DNA of 64,000 nt, from positions 62,001-126,000 of the forward strand of contig NZ_JAGQBH010000006.1 in the NCBI RefSeq assembly GCF_024345535.1. The letters are read 5' to 3'. Under the pieces are notes generated by a model. It had not been told where the DNA came from and did no database searches. It saw only the letters and a program-made list of their open reading frames with translations. The position numbers and the translations under genes are program-made. Of the stretch, positions 1 through 64,000 are shown piece after piece. Every line of letters starts with the position of its first letter. Positions within the stretch are counted from its first letter, which is position 1. The DNA comes from Cyanobium sp. N.Huapi 1H5 (GTDB lineage Bacteria; Cyanobacteriota; Cyanobacteriia; PCC-6307; Cyanobiaceae).

Positions 1-2786
1 ACGCTGCGGGAAGCCCCCTCGGCCCGCAGGGCCAGATCCAGGCCGATCCCTTCGTCCTTCAGCTCCACCCGCCCCCGCTCCAGCTCCAGCGCCTGCTCCC
101 CCAGACGCCCGTCCACCAGCGCCAGATCGAGGCTGAGCTCGGGGCGGGGGCCCCCCAGCCGGTAGCGCCCCTTGGCGGCCAGGCTGCCGCGCAGGTTGTC
201 CGGCAGCGGGGTGAGCAGGGCCAGCAGGGAGAGGGGCAGGTCGGCGAGGCTGAAGCGGCCGCTGCCGCCGCTGAGGGGTCCCTCCAGGCGCACCTCGAAC
301 GGCTTGCCGGCCAGGGACTGGGCCCGGTCGCCCTGGTTGAACCAGAGGTGGCCGGTGGCCTTGAGGTCGGCCCGGGTGCGGGCGAAGTCCGGGCCGCTGA
401 GCAGCAGATCGGCATCGATCCGGGCCTGCAGCCGATCCAGCCGTTCCGCCCGGCTGGCCCGGCTGGCCGCCTGCTCCCGGGCGGCGACGCGCTCCTCGGC
501 CCGCCCCAGCGCCACCAGCTGGTCGGTGACCGTGCCGGCCATGGTGTCGATCACCAGGCTGCCCAGGTCACTGGCCCGCCCACGGGCCGGGGCCGGCGCC
601 CCGCGCCAGATGGGCCAGGCGTCGTTGAACTGGCGGAACAGCAGGGTGGAGAGCTGGCGCGCTTCGAAGCGGGCCCGGAAGGGACCCTGCCAGCGGCCGG
701 ACACCGTGGCGGCGATCGTGCCCTGGCCCAGGGGCTCGATCACACCCTTGACCTGGTAGCGGCGGTCGTCGTACTGCACATCGGCCTGGATGCGCCGGCC
801 CCCCACCCCCAGGAACTCGGGCGAGAGCAGCTCCACCCGGCCGTCGAAACCCAGCGGCTGCAGCCCCAGCCGGCCGCTGCCGCTGAGGTCCCCCTGCAGG
901 GGACGCAGGCGACGCTGGGGGCCGGTGGCCACCGCCAGACCCCGCAGGGGGAAGGCCCGGGCCAGCCAGCGATAGTTCGCCGGCCGGCCTTCGAGGGTCA
1001 GCACACCACCGTCCCGTTCAATGGCGGCCCGCACCGGCTGCCAGCGGCGGTCGAGCAGGGCCGTGAGACGTCCGTTCGGCGTCGGCGCCGCCATCGTCAG
1101 ATCCAGGGAGCGGTCCCGCAGGCGGCCGCTCCAGGTTTCGCGCAGCAGCAGGGGTCCGGCGCCGGGCTGCTGCAGACGCAGCTGCAGGTCGGGACGCAGC
1201 TCCGCCAGGGGGCCGGCGATCGTGCCCTGTGCATCCAGCTGGCCCTGAAGCGTGGTGCCCAGCAGCGGGTCGAGGCGGGCCAGGGGGTAGTTGCGCAGAT
1301 CCACCCGGGCCAGCAGCGGACCGGCCACCAGGCCCTTGCCCGGCTGGAAGGACAGGGGCATCCGGGCCGTGGCCGTGAGGCGGTCGGCACCGAAGCGCTC
1401 CAGCCGCAGCAGATTGTCGCTCCACACCAGCGCCGCCTGCCAGGGCCCCAGGAGCCGCTGGGAAGCCTGGCCCGTCTCCACCCGCAGGCGCAGCGCCGCC
1501 AGCCGGCCGTCCACCCGCAGGCGACCGGCCAGGGGCTGGCGCGCCCAGACCGGCAGGCGGGAGGCGGCGGCAACGTCGTCGGGATCGAGGAGCCAGCGGG
1601 CCTCCAGGGCCAGGGAGCGGCCGACGCTGCCGCTGGCCCGCACGCTGGAGCCCCCCAGCCGGCCATCGAGCCGGGTGAGGCGCAGCAGGCCCTGCCCCCA
1701 GCTCCCCTGCAGATCGGCCTTGATCGGCTGGCGACCGAGTGGGTGGCGCGGCGGCGGCTGGGCTTCCAGCTGCAGGGCCAGGCGGCGATCGGCGTCGGCC
1801 CTGGCCGTCAGGCGGCCGCCCCAGGGGCCGAACCGCCAGGTGCTGGCGGGCAGGATCAGGGCCCGGTCACGGCAGCTCAGGGGCAGCCGCTCGGCCGTCA
1901 GGGGCGTGGCGCCGGTTCCCAGCTGCCAGCGCACATCCCGCAGCTCCAGGCCCCCCTCGCAGCGGGCCAGGCCCCGCTGGATCCGCAGCGCCACCCGTCC
2001 ATCGGCCTCCCCGGCGAGGCTGCCCCCGGCCCGATCCCCCGCCGGCAGCAGCGGCCGCAGCAGGGCGAGGGGCAGGCGGCGGGCCGTCAGCCGGCCCTGC
2101 CAGAGCTGCTTCTGCCACTGGCCCTCACCGTCCAGCCGCAGGGAGCCGCCGCCCTGGCCGGCGGGGGGCGCCAGGCGCAGGCCCAGGTCGATCTCGCGGC
2201 GGTGCAGGCGCAGGGCCACCTGGCCGGCGAGCTTCAGGTCGAGGGGCAGGGCTGTCGCTCCGGCGCCCCGCACCCGCAGGTCGGCGGGCTGGAGCAGGCC
2301 CAGGCGCAGGTCGATCCTCGGGGGCTCACGGCCCGGGGGGACGGAGCCCAGCACCCAGAACTGGCCGCTGGCGTTGCGGCGCAGCTCGGCGCGGGCCCGC
2401 TCGAGGCCCACATCCAGCACCAGCCCGCGCAGCCCCAGGCTGGCCAGCGGGTCGAGCCGCACCCGCACCCCCTCCACCGCGACCGTGGAGGAATCTCTGC
2501 TGCCGGGCAGGAAGCGGCTGGGGCCGATCCAGAGACCGTCGGGCTTCAGACCCCGGTAGGGGCCCAGGACAAGAGGGCGGCCCATGGCCGTGCCGACCTG
2601 CCGCTCCAGGGTGGGCCGGAAACGGCCATACAGGCCGGCGACGATGCGATCGAACCAGAAGACCCCGACCCCCAGGCCCGTCCCCAGGAAACCGACCACG
2701 AGAAGCCCCTTCCACACACGCCGGCGGGCAGGCAGGGGCCGACTGTCAGGCTTCCATCGCATCCACCGGGGTCGGTCGCCGTCCAT
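1..2786 (-). CDS. TamB/DUF490-like translocation and assembly module protein, 3' end outside window
   Basis: Open minus-strand frame of 928 codons that starts at ATG 2786-2784 and runs off the left edge. Residues 1-25 are basic and are followed by one membrane segment at about 26-46, then a very long Leu/Arg/Gly-rich region that predicts as continuous beta structure and includes patterns such as 'LDPLASLGLRGLVLDVGLER'. This is the plan of TamB-family (DUF490) proteins, which are anchored in the inner membrane and span the periplasm to carry lipid or assist outer-membrane assembly. Cyanobacterial members are usually well over 1,000 residues, so the conserved C-terminal domain should lie outside the window. 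The start is 44 bp from the divergent ycf51 gene. The family call comes from architecture; the diagnostic C-terminus is not visible. Confidence 0.75.
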   Translation of the reverse strand, partial: MDGDRPRWMRWKPDSRPLPARRRVWKGLLVVGFLGTGLGVGVFWFDRIVAGLYGRFRPTLERQVGTAMGRPLVLGPYRGLKPDGLWIGPSRFLPGSRDSSTVAVEGVRVRLDPLASLGLRGLVLDVGLERARAELRRNASGQFWVLGSVPPGREPPRIDLRLGLLQPADLRVRGAGATALPLDLKLAGQVALRLHRREIDLGLRLAPPAGQGGGSLRLDGEGQWQKQLWQGRLTARRLPLALLRPLLPAGDRAGGSLAGEADGRVALRIQRGLARCEGGLELRDVRWQLGTGATPLTAERLPLSCRDRALILPASTWRFGPWGGRLTARADADRRLALQLEAQPPPRHPLGRQPIKADLQGSWGQGLLRLTRLDGRLGGSSVRASGSVGRSLALEARWLLDPDDVAAASRLPVWARQPLAGRLRVDGRLAALRLRVETGQASQRLLGPWQAALVWSDNLLRLERFGADRLTATARMPLSFQPGKGLVAGPLLARVDLRNYPLARLDPLLGTTLQGQLDAQGTIAGPLAELRPDLQLRLQQPGAGPLLLRETWSGRLRDRSLDLTMAAPTPNGRLTALLDRRWQPVRAAIERDGGVLTLEGRPANYRWLARAFPLRGLAVATGPQRRLRPLQGDLSGSGRLGLQPLGFDGRVELLSPEFLGVGGRRIQADVQYDDRRYQVKGVIEPLGQGTIAATVSGRWQGPFRARFEARQLSTLLFRQFNDAWPIWRGAPAPARGRASDLGSLVIDTMAGTVTDQLVALGRAEERVAAREQAASRASRAERLDRLQARIDADLLLSGPDFARTRADLKATGHLWFNQGDRAQSLAGKPFEVRLEGPLSGGSGRFSLADLPLSLLALLTPLPDNLRGSLAAKGRYRLGGPRPELSLDLALVDGRLGEQALELERGRVELKDEGIGLDLALRAEGASRS

Positions 2787-2796
2787 GGGCGGCCGC

Positions 2797-2804
2797 AATA
2801 TAGG
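2797..2804. promoter_or_regulatory. candidate shared -10 region between tamB-like and ycf51
   Basis: The 44-bp divergent gap contains one AT-rich patch in a GC-rich setting. It reads TATAGG (2799-2804) on the plus strand and TATATT (2802-2797) on the minus strand. Both lie at a workable distance from their start codons (ATG 2831 and ATG 2786). No convincing -35 element is visible on either side. This is inference from base composition only. Confidence 0.4.
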
Positions 2805-2830
2805 GGGCTTGTCACGCCTTCCCCAGCCCC

Positions 2831-3295
2831 ATGGCCGCTGATCCGATCCTGCTCGTGGCCGGTACCTGGCTGGGTGCCGCCAGCGGGGTGCTGGCGGTGC
2901 TCACCATCGCCGGATTCGTCGCCCGCTGGGGCATCCGCTTCCGCCTGGTGGGGATCACCAGCTTCACGGTCCTGCTGGCGCTCTCCTGCCTTGCCTTCTC
3001 CGTCAGCTACAACCCGCGGGTGAGCGTGCCGGGGGCGATCCAGGTGCCGGTCGTGTTCGACAACGGCACCGATCTGGTCATCGCCGCCGCGCCGACGAGC
3101 CTCGAGGCCGAGGCGGTGGCCCCCACCCTCGAACAGGTGGCCCGCAACCTGCGCGGCGGTGGCCGCGGCAGCGGCGGCGAGGTGCGGGTGCGGCTGCGCC
3201 GGGTCGAGGCCGTCGAGCCCGGGCTGGCACGGCCCGTGGTGATGGCGGAAACCACCCGCGATCTGGCGGCCCGCAGCCCCGGCGACGCCGCCTGA
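2831..3295 (+). CDS. ycf51: Ycf51 family protein (DUF2518)
   Basis: 154 residues with two N-terminal membrane segments (about 6-30 and 38-57) and a soluble C-terminal half. The layout and size match Ycf51/DUF2518, a family of unknown function found in cyanobacteria and some red-algal plastids. The soluble part includes 'GAIQVPVVFDNGTDLVIAAA' after the second membrane segment and an Arg-rich stretch near 118-130. The gene is divergent from the tamB-like gene and is followed 6 bp later by a DUF4332-like gene. The assignment is by remembered family features and is not certain. Confidence 0.6.
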   Translation: MAADPILLVAGTWLGAASGVLAVLTIAGFVARWGIRFRLVGITSFTVLLALSCLAFSVSYNPRVSVPGAIQVPVVFDNGTDLVIAAAPTSLEAEAVAPTLEQVARNLRGGGRGSGGEVRVRLRRVEAVEPGLARPVVMAETTRDLAARSPGDAA

Positions 3296-3301
3296 GCCCC
3301 G

Positions 3302-3703
3302 GTGACCCACCCCTTCCGGCCAGCGCCCCACCTGCGGCGGGAGGAGCAGCGCCTGCGCCGGGCGGGCATCGACAGCTGGGACGAGGTGGCTGGCCTCGAT
3401 GACGCCCGTCTGCGCGATCTGGCCGCCTCCGGCGAGGCCAGCGAGGCCCGCCTGATCCGGCTGCGCGGCCAGGCCCGGCTGGTGAGCGCGGTGGGGCTCG
3501 CGCCGGAGGAGGCGGCCCTGCTGCTCCACGGGGGCATCGCCAGCCCCGCCGGACTCGCCGCCGCCGATCCCCAGCAGCTGCTGGTGCAGCTGGGCCGGCT
3601 GCAGCGGCGTCTCACCGGCTCGGCCGTCCCCACGGTCGATCTGCCCCTGGTCCTGGCCTGGATCCGCCGGGCCCGTCAGGCCTCCGGTCGCTCCCCGAAC
3701 TGA
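3302..3703 (+). CDS. Helix-hairpin-helix protein resembling DUF4332
   Basis: 133-residue soluble protein starting at GTG 3302, only 6 bp after the ycf51 stop, so probably cotranscribed with it. It is Arg/Leu/Ala-rich and alpha-helical. Repeated patterns such as 'LRRAGIDSWDEVAGLDDARL' and 'LAAADPQQLL' look like tandem helix-hairpin-helix units, as in DUF4332 proteins of cyanobacteria. That family is presumed to bind nucleic acid, but no function is established. No membrane segment or signal peptide is present. Confidence 0.55.
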   Translation: MTHPFRPAPHLRREEQRLRRAGIDSWDEVAGLDDARLRDLAASGEASEARLIRLRGQARLVSAVGLAPEEAALLLHGGIASPAGLAAADPQQLLVQLGRLQRRLTGSAVPTVDLPLVLAWIRRARQASGRSPN

Positions 3704-3766
3704 CCCTCCACTCCTGCGCCGCCCCGGCACGGGTGACTGGAATGGGGGAAACGGACGGAGGCAGTG

Positions 3767-4141
3767 ATGCCCCGAACAACCCGCCTTTCTCCCCCCAGAG
3801 CCACGAACCACCCCCTTCGCGACGATCGCCGCCACAGCCTGATCACCCGCTCGAGCACCCGTCTTCGCCGCTGCTTCACCGCCCTTCTCGGCGTCGCCTG
3901 CCTGGGCGCCGTGGCGGTGCCCAGCGTGCGGGCCCAGTCCGCGCTGCTGGAGTCGGTGAAGCAGAACCCTGCCCTGGCCCAGAGCCTCTGCCAGCAGTTC
4001 CGCCAGCTGAACGCCCAGGGCGTCTCGGCCACCTCCCAGGCATCGATCGCCAGCCTGGCCAGCAGCCGCGGCCTGAGCCCCATGGATGCGGAGGTGCTGG
4101 CCACCTATGTGATCGGCCTGCACTGCTCCACGGTGTTCTGA
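3767..4141 (+). CDS. Small secreted protein of unknown function
   Basis: 124 residues from ATG 3767, with GGAGG at 3757-3761 giving 5 bp spacing; the GTG immediately before it is less likely. An unusually long basic N-region of about 36 residues precedes a hydrophobic core (37-50) and a likely cleavage site after 'SVRA' (about residue 56). The mature part is about 68 residues, helical, with two cysteines ('SLCQQF' and 'GLHCST'). I do not recognise the family. It is followed 5 bp later by the hydrolase gene. Confidence 0.6.
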   Translation: MPRTTRLSPPRATNHPLRDDRRHSLITRSSTRLRRCFTALLGVACLGAVAVPSVRAQSALLESVKQNPALAQSLCQQFRQLNAQGVSATSQASIASLASSRGLSPMDAEVLATYVIGLHCSTVF

Positions 4142-4146
4142 TTCCC

Positions 4147-5850
4147 GTGGTCCGGGCCCAAGACGCCACCCTGCTGCTGGCGGATGGGGTCCGGCTGGTG
4201 AGCCGCGTCTGGTATCCCGACGGGGAGGGCCCCTGGCCGGTGCTGGTGATGCGCCAGCCCTACGGGCGGGCGATCGCCTCCACCGTCACCTACGCCCACC
4301 CCAGCTGGTACGCCGGCCACGGGTTTCTGGTGGTGGTGCAGGACGTGCGGGGCCGCGGTGGATCGGAGGGCGACTTCGGCGGCTTCGCCCAGGAGGCGGC
4401 CGATGGGGCCGCCACGATCCGTTGGGCCCGGACCCTTGAGGGCAGCAACGGCCGGGTGGGCACCTACGGCTTCTCCTACCAGGGCCTGACCCAGCTGCTC
4501 AACACGGGCGACGAGGCCGAAGCCGAGGCGAACGGTGGGGCGAACGGTGGGGCGAACGACGACCCGTCCCTGCCGGACTGCCTGGCCCCGGCCATGTGCG
4601 GCCTCGACGAGCGCCTCCACTGGGCAAGCGAGGGGGGAGCCCACTGGTGGGCCCTGGGCCTGGGCTGGGCCCTGCAGCTGGCGGCGGAGGGCTGTCGGCG
4701 CCGGGGCGACGCGGCCGGCTGGCGCCAGATCCGCCGCAGCCTCCAGCACGGAGACTTCACCGAGGAGGGGCTGGCCCTGCTGGAACGCCACGATCCCGGC
4801 GGCATGGGCCTGGCCTGGCTGCGGCGCGACCCCGCCGGCCCGGAGGGTTGGACCGTGCACCCCGTGGCGGCGGCCCTGCTGCGGCGCCCCCTGCTGCTGA
4901 TCGGCGGCTGGCACGATCCCCATCTGAGGGGGGTGCTCGACCTCTGGCAGCGGGCCCGCAGCGCCGGCGGCGACCCCCGGCTGGTGATCGGCGCCTGGAG
5001 CCATCTCGACTGGCGCGGAGGGCTCGACCACGAGCTGCTGGCCTTCTTCTGCCGCCATCTGCAGGATCCGCTGCCCCGCCAGGGCCCGGAGGAGCCCGCC
5101 GCCCCCGGAGCGGCCGCGCCGGCCGCCATCCGCCTGCAGTGCGCCGCCACGGCCGCCTGGCACAGCCTGAGCCCGGCGGCGGCCGCCAGCCCCGCGGCGT
5201 CGGCGGCCGCCGGCTGGTCGCTCCACTCCGGCGGCCTGGCGGCGATCCGCTGCGATGAGGGGGAGCTGCGGCCCCTGGCCGATACGGCCGGCGGCACCGC
5301 AGGAGGTGCGGCCGCGGGCGGCACGGTGGTGATCGTCCACGACCCCTGGCGGCCGGTGCCGGGCCGGGGCGGCCACCTGGGCCCCGAACCGGGGCCGGTG
5401 GATCGGGCCGATCTCGACCGGCGCGGCGACGTGGCCTGTTTCAGCACCGCCCCATTGCCGGAGGACCTCTGGCTGCTGGGCACCTTCCGCCTGCGGCTGC
5501 GGGTGAGCGCCGACCAGCCCAGCTTCGATCTCTGCGCCGCCCTTTCCGAGGTGACGCCGGACGGGGTCGCCGTGCGCCAGCTGAGCACCGGCCTGGCCCG
5601 CTTCGGGCCCGTGGCGGCGGCCGGCGACGGGCCCCGCACCCTGACCCTGCAGCCCCTGGCCACGCTGGTGCAGGCCGGCCAGCGGCTGCGGCTGTCCCTG
5701 GCGGCGGCGGCCTGGCCCCAGATCGCCGTCAACCCCGGCGACGGCAGCCTGCCGGCCGGGGGCAGCGGCAGCGGGCACCGGGTGATCAGCCTGACGCTGG
5801 AGCTGGAAGGCGCCCACCTGGGCCTGGAGCCCCTGATTCGGGCAAACTGA
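4147..5850 (+). CDS. CocE/NonD family serine hydrolase (X-Pro dipeptidyl-peptidase S15 fold)
   Basis: 567 residues from GTG 4147, chosen because it follows the previous stop directly and matches the usual N-terminus of the family. An N-terminal alpha/beta-hydrolase domain carries 'QDVRGRGGSEG' (about 65-75) and the nucleophile elbow 'GTYGFSYQG' with Ser110. The Asp and His of the triad are probably in 'GGWHDPHLRG' and 'GAWSHLDW'. The C-terminal half has the jelly-roll pattern of S15/CocE proteins. Members hydrolyse acyl or peptide esters, and the substrate here cannot be read from sequence. A short Ala-Asn-Gly-Gly repeat at about nt 4530-4558 interrupts the cap region. Length is normal for the family. 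Confidence 0.85.
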   Translation: MVRAQDATLLLADGVRLVSRVWYPDGEGPWPVLVMRQPYGRAIASTVTYAHPSWYAGHGFLVVVQDVRGRGGSEGDFGGFAQEAADGAATIRWARTLEGSNGRVGTYGFSYQGLTQLLNTGDEAEAEANGGANGGANDDPSLPDCLAPAMCGLDERLHWASEGGAHWWALGLGWALQLAAEGCRRRGDAAGWRQIRRSLQHGDFTEEGLALLERHDPGGMGLAWLRRDPAGPEGWTVHPVAAALLRRPLLLIGGWHDPHLRGVLDLWQRARSAGGDPRLVIGAWSHLDWRGGLDHELLAFFCRHLQDPLPRQGPEEPAAPGAAAPAAIRLQCAATAAWHSLSPAAAASPAASAAAGWSLHSGGLAAIRCDEGELRPLADTAGGTAGGAAAGGTVVIVHDPWRPVPGRGGHLGPEPGPVDRADLDRRGDVACFSTAPLPEDLWLLGTFRLRLRVSADQPSFDLCAALSEVTPDGVAVRQLSTGLARFGPVAAAGDGPRTLTLQPLATLVQAGQRLRLSLAAAAWPQIAVNPGDGSLPAGGSGSGHRVISLTLELEGAHLGLEPLIRAN

Positions 5851-5872
5851 GCCGACCCGAACCCCGCCGCCC

Positions 5873-6643
5873 ATGCCGCGTCCCCAACCGCGCCGAGCCC
5901 TGATCGGCCTGATGTTGCTGCTGGGCAGCCAGGCCCTGCTGGCACCGGGCGGGGCGTGGGCCCAGGCCGACCCGGCGCCGGCCACCAGCGGCCAGCCCAG
6001 CGCGGCCCTGAGCGAGGCCCAGGCACGGGCGGCGGCCGAGCGGATCCTGACCACGATCCGCAACGGCGACGCCCAGGCGCGCTTCAACCAGTTCTCCCCG
6101 GCCCTGCAGAGCGTCAGCAGTCCCCGCATGGTGGCCGAAACCATGAAGACCCAGCCGAAGCTGCTGCGCTGGGCCATCCGCAGCATCCAGCCCGGCTTCG
6201 ACTCGAGCACGGTCGAGGCCACCCTGTTCACCAGCGCCGGTGAGCGCGACCTGCTGATGGTGATCGACGGCCAGGGCCGCATCGACGGCTACCACTTCAA
6301 CGTCACCGACCAGCCGGCCGAGAAGGTGGTGCGTGACTTCATCACCGCCCTCTCCAGCGGCCACTTCATCTCCGCCAGCAGCTTCCTCTCGCCACTGATG
6401 CAGGAGCAGATCCCCCAGGGCCAGCTGCAGCAGAAATGGCTCAATCTGCAGCGCATCACCGGCAATTTCGTCCGGGTGAAGCGCATCAACCGCGCCGAGA
6501 GTACGCCGGAGATGCGTCTGGTGATCGTCAACACCGAGTTCAACCGCCTCACCGACAACCTCTTCGTCACCCTGGATTCCGAGAACCGGATCATCGGCGT
6601 GGATTTCCCCACCGATCCGGCTCCTCCGTCGCCGCCGCGCTGA
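5873..6643 (+). CDS. Secreted protein with tandem DUF3887-like domains
   Basis: 256 residues with a clear signal peptide (hydrophobic core 10-24, likely cleavage after 'AWA', about residue 30). A short Pro/Ala-rich linker is followed by two related alpha/beta units of about 90 residues, beginning near 'AAAERILTTIRNGDAQARFN' and 'VVRDFITALSSGHFISASSF'. This resembles DUF3887, a small NTF2-like fold, present twice. Function is unknown; a periplasmic location is inferred from the signal peptide. It lies 22 bp after the hydrolase gene and may share its transcript. Confidence 0.6.
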   Translation: MPRPQPRRALIGLMLLLGSQALLAPGGAWAQADPAPATSGQPSAALSEAQARAAAERILTTIRNGDAQARFNQFSPALQSVSSPRMVAETMKTQPKLLRWAIRSIQPGFDSSTVEATLFTSAGERDLLMVIDGQGRIDGYHFNVTDQPAEKVVRDFITALSSGHFISASSFLSPLMQEQIPQGQLQQKWLNLQRITGNFVRVKRINRAESTPEMRLVIVNTEFNRLTDNLFVTLDSENRIIGVDFPTDPAPPSPPR

Positions 6644-6662
6644 GCCGGCCCTCCCACCGACG

Positions 6663-6668
6663 TAAGCT
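6663..6668 (+). promoter_or_regulatory. candidate -10 element before glgB
   Basis: TAAGCT at 6663-6668 is the best -10-like hexamer between the DUF3887-like gene and glgB. Initiation about 7 bp downstream would leave almost no leader before ATG 6677 and would favour the in-frame ATG at 6695. There is no recognisable -35. Confidence 0.3.
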
Positions 6669-6676
6669 CCCGGCGC

Positions 6677-8989
<2,313 letters not shown>

Positions 8990-9052
8990 GCGCTCCGGGG
9001 CCGCCCATGCCACGACTGGTGACAGGAGCGGCCGCAGGCCGGGGGTGCTCGG

Positions 9053-9059
9053 TTAGGTT
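9053..9059 (+). promoter_or_regulatory. candidate -10 element for hemE
   Basis: TTAGGTT at 9053-9059, 27 bp before the hemE ATG at 9086, is the only AT-enriched hexamer in the glgB-hemE gap. No -35 is evident. The support is positional only. Confidence 0.35.
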
Positions 9060-9085
9060 TCGCCGTTGACCTCCCGACCGGCCCC

Positions 9086-10144
9086 ATGAGCGAATCCGCC
9101 CCCCTGCTGCTGCGCGCCGCCCGAGGTGAGCAGGTGGAGCGGCCTCCGGTCTGGATGATGCGCCAGGCGGGCCGGTACATGAAGGTGTACCGCGACCTGC
9201 GCGATCGCCATCCCGGATTCCGCGAGCGCTCCGAGAACCCTGATCTCTCCTACGAGATCTCGATGCAGCCCTTCCACGCCTTCCGTCCCGACGGCGTGAT
9301 CCTCTTCTCCGACATCCTCACGCCCCTGCCGGGCATGGGCATCGACTTCGACATCATCGAGAGCCGCGGGCCGATCATCGAGCCCGCCATCCGCAGCCAG
9401 GCCCAGGTGGATGCGCTGCGGCCCCTCGATCCGGCCGAGGCCCTGCCCTTCGTGGGCGAGGTGCTGGGGCGGCTGCGGGCCGACGTGGGCAACGCCGCGG
9501 CGGTGCTCGGCTTCGTCGGCGCGCCCTGGACCCTTGCCGCCTATGCGGTGGAGGGCAAGAGCTCCAAGACCTATTCGGTGATCAAGGCGATGGCCTTCCA
9601 GGAGCCCGCCCTGCTGCACCAGCTGCTGGGCCACCTGGCCGATTCGATCGCCACCTACGTCCGCTACCAGATCGACAGCGGCGCCCAGGTGGTGCAGCTG
9701 TTCGATTCGTGGGCGGGGCAGCTGAGCCCGATCGACTACGACGTGTTCGCGGCCCCTTACCAGAAGCGGGTGATCGACCAGGTGAAGGCCACCCACCCCG
9801 ACACCCCCCTGATCCTCTACATCTCCGGCAGCGCCGGCGTGCTGGAGCGCATGGCCGCCACCGGGGTGGACTTCATCTCCCTCGACTGGACCGTGGACAT
9901 GGCCGACGGCTGCGCCCGCCTGCCCCAGCACCTGGGCGTGCAGGGCAACGTGGATCCCGGCCTCCTGTTCGGCACCCCCGAGGCGATCCGCGAGCGGATC
10001 CTCGACACGGTGCGCAAGGCCCGCGGCCGTCGCCACATCCTCAACCTGGGCCACGGCATCCTGCCCGGCACCCCTGAGGACAACGCCCGCGTCTTCTTCG
10101 AGACCGGCAAAGCCGTCAACGAGCTGCTGGGGGCCGCTGTTTGA
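9086..10144 (+). CDS. hemE: Uroporphyrinogen III decarboxylase
   Basis: 352 residues, the usual length. It removes four acetate carboxyls from uroporphyrinogen III to give coproporphyrinogen III in the trunk of heme and chlorophyll synthesis. The signature 'RQAGRY' is at 26-31 and the catalytic Asp is Asp76 in 'ILFSDIL'. The C-terminal signature '[16 protein letters not shown]' is intact. Its TGA overlaps the TTG start of the SDR gene as TTGA, so the two are probably translationally coupled. Confidence 0.97.
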
Positions 10145-11151
10145 GCGCCCCCACCTCCGGGCCCCAGCGGATCCTGATCACCGGCGCCAGCGGCTGCGTC
10201 GGCCAGTACATCGCTGAAAACCTGCTGGCCAACAGCGACGCCCACCTGCTGCTGCTGCTGCGGGATCCCGCCAAGCTCAGCGCCGTCCCCGCTGACCACC
10301 CCCGCATCACCCTGCTGGTGGGCGACCTGCGGGAGCTCGGTCCCCACGCCGCCGCCATCGCCAGCGCCGACCGGATCATCCACACCGCCACCGCCTGGGG
10401 GGATCCCGAGCGGGCCCAGGCGGTGAACGTGGTGGCCGTGAAGGAGCTGCTGCGGCTCACCGACCCGGATCGCCTGCAGCAGGTGATCTACTTCTCCACC
10501 GCCAGCATCCTCGACCGACGGCTGCAGCTGCTCCCCGAAGCGATGGCCTACGGCACCGAGTACATCCAGACCAAGGCCACCTGCCTGCAGGACCTGGAGC
10601 GCCACCCCCTGGCGCCGAGGATCGTGGCCGTGTTCCCCACCCTGGTGTTCGGCGGCGCGGTGGCCGGCGCCGACCCCCACCCCACCAGCTACCTGACCGC
10701 CGGGCTCAAGGAGGCCTTCGGCTGGCTGTGGCTGGCCCGCTGGCTGCGCACCGACGCCAGCTTCCACTTCATCCATGCCGCCGACATCGCCACGGTCTGC
10801 GCCCACCTGGCCACCACCCCCCACGGGCCCAACCCGGAGCCGGGCCAGGGGTCGGTGCGGCGGCTGGTGCTCGGCCAGGCGCCGATCACGATCAACGGCG
10901 CCGTCGCCTCCCTGTGCCGCTGGCGGCGGGTGTGGGTGCCCCCGATCGGCATCGACCTGCGCGGCTGGCTGATCGAGGGGCTGATCAAGCTGCTGAGCAT
11001 CGAGGTGAATGCCTGGGATCGGTTCTCGATCCGCCAGCGCCACTTCGTGCACCAGCCGGTGAGCCCGCCCGAGCGCTTCGGCCTGGTGAGCTTCGCCCCG
11101 AGCCTCGAGGCGGTGCTGGAGACGGCGGGGGTGCCGCACCGGGGCCGGTGA
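10141..11151 (+). CDS. NAD(P)-dependent epimerase/dehydratase-like SDR protein
   Basis: 336 residues from TTG 10141, which shares TTGA with the hemE stop. The extended SDR fold is supported by the dinucleotide-binding 'GASGCVG' (15-21), 'GDLREL', 'FSTASILD' and a tyrosine-lysine pair in 'YGTEYIQTK'. The C-terminal substrate domain is less conserved. Conserved linkage to hemE does not by itself show a role in tetrapyrrole synthesis; atypical SDRs of cyanobacteria act on diverse lipids, sugars or pigments. The substrate is unknown. Confidence 0.8.
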
Positions 11152-11198
11152 ATTGTTGCGAATGTGTCGGAGGCCCCCACCGGGGGGCGGCCATTGCC

Positions 11199-11204
11199 TA
11201 ATTT
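11199..11204 (+). promoter_or_regulatory. candidate -10 element for petJ
   Basis: TAATTT at 11199-11204 is a good -10 match 46 bp before ATG 11250, in a local AT-rich patch. A 6-bp G/C stem (11173-11188) occupies the place where a -35 would lie. That suggests activator-dependent initiation, consistent with metal-regulated petJ genes in other cyanobacteria, but no binding site can be named here. Confidence 0.45.
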
Positions 11205-11249
11205 GTGCCCGTTGCAAGTGCCTTCAGGCACCTTCCGTTGCACCCTCCC

Positions 11250-11591
11250 ATGCGTCGTCTTCTTTCCCTGTTCGCTCTCTGCCTGGCGCTGGTGCTGGGT
11301 GCCGCCCCGAGCTTCGCCGCCGATGCGGCCCATGGCGGCCAGATCTTCTCCGCCAACTGCGCCGCCTGCCACATGGGCGGCGGCAATGTGGTCAACGCCG
11401 AGCGCACCCTCAAGGCCGATGCCCTGGCCTCTTACCTGGCCAACTACGACGCCGGCCACGAGGCCGCCATCGCCTACCAGGTGACCAACGGCAAGAACGC
11501 CATGCCCGCCTTCGGCGGCAAGCTCAGCGAGGGTGACATCGCTGACGTGGCGGCCTACGTCGAGGACATGGCCTCCAAGGGCTGGGCCTGA
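11250..11591 (+). CDS. petJ: Cytochrome c6 precursor
   Basis: 113 residues; the soluble lumenal electron carrier from cytochrome b6f to photosystem I, alternative to plastocyanin. The signal peptide covers 1-23, with cleavage near '[10 protein letters not shown]'. The heme-binding motif is Cys37-Ala-Ala-Cys40-His41 and the distal axial ligand is Met85 in 'NAMPAFGG'. The mature size of about 89 residues is typical. The in-frame ORF begins earlier, but ATG 11250 gives a standard signal peptide. A strong terminator follows at 11656. Confidence 0.96.
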
Positions 11592-11655
11592 TCCCAGGCT
11601 GGGCCTGGTCCCGCCGCACCCTCTGATTCATTGACGGCGACTCCAGCCGTCCTCT

Positions 11656-11679
11656 GCCCCGGCCCTGCCGGGGCTTTTT
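11656..11679 (+). terminator. Rho-independent terminator after petJ
   Basis: A perfect 8-bp stem GCCCCGGC/GCCGGGGC with a 3-nt loop (CCT) is followed directly by five T residues. It lies 65 bp after the petJ stop and just before the convergent small gene. This is the clearest intrinsic terminator in the window. Confidence 0.85.
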
Positions 11680-11685
11680 CATGGC

Positions 11686-11892
11686 TCAGCTGAGGGCACG
11701 GCGGGCGGCCAGCACCGCCAGGTAAAGCTCCTCGGGCACCTCACGAATGTCGTACTCGCTCGGCAGCATCCCGTGGACATGGCGGTGCACCACCCGCCAG
11801 CAGTCCCGCTCCGGCTCCGCAGCTCCGCCCAGGTCGAGGGACGCTCGGGCCAGGTCGGCCACCAGGGCCTGGTCGTCGGCGGGTGAGGGCAT
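11686..11892 (-). CDS. Small conserved-looking soluble protein, unknown
   Basis: 68 residues from ATG 11892; a longer version from ATG 11943 is possible but adds low-complexity sequence. It is acidic and helical, with 'DIREVPEELYLAVLAARRAL' at the C-terminus, and has no signal or membrane segment. The codon pattern is coding-like. It is convergent with petJ and divergent from the secreted protein at 11945. I do not recognise the family. Confidence 0.5.
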   Translation of the reverse strand: MPSPADDQALVADLARASLDLGGAAEPERDCWRVVHRHVHGMLPSEYDIREVPEELYLAVLAARRALS

Positions 11893-11944
11893 CGGAGACG
11901 GGAGGGCTGCAGAGGCGAGAATGGGGCGCAGCCGAGCTCCCATC

Positions 11945-12310
11945 ATGGCGATCCCCACCTCTGCCGGGCTGCGGCCGGGCCTCCTGGGGGGCCTGCTGTC
12001 GGCAGGGATGCCCCTGGCCCTGATGGCTGCCGCCGCCGCGCCCGCCCTGGCCCAGGGGCAGACCCCCAACCAGCCCCTGGCCATCGAGGCCAGCCCAGGG
12101 CTCTCGCCCGCCCCCTGCCGGCTGCTGGTGCCCCGAAGCGAAGCGGTGCTCCAGCCGCTGCGGATCCATCCGTCCCAGGTGGCCCAGAAGAACAGCCTGG
12201 GCTGCCTCTCGGCGGCCGATGCCCTCTACGGCCCGGACGGCTGCCCCAGCCAGCTCTGCGGCCAGCAGCGCGGCTTCCAGGTGCCCATGCCCGCGTTCGT
12301 GGGCCCCTAG
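11945..12310 (+). CDS. Small secreted cysteine-containing protein, unknown
   Basis: 121 residues from ATG 11945. The signal peptide has a hydrophobic core at about 13-34 and ends near 'APALAQG'. The mature region of about 85 residues has four cysteines ('APCRLL', 'LGCLSA', 'DGCPSQLCG'), which could form two disulfides in the periplasm or lumen. The function is unknown and no family is recognised. A strong hairpin lies 62 bp after the stop. Confidence 0.6.
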   Translation: MAIPTSAGLRPGLLGGLLSAGMPLALMAAAAAPALAQGQTPNQPLAIEASPGLSPAPCRLLVPRSEAVLQPLRIHPSQVAQKNSLGCLSAADALYGPDGCPSQLCGQQRGFQVPMPAFVGP

Positions 12311-12372
12311 CTCCTGAGCCCCCGCCGGGCGGTTGGCCACCCCCGGCGGTACGGCCTGCCCACCCCCGGGGA

Positions 12373-12402
12373 GGAGGGCCGAACGCCGCGGTTCGGTCCT
12401 CC
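12373..12402 (+). other. Strong 12-bp hairpin upstream of clpB
   Basis: Positions 12373-12384 pair with 12391-12402 (12 bp with one G-U pair) around a 6-nt loop. No T-tract follows, so it is either a weak terminator for the secreted-protein gene or part of the clpB leader. No CIRCE-type repeat is present nearby. Confidence 0.55.
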
Positions 12403-12469
12403 CACTCGGCCGATCCCGGCGGCATTCATACGTTGGCTTCAGCCACCGTCCGCAGGGAGAACTCCATCC

Positions 12470-15088
<2,619 letters not shown>

Positions 15089-15092
15089 GGGA

Positions 15093-15866
15093 TCAGGCGG
15101 CCAGCGCCGCCACCAGGGAGGGGTTGGCGTACCAGCTGAAGGTCCCCTCCCGCACCGCCGTGACGCCCAGTTCCGTCCGCAGTTCCTCCAGGTCCTGGCC
15201 CATCCGCTCCTCCCAGATCACCGGGAACAGCGGCTGGGCCTCGACACCGATGTGCAGCCCCTTGCTGATCATGCCGAAGGCGTAGCTGGCGGTGCGGGCC
15301 TGCTCGGCCGGGGTGTCCAGTTCGTCGATGGGCGTGTCGTTGCGGAACCAGTTGAGCAGCAGGGCCATCAGATCGGTGAAGGCCAAGCCGGGATGGGAGA
15401 ACTGGGCCACGCTCATGCTGATGACACCGAGTTCACCGAAATTGTCGAGGCTGAAGCCGCTGACGATGTGATGGATGTCGTGGGTGGCGTAGACGCGGTA
15501 GTTGATGTAATCGGCGTCGGTTTCCAGATTGGCGTAGAACTCGGGAGCGGGGAAGAAATTGATGTCGTACCCCATCGTCTCCAGCACCGTGGCGTAGGTG
15601 TGGCCCAGGGTCCCCTTCGGCAACGCCCGCAGGGCGGCCGCGTCATAGGGACCGCTGAGCCGCCGCTGCTCAATCAGGGCCCTGGCAGCCGGATTCCGCC
15701 CCAGCAACGCCCGGCAGACCTGCATCGGACGGGACTGGCGCAGCCGATGGGAGAGCAGGAAGACGTTGTTGGCGGAAGCACCGGCTCCGGCGGCCAGATC
15801 GGCGAGTTCGAGAAATGCGTGGATGTTCTCCTCGGTGGCGATCCGATCGAGGTAGCGAAATCCCAT
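15093..15866 (-). CDS. COQ4-like protein
   Basis: 257 residues from ATG 15866 (an upstream in-frame start at 15911 adds 15 weakly coding residues). The diagnostic COQ4 metal motif HDxxH-x11-E is intact: His129, Asp130, His133 and Glu145 in 'HDIHHIVSG' and 'FGELG'. In mitochondria and proteobacteria COQ4 supports ubiquinone ring modification (recently described as C1 oxidative decarboxylation). Cyanobacteria make plastoquinone rather than ubiquinone, so the substrate here is open. The gene is convergent with clpB (4-bp gap) and is the last of a minus-strand run with the PCD and YjbQ genes. Confidence 0.8.
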   Translation of the reverse strand: MGFRYLDRIATEENIHAFLELADLAAGAGASANNVFLLSHRLRQSRPMQVCRALLGRNPAARALIEQRRLSGPYDAAALRALPKGTLGHTYATVLETMGYDINFFPAPEFYANLETDADYINYRVYATHDIHHIVSGFSLDNFGELGVISMSVAQFSHPGLAFTDLMALLLNWFRNDTPIDELDTPAEQARTASYAFGMISKGLHIGVEAQPLFPVIWEERMGQDLEELRTELGVTAVREGTFSWYANPSLVAALAA

Positions 15867-15938
15867 GGGGCGCAGCAGGGTGGGGGGGGCACCCAGGGAA
15901 GCTAGGCACAAAGCCCGGCCCGGCCCAGCAGGGCAGCC

Positions 15939-16226
15939 TCAGGCCACCAGGGCATCGATGCGGCGGGCCAGGTCTACGTCGAGGTTCGACAGACCACCGG
16001 TGTCATGGGTGGTGAGGTTGATCGTCACCCGGTTCCAGACGTTGCACCACTCCGGGTGATGGCCCATCGCTTCGGCCGCCAGGGCCACCCGGGCCATGAA
16101 GCCGAAGGCGGCGGAGAAATCGCTGAAGCGCAGTTCGCGGTGGAGCTTGCCCTCCCGCAGGGTCCATTGCGGCAGATCGGCGGCCAGCGCGGCGATCTGG
16201 GCGGGGGTCAGGGGCTGGGCGGCCAT
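15939..16226 (-). CDS. Pterin-4a-carbinolamine dehydratase
   Basis: 95 residues, the standard single-domain length. It dehydrates 4a-hydroxytetrahydropterin to regenerate the quinonoid dihydropterin. The active-site motif 'HHPEW' is at 56-60 and a third His-Asp pair at 74-75 ('TTHDTGGLS'). In cyanobacteria and plastids the family is also linked to folate or RuBisCO-related roles, and no phenylalanine hydroxylase is seen nearby. It lies 20 bp after the YjbQ gene on the same strand. Confidence 0.93.
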
Positions 16227-16245
16227 GGGGGAAGAAAGCAGGGGG

Positions 16246-16698
16246 TCATTCGCCGACCAGATGCAAGCTGAGGCTGCGGCGGTGGGGTCGGGCCCGGTGC
16301 TCCCACAGATACACCGCCTGCCAGGTGCCGAGCAGCAGGCGGCCCGACTGGAAGGGGAGCACCAGGCTGGTGCAGGTCAGGGCGGTGCGGATGTGGGCGG
16401 GCATGTCATCGGGGCCCTCGTCATCGTGGACCCAGGGACGCCGCTCCCCCTGGCCGCTCAGGGGCCGCACCCCTTCCGGGGGCACCAGGGCCCGCAGAAA
16501 GGCGGCGAGATCGACGAGAACTCTGGGGTCGGCGTTCTCGTTGATCGTCAGGGAGCAGGAGGTGTGCAGGCTGGCGATGGTGGCGGTGCCGAGCACCAGG
16601 CCGCTGGCGGCGATCAACCGGTTGAGGGGCCCGGTGATGTCATCGAAACCCTCCCCTTTGGTGGACAGCTCCAACCGGCTCAGGGTCTGGCGCAGCAT
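16246..16698 (-). CDS. YjbQ/UPF0047 family protein (secondary thiamine-phosphate synthase-like)
   Basis: 150 residues. The family motifs '[14 protein letters not shown]' (about 44-57), a His/Asp-rich central segment near '[13 protein letters not shown]', and '[15 protein letters not shown]' near the C-terminus are present. These small trimeric proteins have weak thiamine-phosphate synthase activity, and their true role is not settled. It is 19 bp downstream of the desaturase gene and 20 bp upstream of the PCD gene, suggesting one operon. Confidence 0.9.
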
Positions 16699-16717
16699 CG
16701 GTTCCTCCTGGCGGCCT

Positions 16718-17905
16718 TCAGCTGGCGACGGGGACGGGAGCGGCGGAACGCAGCGCCTCGATCGTGGTCAGGCGGCAGGCCTGGGGGTCCCAGAGGATGT
16801 AGCTGAAGCAGCCCGGGATGTCGGCCAGCGACAGCCGCCGCACGCCCGTGAGCAGGTGGGCATTGCGCTCGTGGCAGGCCCGCAGCCGGTAGTTGGGGAT
16901 CTTGGACGACAGGTGATGGATGGCGTGGCAGCCGATGTCGGCGGAGAACCAGTTGAACAGCGGCGGCAGCTCCAGGTCGCTGGTGCCTTCCAGCACCCCC
17001 GTCATCTCGCTCCAACCGGCGGTGGCGTGGGCGTAGGACCCGGGGAAGTTGTGCTGCACGAAGAAAATGCAGATGAAGATCGCCGCCGCGCAGGCCATCA
17101 CCGGGGCATAGATCGACCAGAACACGCCGGCACCCAGCCAGTGGGCCATCAGCCACCAGGAGCCGATCACGGCGACGTTGTTGGCCAGCAGATGGCGGAA
17201 TTCCCCCTGGGTGTACCAGTGCCTGGAGCGATAGCTGGCCAGGATCTGGCCGAGGCCCATCGGCTCTGGGCTGCGCAGACAGGCCACCAGATGGGGGAAG
17301 AAGCCCCCCAGGCCCAGCAGCAGAGCCACCCGGGGCTTGATCACCAGATAGAAGAAGCCTCCGGGGAACAGCATCAAGGGGTGGCGCAGCACGCCGTAGA
17401 ACCGCTGCTGGCCGGGGCTGAGGGAGGCGAAGGCCCCCGTGGTGACCAGGGCCGAAGGTCCCTGGTACTTCTCCCAGTCGCCGTTGTGACGGTGGTGGTA
17501 GGCGTGGCCGCGGGACCAGGGGTACTGGGGGATGGCACTGATCACGCCGAGCAGGAAGCCGAACACCTGGTTGGCCCGCCGGCTGCGGAACAGGGAGTCG
17601 TGGCCGCAGTCGTGCATCAGCGAGAAGCAGCGGGCCAGCAGCAGCACCATGACGACCATGGTGGGGAGCAGCAGCAGGGGAGCGTGGCGGAGGCTCCAGT
17701 CCGCCACCCACCACAGGGCCGCGTAGGGGATGACAGTGTTGGCGATCTGCCAGGAGCCCCGCAGATTGGAGCTGTCCATGAAGGACTTCAGCTGAAAATC
17801 GCCCCGCTTGGGCTGACGCTTTGATGCCGTGGAGCCAGCGTCCGCATCAGGGGGAACGGGCGGCGTGCTATCGGACAGGGTGGCGGAAGGGAAGCCCTGC
17901 GACAA
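16718..17905 (-). CDS. Membrane fatty acid desaturase (DesA-like, omega-6/delta-12 type)
   Basis: 395 residues from TTG 17905; ATG 17782 would give 354 residues and is a serious alternative. The three di-iron histidine boxes are intact: 'HDCGH' (98-102), 'HAYHH' (134-138) and 'HAIHH' (327-331). Four to six membrane segments surround them. It introduces double bonds into glycerolipid acyl chains to maintain membrane fluidity; the spacing and boxes resemble cyanobacterial delta-12 enzymes, but regiospecificity is inferred. The first 40 residues are Pro/Ser-rich and variable. It is divergent from the carotenoid-desaturase-like gene. Confidence 0.88.
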   Translation of the reverse strand: MSQGFPSATLSDSTPPVPPDADAGSTASKRQPKRGDFQLKSFMDSSNLRGSWQIANTVIPYAALWWVADWSLRHAPLLLLPTMVVMVLLLARCFSLMHDCGHDSLFRSRRANQVFGFLLGVISAIPQYPWSRGHAYHHRHNGDWEKYQGPSALVTTGAFASLSPGQQRFYGVLRHPLMLFPGGFFYLVIKPRVALLLGLGGFFPHLVACLRSPEPMGLGQILASYRSRHWYTQGEFRHLLANNVAVIGSWWLMAHWLGAGVFWSIYAPVMACAAAIFICIFFVQHNFPGSYAHATAGWSEMTGVLEGTSDLELPPLFNWFSADIGCHAIHHLSSKIPNYRLRACHERNAHLLTGVRRLSLADIPGCFSYILWDPQACRLTTIEALRSAAPVPVAS

Positions 17906-17960
17906 TGCAAAACCTTTGCTATATCAAACGATCCTAGTCAGCGAGGAGGCCATCCGTTTG

Positions 17961-17975
17961 CCTTCGATGCGAAGG
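17961..17975. repeat. Perfect inverted repeat in divergent promoter region
   Basis: CCTTCG-ATG-CGAAGG is a perfect 6-bp palindrome with a 3-nt centre. It lies between the divergent desaturase and flavoprotein genes, 10 bp before a -10-like TAAGAT. It could be an operator or a short hairpin, and there is no T-tract. The role is inferred from position only. Confidence 0.45.
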
Positions 17976-17984
17976 GATTCTGAA

Positions 17985-17990
17985 TAAGAT
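17985..17990 (+). promoter_or_regulatory. candidate -10 element for the flavoprotein gene
   Basis: TAAGAT (five of six positions of TATAAT) lies 26 bp before GTG 18016. On the opposite strand TATAGC at 17924-17919 may serve the desaturase gene. No good -35 is visible for either. Confidence 0.45.
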
Positions 17991-18015
17991 CTGCAGCGGA
18001 ACTGCTGCACCCAAG

Positions 18016-19557
18016 GTGAGCGACCTGATCGTGGTGGGCAGTGGCCTGGGGGGCCTTTGCGCCGGCGCCATCGCCGCCCGCCACGGGCTGGAGGTGCTGG
18101 TGCTTGAGGCCCACACCACCCCCGGCGGCGCGGCCCACGGATTCCGGCGCGGTCCCTTTCACTTCGAATCCGGCCCGTCGCTCTGGAGCGGCCTGGGCCA
18201 GTGGCCCAGCACCAACCCCCTGGCCCAGGTGCTGCGGGCCGTGGGGGAAACCCTGCCCGTGGCCAGCTACCACGACTGGGGGCTGCTGCTGCCCGAGGGG
18301 AACCTGCGGGTGGGGGTGGGCCAGGCCCCCTTCCTGGCCCTGGTGCGCGAGCTCCGCGGCGCCGCGGTGGCGGCCGAGTGGGACCGCTTCCTCACCGCCC
18401 TGAAGCCCAGCTGCGAGGCGGCCCGCTCCCTGCCGCTGCTGGCCCTGCGGCCCGGAGCGGGTCTGGCCACCACCCTCGGTGGCGGCAACGCCCTGCGCCT
18501 GCTCGGCCAGGCCGGCCGGCTGGCGGCCCTGGGCGGCGCCTTCGGGCCGATCGCCCGCCGCCACCTGAGCGATCCGTTCCTGCTCCACTGGGTCGACCTG
18601 CTCTGCTTCCTGATCTCCGGGTTGCCCATGGACCAGACCAGCGCCGCCGCCATGGCGACCCTGTTCGGCGAATGGTTCGAGCCCGACGCCTGCCTCGACT
18701 ACCCCATCGGCGGCAGCGCGGCCGTGGCGGCGGCCCTGGTGCGCGGGATGGAGCGTCACGGCGGCCGGCTGCGGACGGGCGCGGCGGTGGCGGAGATCCT
18801 GGTGGACCAGGGCCGGGCGGTGGGGGTGCGGCTGGCGAACGGGGAGCTCCTTGAAGCCGCCCGGGGGGTGATCGCCAACACCAGCCCCTGGGACCTGCTC
18901 GCCCTGCTGCCGGAGGCGGCGGTGCCGTCGCGCTGGCGGCGGCGCCAGGCGGCCACGCCGGCCTGCGCCGGCTTCCTGCACTGGCACCTGGCCCTGCGGG
19001 GGGACGACCTCGATCAGCTCCCCATCCACCACGTCTGGGTGGGCGACTGGCAGCGGGGCATCGGCGCCGAACGCAACATGGTGGTGCTCTCGATGCCCTC
19101 CCTGCTCGACCCGTCCTGCGCGCCGGCGGGCCACCAGGTGCTGCACGGCTACACCCCGGCCAACGAACCCTGGGAGCTGTGGCAGGGGCTGGAGCGGGGA
19201 AGCGCCGCCTACAACGCCCTCAAGCGGGAACGCTGTGCCGTCTTCGGCGAGGCGCTCGACCGGGTGCTGCCCGACTGGCGCGAGCGGGTGGTGCTCGAAC
19301 TGCAGGGCACCCCCCTCACCCACCGCCACTACCTGCGGATGCACCAGGGCAGCTACGGCCCGGCCTGGCCCGCCAACGCCGGGCCCTTTCCCGGCGGATC
19401 CACCCCGGTCGAGGGGCTGGTGCTCTGCGGGGCCGGCGTGTTCCCGGGCATCGGCGTGCCGCCGGTGGCGGTGAGCGGTGCCATGGCCGCCCACCGCTTC
19501 GTGGACGCGCGCCGGCAGAGGCAACTGCTGGAGGAGATCGGCCTGACGGCGGCCTAG
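18016..19557 (+). CDS. Phytoene desaturase/CrtH-like FAD-dependent oxidoreductase
   Basis: 513 residues from GTG 18016. The N-terminal Rossmann motif 'VVGSGLGGLCAG' (6-17) and 'GGAAHGFRRG' identify the FAD-binding amine-oxidase/carotenoid desaturase fold. The C-terminal 'GLVLCGAGVFPGIGVPPVAVSGAMAA' is the second FAD signature typical of CrtI/CrtH-type enzymes and plant-like CRTISO. It is probably a carotenoid isomerase or desaturase paralogue in the thylakoid membrane, but the substrate cannot be told; the true crtH is usually encoded elsewhere. Its stop shares CTAG with the convergent DUF2721 gene. Confidence 0.85.
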   Translation: MSDLIVVGSGLGGLCAGAIAARHGLEVLVLEAHTTPGGAAHGFRRGPFHFESGPSLWSGLGQWPSTNPLAQVLRAVGETLPVASYHDWGLLLPEGNLRVGVGQAPFLALVRELRGAAVAAEWDRFLTALKPSCEAARSLPLLALRPGAGLATTLGGGNALRLLGQAGRLAALGGAFGPIARRHLSDPFLLHWVDLLCFLISGLPMDQTSAAAMATLFGEWFEPDACLDYPIGGSAAVAAALVRGMERHGGRLRTGAAVAEILVDQGRAVGVRLANGELLEAARGVIANTSPWDLLALLPEAAVPSRWRRRQAATPACAGFLHWHLALRGDDLDQLPIHHVWVGDWQRGIGAERNMVVLSMPSLLDPSCAPAGHQVLHGYTPANEPWELWQGLERGSAAYNALKRERCAVFGEALDRVLPDWRERVVLELQGTPLTHRHYLRMHQGSYGPAWPANAGPFPGGSTPVEGLVLCGAGVFPGIGVPPVAVSGAMAAHRFVDARRQRQLLEEIGLTAA

Positions 19558-20084
19558 AAGCGCCGCAGGGCCAGGCTGCCCAGCTCCACCTCGCGCAGCA
19601 GCAGCACCACCGCCGTCATCAGCGAACCCATCGCCAGCACGAACAGCACGGCGACCAGGGGCGTCACGTCCATCGTGGCCAGGGTGCTGACGAACAGCAC
19701 CACCACCACGGTGGCCACCAGCAGGAAGCTGGTGGTGGCGCAGGCGAAGGCCCGCGAGGCCATCAGCATCCGCCGGCGGTGCAGCATCAGCTCCTCCTGC
19801 AGCTCCCGCTCCTGGGCCACCGTGGCGGCGCCGGTCCGCTCCTTGAGCAGCCGGGCGCGATCAACGATGCGGGCCAGCCGGGTGGTGATCACCCCGAGCA
19901 GACCGCTGATGCCCGCCAGCAGAAACACCGGCGTGACCGCCAGCCGGATCGTCTCGGGCAGGGCCCCGGCCGGATGGGGGGCCACCAGCAGGATCAGGGC
20001 CAAGGAGGCGGGGATCGCAGCCCCGAATCTAGGGCGACGGCCCCTGCCAGCCTGGGGGGACGTTCGCCGTCCAGCGCCCGCCAT
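19554..20084 (-). CDS. DUF2721 family membrane protein
   Basis: Up to 176 residues from ATG 20084. The conserved core begins at 'RLAVTPVFLLAGISGLLGVI' and continues with 'RLARIVDRARLL', the DUF2721 signature, followed by two C-terminal membrane segments. The function is unknown. The start is uncertain: ATG 20084 overlaps the start of the divergent OsmC gene, and a TTG further in would remove the Arg/Gly-rich first 27 residues. Its stop overlaps that of the flavoprotein gene by 4 bp. Confidence 0.75.
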   Translation of the reverse strand: MAGAGRRTSPQAGRGRRPRFGAAIPASLALILLVAPHPAGALPETIRLAVTPVFLLAGISGLLGVITTRLARIVDRARLLKERTGAATVAQERELQEELMLHRRRMLMASRAFACATTSFLLVATVVVVLFVSTLATMDVTPLVAVLFVLAMGSLMTAVVLLLREVELGSLALRRF

Positions 20085-20499
20085 GACCACGATGACCTGC
20101 CGCTACGAGGGAGCCCTGCGCTGCGCGGCGGAGCACGCCCCGTCGGGGTCGCAGCTGATCACCGATGCCCCCGTGGACAACCAGGGCAAGGGGGAGGCGT
20201 TCTCGCCCACCGACCTGGTGGCGACGGCCCTGGCCACCTGCCTGCTCACGGTGATGGGGATCGTGGCCGAACGCGAGGGGATGGCCCTGGAGGGCGCCCG
20301 GGTGCGGGTGGAGAAGGGCATGACCAGCACCGGCGAGCGCCGCATCGCCCTGCTGGAAGCATGGATCGATCTGCCGGCCGGCCTCGATGACGGGCAGCGG
20401 CAGGTGCTGATCCGCGCCGGCGAGCGCTGCCCGGTGAAGGTCAGCCTGGAAGGCTGCGTGCCGATGCATCTCCACTGGAACCCGGCGACGGCGGGCTGA
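20083..20499 (+). CDS. OsmC family protein
   Basis: 138 residues from ATG 20083. The OsmC/Ohr fold is supported by 'GEAFSPTDLVATALATCLLT' with the conserved cysteine and by the second cysteine in 'GERCPVKVSLEG'. Such thiol peroxidases reduce organic hydroperoxides, though this subgroup (YhfA-like) is less well characterised. The start codon overlaps that of the divergent DUF2721 gene, and the last 59 bp overlap the convergent unknown gene, an exceptionally tight arrangement. Confidence 0.88.
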   Translation: MTTMTCRYEGALRCAAEHAPSGSQLITDAPVDNQGKGEAFSPTDLVATALATCLLTVMGIVAEREGMALEGARVRVEKGMTSTGERRIALLEAWIDLPAGLDDGQRQVLIRAGERCPVKVSLEGCVPMHLHWNPATAG

Positions 20500-21154
20500 G
20501 GGTGACCCCGACCTCCAGCTGCTCGAGGGGAGCCGCAGGATCCTCCGGCACCAGCAGCACCATGGTGCTGGCCGCGGGGCGGGTGCCGGGCTGCTCCTGC
20601 AGGATCTCCAGGGCCACCATGGTTTTGCGCCACTGCAGGATCTTGCCCTCCAGCAGGGCCACGAAGTCGTCGCAGTTCCAGCGGGCCGCCTCGCCACGGC
20701 AGGGGTAGCGCTCCAGCACATCGAGGATCTCCATCTCCCGCAGCGGCGGAGCCTCGGCCGGATCCCAGACCAGCAGATAGTTGCCGTCGAGGGCATTGGC
20801 CTCCAGCAGGCTGGCCTCGCTGGCCAGCAGGGTGTCGAGGGCCATCTCGTCGTCGTCCCGCTCAATGGCGGTGAGCAGGGCCTCGAGCACCAGCTGGGTG
20901 TCGTCATCGAGCCGGTCGCAGTGGACCGTGAGCAGGCCCGTGACCGCCAGCTCGATCTCCTCGAGCGGCAGGACCATGGTCAGGGCCCGCAGGATCGCGC
21001 TCAGCACGTCGACCGAATCCCCGTCGCCGGCGGGCTGGCCCTCCAGGGCCAGGTCGGGGTCGGCCATGAACCGTTCGATGGCCGCGAGCACCAGGGCCTG
21101 CTCCGGGGAGGGGGGATGCATCGATCCGGCGCCGGAAAGGTCTTCCTCCACCAT
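20441..21154 (-). CDS. Acidic helical protein of unknown function
   Basis: 237 residues from ATG 21154; ATG 21121 (226 residues) is an alternative. It is strongly acidic and leucine-rich, with no membrane segment or signal ('LEEIELAVTGLLTVHCDRLD', 'IERDDDEMALDTLL'). Codon use fits a real gene over the whole length. The C-terminal 20 residues are Pro/Ser-rich and overlap the osmC-like gene antisense. I do not recognise a family. It is divergent from the M32 carboxypeptidase gene. Confidence 0.6.
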   Translation of the reverse strand: MVEEDLSGAGSMHPPSPEQALVLAAIERFMADPDLALEGQPAGDGDSVDVLSAILRALTMVLPLEEIELAVTGLLTVHCDRLDDDTQLVLEALLTAIERDDDEMALDTLLASEASLLEANALDGNYLLVWDPAEAPPLREMEILDVLERYPCRGEAARWNCDDFVALLEGKILQWRKTMVALEILQEQPGTRPAASTMVLLVPEDPAAPLEQLEVGVTLSPPSPGSSGDASARSLPG

Positions 21155-21246
21155 GGCGCCGCCGGCGGCCGGCCGGGACGGCCGTGGTCCGATCCGCATC
21201 GGGAACCCATGGGGAGCAGCATGGCGGCACCGGCACCACCGATCCC

Positions 21247-22773
21247 ATGCCTGCAGCGGCTCCGGCCCTCGACCAGCTCCAGCGGCACCTGCACACCACC
21301 CGCCTGCTGGGCTCGATCAGCAGCACCCTCTACTACGACCAGAACACGGTGATGCCCGCCGCCGGCGCCCCCTGGCGCGGCGAACAGCTGGCCCTGCTGG
21401 CCGCCCAGCTGCACGAGCGCCAGAGCAGTGAGGCCTACGCCGATCTGGTGGCCGCCGCCGAAGCCGAGCTCGATGGGGACGCCCCGCCCCAGCGGCGCCG
21501 CAACCTGCAGCTGCTGCGGCTGGAGCTGAACCGCCAGCGCTGCCTCGATCCGGCCCTGGTCACCGCCCTGGCCCGGGCCCAGTCCCACGGCAACGCCGTC
21601 TGGCAGGAGGCCCGGGCGTCCAACGCCTTCGCCACCTTCGCCCCGGCACTGCGGGAACTGATCCGGCTGCGCCGCGAGCAGGCCGGCCAGCTGGCGGACG
21701 CCGAACCGGTGGCCCGCAGTCCCTGGGAGATCCTGGCCCAGCCGTTCGAGCCCGACAGCAGCAAGGCCCGGCTGACGGAACTGTTCGCCCCCCTGGCGGC
21801 GGAACTGCCCGGGCTGCTGGAGTCGGTGGCGGCCGCCCCGGCCTCGGGCCCTCAGGAGACGTTCGAGCTGGCTGAGGGTCTGCAGGAGCAGCTCTGCAGT
21901 GAGCTGCTCGACAGCTGGGGCTACGACGCGGCCCGCTGCCAGCGGTCCCGATCGGCCCACCCCTTCTCCTGCACCGTGGGCCCGCAGGACTTCCGCATCA
22001 CCACCCGGGTGGTGCGGGGCCAGCCGTTCTCGGCCTTCCTGGCCACCGCCCATGAGTGGGGCCACTCCCTCTACGAGCAGGGCCTGCCCCGCAGCGACGA
22101 CCACTACTTCCCGTGGCCGCTGGGGGAGGCCACCTCGATGGGGGTGCATGAGTCCCAGTCGCTGTTCTGGGAGTGCCGCGTGGCCCGCAGCCGGGCCTTC
22201 GCCGAGCGCTGGCATCCGCGCTTCCAACGGGGGCTGGGGTCCGACCCCTGGGGCGGCGCCTTCGGGTTCTGGCGGGCCCTCAATCCCCTGCGGCCGGGCC
22301 TGATCCGGGTGGAGGCCGATGAGCTGAGCTACAGCCTCCACATCGTCCTGCGCTTCGAGCTGGAGCTGGCCCTGCTGGAGCAGGGAATGCCGGTGGAGGA
22401 GCTGCCCGCCGCCTGGAACCGGCGCATGGAGGAGCTGCTGGGGCTGCAGCCGGCCACGGACGCCGAGGGCTGCCTCCAGGACATCCACTGGGCCGAGGGG
22501 CTGTTCGGCTACTTCCCCTCCTACGCCCTCGGCCACCTGATCAGCGCCCAGATCTCTGAGGCCCTCGAGCAGGAGATCGGCCCGATCGAGGCCCTGGTGG
22601 CTGCAGGGGAGACGGCCGCCCTTCAGGACTGGCTCGCCGGAAACGTCTGGCCCCATGGCCGTTCCGTGAACGCCGAGGAACTCGTCGAGCGGGTCACGGG
22701 CCGGCCCCTGGACGCCGGGCCCTTCCTCACCTACCTGCGCGCCAAGGTCGGCCAGCTGAGCGGGGCGGGGTGA
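21247..22773 (+). CDS. Carboxypeptidase of family M32 (Taq type)
   Basis: 508 residues from ATG 21247, the usual length (about 500). The zinc site is the HExxH-type 'HEWGH' with His269, Glu270 and His273, followed by 'GVHESQSLFWE' carrying the third ligand Glu. The C-terminal 'EGLFGYFPSYALGHLISAQ' is a further M32 signature. It removes C-terminal residues from peptides in the cytoplasm. It is followed by a short repeat-bearing gap and then ppa. Confidence 0.95.
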   Translation: MPAAAPALDQLQRHLHTTRLLGSISSTLYYDQNTVMPAAGAPWRGEQLALLAAQLHERQSSEAYADLVAAAEAELDGDAPPQRRRNLQLLRLELNRQRCLDPALVTALARAQSHGNAVWQEARASNAFATFAPALRELIRLRREQAGQLADAEPVARSPWEILAQPFEPDSSKARLTELFAPLAAELPGLLESVAAAPASGPQETFELAEGLQEQLCSELLDSWGYDAARCQRSRSAHPFSCTVGPQDFRITTRVVRGQPFSAFLATAHEWGHSLYEQGLPRSDDHYFPWPLGEATSMGVHESQSLFWECRVARSRAFAERWHPRFQRGLGSDPWGGAFGFWRALNPLRPGLIRVEADELSYSLHIVLRFELELALLEQGMPVEELPAAWNRRMEELLGLQPATDAEGCLQDIHWAEGLFGYFPSYALGHLISAQISEALEQEIGPIEALVAAGETAALQDWLAGNVWPHGRSVNAEELVERVTGRPLDAGPFLTYLRAKVGQLSGAG

Positions 22774-22777
22774 CTGC

Positions 22778-22804
22778 GGCGGGCTGGGCGAGGCGGGCTG
22801 GGCG
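22778..22804 (+). repeat. Short tandem direct repeat between M32 and ppa genes
   Basis: The 13-mer GGCGGGCTGGGCG occurs at 22778-22790 and again at 22792-22804 (14-bp period). A third partial copy follows. It is a GC-rich microrepeat with no evident function. Confidence 0.6.
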
Positions 22805-22853
22805 CAGCGGGCGAACTGCGGCGGCCGGAGCAGGGTCTCCGGGAGCCGATGCC

Positions 22854-22859
22854 TAAGAT
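22854..22859 (+). promoter_or_regulatory. candidate -10 element for ppa
   Basis: TAAGAT at 22854-22859 lies 24 bp before the ppa ATG at 22883, the expected place for initiation with a short leader. The upstream -35 region is GC-rich with no match. Confidence 0.45.
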
Positions 22860-22882
22860 GCCGCCGCAGAAAAGCCCCCACC

Positions 22883-23470
22883 ATGGCGAACATCGACCAC
22901 GCTCCCAGCCGCACCATGCTGAACCTGCTGCATGTGCTGCCGGCCTTCGCCGATGAGGCCGAGCTGCGGCTCAACGCCATCGTGGAGCTCAACTCCAACA
23001 CGATCAACAAGTACGAGCTGATCACCGAAACCGGCCATCTCAAGCTGGATCGGGTGGGCTATTCCTCCCTCGCCTACCCCTTCGCCTACGGCTGCATTCC
23101 CCGCACCTGGGACGAAGACGGCGATCCCCTCGACATCGAGATCGTCGGCGTCACCGAGCCCCTGGTGCCCGGCAGCCTGGTGGAGGCCCGCATCATCGGC
23201 ATCATGTGCTTCGACGATGGCGGCGAGGTGGACGACAAGGTGATCGCCGTCCTGGCCGACGACAAGCGCATGGACCACATCACCAGCTATACCCAGCTGG
23301 GTGAGCACTGGCTCAAGGAAACCCAGTACTACTGGGAGCACTACAAGGATCTGAAGAAGCCCGGCACCTGCAAGGTGAATGGATTCCATGACACCGGGGA
23401 GGCCGTTCGCATCATCAAGGAATGCGAAGATCGCTATCTTTCTGTCGTCGATCCCCGTCTGGTCGACTGA
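22883..23470 (+). CDS. ppa: Inorganic pyrophosphatase, family I
   Basis: 195 residues. The soluble Mg-dependent enzyme hydrolyses PPi to 2 Pi and pulls biosynthetic reactions forward. The signature 'DEDGDPLD' (77-84) supplies the metal-binding aspartates, and 'YPFAYGCIPRT' and 'DDKVIAV' are family markers. The length is slightly above the bacterial average of about 175, with a short C-terminal extension. The L,D-transpeptidase gene starts 51 bp later. Confidence 0.97.
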   Translation: MANIDHAPSRTMLNLLHVLPAFADEAELRLNAIVELNSNTINKYELITETGHLKLDRVGYSSLAYPFAYGCIPRTWDEDGDPLDIEIVGVTEPLVPGSLVEARIIGIMCFDDGGEVDDKVIAVLADDKRMDHITSYTQLGEHWLKETQYYWEHYKDLKKPGTCKVNGFHDTGEAVRIIKECEDRYLSVVDPRLVD

Positions 23471-23520
23471 CGTCCTTCCTCCGGCACCGCCGCCGCGGTC
23501 CCTCCGATCCCGTTCCGCCC

Positions 23521-24168
23521 ATGTCGCGCTCCCTGGTCCTGTCCGTGCTCCTGACCACCGGCTGGGGGGCCGCCATGGCGGGGGCCGCCGGGGCCGTCGA
23601 GGTGCCGGCGGTCACCAGCACTCCCACCGTGGCGCCGGCGGCCACGAGCGCTCCCACCGGCGTGGCTCCAGCCGCCCCAGGTGCGATTGCCCCCAGTGTG
23701 GTCGCACCCGGTGGGGCCGCCCCCGCCACCGCTGCGCCGGAACCGGCGAAGGCCGCCGTGACCAGCACCCGCGAGATCGTGCTGGAGCTGGGCAAGCGCA
23801 CGATCAGCCTGCGGGACAACGGCAAGGTGCTGGGCAGCTGGCCCGTGGCCATCGGCGATTCCCGTACCCCCACCCCCAAAGGGCGCTTCCTGGTGGAGAC
23901 CAAGGTGGTCAATCCCCAGTACCAGAGCACGGCCAGCGGCAAGATCAACCCCACCAAGGGCCCCAATGGCCCCCTCGGTGATCGCTGGATCGGCTTCAAG
24001 CGCAGCGGCCCCAACCAGTACGGCATCCACGGCACCCCCAGCGCCTGGGCCTGGACCGTCACCTCTCGCTCCGCCGTCACTAATGGCTGTGTCCGGATGC
24101 TCACCCCCCATGTCCGCGCCCTGTTCGACCAGGTGGAGGTGGGAACACCGGTGGTTGTCAAACCCTGA
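23521..24168 (+). CDS. L,D-transpeptidase (YkuD domain) with Pro/Ala-rich linker
   Basis: 215 residues from ATG 23521. A signal peptide (about 1-26) exports it; residues 27-80 are a low-complexity Ala/Pro/Thr linker; the YkuD domain occupies about 84-215. The catalytic residues are His170 in 'YGIHGT' and Cys190 with Arg192 in 'TNGCVRM'. It makes 3-3 peptidoglycan cross-links or attaches proteins to the wall. A repeat-like relic overlaps its last 14 bp in another frame, and a possible terminator lies at 24282. Confidence 0.92.
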   Translation: MSRSLVLSVLLTTGWGAAMAGAAGAVEVPAVTSTPTVAPAATSAPTGVAPAAPGAIAPSVVAPGGAAPATAAPEPAKAAVTSTREIVLELGKRTISLRDNGKVLGSWPVAIGDSRTPTPKGRFLVETKVVNPQYQSTASGKINPTKGPNGPLGDRWIGFKRSGPNQYGIHGTPSAWAWTVTSRSAVTNGCVRMLTPHVRALFDQVEVGTPVVVKP

Positions 24169-24274
24169 ACACCGAAGGGCGATTGCGGCGAATCCGGGAG
24201 CGACCGAAGAGATTCTGGAGATTGCCCAGGAAGGGTTTGATGTCTGGGTGCAAACACCTAATGTCTTGAAACTC
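24155..24274 (+). pseudogene. Possible relic of an LRV-type (leucine-rich variant) repeat
   Basis: In the frame starting TTG 24155 the translation contains 'SNPEHRRAIAANPGATEEIL' followed by 'EIAQEGFDVWVQTPN'. The NP...ANP...PN rhythm with conserved Ala/Leu is that of LRV repeats, which normally occur in long tandem arrays. Only about one and a half units remain, overlapping the end of the L,D-transpeptidase gene. Codons here are clearly more A/T-rich at third positions than neighbouring genes. It may be a gene remnant or a very short gene; chance similarity cannot be excluded. Confidence 0.3.
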
Positions 24275-24281
24275 GATCAAC

Positions 24282-24308
24282 AGCGGCACCCTCCAGAACC
24301 GCTTTTTT
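24282..24308 (+). terminator. Possible terminator after the L,D-transpeptidase gene
   Basis: AGCGG (24282-24286) pairs with CCGCT (24299-24303) around a 12-nt loop and is followed by a run of T. The stem is short, so termination strength is doubtful. It lies immediately before the small ORF at 24316. Confidence 0.4.
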
Positions 24309-24315
24309 CCCTCCC

Positions 24316-24486
24316 ATGTTCGATTCCACTCACGAACCCACCACCGACCAGCTCAACAGCACGTCGCTGAAATGGGGCAACGACGGTGAGCTCTCCGAAC
24401 TGGACCTGCAGCGGATTCTGGGCCTGCTCTCTCAGGCGGATCCCGTCGCCGAGGCCCTGATGGAGGGCCGTTCCGAAGCGGCCTGA
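24316..24486 (+). CDS. Small acidic protein, 56 residues, unknown
   Basis: ATG 24316 to TGA 24486. The N-terminus is polar, and the C-terminal half forms a plausible acidic helix ('[20 protein letters not shown]'). There is no signal or membrane segment. Third-position GC is high in the second half, as in real genes here. The last 55 bp overlap the 3' end of the convergent ClC gene. No family is recognised. Confidence 0.45.
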   Translation: MFDSTHEPTTDQLNSTSLKWGNDGELSELDLQRILGLLSQADPVAEALMEGRSEAA

Positions 24487-26471
24487 AAGCGTCGCGCCTG
24501 GGCCCTGGCCATGCCGTCGCGGCTGGCCATCCCCCGCAGCCGATCCACGGCCAGTCCCCCGGGGGGAAGTCCATGGGGCAGATGGTCCCCCGATCCCCCC
24601 TCCAGCTCGAAGACCGGCAGCTGCCGCAGGCCATTGGGCCTCAGCTGATCTTCAAGCCGATCCAGATGCACCCCGGCCGGCAGCCAGACCAGTTCGGTGC
24701 GCAGGCAATCCTCGAGGCGCAGCGGTTCCTGGCGACGGAGATCGGAGCCGAGACCGCGCTGCAGGTCGCCGATCGTCACCAGCCCCAGGGCCAGCCCGGC
24801 CCGCTCCACCAGCAGGCAATGGCCATGGCTTTCGATCAGTCGGGCCAGGGCCGCTGAGGCCGTCAGGGAGGCCGGCAGCACCAGGGGAGCCTCCGGTTCG
24901 AAGGCCTCCTCCACCGGGATGGCCGCCAGCTGGCTGCGGCGGCGCTCCTCCAGGGGGTCGGGCCCCATCAGGCCGGGATCCTGGATGCCCTGCCAGCGCT
25001 CCACCAGGGCGGCGCTGAGGCCGGCCGCCGCCATCAGGGGCAGCACGATGCGGATGTCACGGGTGAGCTCGAACAGCAGCAGCAGCGCCGTGAGCGGCGC
25101 CCGGGCGCTGCCGGCCAGCACGGCCGCCATGCCCACCATGGCGTAGGCGGGGGGTTCGGCCACCGGCAGATTCAGGCCGCCGCTGCCCAGGGCCTGGCCG
25201 TAGCAGCTCCCGAGCACGGCCCCCAGGAACAGGGAAGGGGCGAAGCCGCCCCCCACGAAGCCGGTGGCGTTGCTGACGGTGGTGGCCACCAGCTTCACGC
25301 CGATCAGGGCCACCAGGGTGAGCAGGGGGATGCCGCCATCCCGGCCCAGCAGGGCTTCGATCGTGTCGTAGCCGACGCCGAGCACCTGGGGGAACACCAG
25401 GGCCATGCCCCCGAGGGCCGCCCCTCCCAGGGCCGTGGGCAGGCCGGGGGGCAGCCGCCGCACCACCGCCTGGACCCGCTCGTGGCGGCCGGCGGCCAGC
25501 AGCCGGATCAGCAGCCAGGACATCAGGCTGGCCAGCAGGCCCAGCCCCAGATAGAGGGGCAGCTCCAGCGGTGAGCGCACCTCGTAGGCGGGCAGGCGCA
25601 GGATCGGCGTGTCACCCAGGCACAGCTGGGTGACGAGCGCCGAAGCCACCGCCGCCACCAGCACCGCCCGCAGGCTGGGACGTCCCGGGATGGCGCTGTA
25701 GCTGCCCTCGAAGGCGAAGAACACCCCTGCGATGGGGGCCTTGAATCCGGCCGCCAGGCCCGCCGCCACCCCGGCCCCCACCAGCGCCTTCTGGGCCTGG
25801 GGGGAAAGGCGGCCCCGCAGGGCCACCCAGAGGCCGATGTTGCCGCCGCCTTCCACGCTCGGACCCTCGGGCCCGAGCGAGGCGCCACTGCCCAGGCTGA
25901 GGGACGCGGCCACCAGCCGCAGCAGGGGCAGGCGCGGCTCACCCCCCTGGCGGCCGTCCGCGATCGCCATCAGGCTCGACAGACCCGGACCGATGCTGCC
26001 GGCGACATGGCGCAGCAGGCCCACCGCCAGACCGCCGAGGGTCGGCACCACCACCACGGGCCAGAGGGCCAGCCAGTCCGGCGGGGTGGGCAGGCTGATC
26101 GGCGGAGGCTCGGGGGGCGGGGGCGGGGCCGCCGCCAGCAGGCCGATGCCATCGAGCCCGAGCTGAAGCAGGGCCCGCAGGGGGGTGCCGCTGTCGGGCG
26201 CCAGCGGCGGCAGATCAATCGGCGGCAGGTCGGCGGGGGTGGCGGGCGAGGAGCGCCCGATCACCAGCAGGCCCTCGACGAAGGGGCCGAACAGAAAGTT
26301 GTTGATGAAGCCCAGCAGCTCGTGGAACGCCACCACCGCCAGGCCGGTCAGGGTGCCGACCAGGGCCGCCCAGGCCAGCAGGTTCCACTGGAAGGGGAGA
26401 CCCCGCAGGTCCGCCTCGGGCCCGGAGGCCCGGGGGGCCGGTGCCTCAGCTTTCGGGGCGGACGCTGGCAA
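24432..26471 (-). CDS. ClC-family chloride channel/transporter with C-terminal CBS domains
   Basis: 679 residues from TTG 26471, preceded by GGAGGAG and overlapping the hemC 3' end by 26 bp; no ATG/GTG fits the homologous N-terminus. Motifs include '[14 protein letters not shown]' (194-207) with gating Glu202, '[18 protein letters not shown]' and '[15 protein letters not shown]'. Ten or more membrane segments are followed by a soluble region of about 140 residues with two CBS-type units. A Pro-rich insertion of about 60 residues (about 72-135) lies between the first membrane helices. It conducts or exchanges anions; whether channel or H+/Cl- antiporter is not decided. Confidence 0.92.
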
Positions 26472-27399
26472 AGATCTCCTCCAGGATCTCCCCGGCCCCC
26501 TGGGAGCGGAGGGTGCCCGCCAGGGCCACCCCGATCGCCTCGGGATCGGTGGCAGGTCCGCGGCAGCTCTCCCGCAACAGGCGCTGGCCGTCGATGCTGG
26601 CCACCATGCCGGTGAGCACGAGCTCGTCGCCCTCGAAGTGGGTGTTGACGCCGATGGGCACCTGGCAGCCGCCCTCAAGGCTGCGCAGGAAGGCCCGCTC
26701 GGCCAGGCAGCGGCGGGCGGTGGGCTGGTGTTCCAGCACGGCGATCGTCTCGAGCACGGCCGTGTCGCCGGCGCGGCATTCGATGCCCAGGGCCCCCTGG
26801 CCCACGGCATGGAGCGAAATCGAGGGATCGATCAGCTCGTGGATGCGCTCACCGAGGCCGAGGCGGGTGAGGCCGGCCGCCGCCAGGATCAGGCAGTCGT
26901 AGACGCCGGCGTCGAGCTTCTCCAGCCGGGTGATCACGTTGCCCCGCACGTCCTTGAACACCAGGTGGGGGTAGTGGTGACGCAGCTGGGCCAGGCGGCG
27001 CAGGGAGCTGGTGCCCACCACGCTGCCCTCGGGCAGGGTGGCCAGGGTGCGGTCCCGGTGCCGCTCATGCACCACCAGGGCATCGGCCGGATCCTCCCGC
27101 TCGGTGATGCAGCCCAGGATCAGGCCCTCCGGCAGGTTGGTGGGCAGGTCCTTGAGGCTGTGCACGGCGATGTCGGCCCGGTCGACCAGCATCTGGGCCT
27201 CCAGTTCCTTGGTGAACAGGCCCTTGTCGCCGATCTTGGCCAGGGCCACATCGAGAATCTTGTCCCCCTGGGTGGCCATCGCCTCGATCGTGATCGCCAG
27301 CCCGGGGTGGGCGCGGGAGAGCTCATCGCGCACCCAGTGGGTCTGGACCATGGCCAGCTGGCTGCGGCGGGAGGCGATGCGCAGGGTGGAGCTGGTCAT
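26446..27399 (-). CDS. hemC: Porphobilinogen deaminase (hydroxymethylbilane synthase)
   Basis: 317 residues from ATG 27399. It polymerises four porphobilinogens to hydroxymethylbilane, upstream of hemE in tetrapyrrole synthesis. The dipyrromethane cofactor is attached to Cys245 in '[10 protein letters not shown]'. 'VHSLKDLP' and 'GTSSLRR' are family signatures. Length is standard. The ClC gene overlaps its 3' end on the same strand, so the two are likely cotranscribed. Confidence 0.97.
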
Positions 27400-27506
27400 C
27401 GGCGGCTTCGGGCGGCAGCGACCGCTGCCAGGCAACAGCCGCCCAGCCTAGGCATCGGTCCGTCCCGCCCCCGATCCAGCGGACGGAACGTGATCAGCTG
27501 ATGGGA

Positions 27507-27908
27507 TCAGGCGAACAGGTCGAGCGGCAGGGGCCCCCAGGTGTCCTCGGCGTCCGGATCGGAAGCCGCGTGGCCGGTGATCAGGATCCCCGCGCCGAGT
27601 CCCTCCTCGCGGCGCAGATGGAACAGTCCCGTGCGCTGGTTGCCCTTCAGGAACACCGGACCGGGCTCCCCTTCGGCTGGGTCCCCCGGCTGCAGGGCCG
27701 ACCACCCCTGGGCCGCCTCCAGCTGGCGCAGGGCCGTCAGGGCCGCACCTGCCGAGGGGGCCATGATCCCGATCGTGAACCAGTCACAGGCCCCCAGCCG
27801 GGGGGCGAGTTCCCGGCGCAGCGTGGAGGCCGTCTCCCCATCGAGGCAAGGGGCGGTGCGCAGGCCCCGCAGACCGTTCAGGCCGGAGCTGGGCAGGTCG
27901 GTGGTCAA
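27507..27908 (-). CDS. DUF1824 family protein
   Basis: 133 residues from TTG 27908, which overlaps the PAP2 stop as TTGA; no other in-frame start fits. The core 'LRTAPCLDGETASTLRRELA', 'DWFTIGIMA', 'ALRQLEAA' and a C-terminal 'GAGILITGHAASDPDAEDTWGPLPLDLF' match this cyanobacterial family of unknown function. There is no signal or membrane segment. Translational coupling to PAP2 is inferred from the overlap. Confidence 0.75.
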   Translation of the reverse strand: MTTDLPSSGLNGLRGLRTAPCLDGETASTLRRELAPRLGACDWFTIGIMAPSAGAALTALRQLEAAQGWSALQPGDPAEGEPGPVFLKGNQRTGLFHLRREEGLGAGILITGHAASDPDAEDTWGPLPLDLFA

Positions 27909-28567
27909 GGGGATCGCCGTGGTCGAACCGTCCCACTCTGGAGGTCGGCGGGGGGCGGATCGCGCCAGAAGGCCAGGCACACCGTCAGCCAGGCCAGCCC
28001 GACGGCGGCGCCCGCCAGCAGATCCGTGGGCCAGTGGGCCCGCACGTAGAGGGTGCTGAGCCAGACCAGACCCACCAGCCCGCAGGCCACCGCCGCCAGG
28101 GTGCGCCGCAGGCGGGGATGGTGGGACCCCAGGATCACCACCATGGCGAAGTAGAAGGCCACGGCCCCGGCGGCATGGCCGCTGGGGAAGCTGTGGCCAT
28201 CGAGGGGCAGCAGGCTGCCCGGCGGGCGCTGGCGGCTGAACAAGGGCTTGAACACCAGATCCACCAGGATCAGGATGCCGCCGGTGGCCATCACCAGCAG
28301 GCGCAGGTCCTTCCACCAGCGCCGTCGCAGCAGGTGGATCAGCGCCATCGCCACCAGGACGGCGGTGAAGCCGACGCCGGTGGCCCGATACACCTGGGTC
28401 AGCACCCCGCCCACCAGGCCGTGGAAATGGTTGCCCAGCCAGTCCAGGACGGCCGCGTCCAGCAGGGCCAGGGGCCGGCCCGGGGCCACGGCCACGAACA
28501 ACCCCACCAGCACGATCAGGCAGCCGGGCAGCAGGATCCGGTCGCGGGGCAGCAGATGGAACCCCAT
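27905..28567 (-). CDS. PAP2-family membrane phosphatase
   Basis: 220 residues from ATG 28567, which overlaps the GT39 stop as TGATG. Six membrane segments are predicted. The phosphatase motifs are 'KPLFSRQRP' (Lys108 to Pro116 region), 'PSGH' (128-131) and a third box 'STLYVRAHWPTD' with His178 and Asp182. The third box normally begins Ser-Arg; here Arg is replaced by Thr172. Such enzymes dephosphorylate phosphatidate or polyprenyl diphosphate. Position directly after GT39 and GT2-GtrA genes suggests a polyprenyl-phosphate substrate. Confidence 0.85.
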   Translation of the reverse strand: MGFHLLPRDRILLPGCLIVLVGLFVAVAPGRPLALLDAAVLDWLGNHFHGLVGGVLTQVYRATGVGFTAVLVAMALIHLLRRRWWKDLRLLVMATGGILILVDLVFKPLFSRQRPPGSLLPLDGHSFPSGHAAGAVAFYFAMVVILGSHHPRLRRTLAAVACGLVGLVWLSTLYVRAHWPTDLLAGAAVGLAWLTVCLAFWRDPPPADLQSGTVRPRRSP

Positions 28568-30381
28568 CACGGCACCAGATGGTGGCGGGGCACCCGCCAG
28601 AGGGCCAGCTCCCCGGTGCGGGCCAGCCGCTCGATCCCCTGCGGGGGCAGGGCCAGGGCTTCGAGATCACGGCGATCGCCCACCAGGCGCACGGAGCGAG
28701 TGCCCGGCTCCAGGGCGAGGGCGGCAGGGCCCTGCAGGGCGAGCTGGTTGATGTGGTGGCGATCGGAAACGAAGACGGCCTCCGGCTCGCCGTAGAACAG
28801 CAGGCTGTAGCGCAAGGTGCCGACGATCAGCAGCGGCTCATCGGGCCTGGCGGCGGCCTGGGCGGCGCGGGCCATCTGGCGCAGGGGCACCTGACGCTCC
28901 CGGTCCAGCAGGGGAGCGAGCGGGGCGATCACCAGGCCGAGCACCGCCAGGAACCCGGCCAGACTCGGCACCCACAGCCAGTCGGTGGCCTGCGGCCGCA
29001 GCAGCAGCGCCAGCAGGGCCAGGGCCGTCAGCCCCAGACACAGCGAGAGCGCCAGGGGCAGCCCTGAGCGGGAGAGGGCGGCGCCGAACTCCGGATAGGC
29101 GGGATCCCCCGCCACCCAGCTAGGGGCCAGGGCGGCCGCCACCGCCATGGCGCCCAGCAGCAGCACCTCGAGGCCGGCGGCGATCCGCACCCCCGTCCGG
29201 CCCGGGGCTGTCCCCGCTGGAGTGGTCGCCTCCGGCAGGGGGCGCCACAGGAGCGCCACCAGCAGGCTCGCCGCCGGCAGGGCCGGCAGGATGTAGCCGG
29301 GCAGCTTGGTGGCGGCGGCGGAGAAGAAGGCCACCACCAGCACCAGCCAGAGCAGCAGGAACAGCCCCAGTTCCGCCGGGGCGCCGCCGTCGGCGGAAGG
29401 GCCGGCTGCTGCGGTCCGCCAACGGGAGGGCCGCCAGAAGCCCTGGGCCGCGATCGCCAGGGGCAGGAACAGCGACCAGGGCAGCACCAGCAGCACCAGC
29501 CAGGGCAGGTAGAACCAGGGGGGACCGGGGTGGTCGTAGAGCACCGTCGTGAAGCGCTGCAGGTTGCTGAACCCGAGGAAGCCACCGATGAAGTCGCCGC
29601 CGTTGGCGGCCGCCGCCGCCCCGTACCAGGGGGCGCTCACCCCGAGGAACAGGGCCACCATGGCCAGCAGGGGCCGCCAGCGCAGCCAGGCTCGCCAGTG
29701 GCCGGTCAACAACAGGAAGACCACCACCACCAGCCCCGGCAGCAACAGACCCACCGGGCCCTTGGCCAGCACGGCGATGCCCGCGAACAGCGCCATGGCC
29801 GCCCGGCCAAGGGGCGCCCGCCAGGGGTCGACCCGGTGGCGGTGGGCCAGCAGGAAGCCGAACAACGCCAGGCTGATGGCGCTGGAGAGAAACATGTCGG
29901 TGGTGGAGGTGCGTCCCCAGCCGATCCAGCCCGGGGTCGTGGCGATCACCCCGGCCGCCACCACAGCCCTGAGCAGTCTGGGCCGGCCCGCCTCACCCGC
30001 CGGGGACCAGGCCAGCATCAGGCCGAAGGCCGCCACCACCACGGCACTGGCGGCGAGGGCCACCGGCAGCCGGGCGGCCCATTCGCTGACCCCGAACAGC
30101 CGGAAGCTCAGCCCCACCATCCAGTAGCCCCAGACGGGGTAGTCGAAGAAGCGTTCGCCGTTCCACCAGGGGGTGACCCAGTCACCCCGCTCCAGCATCT
30201 GGTGGCCCACCTCGACGAACAGAGCCTCGGTCTTGTCCATCAGGCCGACGCTGCCCAGGCCCTGGAAGAAGGCCAGCCAGCAGATCAACAGCAGCCAGAG
30301 GCCGCTGAGCACCCAGACCATGTGCCGGTGGCTTCGGGCGCGGACACCTTCCGGCTGGGCCCCCCGGGCAGCAGACACCAT
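28567..30381 (-). CDS. Glycosyltransferase family 39 (ArnT/PMT-like) membrane protein
   Basis: 604 residues with about 11-12 membrane helices. The first periplasmic loop carries the acidic segment 'MDKTEALFVEVG' and 'WWNGERFFDYPVWGYW', typical of GT39 enzymes that use polyprenyl-phosphate sugars as donors. The C-terminal soluble part (about 500-604) lies in the periplasm. It would transfer a sugar to lipid, glycan or protein; the acceptor is unknown. It sits between a GT2-GtrA gene, the likely donor maker, and a PAP2 gene. Confidence 0.88.
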   Translation of the reverse strand: MVSAARGAQPEGVRARSHRHMVWVLSGLWLLLICWLAFFQGLGSVGLMDKTEALFVEVGHQMLERGDWVTPWWNGERFFDYPVWGYWMVGLSFRLFGVSEWAARLPVALAASAVVVAAFGLMLAWSPAGEAGRPRLLRAVVAAGVIATTPGWIGWGRTSTTDMFLSSAISLALFGFLLAHRHRVDPWRAPLGRAAMALFAGIAVLAKGPVGLLLPGLVVVVFLLLTGHWRAWLRWRPLLAMVALFLGVSAPWYGAAAAANGGDFIGGFLGFSNLQRFTTVLYDHPGPPWFYLPWLVLLVLPWSLFLPLAIAAQGFWRPSRWRTAAAGPSADGGAPAELGLFLLLWLVLVVAFFSAAATKLPGYILPALPAASLLVALLWRPLPEATTPAGTAPGRTGVRIAAGLEVLLLGAMAVAAALAPSWVAGDPAYPEFGAALSRSGLPLALSLCLGLTALALLALLLRPQATDWLWVPSLAGFLAVLGLVIAPLAPLLDRERQVPLRQMARAAQAAARPDEPLLIVGTLRYSLLFYGEPEAVFVSDRHHINQLALQGPAALALEPGTRSVRLVGDRRDLEALALPPQGIERLARTGELALWRVPRHHLVP

Positions 30382-30459
30382 GCTGGGTCGACGACGAGAT
30401 CAAGGGGAAGTTAAGGCCAGGGCCCGCCGACCTGTCCGCCGGCCCCGGGCTCGGCGGCA

Positions 30460-31569
30460 CTAGGGCGTGTTCCAGACGAAGCGGGAGGAAGCCGCGTACT
30501 TCCAGACGAAGTCGACGGCGATACCCGCCAGCAAGGCCAGCAGCGGCTGGGGGGTGACCTGGCGGTAGAACGCCGAGGACACCCCCACGTTGGCCGCCAT
30601 CCCCAGGGAGGTGACCAGCAGGAAACGGACCAGGCCGAACACCAGGGCGATGCCGCTGAGCTGCTGGAAGCGGAACGTCAGCACGTTGTTGATCAGGTAG
30701 TTGGAGCAGCCGGCGCTGACCACGGCCACCACCTGGGCCTGCTCGAAACTGAGGCCGAGCAGGTCCTGGCTGAGGGTGAACACCAGCAGGTGGATGCCGA
30801 TGCCCGTGCCCCCCACCAGGCCAAAACTGACGGCCCGCCGCGGCACCATGCGCAGCAGCAGGGTGTGCAGGATCGAGACCCCCAGATCCCAGATCACCGC
30901 GAGGTTCAGCTTCGATTCCCCGGCGCTGCGGGGCTGGAAACTCAGGGGCACCTCAGCCACCGCCAGATGGCCGTGGCTGAGGGCCAGCAGTTCGTAGAGA
31001 AACTTGAAACCGTTGACATCCACCTGCCGGACGTAGGGGAGGCAACGCTCGGGGCGCAGGGCGAAGAAACCGCTCATGTAGTCGGTCAGATGGCGGTAGC
31101 GGGGCAGGCTGAACCGGGCCACCGTGTTCGCCCAGGTGGAGTTCCGCTCCCTCCGCTCGCTCAGGCCCATGATGCTGGCCTGGGGATGGAAGCGGCTGCC
31201 GACCATGAGATCGCCGCCGCTCTCGATCAGGGCGGAGACGGCATGGGCCACCGCGGCGGGCTCGTGCTGGCCGTCGCTGTCCATGACCACCACCACATCG
31301 CCGGTGGCGTCCAGGATCCCTTCCTTGATGGCGCTGGAGAGACCGAAGCGGCCGACACGACGGATCAGGCGGACACAACCATGGCGGTGGGCCAGCATCC
31401 GCACCTTTTCCGATGTTCCATCGCTGGAATCATCATCAACGAACAGCAATTCGAGGTCGAAGCCGTCTCTGAGTGGCAGCAACTCCTCGACGATGGGCTC
31501 CACGTTGGAGCACTCGTTGAAGGTGGGCAGCACAACCGTCAGACGCAGGAGCTGATCCCGTGGCGTCAT
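30460..31569 (-). CDS. Polyprenyl-phosphate glycosyltransferase fused to GtrA domain
   Basis: 369 residues. The GT2 domain (about 8-235) has 'VVLPTFNE', 'FVDDDSSDGT' (43-52) and the DxD site Asp97-Ser-Asp99. A GtrA-like domain with four membrane helices follows (about 245-365). GT2 enzymes of the DPM1 type make polyprenyl-phosphate-mannose or -glucose at the inner face; GtrA is proposed to help flip the product. The pairing with GT39 downstream supports one lipid-linked sugar pathway. Confidence 0.9.
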   Translation of the reverse strand: MTPRDQLLRLTVVLPTFNECSNVEPIVEELLPLRDGFDLELLFVDDDSSDGTSEKVRMLAHRHGCVRLIRRVGRFGLSSAIKEGILDATGDVVVVMDSDGQHEPAAVAHAVSALIESGGDLMVGSRFHPQASIMGLSERRERNSTWANTVARFSLPRYRHLTDYMSGFFALRPERCLPYVRQVDVNGFKFLYELLALSHGHLAVAEVPLSFQPRSAGESKLNLAVIWDLGVSILHTLLLRMVPRRAVSFGLVGGTGIGIHLLVFTLSQDLLGLSFEQAQVVAVVSAGCSNYLINNVLTFRFQQLSGIALVFGLVRFLLVTSLGMAANVGVSSAFYRQVTPQPLLALLAGIAVDFVWKYAASSRFVWNTP

Positions 31570-31648
31570 CGGGGTTCAGGCGAACTGCCGAAGAAAATGA
31601 CCATGCACCCGCCCAACTGTTTGCTGATTCCCCGGCAGTGGAAGGACG

Positions 31649-32944
31649 TTACTTGATGTACTCCTTCAGGACACCATTGCGATTAGGGTGGCGCAGTTTG
31701 CGCAGGGCCTTGGCTTCGATCTGCCGGATGCGCTCGCGGGTGACGTCGAAGATCTGGCCGATCTCTTCGAGGGTCTTCATGCGGCCGTCATCGAGGCCGT
31801 AGCGCAGGCGCAGCACGTCCCGCTCGCGGGGGCTGAGGGTGGCCAGCACACCTTCAAGATCCTCACGCAGGAGATTCTTGGCGACATCCTGCTCAGGATT
31901 CTCGATATCGGCCTCGATGAAGTCGCCGAGCCTGGAGTCTTCCTCCTTACCAATGGGCGTTTCGAGCGAGATCGGCAGCTGGGCGGATTTGGCGATGAAG
32001 CGGAGCTTCTCGATCGTCATCTCCATGCTTTCGGCGATCTCCTCCTCGGTGGGCTTGCGACCGAACTCCTGGGACAGGGTCTTGGTGGTCTTCTTGATCC
32101 GGGAGATCGTCTCGTAAAGGTGAACGGGAAGGCGGATGGTGCGGCTCTGATCGGCGATCGCACGGGTGATCGCCTGACGGATCCACCAGGTGGCATAGGT
32201 GGAGAACTTGTAGCCCTTTTCGTGGTCGAATTTCTCGGCGGCGCGGATCAGGCCGAGGCTGCCTTCCTGGATCAGGTCCTGGAAGGACAGACCCCGGTTC
32301 ATGTACTTCTTGGCGATCGAGACGACCAGCCGCAGGTTCGACTGGACCATCTTCTCCTTGGCCCGCCGACCCAGCATCAGCCGGCGGCGGAACTTGATCA
32401 GCGGCATGTCGAAGATCGCCGCCCATTCCTTGGTGTCTGGGAAATGGCCCTTGTCGGCCTCGAACTCGGCCGCCTTCTCCTCCAGCTCGAGCAGGTCGGC
32501 GATCTTGCGGGCCAGCTCGATCTCCTCATCGGGCCGCAGCAGGCGGATGCGGCCGATCTCCTGGAGATAGACGCGAATCGAATCCTCGGTGTAGACGCCC
32601 TTCGGGCCCACCTTGATGCTGGCCAGGGCCTTGGCGCCCTTGGCGTCCTTGCGGAGGTCGCCGCCGGTCTCCGGCAGGTCGTCATCCCCGTCGAGACCGT
32701 CGTCGATGACGACCGCCGCGGGCTTCTCAGCCGCAGGTTTGGCCGCGGACTTGGCGGTCGTCTTGGCGGCGGCCTTGGCCGCAGGCTTGGCGGCCCCAGC
32801 CTTGGGGGTGGCCGTTCGGGCACGGGCCGCGGTCTTCCTGGCCGTCACCGCCGAGGGGTCGATGGGCAGCACCTCGCCGGTGGCGGAGACGGTGGCCAGG
32901 ATCTCAGGAACGGCGGCTTTGGCCTTGGCGGCGACTGGGCTCAT
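31649..32944 (-). CDS. rpoD: Principal RNA polymerase sigma factor (group 1, SigA/RpoD1)
   Basis: 431 residues. Region 1.2 (about 119-150), region 2 with '[25 protein letters not shown]' and '[10 protein letters not shown]', region 3, and region 4.2 ending '[18 protein letters not shown]' are all intact and typical of the essential cyanobacterial sigma. Residues 35-77 are an unusual Ala/Lys/Pro-rich stretch like histone-H1 tails, followed by an acidic patch (81-90). A sigma-70-like promoter 430 bp upstream implies a long leader. Confidence 0.97.
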
Positions 32945-33375
32945 GGAAACGACGCGAAAGGGAGTGGGGTGCGGGGGAATGAAGCGGGCGAGGGGAAGGC
33001 GGGCGGGGCGAGGGGCCCGGAGATGGTCAGGAGAGCGATGCCATCAGCCGATTCCGGCGCTCCGGGTCGCTGACTCAGGACCCCATCCTCCACGGTGCCG
33101 GTGCGGAGCCGGCCGGGAAGGCAAGGAGAGCATCAGGACGTCGCGGGATGGGATGACCCCCCTCACGGAGCCCCTGCCGATGGATGGTGGATGGATCGCT
33201 CCAGGAGCGTGATTGGGATGGTGGAAGTCGGCCAGAGCCGGTGCAGGGCTGTCACGGGTGGTCTCAGACCGGAGGAATGAACAGGGAGTGAATCCCTGGA
33301 TCCTCAGCGGGTCTTCCCTGTGGACGGAACTCTGCGCGGTTCCGACGGCAGCCTTTCGGGCAGCCCAACCCCGTC
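32945..33375 (-). other. Long non-coding gap, probably the rpoD 5' leader
   Basis: This is most of the only gap over 300 bp in the window. I see no convincing ORF: the frames crossing it are low-complexity shadows. If rpoD transcription starts near 33369 (see the promoter at 33376-33404) nearly all of this would be its 5' UTR. It is rich in GGATGG-type repeats and short inverted segments (for example CCCATCC near 33081 against GGGATGGGATG near 33146), but no known RNA family is recognised. A separate small RNA cannot be excluded. Confidence 0.5.
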
Positions 33376-33404
33376 ATCCTAGGAATGGCATGAGATCTTT
33401 GCAA
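33376..33404 (-). promoter_or_regulatory. Sigma-70-type promoter for rpoD
   Basis: On the minus strand TTGCAA (33404-33399) and TAGGAT (33381-33376) are separated by exactly 17 bp. Each matches four of six consensus positions, and the pair lies in an AT-rich island within very GC-rich DNA. Initiation would be near 33369. The element also abuts the TTG start of divergent priA at 33407. This is the best -35/-10 pair seen in the window. Confidence 0.6.
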
Positions 33405-33406
33405 GA

Positions 33407-35755
33407 TTGCCAGCCAGCTCCTCACCCTCCCCACACCGGCCCGCCCCCCCAGGCTGGCTGGAGGTCTGGCTGGAGGCCGGCCGGGAGGGGCGGACCTTCA
33501 CCTATGCCAACCTCTCAGGCCTGGCCATCGGGGTGGGGGACCTGGTGCGGGTCCATCTGCAGGGCCGGCCCCACACGGGCCTGGTGGTGGCGACGGCCGC
33601 GGCCTGTCCCGCCGCCATGGAGGGACGGGCGATCCTGCCGGTGGACGCGGTGCTGGAGAGCGCCGCGATCGATCCGCTCTGGCAGGCCCTGCTGGAGGCC
33701 GTGGCCCGGCAGTGCCACACCGGCCTGTTCCGCACCCTCAAGAGCGCGCTGCCGCCGGGCTGGCTGGGGCAGGCGCGCCGCCCCCCCGGCCAGGGGCGGG
33801 TCCTCTGGACGGTACGGCCCAACCCGGCCGCGGCCGGTGAGACCGTCACCCCCCGCCAGCAGGCGCTGCTGGACCACCTGGCCAGCCACGGCGGAGCGCG
33901 ACTGCTGCGGGATCTGGTGCAGGAGGCCGGCTTCGGCCGCTCCCTGATCGGGACGATGGAGCGCCGGGGGCTGCTCCTGAAGGAGGCCGGCCGGGGACCA
34001 TCGGGGGCCGGAGGGTCCAGGGGCCTGGCCGGCGGGCGGAGCGCGGGGCCGCCCCCCCTGGAGAGCCCCCAGCCCCCCAGTCAGGCCCAGGCCGTGGCGC
34101 TGGCGGCCATCGCCGACGCGCCGCCGGGCCAGAGCCTGCTGCTCTGGGGGGTGACGGGCTCCGGCAAGACGGAGGTCTATCTGCAGGCCGCAGCCCGGGA
34201 GCTGGCGGCGGGGCGCAGCGTGCTGATCCTGGCGCCGGAGATCGGCCTCATCCCCCAGCTGCTGGACCGCTGCCGGCGCCGCTTCGGTCCCGCGGTGCTC
34301 GAGTACCACAGCGGCATGGGCGACGGGGAGCGGGTCGTGGCCTGGCGGCGCTGCCTCGAGGCCGCCCGCCACCGCGAGCCCTGCCTGGCCGTGGGCACCC
34401 GCTCCGCCGTCTTCCTGCCGCTGGGCCAGCTGGGCCTGATCGTGCTCGATGAGGAACACGATGCCTCCTACAAGCAGGAGAGCCCGATGCCCTGCTACCA
34501 CGCCCGGGAGGTGGCCCGGCTGCGGGCCCGCCTGACGGGGGCCCGGCTGGTGCTCGGCAGTGCCACCCCCTCCCTGGAAACCTGGTGGCGCTGCCAGCCG
34601 CGCCCCCACGGCCAGCCCGCCGACACCCGCCTGCTGCCGCTGCCGGAGCGGATCGGCCAGCGCCCGCTGCCGCCGGTGCGGCTGGTGGACATGCGTCAGG
34701 AGCTGGTGGACGGCCACCGGCGCCTGATCAGCCGCCCCCTGATGGCTCGCCTGGAGACCCTGCAGGAGCGGGCAGAGCAGGCCGTCGTGCTGGTGCCCCG
34801 GCGCGGCTACCGCTCCTTCCTGAGCTGCCGCAGCTGCGGCGAGGTGGTGCTCTGCCCCCACTGCGACGTGGCCCTCACCGTCCACCGCGGCCCCCGCGCC
34901 GGCGGGAAGGAGGGAAGGGAGTGGCTGCGCTGCCACTGGTGCGACCACCGCCAGGAGATGGGGGATCGCTGCGGCCACTGCGGTTCCACCGCCTTCAAGC
35001 CCTTCGGCGCCGGCACCCAGCGGGTGATGGAGCAGCTGGCGACGGAACTGGAGGGCCTGCGCCTGATCCGCTTCGACCGGGACACCACCCGGGGCCGGGA
35101 TGGCCATCGCCGCCTGCTGGAGCGCTTCGCGGCCGGCGAGGCGGACGTGCTGGTGGGGACCCAGATGCTCGCCAAGGGGATGGACCTGCCCCGGGTGACG
35201 CTGGCGGCGGTGCTGGCGGCCGACGGCCTGCTGCACCGGCCGGACCTGCGGGCCGCCGAGCAGTGCCTGCAGCTGCTGCTCCAGCTGGCCGGCCGCGCCG
35301 GGCGGGGCGAACGCCCCGGCGAGGTGCTGGTGCAGACCTACAGCCCCGACCACCCCGTGATCCGTCACCTGGTGGACGGCCGCTACGCCGCCTTCCTGGC
35401 CGAGGAACTGGAGATGCGGCGCCAGGGGGGCATGGTGCCCTTCGGCCGGGCCTGCCTGCTGCGGCTGGCCGGTCCCACCGCCAGCGGCACGGCCACGGCC
35501 GCCGCCGCCCTGGCCGAACGGATCCGTCCCGCCGTGGAGGCGGCCGGCTGGGTGGTGATCGGCCCGGCCCCCGCCCCGGTGGCCCGGGTGGCGGGCCGCA
35601 GCCGCTGGCAACTGCTGCTGCACGGCAGCGCCATGGCACCGGACGGGGAAAGCGATGGGGGGACGGCACTGCCCCTTCCCCCCGAAGCCGACCTGCGCCG
35701 GGCCCTGCCCCCGGGGGTGAGCCTGACGATCGATCCTGACCCCCTGGAACTGTGA
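33407..35755 (+). CDS. priA: Primosomal replication protein N' (PriA helicase)
   Basis: 782 residues from TTG 33407, the only in-frame start between an upstream stop at 33380 and the conserved N-terminal beta domain. It restarts stalled replication forks. Walker A 'GVTGSGKT' is at 248-255 and the DExH box 'DEEH' at 348-351. Paired zinc-binding cysteines run from Cys474 ('CRSCGE', 'CPHC', 'CHWC', 'CGHCGS'). Motif VI 'QLAGRAGRG' is intact. A Gly/Pro-rich insertion (about 200-225) precedes the helicase core. Confidence 0.96.
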   Translation: MPASSSPSPHRPAPPGWLEVWLEAGREGRTFTYANLSGLAIGVGDLVRVHLQGRPHTGLVVATAAACPAAMEGRAILPVDAVLESAAIDPLWQALLEAVARQCHTGLFRTLKSALPPGWLGQARRPPGQGRVLWTVRPNPAAAGETVTPRQQALLDHLASHGGARLLRDLVQEAGFGRSLIGTMERRGLLLKEAGRGPSGAGGSRGLAGGRSAGPPPLESPQPPSQAQAVALAAIADAPPGQSLLLWGVTGSGKTEVYLQAAARELAAGRSVLILAPEIGLIPQLLDRCRRRFGPAVLEYHSGMGDGERVVAWRRCLEAARHREPCLAVGTRSAVFLPLGQLGLIVLDEEHDASYKQESPMPCYHAREVARLRARLTGARLVLGSATPSLETWWRCQPRPHGQPADTRLLPLPERIGQRPLPPVRLVDMRQELVDGHRRLISRPLMARLETLQERAEQAVVLVPRRGYRSFLSCRSCGEVVLCPHCDVALTVHRGPRAGGKEGREWLRCHWCDHRQEMGDRCGHCGSTAFKPFGAGTQRVMEQLATELEGLRLIRFDRDTTRGRDGHRRLLERFAAGEADVLVGTQMLAKGMDLPRVTLAAVLAADGLLHRPDLRAAEQCLQLLLQLAGRAGRGERPGEVLVQTYSPDHPVIRHLVDGRYAAFLAEELEMRRQGGMVPFGRACLLRLAGPTASGTATAAAALAERIRPAVEAAGWVVIGPAPAPVARVAGRSRWQLLLHGSAMAPDGESDGGTALPLPPEADLRRALPPGVSLTIDPDPLEL

Positions 35756-35798
35756 GCAGGCGGCCCGGCGTCCACGGCCGGAGCCCAGCCCTAAGGGC

Positions 35799-36932
35799 TC
35801 AGGCCGGCAGTTCCGGCAGACCGAATCCCAGCCGCTGGCGGATCGCCTGCAGCCCGAGCACCAGCGGCAGGGCCAGGCCCACCGCCGCCGCCCCCAGCCC
35901 CAGGCCGCTCCAGCGCCAGCAACGCAGTTCCAGGACGTTGACCTGCCCAGGCATGAGGGGCCAGAGCAGACGGCGGCGGCCGTCGACGTCCCCGGAAGGG
36001 GCCGCGGCGATGGCGGCGGGGCTCGCCCGCACGACCGCCGCCGGCCGGACCGGGGCGAGCACGACCGCCAGATCCAGCCCAGGGATCGCCTCGAGGGCCT
36101 GGAGATCGAGCTCCAGCAGCAGGTGCTGGCGGACGCCCAGGAGCCAGTTGCGTTCCTCCCAGACCACCTCCGGCGCCGCCAGGGGGACGCCGCTGAGCCG
36201 GCCCGCCACCTCAAGGCTGCCCGCCAGGGCCCCGAGGGCCTCGAGGGCGGGCAGCACGGGGGTGGAGACCAGCTGGTCGCCGCTCCCCCCCGAGGGGCGG
36301 AACGGCCCGGGGGCGGGAATCCCCTCAGCGTGACCTTCGAGGGCCGCGACGAACCGCCGCTGCCAGGGGGTCCCGGCGCCGGTGTCGCTGCGCAGCTGGT
36401 GGCTGACCTGGAGCCTGCCGGGGCCCTCGAAGCGCAGCTCGGTCCGCACCTCCATGCAGCCCCCCAGCAGGGCCGCCAGCAGCACCAGCACCACGGCCAC
36501 CACCACCGCAAAGCCCACCGGCGCCCGGGTGGGCCCCACCGGCGGTGGCGGCGGCGGCTCGGGGCGGCGGCGGGAGCGGCGGCTGACCCCGGCGCCGACC
36601 CCCTCGAGGGGGGTGGTGCCGGCGAGGTCCGGCAGGGTCAGGGACCAGTTGCTGGGACGGCGCAGCTCCGGGGCCTCGAGCACCAGCAGCAGGGCCTTGG
36701 CCTGGGCCCGCAGGGCAGCATCGCGGCAGCGCACCAGACCGCGACAGCAGGCGGCCGCCTGGTCGGTGCGCCCCTGGCCCATCAGGGCGGTGGCCATCAG
36801 CAGCCGCAGCTCGGCGCCGGCGGCGGTGAGGGGGGAGCGTTCCTCCTGGAGCGGCTCAAGCAGCCGCAGCACCTGGCCGTACTCACCGCGATCGAGGGCC
36901 CGGCGGGCCTCGGCGAGCGGATCCTCAGCCAT
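35799..36932 (-). CDS. DUF3153 family membrane protein with helical N-terminal domain
   Basis: 377 residues from ATG 36932, which overlaps the argB stop by 8 bp (ATGGCTGA). An N-terminal helical, TPR-like region (1-90, '[20 protein letters not shown]') is followed by an Arg/Pro linker, a membrane segment (about 140-158) that ends in a lipobox-like 'LLGGC' and the DUF3153 domain beginning '[20 protein letters not shown]'. A second membrane helix lies near 347-366. The function is unknown; the family is cyanobacterial. It is translationally coupled to argB. Confidence 0.75.
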
Positions 36933-37821
36933 CGAGCAGGCCGGGGCTGCCCACCACCATGGTGCCGATGCCGGCGTTGGTGAACACCTCCAGCAGCAGG
37001 GAATGGGCCACCCGGCCATCGACGATGTGGGCCGCCTTCACCCCCTGGGCCAGGGCCCGGATGCAGCACTCGGTCTTGGGGGTCATCCCCCCCTCCACCA
37101 CCCCGTCGGCGATCAGCCGGCGGCCCTCCGAGAGGCTGAGCTGGCGGATCAGGCTGGCGGGGTCATGGCGGTCGCGGAGGATGCCAGGGGTGTCGGTCAG
37201 CAGGATCAGCTTCTCCGCCTGCAGGGCCGCGGCCAGCTCGCCGGCCACCGTGTCGGCATTGATGTTGTGGGCCAGGCCCTCCGCATTGGGGGCCACGCTG
37301 GAGATGACCGGGATGTAGCCGGCCGCGAGCAGGGGGGTGAGCACCGAGGGATCCACCCGGGCCACATCGCCCACCATGCCGAGCGTGCCGTCGCCCATGG
37401 TGCGGGCCAGCACCAGGCCGCCATCGCTGCCGGAGAGGCCCACGGCCCGGCCGCCCACCCGGTTGAGACCGTTGACGATCTGTTTGTTGACCCGCCCCAC
37501 CAGCACCATCTCCACCACGTCCATGGTGTCGGGGCTGGTGACGCGCAGACCGTCCTGGAAGCGGGGCTCGATCGCCAGCTTGCCCAGCCACTGGTTGATC
37601 TCCGGGCCGCCGCCGTGCACCACCACGGGCTGGACGCCCACGCAGGCCAGCAGGGCCAGGTCGCGGAAGACGGCATCGCGCAGGTCCTCGCGCACCATGG
37701 CCGCCCCGCCGTACTTGATCACGATGCGGCGGCCGGCGAAACGCTGGATGTAGGGCAGGGCTTCGCTGAGCACGGACACCCGCAGGGTGTCCTCCGTGCT
37801 GATGTACCGATCGGGACTCAA
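36925..37821 (-). CDS. argB: N-acetylglutamate kinase
   Basis: 298 residues from TTG 37821, overlapping the DUF2854 stop as TTGA. It phosphorylates N-acetylglutamate, the controlling step of arginine synthesis in cyanobacteria, where it is bound by PII. 'IKYGGAAM' (35-42), '[13 protein letters not shown]' and '[15 protein letters not shown]' are family signatures, and '[15 protein letters not shown]' is typical. The C-terminal '[15 protein letters not shown]' fits the arginine-sensitive, PII-binding type. The length is standard. Confidence 0.96.
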
Positions 37822-38405
37822 GGGACGGGGGCGGTAAGGGACGGGTCGGAGGGGGTGGGGCCCGGGGGGGCGGCCGGCAGCAGGCTCAGCTGCAGGCGGC
37901 CGGGGCCGGCCTGCTGGAGGTCGGCCGTGAGGCCGGGACCGAAGAAACGGCCCAGACGCTCCAGCCGATCCTGCCAGCGCTCGTAGGCCACCCCGTGGCA
38001 CTCGATCGTCAGCCGCAGCCCGTAGCCGTCTCCGGCCTCCAGCTCCTCGACGGCCACCAGCTGGGGTGGGGCGTCCTCGTCCCAGAGCTTGAGGGCTTCC
38101 AGGGAACTCTCCAGGTGGGCCTTCTGGCCGTAGCGCCAGCGGGTGACGTCGGCCAGCAGCTTGCGCAGGGGTTCGTTGCCGGGCTGCTGGCGCAGGTCGC
38201 GCAGCTTGGCTGCGGGAGTGAGCCGCTCGGCGGGCGGCAGCTCGGAGGATTTCAGGGCCAGGCCCCCCAGCAGGATCGGCACGCCGTAGAAGACACCGGC
38301 CAGGCTGATGTTGGGGCTGTCGGTGGCGTAGGCGATCGATCCGATCACGGTGAGCACGGCACCGGCCACCGTCACCAGGCTGCCGGGGGAGAGAAACGCT
38401 TGCAT
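37818..38405 (-). CDS. DUF2854 family protein
   Basis: 195 residues from ATG 38405. Two closely spaced membrane segments (about 8-26 and 34-50, '[20 protein letters not shown]') precede a soluble domain with '[19 protein letters not shown]'. This matches DUF2854, a family of cyanobacteria and plastids with no known function. The stop is coupled to argB by a TTGA overlap. Confidence 0.8.
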
Positions 38406-38434
38406 CGCCCCATTCTCTGTCAGCGGGGGCCAGG

Positions 38435-38716
38435 ATGGCGTCCCAGGCTCCGCCCCGCCGCCCCATGGCCAGCCCCCAAGCCAGCTCCCAAGACGGCTTC
38501 ACCGCCAGCCCCGTGGGGGCATCCGCCGACGTGGACACGCCCTGGAGCGGGCCTGAGCCCCCCTCCACCGCCGAGCTGCTCACCCAGCTGGGGGAGGACC
38601 GGCTCTGGCTGCTGCGCCAGCTGGACAGCGGCCGCTGGAGCGAATGGCGGCTGGATCTGGCGGCCCTGGAGCGGGAACTGGGTCAGCTGATCGACCAGGC
38701 CGGCGAACGGCTCTGA
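38435..38716 (+). CDS. Small helical protein, unknown
   Basis: 93 residues from ATG 38435, or 83 from ATG 38465. The first half is Pro/Ser-rich; the second half ('[20 protein letters not shown]' and '[15 protein letters not shown]') is a convincing amphipathic helical domain with good codon bias. Its stop directly abuts the stop of convergent ssb. The family is not recognised. Confidence 0.55.
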
Positions 38717-39253
38717 TCAGAAGGGGATCTCGTCATCGTCCCCCAGGGGGACCAGCGGAGAAGTGTCCCAGACGGGGGCGGCGGGCTCGGCGGGAGCTGC
38801 ACCGGCCGATCGGGACGGTGCCGGCGCGGGGGCCCGCCGTGGGGCGGGGGTGGCGGCCCCGCCGGCGGGGCGCGGCGTCGGCAGGGGGGCCGGGCTGCGG
38901 GCCGGCGCCGGTGCTGGGGCTGGGGCAACGCCGGAGCCGCTGCCGCTGCCGGGGCTGAGGGGATGGAGACGTGCCAGGGTGAATTCGGCCCGCTTCTCCT
39001 TGACCCCGTCCTGGCGGGTGACGGTGTTCATGCGCAGCCGGCCCTCGAGCACGAAGCGCTGGCCCACCTGCACCCTGTTCTGGAGATCCTGGGCCAGGTT
39101 GCCCCAGCCCACCACCTTCAGCTGGCCCGGGGGATCATCGGGCCGCAGACCCTCGATCTGGACGGCCATTTCGGCCACCGGCGTCTGGTTGTCCTGGGTG
39201 TAACGCACCTGGGGCGCCTCCAGGACCTCCACCTCCAGCAAGCAGTGATTCAC
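38717..39253 (-). CDS. ssb: Single-stranded DNA-binding protein
   Basis: 178 residues from GTG 39253. The OB fold (about 1-105) has 'EMAVQIEGLR', 'VVGWGNLAQDL' and 'FVLEGRLRMNTV'. A Pro/Ala-rich disordered linker (about 108-160) leads to the acidic tip 'DDDEIPF' that recruits replication and repair proteins. It diverges from cobK with a 32-bp gap. The OB fold is more divergent than E. coli SSB, as is usual for cyanobacterial proteins. Confidence 0.92.
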   Translation of the reverse strand: MNHCLLEVEVLEAPQVRYTQDNQTPVAEMAVQIEGLRPDDPPGQLKVVGWGNLAQDLQNRVQVGQRFVLEGRLRMNTVTRQDGVKEKRAEFTLARLHPLSPGSGSGSGVAPAPAPAPARSPAPLPTPRPAGGAATPAPRRAPAPAPSRSAGAAPAEPAAPVWDTSPLVPLGDDDEIPF

Positions 39254-39285
39254 GCCCGGACCAACGGATGGGAGGACCCATCCTG

Positions 39286-40146
39286 ATGCATCCGCCCCAC
39301 GGGATCCAGGCCGATCCGCCCGGTCGTGCCGGCGGCTGCGACGGGAGCGGCGGTGGTGGCGGCCGGATCTGGCTGGTGGCCGGCACGGGCGAGGGGCCGC
39401 CCCTGGCCCGGGAGCTGCTGGCCAGGGGCTGGCGCCTGAAGGTCTCGCTGGTGAGCCGGGCCGCCGCCCTGGCCTATGGCGCCCATCCCCGCCAGGAGCT
39501 GGCGGTGGGCGCGATCGGGGGGACCGACGGGCCCGAGGCCGGGGTCGCCGCCGAACTGGCCGACGCCGGACTCCGGGGCGCCCCCTACACCTGGGTGATC
39601 GATGCGACCCACCCCTTCGCCACGCGCATCAGCGCCGCCCTGGCCGACGGCTGCGCGGCCCGCTCCCAGCCCCTGCTGCGGCTGCTGCGGCCCGACCTGA
39701 ACGCCGCCGGCGCCCAGCCCCTGGACGATCTGGCCGGCCTCGGGCGCCTGTGCCGGCCGGGGGAACGGCTGCTGCTGGCGATCGGCGCCCGCCGCCTGGC
39801 CGAGGCCGTGGCGGCCTCACCGGGGGTGCTGCATCACGCCCGCCTGCTGCCCCAGGGCGACGCCCTCGCGACGGCCCTGGCCGCCGGACTGGCGCCGCAG
39901 CGGCTGGCCCCCCTGCGGCCCGGCGGCGACGGCCGCATCGAGCGCGCCCTCTGTCGCCACTGGCAGATCGACACCGTGCTCTGCCGCCGTTCCGGGGGCG
40001 CCAACGAAGAGCGCTGGCACCGCATCTGCGCCGCCCCGGATCTGCGTCTGCTGCTCCTGGAGCGGCCCGGGGAGCCCGCCCGGGTGGAGGCCCTGGCGCT
40101 GGAGGCACTGCTGCAGCGGCTGGGCCACAGTGGGCCGGACGGCTGA
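39286..40146 (+). CDS. cobK: Precorrin-6A reductase / cobalt-precorrin-6A reductase
   Basis: 286 residues from ATG 39286, which has GGGAGGA 9 bp upstream; ATG 39268 is an alternative. It reduces precorrin-6A (or its cobalt form) in corrin ring synthesis. The NAD(P)-binding start 'IWLVAGTGEG' and the signature 'DATHPFA' are present. The first 30 residues are a Gly-rich extension. Together with cobO at 61 kb it shows that this organism makes its own cobamide (pseudocobalamin in picocyanobacteria). Confidence 0.92.
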   Translation: MHPPHGIQADPPGRAGGCDGSGGGGGRIWLVAGTGEGPPLARELLARGWRLKVSLVSRAAALAYGAHPRQELAVGAIGGTDGPEAGVAAELADAGLRGAPYTWVIDATHPFATRISAALADGCAARSQPLLRLLRPDLNAAGAQPLDDLAGLGRLCRPGERLLLAIGARRLAEAVAASPGVLHHARLLPQGDALATALAAGLAPQRLAPLRPGGDGRIERALCRHWQIDTVLCRRSGGANEERWHRICAAPDLRLLLLERPGEPARVEALALEALLQRLGHSGPDG

Positions 40147-40167
40147 AGCCGGCCCCCGATCCCGCCC

Positions 40168-40551
40168 ATGCCCGCGCCCACAGCCCTCAGCCTGGTGCTC
40201 ACCACCGAAGCCGACCGGGGACGGGCCGAGGCCCTGGCCCGGGAACTGCTGGAGCGGGGCCTGGTGGCCTGCGCAAGCCTGCACCCGGTGGTGTCGCTCT
40301 ACCGCTGGCAGGGCCGGCTGGAGCGGAGCGAGGAGGTGCAGCTGCTGCTCAAGACGACCCCCGCTCAGCTGGAGGCGCTGCGCCGCGCCCTGGGGGAGCT
40401 GCACAGCTACGACACCCCCGAATGGATCCACTGGACGGCCGCCAGCGACGGCTCCTATGGCAACTGGCTGCTGGAGCAGCTGCCGCTCAGCCCAGGTGGC
40501 GGGCCACCAGCTCCGGCAGGGAGGCCTGGGGACGGGGACCCAGCTGGGTGA
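40168..40551 (+). CDS. cutA: Divalent-cation tolerance protein CutA
   Basis: 127 residues. The ferredoxin-like CutA1 fold is supported by 'GLVACASLHPVVSLYRWQG', 'EVQLLLKTT' and 'DTPEWIHW'. The trimeric protein binds copper, but its role in tolerance is uncertain. The C-terminus is longer than usual by about 20 Pro/Gly-rich residues, exactly the part that overlaps the convergent PfkB gene (65 bp). Confidence 0.93.
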   Translation: MPAPTALSLVLTTEADRGRAEALARELLERGLVACASLHPVVSLYRWQGRLERSEEVQLLLKTTPAQLEALRRALGELHSYDTPEWIHWTAASDGSYGNWLLEQLPLSPGGGPPAPAGRPGDGDPAG

Positions 40552-41485
40552 CCACCTGGCCGGCACAGAGCGAACCGAGCCGTCCGCAGCGCTCCAGGCT
40601 CTCGCCCCGGGTGTGGCCGTAGAGGAAGCCGGCGGCGTAGAGGTCACCGGCGCCGGTGGTGTCCACCAGGGGGCCGAGGTGGAAGGGGTCGATCGTCAGG
40701 GTCGTGTCGCCGCTCAGCAGCACCGAGCCCTGCTCACTGCGGGTGAGGGCCGCCACCCTGCAGCGGCCGCGGACCTGGTCGGCCGCCGCCTCGAAGCTGT
40801 CGGCGCCGTAGAGGGCGGTGATCTCCATCTCGTTGGCGAACAGCACGTCGACATGGCCGTCGACCAGCTCCAGGAAACTCTCCCGGTGGCGCTCGACGCA
40901 GAAGGCATCCGAGAGGGAGAGGGCCACCTCGCCGCCGCTGGCGCGCATCACCTCGGCGGCGGCGATGAAGGCGCGCTTCGCCTCCTCGCTGTCCCAGAGG
41001 TAGCCCTCCAGATACAGCACCTTCGCCTGGCGCACCATCTCCAGGTCGAGGTCGGCGGGATCCAGCCCCACCGACGCCCCCAGGTAGGTGCACATGGTGC
41101 GCTGGGCATCGGGGGTGACCAGGATCAGGCAGCGGGCGGTGGAGGGGCCGCTGGCTGCCGGGGGGGTCTCGAAGCTGGCCCCCACGGCCCGGATGTCGTG
41201 GGCGAAGATCGCCCCGAGCTGGTCGTCCCGGACCCGGCCGATGAAGCCCGCCTGGCCGCCCAGCTGGGCGATGCCGGCCAGGGTGTTGGCGGCCGAGCCG
41301 CCGGAGGTCTCCAGGCCGGCGCCGACGCTGGCGTAGAGCCGTTCGGCCTGCGCCTCATCCACCAGGGCCATGGTGCCCTTGGTGAGGCCGTGGGCCTCGA
41401 GGAAGGCGTCGTCGGCCTGGACGAGGACGTCGACGATGGCATTGCCGATGCCGACCACGTCGAAGCGCTTGGCGGTGCTGGTCAA
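40487..41485 (-). CDS. PfkB-family carbohydrate kinase (adenosine kinase-like)
   Basis: 332 residues. The ribokinase-fold motifs are 'GGSAANTLAGIAQLGG' and 'DTTGAGDLYAAG' (275-286) with catalytic Asp281. The N-terminal 'VVGIGNAIVDVLV' resembles adenosine kinase and fructokinase-like members. In cyanobacteria this gene regularly sits beside purA, which favours a nucleoside substrate, but that is inference. Its 3' end overlaps cutA by 65 bp. Confidence 0.88.
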   Translation of the reverse strand: MTSTAKRFDVVGIGNAIVDVLVQADDAFLEAHGLTKGTMALVDEAQAERLYASVGAGLETSGGSAANTLAGIAQLGGQAGFIGRVRDDQLGAIFAHDIRAVGASFETPPAASGPSTARCLILVTPDAQRTMCTYLGASVGLDPADLDLEMVRQAKVLYLEGYLWDSEEAKRAFIAAAEVMRASGGEVALSLSDAFCVERHRESFLELVDGHVDVLFANEMEITALYGADSFEAAADQVRGRCRVAALTRSEQGSVLLSGDTTLTIDPFHLGPLVDTTGAGDLYAAGFLYGHTRGESLERCGRLGSLCAGQVVTQLGPRPQASLPELVARHLG

Positions 41486-41561
41486 GGGGATCCGGGAGGG
41501 GGGTGAGGAGAGCCGGGGAGGCGAGGCGAGGGACTGAGGCGAGGGACAGGGGGTCGCCTGC

Positions 41562-42875
41562 TCAGATGCTGAGCAGGGCGCGCTTGGGGCCGTGGATCGG
41601 ATCCTCGACGACGATCGTCTGGTCGCGCTGGGCGCCGAGGGAGACGATGGCGATCGGCACCTCCATCAGCTCGGCCAGGAAGCGCAGGTAGGCCATGGCG
41701 GTGGGGGGCAGATCCTCCAGGCTGCGGCAGTCGGCGGTGGAGCACTGCCAGCCGGGCAGGCTGCGGAACACGGGCCGGCAGCGGGCGAATTCGTCGGAGC
41801 TGCTGGGGAAGTAGTCGATGCGACGGCCGTCGAGCTCGTAGGCCACGCAGACCTGGATCTCGTCCAGCTCATCAAGGACATCGAGCTTGGTGATCGCCAG
41901 GCAGTCGAGGCCGTTCACCTGCACCGCATAGCGGCCGATCACCCCGTCGAACCAGCCGCAGCGGCGCCGCCGGCCCGTGGTGGTGCCGAACTCGCCGCCC
42001 CGGTCGCAGAGGTGGTCGTTGAGGCTGCCCTCCAGCTCGGTGGGGAAGGGGCCTTCGCCCACCCGGGTGGTGTAGGCCTTGGCCACGCCGATCACCCGGT
42101 CGATCAGGGTGGGCCCGACGCCGGCGCCGATGCAGGCACCGCCCGACACCGGGTTGGAGGAGGTGACGTAGGGGTAGGTGCCGTGGTCGAGGTCGAGCAG
42201 GGTGCCCTGGGCACCTTCGAACAGGATGTTCTTGCGGGCCCGGGCCGCCTCGTGGATGGTGCGGGTGCAGTCCACCACGTGGGGGGCCAGGCGCCGGCCG
42301 TAGGCGGCGTACTCCTCGATCACCGCCTCCGGATCGAGGGCGGGAATTCCGTAGACCTTCTCGAGCAGGTCGTTCTTCTCGGCCAGGGGCCCAAGCAGTC
42401 GATCGCGCAGGCAGTCGGCATCGAGCAGGTCGATCACCCGGATGCCGTTGCGTTCGGACTTGTCGGCGTAGGTGGGCCCGATGCCGCGGCCGGTGGTGCC
42501 GATGCGGCGGTCGCCGCGACGCTGCTCCATCGCCAGGTCGAGCAGGCGGTGGTAGGGCATCGTCACGTGGGCCGTGGAGGCCAGCTTCAGCCCGGAGACA
42601 TCGATCTCCAGCTCCAGCAGGGTGTCGATCTCGCCCAGCATGACCTTGGGATCCACCACCGTGCCCGACCCGATCAGACAGATGGTGTCCGGGTAGAGGA
42701 TCCCCGACGGGATCAGGTGCAGCTTGAGGACCCGGTCCTCGACGACGATGGTGTGCCCGGCGTTGACCCCGCCCTGATAGCGGACCACGACATCGGCGGA
42801 GCGACTCAGCAGATCGGTGATCTTGCCTTTCCCTTCGTCACCCCATTGCGCACCGATGACGACAACATTGGCCAA
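41562..42875 (-). CDS. purA: Adenylosuccinate synthetase
   Basis: 437 residues, the standard size. It joins IMP and aspartate using GTP in AMP synthesis. The N-terminal P-loop 'GDEGKGK' (12-18), 'NAGHT', '[12 protein letters not shown]' and '[13 protein letters not shown]' are all intact. It lies in a same-strand run proS-psb27-purA-pfkB. A 6-bp stem sits just upstream of the ATG (42882-42898) and could affect initiation or end psb27 transcription. Confidence 0.97.
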
Positions 42876-42949
42876 GGAAACAGCGGCCCGGAGCCGCTTC
42901 TAAGCACAAGGGGAGAGCTTCTCAGATCGAGGCCCCCTACGTCAAAGAT

Positions 42950-43402
42950 TCAGGCGCCGCGCACCGCCGTTGCTTCAGCTTTCTTGAGCTCCTTCTCCAG
43001 GCGGCTGCGCAGGGGATCGGGCAGGGGGCGGTTGGCGTAACCGGCGTAGTGGGCCGCCAGGGCGTTGACGGCGGTCTGCATGGTCGTGAAGGAGGCCAGG
43101 CCGTGGATGTCCTGGCGGGGCCGGTAGAGGGCGGTGTAGCCGTTGATCAGCTGGCGGGCCTGCACCTCCGCCTCCTGGCGGGCGGGGTCGTCCTGGGGCA
43201 GGGCGATGGTGGTCAGCAGGGTCTGGGCCACGCTGACGGTGTCATCGACGTAGTTGCCGCTGAGACCGCTGGGGGCCTGGCTGCAGCCGCCCAGTCCGAG
43301 GCAGAGACACAGGCCGAGGGCCAGAAGGGGACGGAGCAGGGTGCGGCGCAGGAAGGCGACCAAGGGAGGAACGGCGTCTGGCGAAATCCTACGGGGATGC
43401 AC
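42950..43402 (-). CDS. psb27: Photosystem II assembly lipoprotein Psb27
   Basis: 150 residues from ATG 43402, which overlaps the proS stop by 14 bp; TTG 43363 is an alternative. A lipoprotein signal ends in 'GLGGC' with Cys40 as the lipidated residue. The mature four-helix domain has 'GNYVDDTVSVAQTLLTTI', 'LINGYTALYRP', 'LASFTTMQTAVNALA' and 'HYAGYANRPLP', all Psb27 markers. It binds CP43 in the lumen and keeps PSII intermediates inactive during assembly and repair. Coupling to proS on one transcript is likely. Confidence 0.93.
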   Translation of the reverse strand: MHPRRISPDAVPPLVAFLRRTLLRPLLALGLCLCLGLGGCSQAPSGLSGNYVDDTVSVAQTLLTTIALPQDDPARQEAEVQARQLINGYTALYRPRQDIHGLASFTTMQTAVNALAAHYAGYANRPLPDPLRSRLEKELKKAEATAVRGA

Positions 43403-45188
43403 CCTGCAGCCCGACCCGCTCCACGAGCTCCTGGAGGGCAGCGTCCGCCGTCAGGTCCCGCTTGCCGGTGCCGCCGCTGCGGTCCACCAGTTCCACCGTG
43501 CGCTCCCCGGCGCCACGGCCCACCACCAGCCGCCAGGGGATGCCGATCAGATCGGCGTCCTTGAACTTCACCCCGGCCCGCTCGGGCCGGTCATCCAGCA
43601 GGACATCGATCCCGGCGCCGAGCAGGCGGCCGTACAGCTCCTCGGCCAGAGCCACCTGCACCGGATCCTGGCTGCTGGCAATGACGATGATCACCGTGTA
43701 GGGGGCGATCGCCACGGGCCAGCGGATGCCGTCGGCATCGTGGTTCTGCTCCACGGCGGCCTGGGCCAGGCGTGAGACGCCGATGCCGTAGCAACCCATC
43801 CACAGGGCTTCGTCCTCGCCGGCCTCATTGGTGAAGCGGGCCTCCAGGGCTTCGGAGTACTTCCGTCCCAGCTGGAAGATGTGGCCGACCTCGATGCCGC
43901 GGGCCGCCTCCAGCCGCTGGGAGGGGTCGTGCAGGCAGCGCTCGCCCGGCTGGGCCGCGCGCAGGTCCACCACCTCGGGGAGCGGGCAGAGCTCGCCCCA
44001 GCGGGCCCCCACCAGGTGCTCGTCGACGCGGTTGGCGCCACAGACGAACGCCTCCAGCTCGGCGGCGGAGGGGTCGGCCAGACGCAGCAGGGGGGCGGCC
44101 GCGGCCCGGGGATCCGCCTGGCGCAGGGGCAGATCGACCAGATGGGGGCCCAGGAAGCCGAAGGGCACGGGCCCGTCGAGGTGATCGGCCAGCAGCGGCA
44201 CGATCTCCAGCAGGGCGCCGGCGTCCGGGCAGCGGGCCGTCACCGCGTTGGCCAGCTTGACCTCGTTGAGCAGCTGGTCGCCCCGCAGGCACACCAGCAC
44301 CCCGCGGGCAGGCGCGGCGGCAAAGCGGGCCAGCAGCAGCAGCACCTTCACCGTCTGGGTGGGATCGAAACCATGGGCATCGCAGAGCTCCTCGATGCTC
44401 GTCTGGTCCGGGGTGGCCAGGGTCCGGCAGGGGCCGGCCGGCAGGGGAACGGCGGGCGCCGGCAGGGAGACCGCCCGCTCCTGGTTGGCGGCGTAGCGGC
44501 CGTCGGGGCTGGCCAGGATCAGGTCCTCGCCGGCCTCGGCGGTGACCATGAACTCCTGGCTGGCGGAACCGCCGATGGCGCCGCTGTCGGCCTCGACCGC
44601 CACGGCCCGCAGGCCGCAGCGCTCGAAGATGCGCCGGTAGGCCCCGTCCATGGCGGCGTAGGTGCGCCGCAGGCAGGCCTCGTCGGCATGGAAGGAATAG
44701 GCGTCCTTCATGATGAATTCCCGCCCCCGCATCAGGCCGAAGCGGGGGCGGATCTCATCGCGGAACTTGGTCTGGATCTGGTAGAGGCAGACCGGCAGCT
44801 GGCGGTAGGAACCCAGCAGGTCGGCCGCCAGTTCGGTGACCACCTCCTCATGGGTGGGGCCGAGCCCGAGGGAGCGCTCCTGGCGATCGATGAGGTGGAA
44901 CATGATCCCCTCGCCGGCGGTGTAGCCGTCCCAGCGGCCACTGCGGCGCCAGAGATCTGCGGGCTGCAGCTGGGGCAGCAGGGTTTCGAGCGCGTCCACG
45001 GCGGCCATCTCCTCGCGGACGATGGCGGAGACCTTCTGGAGCACCCGCCAGAGCAGGGGCAGGTAGGCGAAGATCCCGGGCGCCAGCCGACGCATGTAGC
45101 CGGCGCGGAGCAGCAGCTTGTGGGAGGTGATCTCGGCTTCGGCCGGGTCGTCGCGAAGCGTCACCAGCATCAGGCGGGAGACGCGCAT
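43389..45188 (-). CDS. proS: Prolyl-tRNA synthetase, bacterial type
   Basis: 599 residues. A class II synthetase with motif 1/2 elements ('LRRAGYMRRLAPGIF'-like start region, 'GPTHEEVVTELAA', 'KFRDEIRPRFGLMRGREF'), the bacterial editing insertion (about 220-400) and the C-terminal anticodon domain ('LDDRPERAGVKFKDADLIG'). The length is typical for the bacterial form with its editing domain. It begins the proS-psb27-purA run, and a divergent HTH gene starts 168 bp away. Confidence 0.97.
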   Translation of the reverse strand: MRVSRLMLVTLRDDPAEAEITSHKLLLRAGYMRRLAPGIFAYLPLLWRVLQKVSAIVREEMAAVDALETLLPQLQPADLWRRSGRWDGYTAGEGIMFHLIDRQERSLGLGPTHEEVVTELAADLLGSYRQLPVCLYQIQTKFRDEIRPRFGLMRGREFIMKDAYSFHADEACLRRTYAAMDGAYRRIFERCGLRAVAVEADSGAIGGSASQEFMVTAEAGEDLILASPDGRYAANQERAVSLPAPAVPLPAGPCRTLATPDQTSIEELCDAHGFDPTQTVKVLLLLARFAAAPARGVLVCLRGDQLLNEVKLANAVTARCPDAGALLEIVPLLADHLDGPVPFGFLGPHLVDLPLRQADPRAAAAPLLRLADPSAAELEAFVCGANRVDEHLVGARWGELCPLPEVVDLRAAQPGERCLHDPSQRLEAARGIEVGHIFQLGRKYSEALEARFTNEAGEDEALWMGCYGIGVSRLAQAAVEQNHDADGIRWPVAIAPYTVIIVIASSQDPVQVALAEELYGRLLGAGIDVLLDDRPERAGVKFKDADLIGIPWRLVVGRGAGERTVELVDRSGGTGKRDLTADAALQELVERVGLQGASP

Positions 45189-45316
45189 GGAGAAAGTCCG
45201 GTTCGGCGCTGGACGTTATCACCGCCGGCCCGGTGAAACGGATGGCTGGCCCCGGGAGCAAGTGGCCGCAACGACACTGCCCCTGACGGCGGTGGGCCCG
45301 CGACGGAAAACTCTGC

Positions 45317-45322
45317 TAAGGT
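45317..45322 (+). promoter_or_regulatory. extended -10 candidate for the HTH gene
   Basis: TGC-TAAGGT (TG at 45314-45315, hexamer 45317-45322) is an extended -10-like site 34 bp before ATG 45357. There is no evident -35, which is tolerable for an extended -10. Confidence 0.45.
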
Positions 45323-45356
45323 CGGCCGTTAGTCCAGTGCGTCCAACGACAGTCTC

Positions 45357-45830
45357 ATGCTTGCTCACCCTGCACAGGTCGGCTCACCAGCGGGCGGTTC
45401 CACCGCTTCGCCGGCCGCGCCGCTGGCCCTGCAGGGTGAATCCCGCACCGAGACCGAAACCCTGATCGGCATCGATGAGGTTCAGCGCTCCCTGAACCGC
45501 TCCCGCGCCTCGGTGTACCGCTACACCAACACCGATCCCCGCAATCTCAACCCCCCCTTCAATCCCCGCAAGCTCAATCCCGAATACCGCAGCGACCAGA
45601 AGGAGCCCCTGGTCTTCCACCCCCACGAGGTGGCCCGCTTCGCCCGGGACGTGCTGCGCATCAAGGAGGTGACCGTCGAGGTGCTCAACTCGCCCTCCAC
45701 CGCCACCCAGCAGCTCCTGGCGTCGATCCTGGAGGAGCTGCGGGCGATCCGCGCCCGGCTCGACGGGGCCGAGGTCCCTCCGGCCGACCTGCACCTGCAC
45801 AGGCACTCCCAGTCCCGGCCGGCCGCCTGA
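45357..45830 (+). CDS. Small DNA-binding-like protein conserved in picocyanobacteria
   Basis: 157 residues from ATG 45357. After a variable Ala/Pro-rich lead of about 33 residues, a compact domain ('IGIDEVQRSLNRSRASVYRY', 'NLNPPFNPRKLNP', 'VFHPHEVARFARDVL') has the look of a MerR-type winged helix. A helical tail ('QQLLASILEELRAIRARL') could dimerise. Homologues in marine Synechococcus have been labelled 'resolvase', but I see no recombinase catalytic motif, so that label looks unsupported. It is divergent from proS. Confidence 0.65.
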   Translation: MLAHPAQVGSPAGGSTASPAAPLALQGESRTETETLIGIDEVQRSLNRSRASVYRYTNTDPRNLNPPFNPRKLNPEYRSDQKEPLVFHPHEVARFARDVLRIKEVTVEVLNSPSTATQQLLASILEELRAIRARLDGAEVPPADLHLHRHSQSRPAA

Positions 45831-45979
45831 GCGCAGGCCGTCTGCGGCCAAGCGCCCGCGTCATGTCACCCTGTCGTTCTGTCGTCACCGGGGGCGGATC
45901 GAGCCGATCGGTGGCACAATCGTTCCAAATCACCTTTGTTCTCCGTCCAGTGCACCGGGCCACGCCGCTGCACGAACGC

Positions 45980-46453
45980 ATGGATCACGCCCGACCCGAC
46001 CGTTCCCCGTCCCGTTCCGGTTCCCATCGCGGAACCAGCGCCGCCCTCGCCTCCCCGGCCAGCCTCCCGGGCCTCACCCCGCCAGGCGCCATCCCTGCCG
46101 GCCCCAGCCCCATCCTCGATGGCGGTGAGGCTGAGCCCAGCGGAGACCCCGACAGTCCGGGCCCCCGAACGCCCCTCGCCCGTTCCTCCGCTCCCGGAGG
46201 CCCCACCCGCAGCGGCAGAAGCCCCGGGTCCGGCCCTGAAGATGCGGCGGCCCTGTTCTTCGACCAGCCCTTCGGGGCGCTCGGTGGCATCCTGCTGGGT
46301 CTGATGACCCTGCTGGTGCCCCTGGCCGGTGTGGTCATGGACCGGCCGCTGCTTCCCGGCCAGCAGGAGTCGGGAGATCGTCGCTTCAGGCCCGTCGCTG
46401 TAGCAGAAAGCCCTGGAAGTCCAGGGCCTGGAAGAACGGCGCCGGATCGCTGA
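45980..46453 (+). CDS. Single-pass membrane protein with long disordered N-terminus, unknown
   Basis: 157 residues from ATG 45980. About 95 Pro/Ser/Gly-rich residues precede a conserved-looking segment 'FFDQPFGALGGILLGLMTLL' that continues into a membrane helix (about 95-120). The C-terminal tail overlaps the methyltransferase gene antisense by 68 bp and is low complexity. Codon bias is strong over the membrane part, so that portion is very likely coding; the exact start is less certain. The family is not recognised. Confidence 0.5.
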   Translation: MDHARPDRSPSRSGSHRGTSAALASPASLPGLTPPGAIPAGPSPILDGGEAEPSGDPDSPGPRTPLARSSAPGGPTRSGRSPGSGPEDAAALFFDQPFGALGGILLGLMTLLVPLAGVVMDRPLLPGQQESGDRRFRPVAVAESPGSPGPGRTAPDR

Positions 46454-47072
46454 GGCCGGCGGCCTCCGCCAGGGCCGTGAGCCGGGCAATGCCGATGGGG
46501 TGGAACCCCTGGATCTGGGCGGTCAGATCCACGGCCTCACCATCCACCCCGCTGGCCCGCTGGAAGCAGCGCCAGGCCTCCGCCACCTGGGCCGAGAGGG
46601 GGGAACGCTCCGGACGCATCAGATCGACCAGCACCAGCTGGCCCTGGGGCCGGAGGCTGCGGGCCAGCGCCGTCAGGAAGGCCAGTTTGGTGCCGTCGTC
46701 GGGCAGGGACTGGAGCACCAGCACCGACAGGGCGCCGTCGAAGCGGGCCTCGGCCCCCAGCTGCTCCACCGTGGCGTGATGCCACTCGATCCGGCCCCGG
46801 TTCTGGAGCCGCTGCCGTGCCACCGCCAGCATCTCCGCCGAGGGATCGATGGCGGTGAGCTGCCAGTCCGGCCGCTGGGCCTCGGCCTCCAGAAGCTCAG
46901 CCCCCGTGCCGCATCCCGCCACCAGCACGGCGGCGTCCTGGCGCGAGGCCAGGGGGGAGGAGGAGAGCAGCGCCACCGAGAGGCGGGCGAGGCTGGCGTA
47001 GCCGGGGATCAGCTGCTGCACCACCAGGTCGTAGGTGCCTTGCCGGGCCGGGGAGGGATCGGAGGAGAGCAC
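46386..47072 (-). CDS. Class I SAM-dependent methyltransferase
   Basis: 228 residues. Motif I is 'VLVAGCGTGAE' (about 49-59), followed by 'LTAIDPSAEMLAVARQRL' for the SAM ribose-binding acidic residue and 'GALSVLVLQSLPD' and 'GQLVLVDLMRPE' as later motifs. The substrate is unknown; small-molecule methylation is likely from the fold. It is convergent with the membrane protein at 45980 and divergent from the ferredoxin gene. Confidence 0.85.
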   Translation of the reverse strand: MLSSDPSPARQGTYDLVVQQLIPGYASLARLSVALLSSSPLASRQDAAVLVAGCGTGAELLEAEAQRPDWQLTAIDPSAEMLAVARQRLQNRGRIEWHHATVEQLGAEARFDGALSVLVLQSLPDDGTKLAFLTALARSLRPQGQLVLVDLMRPERSPLSAQVAEAWRCFQRASGVDGEAVDLTAQIQGFHPIGIARLTALAEAAGLSDPAPFFQALDFQGFLLQRRA

Positions 47073-47170
47073 GGTCTGCGGGCAACCCGGCCATCGTAGG
47101 CAGCCCCTCCCGACCGTCCCGATCCTTTCTCAAGGCAACGAAACCGGGATCGAAAGGACGTGGTGTGACC

Positions 47171-47176
47171 TAAGTT
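47171..47176 (+). promoter_or_regulatory. candidate -10 element for the ferredoxin gene
   Basis: TAAGTT at 47171-47176 lies 29 bp before GTG 47205 in the divergent gap. No convincing -35 is present. Confidence 0.4.
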
Positions 47177-47204
47177 GGGCGGCGCCCCTCACCCCCGATC
47201 GACC

Positions 47205-47567
47205 GTGCCCACCATCCGTTTTGAAAAGGAAGGCCAGCAGGTTGGTTGCATTGAAGGGGCCAATCTCCGCAAGGCGGCCCTCGACGCCGGCGTCAATCCC
47301 TACACCGGCCTCAACAACCTCAACAACTGCGGTGGCCTCGGCCAGTGCGGCACCTGCGTGGTGGAGGTGGTGGAGGGGGCCCGCAACCTCTCCCCCCGCA
47401 GCGACGTGGAGGAGGTCTACCTGGCGGATCGGCCCGCGAGCTACCGCCTCAGCTGCCGCACCACCGTCAACGGCGACGTGACCATCCGCACCAAGCCGGA
47501 CGCCGGCGTGGGCAAGGGCTCCAACAGCCTGGTCGGGGCCCTCAAGGCGCTGGTGGGCCGCAAGTAG
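47205..47567 (+). CDS. 2Fe-2S ferredoxin of plant/adrenodoxin-like fold
   Basis: 120 residues from GTG 47205, chosen because it yields the classic 'MPTIRFEKEG' start. The cluster ligands are Cys42, Cys48, Cys51 ('NCGGLGQCGTCVV') and Cys84 ('LSCRT'); the C-x5-C-x2-C spacing differs from the C-x4-C-x2-C of PetF, so it is not the main photosynthetic ferredoxin. The C-terminal 25 residues are a Gly/Lys-rich extension. An ArsC-like gene follows 5 bp later and is probably cotranscribed. Confidence 0.9.
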   Translation: MPTIRFEKEGQQVGCIEGANLRKAALDAGVNPYTGLNNLNNCGGLGQCGTCVVEVVEGARNLSPRSDVEEVYLADRPASYRLSCRTTVNGDVTIRTKPDAGVGKGSNSLVGALKALVGRK

Positions 47568-47572
47568 GCACC

Positions 47573-47941
47573 ATGGCCGACAACCAGGCCGGGCTCGTCC
47601 TTTATCAGTACGCCGGCTGCGGCACCTGCCGCAAGGCGCTGGCCTGGCTGAGGGAACGGCAGATTCCCTTCAACGCCATCGACATCACCACCAGTCCGCC
47701 CTCCCCGGCCCTGCTGGCCGAGGCTCACGGCCAGCTCGGGGGTTTCGCCCGCCTGTTCAACACCAGTGGCCAGAGCTACCGGGCCCTCGGGGCCGCCACC
47801 GTCAAGGCGATGGACCGGGACACGGCCCTGGCCGCCCTGGCGGCCGATGGGCGACTGATCAAGCGTCCGTTCCTGGTCACCAGCTCCGGCCGCATCCTCA
47901 CCGGGTTCCGTCCCGAGGAATGGCAGGAGCTGCTGGGCTAG
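47573..47941 (+). CDS. ArsC/Spx-type thioredoxin-fold protein
   Basis: 122 residues from ATG 47573. The redox motif is Cys16-Gly-Thr-Cys19 in 'YAGCGTCRKAL', as in Spx and YffB-like members rather than glutaredoxin-linked arsenate reductases. 'LIKRPFLVTSSGRILTGFR' is the conserved C-terminal part. It could be a redox-responsive regulator or a reductase; activity on arsenate is not shown. Linkage to a ferredoxin is notable. Its last 44 bp overlap the convergent membrane-protein gene. Confidence 0.88.
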   Translation: MADNQAGLVLYQYAGCGTCRKALAWLRERQIPFNAIDITTSPPSPALLAEAHGQLGGFARLFNTSGQSYRALGAATVKAMDRDTALAALAADGRLIKRPFLVTSSGRILTGFRPEEWQELLG

Positions 47942-49454
47942 GGGCGTCGTTCCGCTCCTGGGCCCCCTGGGTCCCCTTCACCATCAGCTGATCGAGCTCC
48001 TCGATCAGCCCCTCGATCCCGGCCCGGCTGATCTGGCTCAGGTAGTTGCCCTTGAACTCCTCAAGGAAGGTGCACAGCAACTGCTGGGAGCGCTCCAGGG
48101 CCGGGCCACTCTCGAGGGCCTCGGCGAGCTCCTCCCAGAAGCGGTCGATGAAGCGCTGCAGCAGCTCCAGCTGCTGGTCGTCGCGGCGGCTGAGGCGCTC
48201 CCCGGTGGTGCGGGTGAGGTCGAGGAGGCTCTCCACCATCCCGCCGGCCAGCTGGCGGCTGAGCCCCTTCTCCACCTGCAGCAGAGGCTGGAGCTGGCGC
48301 AGACCCGGCGGCACGATGGCGTTCTGCAGGCTCTGCTGCAGGGCATGGCCGAGCACCCCCTGGAGCTCGGGGGCCAGGCGCGGAGCCACCCGCACCAGCA
48401 GCAGGGGGCCCCAGATCCGCACCAGTTCCACCAGCTCCCGCTCGTCGTTGCTGACCACCGTCTGATGGCTGCGCAGGGCCCGGATCCGCATCGGCCAGCG
48501 GCGCGAGCGGATCAGCTGCTGAAGGCCGTCGATCAGCTGCAGGGCCAGCACCTCGAACAGCTCCACCGCCAGCAGGGCCACCACCGCCCGGCTGATCACC
48601 GCCCGCAGCGGTTCGATGCTGATCAGGCCGCTGGTGTGGAGCCGCTCCAGCACCGGCACCACCCGCAGCCAGCGCCAGAAGGGCAGCAGCAGGGGCAGGT
48701 CGATCCAGCGCCGCAGCAGCGCCCGGCCCCAGCTCAGGCCCGGCAGCCGGCGGCGCAGCCGGTAGGCCCGCAGCAGGATGTCGAGGGCGAAGACGCTCTG
48801 GAAGAGGAGCAGGTCGTAGCGCCAGAAATGGTCGGTGGGGCGGCCGTTCTCATCGATCGAGCGCCAGTAGGTGGTGGCCACCAGGGGCAGCACCTGCTGG
48901 CGCCAGAACAGCCGCTCCCGCGGCCAGGGATGGGCGTCGATCCAGGCGGGGCTCAGCAGCACCGCCGCCGCCTGCTTGGCCGAGTCCCGGTCGGCCCGCT
49001 GGCGCAGGCGGTTCTTGATCTTCTCCAAGGTGCCGGAGGTGCCCGAGGCCAGCATCGGGTTGGAATCGATCATCTCGACGGTCAGCCGCACCTGTTCCGC
49101 CAGCAGCTGGCGCTGGAGCGGCGTGGTCGCCCCCGGGGGGCCCTGGCCCAGGGCCGCATCCATCCGGTCGAAGTGGCGCAGGTAGGCCTGGGTCTCCCGG
49201 TGCGGCTCGATCCCCTTGATCGGATCCACCCAGGGGGTGATGTCGGGGATGAAGGTGAGCGGCACCGCCAGGGGCACCGACGGCAGCGGGTAGAGGTTGC
49301 GCTGCAGCCAGAAGGTGCGCAGGGGGATGTAGCTGATGTCGAAGGCCACCCAGAGGAGGTTCAGGGCGGCCCAGAGCGCCACGAAGCGATCCCAGCGCCG
49401 GCCCATCCGGCTCGAGGGCGCGGCCAGGCTCTGGTGCCAGCGTGGGCGTGCCAT
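47898..49454 (-). CDS. Large membrane-associated protein conserved in cyanobacteria, unknown
   Basis: 518 residues from ATG 49454; ATG 49406 would also preserve the first membrane helix. A helix near 25-45 ('LWAALNLLWVAFDISYIPL'), a soluble part, and a second group of hydrophobic segments near 210-330 ('LLLPFWRWLRVVPVLERLH', 'VVALLAVELFEVLALQLI') resemble ion-channel voltage-sensor-like helices, followed by about 170 helical residues. I cannot name a family. It diverges from lepB and overlaps the ArsC-like gene at its 3' end. Confidence 0.7.
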   Translation of the reverse strand: MARPRWHQSLAAPSSRMGRRWDRFVALWAALNLLWVAFDISYIPLRTFWLQRNLYPLPSVPLAVPLTFIPDITPWVDPIKGIEPHRETQAYLRHFDRMDAALGQGPPGATTPLQRQLLAEQVRLTVEMIDSNPMLASGTSGTLEKIKNRLRQRADRDSAKQAAAVLLSPAWIDAHPWPRERLFWRQQVLPLVATTYWRSIDENGRPTDHFWRYDLLLFQSVFALDILLRAYRLRRRLPGLSWGRALLRRWIDLPLLLPFWRWLRVVPVLERLHTSGLISIEPLRAVISRAVVALLAVELFEVLALQLIDGLQQLIRSRRWPMRIRALRSHQTVVSNDERELVELVRIWGPLLLVRVAPRLAPELQGVLGHALQQSLQNAIVPPGLRQLQPLLQVEKGLSRQLAGGMVESLLDLTRTTGERLSRRDDQQLELLQRFIDRFWEELAEALESGPALERSQQLLCTFLEEFKGNYLSQISRAGIEGLIEELDQLMVKGTQGAQERNDAPSPAAPAIPRDGTR

Positions 49455-49481
49455 CGGGGACGCGGCGGGCGGGTGCGTGCC

Positions 49482-49487
49482 TAATCT
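49482..49487 (+). promoter_or_regulatory. candidate -10 element for lepB
   Basis: TAATCT at 49482-49487 is a good -10 match. Initiation near 49494 would give a leader of about 28 nt before the TTG start at 49522 and would include the micro-ORF at 49499. Confidence 0.5.
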
Positions 49488-49498
49488 GCCTCCCGACC

Positions 49499-49525
49499 AT
49501 GGAACCTGCCGCACAAACCCCTTGA
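49499..49525 (+). CDS. 8-codon leader ORF overlapping the lepB start
   Basis: ATG 49499 opens a frame of eight codons (M-E-P-A-A-Q-T-P) that ends at TGA 49523-49525, overlapping the proposed lepB TTG (49522-49524) as TTGA. Ribosomes ending here could re-initiate at TTG. The peptide itself is probably not functional. It is supported by the same TTGA geometry at three other gene junctions in the window. Confidence 0.4.
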   Translation: MEPAAQTP

Positions 49526-50268
49526 GCCCCTCGGATCCACCGGCCGACCACGGCGCCCACGATGAGCCGCCGCCCCCCCCGGGGCCGCAGCGTCACCAGG
49601 AGGAGCGGGAGGAGAGCCCCTGGGCCTTCTGGCGCAGCGTGCTGATCACCCTGGCGGTGGCCCTGGGCATCCGCCAGTTCCTGCTGGAGGCCCGCTACAT
49701 CCCCTCCGGCTCCATGCTTCCGGGGCTGCAACTCCAGGACCGGCTGCTGGTGGAGAAGCTGTCCTTCCGCCAGCGCCCCCCCCGGCGTGGCGAGGTGGTG
49801 GTGTTCCGTTCGCCCTACCACTTCGATCCGATCCTCACCGGTCCGACCAAGCCGGGGGCGCTGCGCTGCCTGCTGGTCAACCTTCCCCTGATCGGTTCCC
49901 TGCCGGGGATCCAGCAGCCGGCCTGCGATGCCTACATCAAGCGGGTGATCGGCCTGCCCGGCGAACGGGTGGTGGCCGACCCCCGCGGCCGGGTCAGCAT
50001 CAACGGCCGTCCCCTCGACGAGCCCTACGTCAGGAACTACTGCCCGGTCGATCGCCAGGGGGTCGGCCCCTGCCGCACCATCGACGTGGTGGTCCCCCCC
50101 GGCCATCTGGTGGTGATGGGCGACAACCGGGCCAACAGCTGGGATGCCCGCTTCTGGCCGGGCGGGCCGCTGCTGCCCGAAAGCGAGCTGATCGGCCGGG
50201 CCTTCTGGCGCTTCTTCCCCTTCAGTTCGGCCGGTCCGCTGCCAGAGCCCAGCGCGCCGGATCGCTGA
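49522..50268 (+). CDS. lepB: Signal peptidase I
   Basis: 248 residues from TTG 49522 (no ATG/GTG fits before the membrane helix). A Pro/His-rich N-terminus precedes one membrane helix (about 38-56). The catalytic Ser64 is in 'PSGSMLPGL' and the general base Lys140 in 'YIKRVIGLPGER'; 'GDNRANSWDAR' is box E. An insertion with two cysteines (about 115-136) lies between boxes B and D. It cleaves signal peptides of exported proteins. The 3' end overlaps the convergent dihydroorotase-like gene by 47 bp. Confidence 0.94.
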   Translation: MSPSDPPADHGAHDEPPPPPGPQRHQEEREESPWAFWRSVLITLAVALGIRQFLLEARYIPSGSMLPGLQLQDRLLVEKLSFRQRPPRRGEVVVFRSPYHFDPILTGPTKPGALRCLLVNLPLIGSLPGIQQPACDAYIKRVIGLPGERVVADPRGRVSINGRPLDEPYVRNYCPVDRQGVGPCRTIDVVVPPGHLVVMGDNRANSWDARFWPGGPLLPESELIGRAFWRFFPFSSAGPLPEPSAPDR

Positions 50269-51502
50269 GGCCGCTGGCCAGGACCCGCCCCTGCAGCGGC
50301 CGTCCCCGGCAGGGCCGGTTGGCCGCCAGGGAACCGTCGGGGGCGTCCTCCCAGCGCCAGGAGCGGCGGGGATCGAACAGCAGCCACTGGGCCGTGCCGG
50401 CGGCCAGGGCCGGCTCCGGCAGGCCCAGGAACCGGGCGGGGCCCCAGCACAGCGCCTGCCAGAGCTGCTCCGGCCGCCAGCCCTGTCGTCCCACCAGTTC
50501 CTCCCACAGCAGCGGCAGCACCAGGCCGTGACCCGCCACGCCGGGGCGGCGCTGGTCAAGGGGCAGCAGCTCCTCCTCCGCATCCAGGGCGATGTGGTGC
50601 ACGGCGACGGCGCTGATGACCCCGTCGGCCAGGCCGTCGATCAGGGCCCGCCGGTCGGCCGGTCCCCCCAGGGACGGCTCCACCAGCCAGCCCTCGTCGG
50701 CGGGATCGAGGCCGCCGCTGTCGGCGACCAGATGCCACCAGCCCACCGAGGCCAGCGGCGGACGGCCATGGCGCCGCAGCCTGGCCACCGCCTCGGCGGT
50801 GGAGACATTCATCAGCCGCAGGCCGGCGGCGGGGAGGTCGTCGGCCAGGGAGAGCAGGGTCTCGAGGGGGAGGGTTTCACTGCCGGGGGGATCGAGGGGC
50901 CAGCCGGCCCGCAGGGCCTCCACCCGCTCCCGCACGAACCCCCGCCGGGCCAGGGAACCGTCCCGTGGCGGCAGCAGCACGGGCCGGTCGCCCATCTCCC
51001 CGAGCCGCAAGCCGCGCTCCAGCAGATCGAGCGGCGGCAGGGCTGCCCCGGCCGCCAGGCCGCAGGCGCCGGCGGCCAGCTGGTCGCCGTGGGGGGCCAG
51101 GTCCCGGTCGAGGCCGTCGACGCTGAAGCTGCCCCAGCGGAGCAGCCGCATCGGTTCCGGCCAGCTCCAGCCCAGCCGTTCGGGCCGGTCGCGCCAGCTG
51201 GAGGCCCAGGGCAGCAGGGCCACGGTGCCGTACCCGCCGGAGGCGGCGGCCTCCCGGAGACTGGCCAGGGTTTCGGCCCGCCCCTGCAGCGGGTCCTCCA
51301 GCACGCTGTGGGGATCCACCAGCGCCGGTCCCAGCCAGCAGCCCTCGGCGTCGAAGCTGGCAGCATCCGCCCCCAGGACCACGTCCGGCTCCGGATCGAT
51401 CGCCCGCAGCACCCCGTCCTCCAGGAGCACATCAGCCTGCCGGGGCGGCCGCCCGGGGGCCTCCAGCAGAGTCACCCCACGGATCAGCAGCTGACGGACC
51501 AT
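50222..51502 (-). CDS. Dihydroorotase-like amidohydrolase lacking metal ligands
   Basis: 426 residues with the amidohydrolase plan: an N-terminal beta domain ('LLIRGVTLLEAPGRPPRQAD'), a barrel and a C-terminal 'FDPRRSW' segment. The metal-binding HxH of dihydroorotase is replaced: 'VDPHSVLEDP' has His65 but Val67 where the second His belongs. The usual HVST has become 'NVST', and the catalytic Asp region 'ATDHAPH' reads 'VAVHHIAL'. It is therefore probably catalytically inactive, like non-catalytic PyrC partners that scaffold aspartate carbamoyltransferase in some bacteria. It overlaps lepB antisense and precedes no pyrB here. Confidence 0.8.
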   Translation of the reverse strand: MVRQLLIRGVTLLEAPGRPPRQADVLLEDGVLRAIDPEPDVVLGADAASFDAEGCWLGPALVDPHSVLEDPLQGRAETLASLREAAASGGYGTVALLPWASSWRDRPERLGWSWPEPMRLLRWGSFSVDGLDRDLAPHGDQLAAGACGLAAGAALPPLDLLERGLRLGEMGDRPVLLPPRDGSLARRGFVRERVEALRAGWPLDPPGSETLPLETLLSLADDLPAAGLRLMNVSTAEAVARLRRHGRPPLASVGWWHLVADSGGLDPADEGWLVEPSLGGPADRRALIDGLADGVISAVAVHHIALDAEEELLPLDQRRPGVAGHGLVLPLLWEELVGRQGWRPEQLWQALCWGPARFLGLPEPALAAGTAQWLLFDPRRSWRWEDAPDGSLAANRPCRGRPLQGRVLASGLSDPARWALAADRPN

Positions 51503-51529
51503 GGCAGGGGCCTCGGAGGGGTGGGCGGG

Positions 51530-52855
51530 CTAGAGGGCGCCGGCGGCCGTGCGGTCGATCACGCCCCCCAGATGGGCGGTGAGGTTCAGGGCGCTGACCA
51601 CCGGCGGCGCCGTCGCCCCCCGGGGATAGTCGATCACGGTCACACCGCCGTTCCCCTGCTTGATGGCCCAGATGTCGGCGGGGGAGAGGCCGAACAGGGC
51701 GCAGAGGATGGTCTTGTTGACTGCATCATGGGCGACCACCAGGGCGGTTTCCTGCGGATCCAGCCCGGCGACGATCCGGTTCCAGGCGGCCAGGGACCGG
51801 TCCCAGACCTCACCGATGGTCTCCCCTTCGGGCATCTGCACGGTCTCGGGGGCGCGCTTCCAGGCGGCAAGCAGCTCGGGCCAGCCGGCGGCGATCTCGC
51901 TTTCCAGCCGACCCTCCCAGAGGCCGTGGCCGATCTCCCGCAGCCCCCGGGTGGTGGTGAGGGGCACGCCGGGATGGGAGCCCAGGATCACCTCGGCGGT
52001 GCGCAGGGGACGGGCCATGTCGCTGCTGTAGGCGCGCTGCAGCGGGATCGGGGCCAGGAAGGCCCGGGCCGCCTCCGCCTGGGCCAGGCCGTGCCCATTG
52101 AGGGGGATGTCGATCTGGCCCTGGAAACGCCCCTCCCGGTTCCAGTCGGTCTCGCCATGGCGCACCAGCAGCAACCGACAGCCCGGCCCGGCCGGCGGCA
52201 GGGCCGTGCCCAGGTGGGCGGTGCCGTTGAGGGATTCCAGCTGCACCGAGGGCCGCCCGCCCTCGCCGCGGACCAGGTTGAGCACCGAAATGGAGGCGTT
52301 GTCGAGCCTCAGACGCAGGAAGCCACTCGCCGGCAGCCCGAGCAGGTGCAGCACCAGGCAGCGCAGGATGGCGTTGTGGGCCACCACCAGCACGGTGTCG
52401 TCATCGCCGTGGCTGGCCAGCAGCCGATCGGCGAAACGGCCCGCCTGCTCCAGCAGCTCCGGCACCGGCAGAAAACGGCTGCCGTCGGCCCGCTGCAGCT
52501 CCATGGTCTCGGGGGCCTCGCGCCAGCGGCGCTCCTGCTCCGGATCCACGGCTCGCACTTCGCTGCGCAGCAGTCCGCTCCAGGGCGCCAGATCGATCTC
52601 CAGCAGATCGTCGTCATAGACGGGGGCCAGCGGCGAGCCGTGGCTGGCCAGCAGGGCGGCCGTGGTGGCGCTGGCCCGCTGCAGCGGCGAGCTGTAGACG
52701 GCGGTGAAGCCGAGCTCCGCCAGGGCCTCCCCCGTGCGACGGGCCTGGAGCTGCCCCTCCTCGGTGAGGTTGGAGAGGTCGTCACGGCCCTGGATGCGGT
52801 GCTCCAGGTTGAAGCTGCTCAGCCCATGGCGGACCAGCACGATGCGAAGGGGCAA
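51530..52855 (-). CDS. Tandem histidine phosphatase (phosphoglycerate-mutase-like, two domains)
   Basis: 441 residues made of two complete histidine-phosphatase domains. Domain 1 has 'VRHG' (Arg9-His10-Gly11) and a second His at 160 ('VVAHN'); domain 2 has 'VRHGETDWN' (Arg232-His233-Gly234) and 'LVVAHDAVN' near 371. Both active sites look intact. Cyanobacterial relatives include phosphoserine phosphatase PspA and 2-carboxyarabinitol-1-phosphatase-like proteins, so the substrate is uncertain. It diverges from the CPBP protease gene. Confidence 0.88.
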   Translation of the reverse strand: MPLRIVLVRHGLSSFNLEHRIQGRDDLSNLTEEGQLQARRTGEALAELGFTAVYSSPLQRASATTAALLASHGSPLAPVYDDDLLEIDLAPWSGLLRSEVRAVDPEQERRWREAPETMELQRADGSRFLPVPELLEQAGRFADRLLASHGDDDTVLVVAHNAILRCLVLHLLGLPASGFLRLRLDNASISVLNLVRGEGGRPSVQLESLNGTAHLGTALPPAGPGCRLLLVRHGETDWNREGRFQGQIDIPLNGHGLAQAEAARAFLAPIPLQRAYSSDMARPLRTAEVILGSHPGVPLTTTRGLREIGHGLWEGRLESEIAAGWPELLAAWKRAPETVQMPEGETIGEVWDRSLAAWNRIVAGLDPQETALVVAHDAVNKTILCALFGLSPADIWAIKQGNGGVTVIDYPRGATAPPVVSALNLTAHLGGVIDRTAAGAL

Positions 52856-52947
52856 GGTGCTTGTGGCGCAGGCGTGGCCATCGTATGGGACGGGCCGTGG
52901 CCGGGCGCAGGGGAGAATCAGCTCCCATCGCCGCCGAGGTGGTCCGG

Positions 52948-54357
52948 TTGAACGGAACCCCTTCCCGATCCGGACCGCCCGCCTCCCCCCCGGGCTGGAA
53001 GAGCCTGCTGGCCCTGCTCAGCCTGGCCCTCTGCGCCCTGCTCTGGGTGGGCGGACTGATCGACAGCCTTGAGCGGCCGTCGGTGGTCGATTCCCTCAGC
53101 CTGCGGCAGCTCGAGCTGACGGCCCTGGCGGCCGAGGCCGTTCCGGAGGGGCTGCGGCCGCTGCTCAGCGGGGAGGACCCGCGCCGGGAGCTGGGTGATG
53201 AACTCCGGCGCCAGATGGACGCCGCCGAGGAGCCGCCGCTGGCGGTGCGCCGCCTCGAACGGGCCCTGCTGGAGCGCGACGCCGGGAGCGCGGCGGCCCT
53301 GGACGACGACACCGAACTGAGGCAGCTGCTGACCCAGGTGGACGCCGTGCGGCGTCCCCTGATCCAGGCGCTGCTCGACGGACGGCCCGTGGCGGCGGAG
53401 CAGCGGCAGCAGCTGCTCGCCCCCTGGTCGGCCCCCCTGATGGTGCAGCAGCTGGTCTGCGAACAGCTGTCGGGTGACCCGGGTGCCTGTCCGGCCGAGG
53501 AGCGGTCCCTGAGGCTGCTGCTGATGCTCCTGGCGGTGACCACCCTGCCGGCCCTGTTCCTGCTGGTGGGGGCCGCCCTGCTGCTGCGTCAGGGCTGGCT
53601 GGCCTGGCGGCAGCGGCTTCCGGCGGCACCGCCGCTGGTGGGCCCGCCCCTGAGCCCCGTCGATGTGACCCTGCTGATCGCCGGCGGTTTCGTGGTGCTC
53701 GGCGAAGTCGTCGTGCCGATGGTGGTGCAGCCGCCGCTGCAGATCGCCCTGCAGCGCCTGGACGCCCCGAGGGCCCTCAGCCAGGGCATCGAGGTGCTGG
53801 TGCTCTACGCCGCCCTGATGGCCGCCCCGCTGCTGCTGCTGGCCCTGATGCTCCCGCGGCGGGGGGCTCCCCCGGCGGGGGGCTGGCTGCAATGGCGGTG
53901 GCGGCCGGCCGGGTCCGCCCTCGGCGCAGCGCTGGCCAGCCTGCTGATGGTGCTGCCGGTGGTGACGGCCTCCAGCTGGGCGATCGACAGGATCTGGGCC
54001 GACCCGGGCGGCAGCAATCCGCTGCTCGACCTCGTCCTGACCAGCGCCGACCCCCTGGCGCTGGCCTGTTTCGCCCTCACCGCCCTGGTGGTGGCCCCCC
54101 TGTTCGAGGAGGTCCTTTTCCGGGGGGTGCTGCTGCCGGTGGCGGGGCAGAGGCTCGGCGGAGCCGGTGCGGTGATGCTGAGCGCGTCCGTGTTCGCGAT
54201 CGCCCATCTGAGCCTGTCGGAACTGGCCCCGCTGTTCGTGCTCGGCCTGGGCCTCGGCTGGCTGCGCTGGCGGAGCGGCCGACTGGGCAGCGCCGTGCTG
54301 ATGCACGCCCTCTGGAACGGGATGACCTTCATGAATCTCCTCTTTCTCGCCGACTGA
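52948..54357 (+). CDS. CPBP-family intramembrane metalloprotease
   Basis: 469 residues from TTG 52948, supported by GAGGTGG at 52936-52942; GTG 52939 and ATG 52885 are alternatives. A membrane helix (about 18-38) precedes a soluble helical domain (about 45-180) and about seven further helices. The catalytic motif is 'FEEVLFRG' with Glu387, Glu388 and Arg392, followed by 'HLSLSELAPLF' and 'LMHALWNG', completing the ABI/CAAX-protease site. The target is unknown. An FtsL-like gene starts 25 bp later. Confidence 0.88.
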   Translation: MNGTPSRSGPPASPPGWKSLLALLSLALCALLWVGGLIDSLERPSVVDSLSLRQLELTALAAEAVPEGLRPLLSGEDPRRELGDELRRQMDAAEEPPLAVRRLERALLERDAGSAAALDDDTELRQLLTQVDAVRRPLIQALLDGRPVAAEQRQQLLAPWSAPLMVQQLVCEQLSGDPGACPAEERSLRLLLMLLAVTTLPALFLLVGAALLLRQGWLAWRQRLPAAPPLVGPPLSPVDVTLLIAGGFVVLGEVVVPMVVQPPLQIALQRLDAPRALSQGIEVLVLYAALMAAPLLLLALMLPRRGAPPAGGWLQWRWRPAGSALGAALASLLMVLPVVTASSWAIDRIWADPGGSNPLLDLVLTSADPLALACFALTALVVAPLFEEVLFRGVLLPVAGQRLGGAGAVMLSASVFAIAHLSLSELAPLFVLGLGLGWLRWRSGRLGSAVLMHALWNGMTFMNLLFLAD

Positions 54358-54382
54358 CACCGCTTGCTGCGGTCCCTGATGG

Positions 54383-54868
54383 GTGGTTCACTTGCGCAGT
54401 GCCTTACCAGGTCCCTTGGCCGCCTCTCCCGCCCCACGCAGCCAGAATTCGCTGCCGAAACCGAGGCCCCTGCAGAGGCCCCTGCAGCTGATCGAGGGAT
54501 CCCTCTCGGCGCGCAGGATCGAACGCCAGGCCCCCTGGCTGGCCGGACTGCATCGGATCAGCAGCGGAGCCCTGGTGGGCCTGGGATTCTCGATGCTCGG
54601 CCTGAGCGCCCTCACCCTGCACTGGCAGAACCAGTGGGCCCACAGCTTCGCCAAGCTGGAAGCCTCCAAGACCCTCGAGCACCGCATGCAGGAGTCGTCC
54701 GCCCTGCTCGAGCAGCATCACCTCAGCCTGGTGCGGCGCCCCGGCCTGCTGGAGCCCACCAGCAGCGCCAAGCTCATCCATCTGCCTGAACCCCGCAGCA
54801 GCCGTCCGCGCGCCCCCCTGCCGCTGCTGGCCGGCTTCCAGCTGCGCGCCATGCCGGCCGGCTACTGA
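54383..54868 (+). CDS. FtsL-like bitopic division protein candidate
   Basis: 161 residues from GTG 54383, with TTG 54392 also possible. About 58 basic, Pro-rich cytoplasmic residues, one membrane helix (about 60-79) and a short coiled-coil-like stretch (84-117, 'FAKLEASKTLEHRMQESSAL') match the topology of FtsL. The stop overlaps the ftsI start as TGATG, the position ftsL takes in many bacteria. Sequence identity to FtsL is not visible by eye, so the assignment is by topology and context. Confidence 0.6.
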   Translation: MVHLRSALPGPLAASPAPRSQNSLPKPRPLQRPLQLIEGSLSARRIERQAPWLAGLHRISSGALVGLGFSMLGLSALTLHWQNQWAHSFAKLEASKTLEHRMQESSALLEQHHLSLVRRPGLLEPTSSAKLIHLPEPRSSRPRAPLPLLAGFQLRAMPAGY

Positions 54869-56715
54869 TGCCCCCCGCCTCCCGTTCCGGGCCTGGCGAG
54901 GGCCGCCCCCCGGCGACCGCCGCCGGGGGCGGACGCCGCCCCAGAGGGGGCGCAACCCGTCGGGTGGTGGAGATCCAGCCCATCCCCGCCGGCCGCATGC
55001 TCACGGTCTATCTCCTGCTCTGCGCGGCCCTGCTCGGACTGGCGGGCCGGCTGGCCTGGCTGCAGGTGGTGCAGGCCCCCGAGCTCCAGGCCCGGGCCAG
55101 GGCCATCCAGACCCATGCGGTCACCCCCATCGGCAAACGGCGCACCATCGTCGACCGGATGGGGCGGCTGGTGGCCCTCGACGAGGAGCGCTACACCCTC
55201 TGGGCCCACCCGCGCTACTTCAACCTTCCCGGCGACGAGCCCCAGCAGATCCGTCCGCCCGCCGATGTGGTCAGGGAGCTGTCCAAGGTGCTGGCCAAGC
55301 CGCCGGCCGACCTGCTGCAGACCATCGGCAGCCGCCGCAGCGGCGTCAAGCTCGCCACCGGCCTGGATCCGGAAACGGCGAACCGGGTGAAGGAACTCGG
55401 CATCAGCGGCCTCGATCTCGAGGCCTACCCCCAGCGGGTCTACCCCCAGGGGTCCCTGTTCGCCAACGTGGTGGGCTTCCTCAACCTCGAGAGGGTCGCC
55501 CAGGCGGGTCTGGAGCAGAGCCGGGACCGGGACCTGCGCCGCCAGGAGGTGACCCTGAGCATGCGCCGCGGCGCCGACGGCACCCCCCTCCCGGACGGCC
55601 TCCAGGCCGGGGCGCTCTACGGCGACGACCTGCGGCTCCAGCTCACCCTCGATGCCCGCCTGCAGCAGGTGGCCCAGCAGGCGCTCACCAAGCAGGTGAA
55701 GCAGTGGCGCGCCAAGCAGGGCGCCGCCCTGGTGATGAATGCCCGCAACGGCGAAATCCTGGCCCTGGCCTCCACCCCCACCTACGACCCCAACCGGTTC
55801 TGGAGCTACAGCCCCGCCCTGTTCCGCGAGTGGTCGGTGCAGGATCTCTACGAGCCCGGCTCCACCTTCAAGCCCATCAACCTGGCTCTGGCGCTGCAGG
55901 AGAAGGCGATCCGCCCGGGCGACAAGGTGAACGACGTGGGCCAGCTGACGATCGGTGGCTGGCCGATCTTCAACCACGACCGCCGCGCCAACGGCGTGAT
56001 CGACTTCCCCACGGTGCTGCAGGTGTCGAGCAACGTGGCGATGGTGAAGGCCATGGCCCAGGTGAAGCGCGATCGCTTCTGGCACTGGCTGCGGGCCTTC
56101 GGCATCGACGAGATGCCCGACACGGACCTGCCCGGGGCCGTGGCCGGCCAGCTGAAGAGCCGCAGCGAGTTCACCTCGGCGCCGATCGAGCCGGCGGTGG
56201 CCGCCTTCGGTCAGGGCTTCTCCCTGACCCCCCTCAAGCTGCTGCAGCTGCACGGGATGCTCGCCAACGGCGGCCGACTGGTGAGCCCCCACATCACCCG
56301 CGGCCTGCGCTCCGGTGATGCCCTGGCCAGCGCCACCGCCCCCACGGGCGTCCAGCTGCTCGATCCCACCGTCACCCGCACCGTCGTCAAGTGGATGGAA
56401 TCGGTGGTGGAGAACGGCAAGGGCATGAAGATCCCCGGCTACCGGATCGCCGGCAAGACGGGAACGGCCCAGAAGGCCCGCAACGGGGTGTACATCCCCG
56501 GCGCCCGGATCTGCAGCTTCGTGGCGATCCTGCCGGCCAATGATCCCAGCTATGTGGTGCTGGTGGTGGTCGACGAGCCCCAGGGGGGCAATGCCTACGG
56601 CTCCACCGTGGCCCTGCCGGTGGCCCGTCAGATCGCCGAGGCGCTGCTGGTGATCGAGAAGGTGCCCCCCAGCCAGCCCACCGCCAAGGTCGCCGCCAAG
56701 GCCAGCCGCTCCTGA
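54868..56715 (+). CDS. ftsI: Septal peptidoglycan transpeptidase (class B penicillin-binding protein)
   Basis: 615 residues from ATG 54868. A basic N-terminus and one membrane helix (about 44-65) precede the pedestal domain and the transpeptidase. The active-site motifs are Ser332-Thr-Phe-Lys335 ('GSTFKPI'), Ser387-Ser-Asn389 ('SSNVAM') and Lys530-Thr-Gly532 ('GKTGTAQK'). It cross-links septal wall during division. It is translationally coupled to the FtsL-like gene, and tal follows 97 bp later. Confidence 0.96.
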
Positions 56716-56812
56716 GCCAGCCTGTCCTCATTCCCACAACCGCGTTGCGTCCCCGAAGGAGGCCATGGCTAGCGTCGGGGCCAGCAGACATCGCGCCCGA
56801 CACCGTTCCACG

Positions 56813-57982
56813 ATGGCCAACCTTCTCGAACAACTGGCCGCCATGACCGTGGTCGTGGCCGACACCGGCGACATCGACGCGATCCGTCAGTTCACGCCCC
56901 GGGATGCCACCACCAACCCGTCCCTGATCCTGGCCGCCGCCCAGATCCCCACCTACCAGGACCTGATCGACCGCTCCCTGCGCGAGTCACGGGAGGTGAT
57001 CGGTGCCGAGGCCCCCGCCGAGGACGTGGTGCGCGAGGCCATCGATGAGATCAGCGTCACCTTCGGCAAGGAGATCCTCAGGATCGTCCCGGGGCGGGTC
57101 TCCACCGAGGTGGATGCGCGTCTCAGCTACGACACCGAAGCCACCATCACCAAGGCCCGCAAGCTGATCGGCCTCTACGCCCAGGCCGGCATCGGCACCG
57201 ACCGGGTGCTGATCAAGATCGCCTCAACCTGGGAGGGGATCAAGGCCGCGGAGGTGCTCGAGCGCGAAGGGATCCACTGCAACCTCACCCTGCTGTTCGG
57301 CTTCGCCCAGGCCGTGGCCTGCGCCGAGGCGGGCATCACCCTGATCTCACCGTTCGTGGGGCGCATCCTCGACTGGTACAAGAAATCCACCGGTCGCGAC
57401 AGCTATCCCGGAGCGGAGGATCCCGGCGTGCTCTCGGTGACGCGGATCTTCAACTACTTCAAGACCCACGGCTACGGCACCGAGGTGATGGGGGCCAGCT
57501 TCCGCAACATCGACGAGATCGTTGAACTGGCCGGCTGCGACCTGCTGACCATCTCCCCGTCCCTGATGGACCAGCTGCGCCAGAGCGAGGGTCTGCTGGA
57601 ACGCCGCCTCGATGCCGCCCATCCCGGCGCCAGCGAAGAGCGGATCCACGTTGATGAAGCCACCTTCCGCACGATGATGGCGGCGGACGCCATGGCCAGC
57701 GAGAAGCTCGACGAGGGCATCCGGGGCTTCTCCAAGGCGATCGAGACCCTGGAAGGCCAGCTGGCCCATCGCCTGGCCGTGATCGAGGGCGGGGCCGCCT
57801 TCACCCACGCGGTGCACGAGATCTTCCTGCTCAACGATCTGGACGGTGACGGCTGCATCACCCGGGAGGAATGGCTCGGCAGCGATGCCGTCTTCGACGC
57901 CCTCGACACCGACAACGACGGCCGCCTCGCCCCCGAGGATGTGCGCGGCGGCCTGGGTGCTCCGCTGGCCATCAGCCGCTGA
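56813..57982 (+). CDS. tal: Transaldolase with C-terminal EF-hand pair
   Basis: 389 residues from ATG 56813. The barrel (about 1-325) has '[14 protein letters not shown]' and the Schiff-base Lys135 in '[12 protein letters not shown]', as in subfamily 1. It is part of the pentose phosphate pathway. About 50 further residues form two EF-hand loops: Asp342-Glu353 ('[12 protein letters not shown]') and Asp365-Asp376 ('[12 protein letters not shown]'). Loop 1 ends in Glu, while loop 2 ends in Asp. Related fusions occur in other cyanobacteria. Confidence 0.96.
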
Positions 57983-58032
57983 ACGCCGGGCCGCTCATCA
58001 GCGGCCCATGCCTTGATCGGTTGTTCACCTTG

Positions 58033-58455
58033 ATGGGCAAGGATGGTTCCCCTCCCAGCTCACGCATGGCCCACACCGTCCACGCCCTCGACACCATGCG
58101 CGCCCTCGCCGACAAAGGTGAGGTGAGGGACGTCGAGGCCGGTTCCGTCATCTTCCGCGCCGGCGAACCCGGCGACTGCATGTTCGGGCTTCTGGAGGGG
58201 ACGGTGCGGCTGAGCTGGAACGCCGATGCCGGCCACGAGGACATCCAGGCCGGCGACGTCTTCGGGGCCGGGGCCCTGGTCACCCAGGACCACCGCCGCT
58301 ACGGCCATGCCACGGCCCTCACCCCCTGCCGGCTGCTGGTGATGAACCGCGAGAAGTTCCTGTTCGCCGTCCAGGAGGCGCCCATGTTCGCCATCGAGCT
58401 GCTGGGCTCCATCGATCAGCGCCTGCGGGACCTCAAGGGGGTGACCCGCAACTGA
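58033..58455 (+). CDS. Stand-alone cyclic-nucleotide-binding domain protein
   Basis: 140 residues from ATG 58033 (58066 also possible). One CRP-type beta-barrel: 'VIFRAGEPGDCMFGLLEGTV' and 'DVFGAGALVTQDHRRYGHATA'. The phosphate-binding cassette is degenerate compared with 'GExxLL/I..RaA', so cNMP binding is doubtful. No helix-turn-helix follows, so it is not a full CRP regulator. Position after tal may mean metabolic sensing, but this is inference. Confidence 0.8.
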   Translation: MGKDGSPPSSRMAHTVHALDTMRALADKGEVRDVEAGSVIFRAGEPGDCMFGLLEGTVRLSWNADAGHEDIQAGDVFGAGALVTQDHRRYGHATALTPCRLLVMNREKFLFAVQEAPMFAIELLGSIDQRLRDLKGVTRN

Positions 58456-58488
58456 GCCCGGTCAGGCCCTGGTGCCGACCCTGGGCGC

Positions 58489-59628
58489 TCAGCCCCGCTG
58501 GAACAGCAACCGCCGAATCACCCGCTGGGCGATCTCGCCGTAGCCCATCTCCCCGGAGAGGATCTGGGCGATGCGCTGGGGCGCGGTGGGCCGCTTGATG
58601 CCGAGCTGGTAGCCCACCCGCGGCACCCGGTAGAAGACCTGGGCGATGCGTTTGCCCCAGGCCATCGAATCGCCCCAGGCCTCGCGCATGCGCAGGCTGT
58701 AGTGCTCCAGGGCAGGGGCGTCGCCGTCGAGCCAGCGGTCGAGGGCCGCGGCCGCTTCGCAGCCGCTCAGCAGCGACGGGCGCAGGCCCTCGGCCAGGAA
58801 GGGATCGCAGAGCGAAGCGGCATCTCCGACCGCCACCACGCCCGGGCCATGGAGGGGGTGGTGGCCGTTCCAGAGACGCAGCTGCCCGTGGCGCCGCTCC
58901 CCCGCCGATTCCGGCAGCCCCAGGCTGGGCAGCAGGGCGGAGAGCACCGCCCCGCTGTCGGCCTCCTGCTGGCCGACGAAGGTGCCCACCCCGATGCTGT
59001 AGCCGCCCCGGCGCGGAAACACCCAGCAGAAGCCGTGGTGCACCAGGCCGAACTCGAAGCGGGCCATGTCGGCGGGATCGGGATCCGCCGCCACCTCCAC
59101 CGACGCGGTGGCGGCGAACCGGGGACGGGACGGCCCCAGGCCCAGGGGTGCCGCGAAGCGGGAGCCGGAACCATCGGCGATCACCACGGCCCGGGCCCGC
59201 AGCCGCAGATCCCCCGGACCGGCGACCTCCCAGAGGCCATCGCCGGTGCGCTCGATCCGCCCAGCGCGGCAGCCATGGCGCAGCTCGCCGCCGGCCTCGA
59301 CCACCTGCTGCCCGAGGAAGGCATCGAGGACGCTGCGGCGCACGATCCAGAACGGGGCCTCCCCGGGCAGCTCGGCCGTCACCGGATCCTCCAGGCACCA
59401 GGTGAACCGCACCCGGCGGATCACCTGGTCGACGGCGGGGGCCAGATCGAAGGGGAACCAGCGCTGCACCGAGGCGGCCATGCCGCCGCCGCAGGGCTTG
59501 GACCGTCCCGGGGCCTGGGCCTCCAGCAGGATCACCCGGCGCCCCCGGTTGGCCAGGTGGAAGGCCGCCGCGCCGCCGGCGGGGCCGGCCCCGACGACGA
59601 TCACGTCGGCATCGACAGGGCTGCTCAC
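58489..59628 (-). CDS. Geranylgeranyl-reductase-family FAD oxidoreductase
   Basis: 379 residues from GTG 59628, overlapping the frr stop as GTGA. '[16 protein letters not shown]' is the FAD Rossmann motif, 'SKPCGGGM' is the family marker of archaeal/ChlP-type reductases, and '[20 protein letters not shown]' is the second FAD motif. It is shorter than ChlP (about 400-450) and may be a paralogue that saturates other isoprenoids or quinones. Coupling to pyrH-frr places it in a translation-related operon, with no obvious reason. Confidence 0.86.
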
Positions 59629-60164
59629 ACCTTGAGGATGTCGGCTTCCTTGTCCGCGAGGTGCTTCTCCAGCTCGGCGATGTAGCGATCGGTCAGCTTC
59701 TGGACCTTCTCCTGCTCGTCATGGCTCTGGTCCTCGGAGAATTCGCCGTCCTTCTCCTGCTTCTTGATCCGCTCGATCCCCTCCCGCCTCAGGTTGCGCA
59801 GGCCCACCTTGCCCTCCTCGGCGTACTTGGCCGCCAGCTTGCAGAGCTCCTTGCGGCGGTCCTCCGTGAGAGGCGGGATGTTGATGCGGATCACCCGGCC
59901 GTCGTTGTTGGGGGTGAGGCCCAGATCGCTCATGGCGATGGCCTTCTCGATCAGGGCCATCGAGCCCTTGTCGAAGGGCTGGATCTGGATCGTCTGGGCG
60001 TCGGGGGTGGAGATCGTCGCCAGCGACTTGAGGGGCGTTTCGGAGCCGTAGTACTCGACGGTCAGCTTGTCGAGCAGGGAGGGGTTGGCCCGACCGGTGC
60101 GGATGGTGTTGAAGGTGCGCTGGGTGGCTTCCACCGACTTGCGCATGCTGGCTTCGAGATCCAT
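59625..60164 (-). CDS. frr: Ribosome recycling factor
   Basis: 179 residues, close to the usual 185. It splits post-termination ribosomes with EF-G. Domain I helices and '[20 protein letters not shown]', '[21 protein letters not shown]' and the C-terminal helix are all canonical. It follows pyrH by 29 bp on the same strand, the standard bacterial pair, and is coupled to the reductase gene by GTGA. Confidence 0.97.
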
Positions 60165-60193
60165 GGCAGGGGAAGGGTGGTGGGGAGGGGACG

Positions 60194-60913
60194 TCAGCGG
60201 CGGGGCGCCGGCACGATGCTGGTGCCGATGGGCTCACCGGCCACCGCCCGGCCGATGTTGCCCGAGCCGAACAGGTCGAAGACCACGATCGGAATCGCAT
60301 TGTCCTTGCACAGCGCGATGGCGGTGCTGTCCATCACCTCCAGCTCGCCGCTCAGCACGTCGAGGAAGGTGAGGGTCTCGTAGCGGACCGCGTCGCTGTG
60401 CTTGGCGGGATCCTTGTCGTACACCCCATCCACCTTGGTGGCCTTGAAGATCACGTCGGCGTTGATCTCCGCCGCCCGCAGGGCGGCCGTGGTGTCGGTG
60501 GTGAAGAAGGGGTTGCCGCAGCCGGCACCGAAGATCACAACCCTGCCTTTTTCCAGATGGCGGATGGCCCGGCGGCGGATGTAGGGCTCGGCCACCTCCT
60601 GCATGGAGATGGCGCTCTGGACGCGGGTGGGTACCCCGGCCCGCTCGAGGCCGTCCTGCAGGGTGATGGCGTTCATCACCGTCGCCAGCATGCCGACGTA
60701 GTCGGCCGTGGCCCGGTCCATGCCCGCCGCCGAGCCCTTCAGGCCCCGGAAGATGTTGCCGCCGCCGACGACGATCGCCAGCTGGGTGCCACCGGAGACC
60801 ACCTCGACCACATCCTTGGCGATCGATTGAACGATGGCGGGATCGATCCCATAGCCCTGGTCACCCATCAGCGCTTCACCGCTGAGTTTGAGGAGAACGC
60901 GCCTGTAGGCCAT
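60194..60913 (-). CDS. pyrH: UMP kinase
   Basis: 239 residues from ATG 60913 ('[17 protein letters not shown]'); the frame is open further but the extension is not homologous. Amino-acid-kinase fold with '[10 protein letters not shown]', '[26 protein letters not shown]' and '[19 protein letters not shown]'. It phosphorylates UMP for RNA and DNA precursors and forms hexamers controlled by GTP/UTP. It is first in the pyrH-frr-reductase operon. Confidence 0.97.
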
Positions 60914-61013
60914 CGACTCGTGCGATCGGCCGAACAGTAGCAACCCCTCCCGCGCCGCCACCAGGTTGCCGGCGCCGGCGACACCCGCTTCACTGCCCCA
61001 AAGGAGCACCGCC

Positions 61014-61217
61014 ATGGCCGTCGACCCGCCCGGTTGTCCCGCCCCCCGCGGCCCGCGCGGCAGCGACGTGATGGCCAGGCTGACGCTCTCGGCCCTGGAC
61101 CGGGCCAGCGGCAGCCCGGGGTTCTGGAGCGAACCGGAGGTGCACCGGGCCCTGCTGGTCAGCGGCCTGTCGGTGCTGGTCTGCAGCCTGGCACGGCTGC
61201 AGAACGACCTGGGCTGA
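61014..61217 (+). CDS. Small protein with hydrophobic C-terminus, unknown
   Basis: 67 residues from ATG 61014, which has a strong ribosome site AAGGAG at 61001-61006 (7-bp spacing), good evidence that it is translated. '[20 protein letters not shown]' precedes '[20 protein letters not shown]', a possible membrane or amphipathic helix. The family is not recognised. It is divergent from pyrH and convergent with cobO. Confidence 0.6.
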
Positions 61218-61241
61218 TCCCGGCGATGGCCAGGGGCTGTC

Positions 61242-61946
61242 TCAGTACTCGATGCCCGCCTGGGCCTTGACCCCCTGCTCCCGGAAGGGGTGACGCACCA
61301 CCTTCATCTCCGTGACCAGATCGGCCCGCTCCAGCAGGGCCGGCGGGGCGCCGCGGCCGGTGAGGGCCACATGGGTGAGGGGTGGGCGCAGGGCCAGACC
61401 CTCCAGCACCCGCTCGGGCTCGAGATAGCCCAGCTTGAGGGCCACGTTGATCTCGTCGAGCACCACCAGCTTGCGCTCGCCGTCGGCGAGGTAGGCGCAG
61501 GAGCGCTCCCAGGCGCTCTGCACCAGCTGGCGGTCACGCTCCCGGTCCTGGGTCTCCCAGGTGAAGCCCTCACCCAGGGCATGCCAGTGGAGGTCGTCGC
61601 CGAAACGCTCCAGGGCCCGGGCCTCCCCCGGCTGCCAGCCGCCCTTGATGAACTGCACCACTGCCACCTTGCCGCCGTGGCCCAGGGTGCGCAGCACCAG
61701 GCCCAGGGCCGCCGTGGTCTTGCCCTTGCCCTCGCCGGTGAACACCAGCACCAGCCCCTTCTCCAGGTTCCGCTCCCCCACCCGCTGCTGCTGCACCTCG
61801 CGGCGGCGCTGCATGCGACGGCGGTAGGCCTCCTGGTCCACCTCGGGGGCCAGGTCGCCCCCCGGGCCCAGCTCCTCCGCCTGGCGATCCAGGGCCAGGG
61901 TGTCGTCCGCCGTGGCGGCGGGGGTCGGGGAGGCGTTCGCCGTCAT
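61242..61946 (-). CDS. cobO: Cob(I)yrinic acid a,c-diamide adenosyltransferase
   Basis: 234 residues from ATG 61946, sharing ATGA with the upstream recombinase stop. It transfers the 5'-deoxyadenosyl group to the corrin cobalt. The P-loop '[14 protein letters not shown]' (69-82), '[13 protein letters not shown]' and '[16 protein letters not shown]' are CobO/BtuR signatures. The first 45 residues are a variable extension. Its apparent translational coupling to a tyrosine recombinase is unusual. Confidence 0.96.
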
Positions 61947-63064
61947 GGGGAGCGGTGTCCGTTTGGGGCACTCTGGCGGAGCCGCGCCAGGGCCGTGTCG
62001 ACCGCCTGCTGCTGGTCCCGCCGGGTGATCCAGTGGTGGTAGGTGCGGGTGTGGATCGCCACCGAGTGGCCCATCATCCGGGCCGCCACCGTGTCCGGCA
62101 GGCCGATGTGGATCGTGCGCACGGCCCAGGCGTGGCGCAGGTCGTAGGGGGTGATCGGCAGCCCGTAGCGGCGGAACTGCTCGGCCACCCGCCGGCCCAC
62201 CTGCTGCAGGGTGGTGCGGCGCAGGTCGGTGCACACCCGGGGCAGCTCGACGCCGCCCTCCCCCAGACCCTCCAGGCCGAAGTGCTCCACCCAGTCGGGC
62301 TGGAACGGCCACACCTGGTGCTCCCCGGTCTTGCTGGTGGGCAGCACCCGCAGCACCCGGTCGCCCCCCGGCGCCAAGGCGGAGAGGTCGCAGAAGAACA
62401 CCTCGTGGTTGCGCAGGCCGTAGGTGGCCATCAGGCCGTAGGCCAGGCGCCAGCGGGGGTTGGGGATGGCCGCCACCAGCTCCAGGATGCGCGCATCGCT
62501 GGGCAGGCCCCGGAACCGGGCCACATGCAGGCCGTAGCCGCCGCTGCGCTCGCTCCAGTCGGCCGGCAGGGGCAGCTCCAGGTGGCGGGCCAGGGCCCCC
62601 AGGGCGAGGCCGCACTGCTGGCGGCTGCGGCTGGCCAGGGGGTAGGTCTCCAGCACCTGCTCCAGCAGGGGCACGGCGACGGTCGCCGGCGTGGCGCCTG
62701 ACGCGGCGGCCACCGCCGCCAGCCGCCGCAGGTAGGGCCGGTAAGCGCCACTCCAGGTGCTGCGGCTGCCCGCGGGCCGGCGGCGGCGGCGGGGATCGGC
62801 AAAGAAAGCGGCCTCGAAGCCCGCCAGCAGGGACGTGAACCCCGCCGTCTCGGCGGGGGAGCCCGCCGCCGGGGGCGCCGGCGCGGGGGGCGGCTCCCCA
62901 GCGGCCACGGCGGCTGGGGAGGTCGCCGGCGCGGCCGGCCGACGGCGCCAGTGCTCCCAGGAGAAGCGGCCCCGCTCGACGGCCTCCCGAACCAGGGCCA
63001 GCTGGTCGAGGGCGGCGGCCACCCCCTCCGCCGTGGCCGGCAGCCCCAGGCTGATCCGCTGCAC
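61943..63064 (-). CDS. Tyrosine recombinase/integrase-family protein, 5' end unresolved
   Basis: At least 373 residues from GTG 63064, but the translation remains protein-like for about 44 codons further upstream ('[20 protein letters not shown]' in frame) with no ATG, GTG or TTG before a stop near 63250; CTG 63196 or CTG 63187 are the only plausible starts. The catalytic set is visible: Arg218 ('GLRNHE'), Lys245 ('TSKTGEH'), Arg310 ('[10 protein letters not shown]', with Tyr307 where His is usual), His333 ('MGHSVAIHT') and Tyr342 as nucleophile. A Pro/Ala-rich insertion lies at about 43-72. The gene overlaps cobO by ATGA. It is not flanked by repeats or other mobile genes. Confidence 0.82.
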
Positions 63065-63345
63065 CGGCCGCGCCGCCGTGCCCTTCGGACAGGGCAGGGG
63101 GCCGCGCAGACCAAGCCGGTGCTGGCGGATCTCCAGCCGCAGGCCGGTGCCCGAGGCCGCCAGCTGGCGGTTCTGCCGCCGTACCAGTTCTGTCAGATCG
63201 GCGGCCGGGGGGATGGTGGGGCGATCGGGGAGCTGAGCCGGAAGCTACCCCTGCCGTCCCGGGGCCGCCAGGGCAGGGGGGGGTGACCCGTCGGGCAGCC
63301 GCCGGTGGTGGGGCGGGGTTACGCTCTGCCTTTCTGATCGAAGGC

Positions 63346-64000
63346 ATGGCCAGGGTCGGCGTGCTGCTGCTGAACCTCGGCGGTCCGGAGCGGATCGAGG
63401 ACGTCGGGCCATTCCTCTACAACCTGTTCTCCGATCCGGAGATCATCCGTCTGCCCACGCCGGCGCTGCAGAAACCCCTGGCCTGGCTGATCAGCACCCT
63501 GCGCAGCGGCAAGTCGAAGGAGGCCTACCGCTCCATCGGCGGCGGCTCCCCCCTGCGCCGCATCACCGAGCAGCAGGCCAGGGAGCTGCAGAGCCGCCTG
63601 CGCCAGGAGGGGGTCGACGCCACCAGCTATGTGGCGATGCGCTACTGGCACCCCTTCACCGAATCGGCGGTGGGCGACATCAAGGCCGACGGCGTGGAAG
63701 AGGTGGTGGTACTGCCCCTCTATCCCCACTTCTCGATCAGCACCAGCGGCTCCAGCTTCCGGGAACTGCAGCGTCTCCGCCAGGCCGACCCGGCCTTCCG
63801 CCGGCTGCCGATCCGCTGCATCCGCAGCTGGTACGACCATCCCGGCTACATCAATGCCATGGCCGGGCTGATCGCCCGGGAGGTCGGCAACTGCGAGGTG
63901 CCGGCGTCGGCCCACATCTTCTTCAGTGCCCACGGGGTGCCCAAGAGCTACGTGGAGGAGGCCGGCGACCCCTATCAGAAGGAGATCGAGGCCTGCGCCG
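63346..64000 (+). CDS. hemH: Ferrochelatase, 3' end outside window
   Basis: ATG 63346 opens '[20 protein letters not shown]' and the frame runs off the right edge after 218 codons. It inserts Fe(II) into protoporphyrin IX, the heme branch of the pathway served by hemC and hemE in this window. '[15 protein letters not shown]' and the metal-binding His in '[19 protein letters not shown]' are present. Cyanobacterial enzymes usually end in a chlorophyll-binding (CAB-like) helix, which would lie outside this window. Confidence 0.95.

Follow-up and report, generated by a model that had tools for sequence, protein, structure and literature searches.

In Alphaproteobacteria, the rgtE, lpxE and rgtF genes, which belong to lipid A galacturonic acid modification, place a polyprenyl-phosphate-sugar GT2 enzyme, a PAP2-superfamily phosphatase and a membrane transferase together, as presented in the available portions of the sources (PMC7663294, PMC6581854). 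In Oligotropha, the three genes bear the consecutive locus tags c19730, c19740 and c19750, as given in the available portion of PMC7663294. The lipid A of two marine Synechococcus strains is described as phosphate-free with one galacturonic acid in the part of a review that was available (PMC4515613). The 64,000-nucleotide stretch of DNA analysed here (the window), whose source is a picocyanobacterium, contains a cassette of a known kind that parallels this arrangement and in which one enzyme, the PAP2 protein, is an unusual variant. The likeness to rgtE-lpxE-rgtF was drawn from the linked functions, and a route to annotated Rgt/LpxE neighbours through plasmid-borne relatives yielded partial matches only (13 and 31 records). 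The cassette differs from rgtE-lpxE-rgtF in the GtrA domain of its GT2 protein, in its gene order and in an altered motif 3 of PAP2. Moreover, LpxK was not found in the genome of the window by a search that was positive in 3 of 14 control genomes.

Gene layout and family assignments

The cassette and its frame follow the minus-strand order rpoD, GT2-GtrA, GT39, PAP2, DUF1824 and hemC, with priA ahead on the other strand. The names rpoD, hemC and priA were assigned by reading the ORF sequences alone.

31649..32944, minus strand: rpoD-type sigma factor gene, upstream frame of the locus
30460..31569, minus strand: GT2-GtrA fusion, DPMS-like putative polyprenyl-phosphate sugar synthase of 369 residues (PF00535 and PF04138, 5mlz match)
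28567..30381, minus strand: GT39/ArnT-like membrane glycosyltransferase of 604 residues (PF13231, PF02366, 5ezm)
27905..28570, minus strand: PAP2 putative membrane phosphatase, YodM/LpxE-like (PF01569; 5jki and 6ebu by sequence and model)
27507..27908, minus strand: DUF1824 gene, 133 residues, TTG start (PF08854, 2q22)
26446..27435, minus strand: hemC-type gene, downstream frame, start uncertain

The head-to-tail arrangement and both short gene overlaps reported by the first-pass annotation were borne out by the ORFs and the sequence. The GT39 and PAP2 genes join at TGATG (GTGA if PAP2 starts at GTG), the PAP2 and DUF1824 genes overlap by TTGA, and the GT2-GtrA and GT39 genes are 78 nt apart. 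PAP2 comprises 221 residues from the GTG codon at 28570 or 220 residues from the ATG codon at 28567, and by eye the TTG codon is the only ATG, GTG or TTG near the expected start of DUF1824. The best Pfam matches of all four ORFs exceed the curated cut-offs. Scans of the locus detected no promoter-like site, no RNA family reaching the Rfam gathering score, and four terminator-like sites versus a shuffle mean of 1.8 (sd 1.5).

The GT2-GtrA protein matches PF00535 (91 bits) and PF04138 (68 bits) and aligns over residues 6–368, which cover both domains, with the Pyrococcus dolichyl-phosphate-mannose (DPM) synthase 5mlz (E 5e-43, 150 bits), which we take to be the P. furiosus enzyme. Residues D97, D99 and Q101, conserved in ≥97% of 58 orthologue rows, form a DxDxQ pattern that is presumably the metal site. 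Together with the two domains, this pattern places the protein among the DPM-synthase-like GT2 enzymes, a kinship in sequence that leaves sugar specificity apart. The GtrA domain had been described as flippase-like. This description is not upheld, since the alignment with the synthase spans the membrane domain too, which makes that domain at least as likely a part of the synthase. A literature search on the Pyrococcus GtrA synthase found nothing.

The GT39 protein matches PF13231 (40 bits) and PF02366 (25 bits). ArnT (5ezm/5f15) was the only relative with a solved structure found (5ezm, E 3e-31, residues 23–380 aligned), so that 'ArnT-like', a family that we take to be CAZy GT83, is the more exact name. 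The protein scored 137.5 bits against the NCBIfam model PRK13279, whose cut-off is 567 bits, and is thus related to ArnT without being an equivalog. In ArnT, loop 1 carries Asp-Glu, whereas the cassette protein has Thr-Glu with an Asp two residues earlier; the residues D49, T51, E52 and D162 are conserved in ≥97% of 77 rows. A literature search for cyanobacterial ArnT or carrier work found nothing.

Linkage and distribution of the GT39-PAP2 pair

Orthologues were counted in a family sample of 151 genomes (GT39 >500 bits, PAP2 E ≤1e-8, GT2-GtrA E ≤1e-30) and were found in 43 genomes for GT39, 44 for PAP2, 88 for GT2-GtrA and 142 for DUF1824. The linkage count entered 56 of the 142 DUF1824 places, which cover every PAP2 and GT39 genome. 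The GT39 and PAP2 genes lie within 2 kb of each other in 41 of the 43 GT39 genomes; of the two exceptions, one has the genes on different contigs and the other (G268) has no PAP2. The two genes overlap or abut in 50 of 78 rows. Their protein distances also correlate most strongly among six pairs of genes, with a Mantel r of 0.93 (n = 72) against 0.65–0.79 for the other pairs and 0.123 as the highest value of 300 shuffles for any pair. The real unit is thus the GT39-PAP2 pair, as the first reading of the locus had partly foreseen in coupling these two genes. The GT2-GtrA gene is a frequent yet optional partner: in 32 of the 43 genomes it is no more than 2 kb from GT39, in 2 it shares the contig of GT39 at a great distance, and in 9 the two genes are on separate contigs. 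It remains a plausible donor maker, as originally suggested, but it stands elsewhere in 11 of 43 genomes. The same departure qualifies the expected four-gene order: all four genes are together in 29 of the 43 genomes, and PAP2 and DUF1824 stay adjacent in 42 of 44 PAP2 genomes, so that scattering within the family affects GT2-GtrA. Such close adjacency means that linkage alone cannot separate a partner from a bystander in the case of DUF1824. A type of linkage like that of rgtE-lpxE-rgtF is therefore present, with GT2-GtrA and PAP2 adjoining GT39 in 32 and 41 of 43 genomes, respectively.

Outside the family, PAP2 precedes GT39, in reversed order, in all four loci with the pair (three Planktothrix and one Oscillatoriales), where GT39 scored 524–529 bits with the cassette GT39 profile. 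The DUF1824 profile had no match in these four loci and found all seven control loci, five of which are members of the profile's own alignment. The GT39 profile had no match within 1.5-kb flanks in 27 of 27 non-family class loci with PAP2, including one (L220) in which a distant PMT_2 gene adjoins a related PAP2. PAP2 genes without such a GT39 nearby count against a joint module, while the PMT_2 neighbour in L220 counts for it.

In picocyanobacteria of the Cyanobium/freshwater Synechococcus kind, the cassette fills a slot of variable content that is bounded by rpoD on one side and DUF1824-hemC on the other. In 25 loci chosen from genera near the window, a hemC relative follows DUF1824 in every case and an rpoD relative lies upstream on the same strand in 24; in the remaining locus (L126), rpoD is an edge fragment about 4.9 kb away. 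The locus table holds 91 rows, with some genomes entered twice under different handles and gene starts set mechanically; 11 of 102 loci were dropped for want of a DUF1824 match (10 Prochlorococcus loci and the truncated L203). By the PAP2 gene, Synechococcus sp. BO 8801 (98%) and Aphanothece cf. minutissima (95%), both presumably of freshwater habit, are the closest named relatives among the best 80 of 164. The slot is found empty, with GT2-GtrA only, with GT39-PAP2 only, with a lone decayed PAP2 or with the full set; Synechococcus WH 5701, a culturable strain, carries GT39-PAP2-DUF1824 at this place. In G268, which has GT2-GtrA and GT39, the place of PAP2 is taken by a second PMT, a GtrA-YdjC fusion and a GT2. 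In Francisella, the YdjC-family protein NaxD removes the acetyl group from a lipid-linked amino sugar that is destined for lipid A.

On a tree of HemC, DUF1824 and RpoD (46 rows, with one in two cassette-bearing rows omitted), each half contains full cassettes, and slots that are empty or incomplete are nested in several places, a pattern that favours repeated loss over repeated gain. On a midpoint root, with no outgroup and several low supports, the tree thus suggests that the cassette was lost repeatedly. Empty slots as the ancestral state were set aside on the same pattern.

PAP2 motif 3 and the proposed pathway

The PAP2 protein scored 58.5 bits with PF01569 (cut-off 27.2), and its relatives in sequence include 5jki and 6ebu (6ebu, E 4e-5). 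A model of the protein (pLDDT 86) fits 5jki, the YodM/PgpB phosphatase of B. subtilis, and 6ebu, the LpxE of Aquifex, with TM values by target of 0.84 and 0.72, respectively, which agrees with membership by profile and fold. An LpxE model was absent among the NCBIfam matches. The protein, a putative lipid phosphatase, resembles LpxE by its similarity to 6ebu. The fold, motif 1 and PSG are common to PAP2, YodM/PgpB and LpxE, whereas motif 3 is SRx5Hx3D in the latter two and STx3RxHx3D in the cassette protein.

28223..28249, minus strand: motif 1, KPLFSRQRP (K-x6-R-P), residues 108–116, canonical, with K, R and P invariant in a 14-row alignment
28175..28186, minus strand: motif 2, PSGH, residues 129–132, canonical and invariant in the 14 rows
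28022..28057, minus strand: motif 3 variant, STLYVRAHWPTD, residues 172–183, with Thr in place of the SRx5Hx3D Arg and an Arg two residues before the His (His-2)

Of 80 rows, 79 have KX6RP and PSGH, and the other is a decayed copy; SRX5HX3D with its Arg is absent from the cassette protein, in which His and Asp are kept and Arg is replaced by Thr. Thr with Arg at His-2 is likewise present in 79 of the 80 rows, again with the decayed copy as the remainder, and in all 10 Prochlorococcus loci and L203. These rows are the best 80 of 164 relatives. Since the PAP2 motifs were among the peptide patterns used to find the relatives, the counts over these rows are not independent of the search. The four Planktothrix/Oscillatoriales loci have Ser with Arg at His-2. 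A class-wide profile search, which is independent of the motif patterns, gave among its best 30 loci 20 relatives with the canonical Arg and 4 with Arg at His-2; three of the latter are from the family, the window included. Another PAP2 in the genome of the window (L132) has the canonical Arg. The Arg of SRX5HX3D binds a phosphate analogue in LpxE, according to the available portion of PMC6581854. Because this canonical Arg is missing, the activity of the cassette PAP2 is uncertain.

Transfer of the ArnT/PMT type sets polyprenyl monophosphate free, and this product can be used again without further processing. A role on the acceptor therefore accounts better for a phosphatase beside such a transferase than does carrier recycling, the role first proposed for PAP2, and PAP2 probably dephosphorylates the acceptor. 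With confidence somewhat above even, the best overall explanation is an envelope glycosylation module of the GT39/ArnT-like enzyme and PAP2, usually with GT2-GtrA, for which we infer the following steps along with sugar and acceptor. GT2-GtrA would load a sugar from a nucleotide sugar onto polyprenyl phosphate at the cytosolic face, and the lipid-linked sugar would be flipped across the membrane by a separate step. At the periplasmic face, PAP2 would take a phosphate off an acceptor lipid. The ArnT-like enzyme would then transfer the sugar to this acceptor and free polyprenyl phosphate, which could be reused without a phosphatase.

The identification of the acceptor as lipid A, taken alone, falls a little short of an even chance. 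The rgtE-lpxE-rgtF precedent, the phosphate-free lipid A of marine Synechococcus and the negative LpxK search speak for the explanation as a whole. A literature search on picocyanobacterial lipid A glycosyltransferases found nothing. GT39 orthologues are lacking in 108 and PAP2 orthologues in 107 of the 151 family genomes, and marine Synechococcus/Prochlorococcus-like genera are very probably among these cassette-free genomes, which makes the cassette an unlikely general source of the phosphate-free, galacturonic acid-bearing lipid A of marine Synechococcus. At best, the cassette is an addition to the core lipid A pathway. Another GT39 could be the source of the marine lipid A structure, as at least one GT39 match of any kind is present in 148 of the 151 genomes. 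A fuller version is speculative and clearly less probable than lipid A as the acceptor by itself: a lipid A remodelling module in which the phosphate-binding Arg of PAP2 is shifted from His-6 to His-2, roughly one turn of a helix, the enzyme clears a phosphate for the sugar added by the ArnT-like protein, and the module was lost stepwise several times at a fixed slot.

An alternative that we regard as unlikely, yet as the strongest of the rivals, is that PAP2 is a lipid-carrier phosphatase, acting on undecaprenyl pyrophosphate or PGP to help supply the carrier, with a protein or polysaccharide as the GT39 acceptor. The best match of the PAP2 model is a PGP phosphatase, YodM, and LpxE enzymes accept undecaprenyl pyrophosphate as well, according to the available part of PMC6581854. 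In one locus (L218), the gene immediately ahead of a related PAP2 is of the bacA family, which favours a carrier role, and the fetched stretches of all 10 Prochlorococcus PAP2 loci contain neither GT39 nor DUF1824, with alanine racemase as the upstream neighbour in two of the three scanned. However, ArnT/PMT-type transfer yields no pyrophosphate, the genome of the window holds two further PAP2 matches (one weak), and a housekeeping enzyme is not expected to track a single glycosyltransferase as closely as PAP2 tracks GT39.

It is more doubtful still that PAP2 is a phosphotransferase or a degenerate binding protein, as the loss of the motif-3 Arg might imply. Thr or Ser takes the Arg position in all intact subfamily copies that were read, and 6 of the best 30 class-level relatives have neither Arg (one has Lys at His-2), but motif 1, PSGH, the His, the Asp and the Arg at His-2 are invariant in 14 aligned orthologues. 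Furthermore, the sole copy in its slot with no GT39 detected beside it (L131) is a leftover with damaged motifs, the decay expected of a working enzyme that is no longer used.

DUF1824 and the extent of the module

DUF1824 is a cyanobacterial core gene and part of a fixed gene row. The window protein matches PF08854 (105 bits), and its model (pLDDT 92) has a mixed alpha/beta fold without a long hydrophobic helix bundle. The fold is that of the Anabaena variabilis DUF1824 structure 2q22 (29% identity; TM 0.83 by query and 0.85 by target), which, like the window protein, has no assigned function, and the next matches of the fold search beyond 2q22 had E >1. One paper on DUF1824 was found, which in its available part groups DUF1824 with a photosystem I domain in metagenomes. 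DUF1824 is present in 129 of 291 phylum genomes, and the 37 family members of this sample all have it. By listing order, the 129 are among 141 class genomes, with none beyond the class. The window protein as a single query had no match in 9 of 151 family genomes, 7 of which are all those drawn of one genus. In distant loci this query is insensitive, with no match in many of 44 non-family DUF1824 loci.

The first-pass annotation had DUF1824 acting with the pathway on account of its coupling. It had also named, as a finding that would speak against this, conservation independent of the other three genes, and such conservation was found: 98 of the 142 family genomes with DUF1824 have no PAP2 orthologue. 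Cassette genes flank DUF1824 in 4 of 80 neighbourhoods (three with all of them, one with GT2-GtrA and GT39), a set of 36 family and 44 other genomes of the 129. In 13 family loci, DUF1824 adjoins members of a gene cluster represented in L037 by a threonyl-tRNA synthetase (thrS). In a small-genome genus, all 12 of 12 loci place DUF1824 between genes whose L034 representatives are MIF-like and glyQ. In seven cassette-free loci, DUF1824 is directly behind rpoD, with a 4-nt overlap in four and abutment or overlap in six; an eighth cassette-free row, L126, was excluded since no rpoD adjoins DUF1824 there. Of 73 rows, 29 have a 4-nt overlap of PAP2 and DUF1824, and 45 have a spacing of 0 nt or less; these rows exclude 7 others in which the overrun of the PAP2 ORF on DUF1824 exceeds 60 nt. 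Given the rpoD overlaps without a cassette, the TTGA overlap reflects a DUF1824 gene that sits tightly behind whichever gene precedes it.

A functional partnership of DUF1824 with PAP2/GT39 is thus very improbable, for the frequent overlap, the family linkage and the distance correlation with GT39 (0.77) are set against the 98 genomes, the thrS, MIF/glyQ and rpoD neighbours, the Planktothrix/Oscillatoriales pairs with no adjoining DUF1824 (4 of 4), a correlation slightly higher with HemC (0.79) than with PAP2 (0.73) and 2q22 as the sole significant fold match. The wide independent distribution and the gene context speak strongly against a pathway partner, and DUF1824 is very likely a bystander that takes no part in the cassette pathway.

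DUF1824 is thereby removed from a pathway assignment that adjacency alone would suggest, and the four-gene proposal becomes a two- or three-gene unit that is open to testing. How PAP2 enzymes bind phosphate could be probed in a simple way by mutating the displaced Arg. The cassette genes are candidates for lipid A tailoring in cyanobacteria, in which phosphate-free lipid A is known chemically. If the remodelling of lipid A by this module is true, its stepwise loss at a fixed slot would make closely related cyanobacteria differ in their cell surface.

Motif 3 of the PAP2 protein
28022-28057, minus strand, motif 3 of the window PAP2 (residues 172–183)

The canonical form of this motif is SRx5Hx3D. 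In the PAP2 of the window and its orthologues, the canonical Arg is replaced by Thr or Ser, and an Arg is found two residues before the motif-3 His. Canonical, intermediate and displaced forms of the motif are all observed among class-wide PAP2 relatives. A related PAP2 immediately following a BacA-family gene (L218:426-2196) also carries Arg two residues before the His.

PAP2 decay at one locus
The PAP2 copy at L131:6161-6637, in which the PSGH and the catalytic Asp are damaged, is undergoing gene decay. GT39 was not detected in the slot of this locus.

Variation in the rpoD–hemC slot
GT2-GtrA and GT39 are separated by ~1.4–1.5 kb in genomes G169 and G400 (L032:10885-12369 and L129:5828-7270), and none of the four ORFs scanned from these gaps has a Pfam match. 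A picocyanobacterial rpoD-GT39-PAP2-DUF1824-hemC contig (L153), deposited as a Bifidobacterium breve MAG, is a mislabelled or contaminated record. In G268, which has GT2-GtrA and GT39 without a PAP2 orthologue, a second PMT, a GtrA-YdjC fusion and a GT2 occupy the place of PAP2 (L063:8494-12293); this set resembles known lipid-linked amino-sugar routes.
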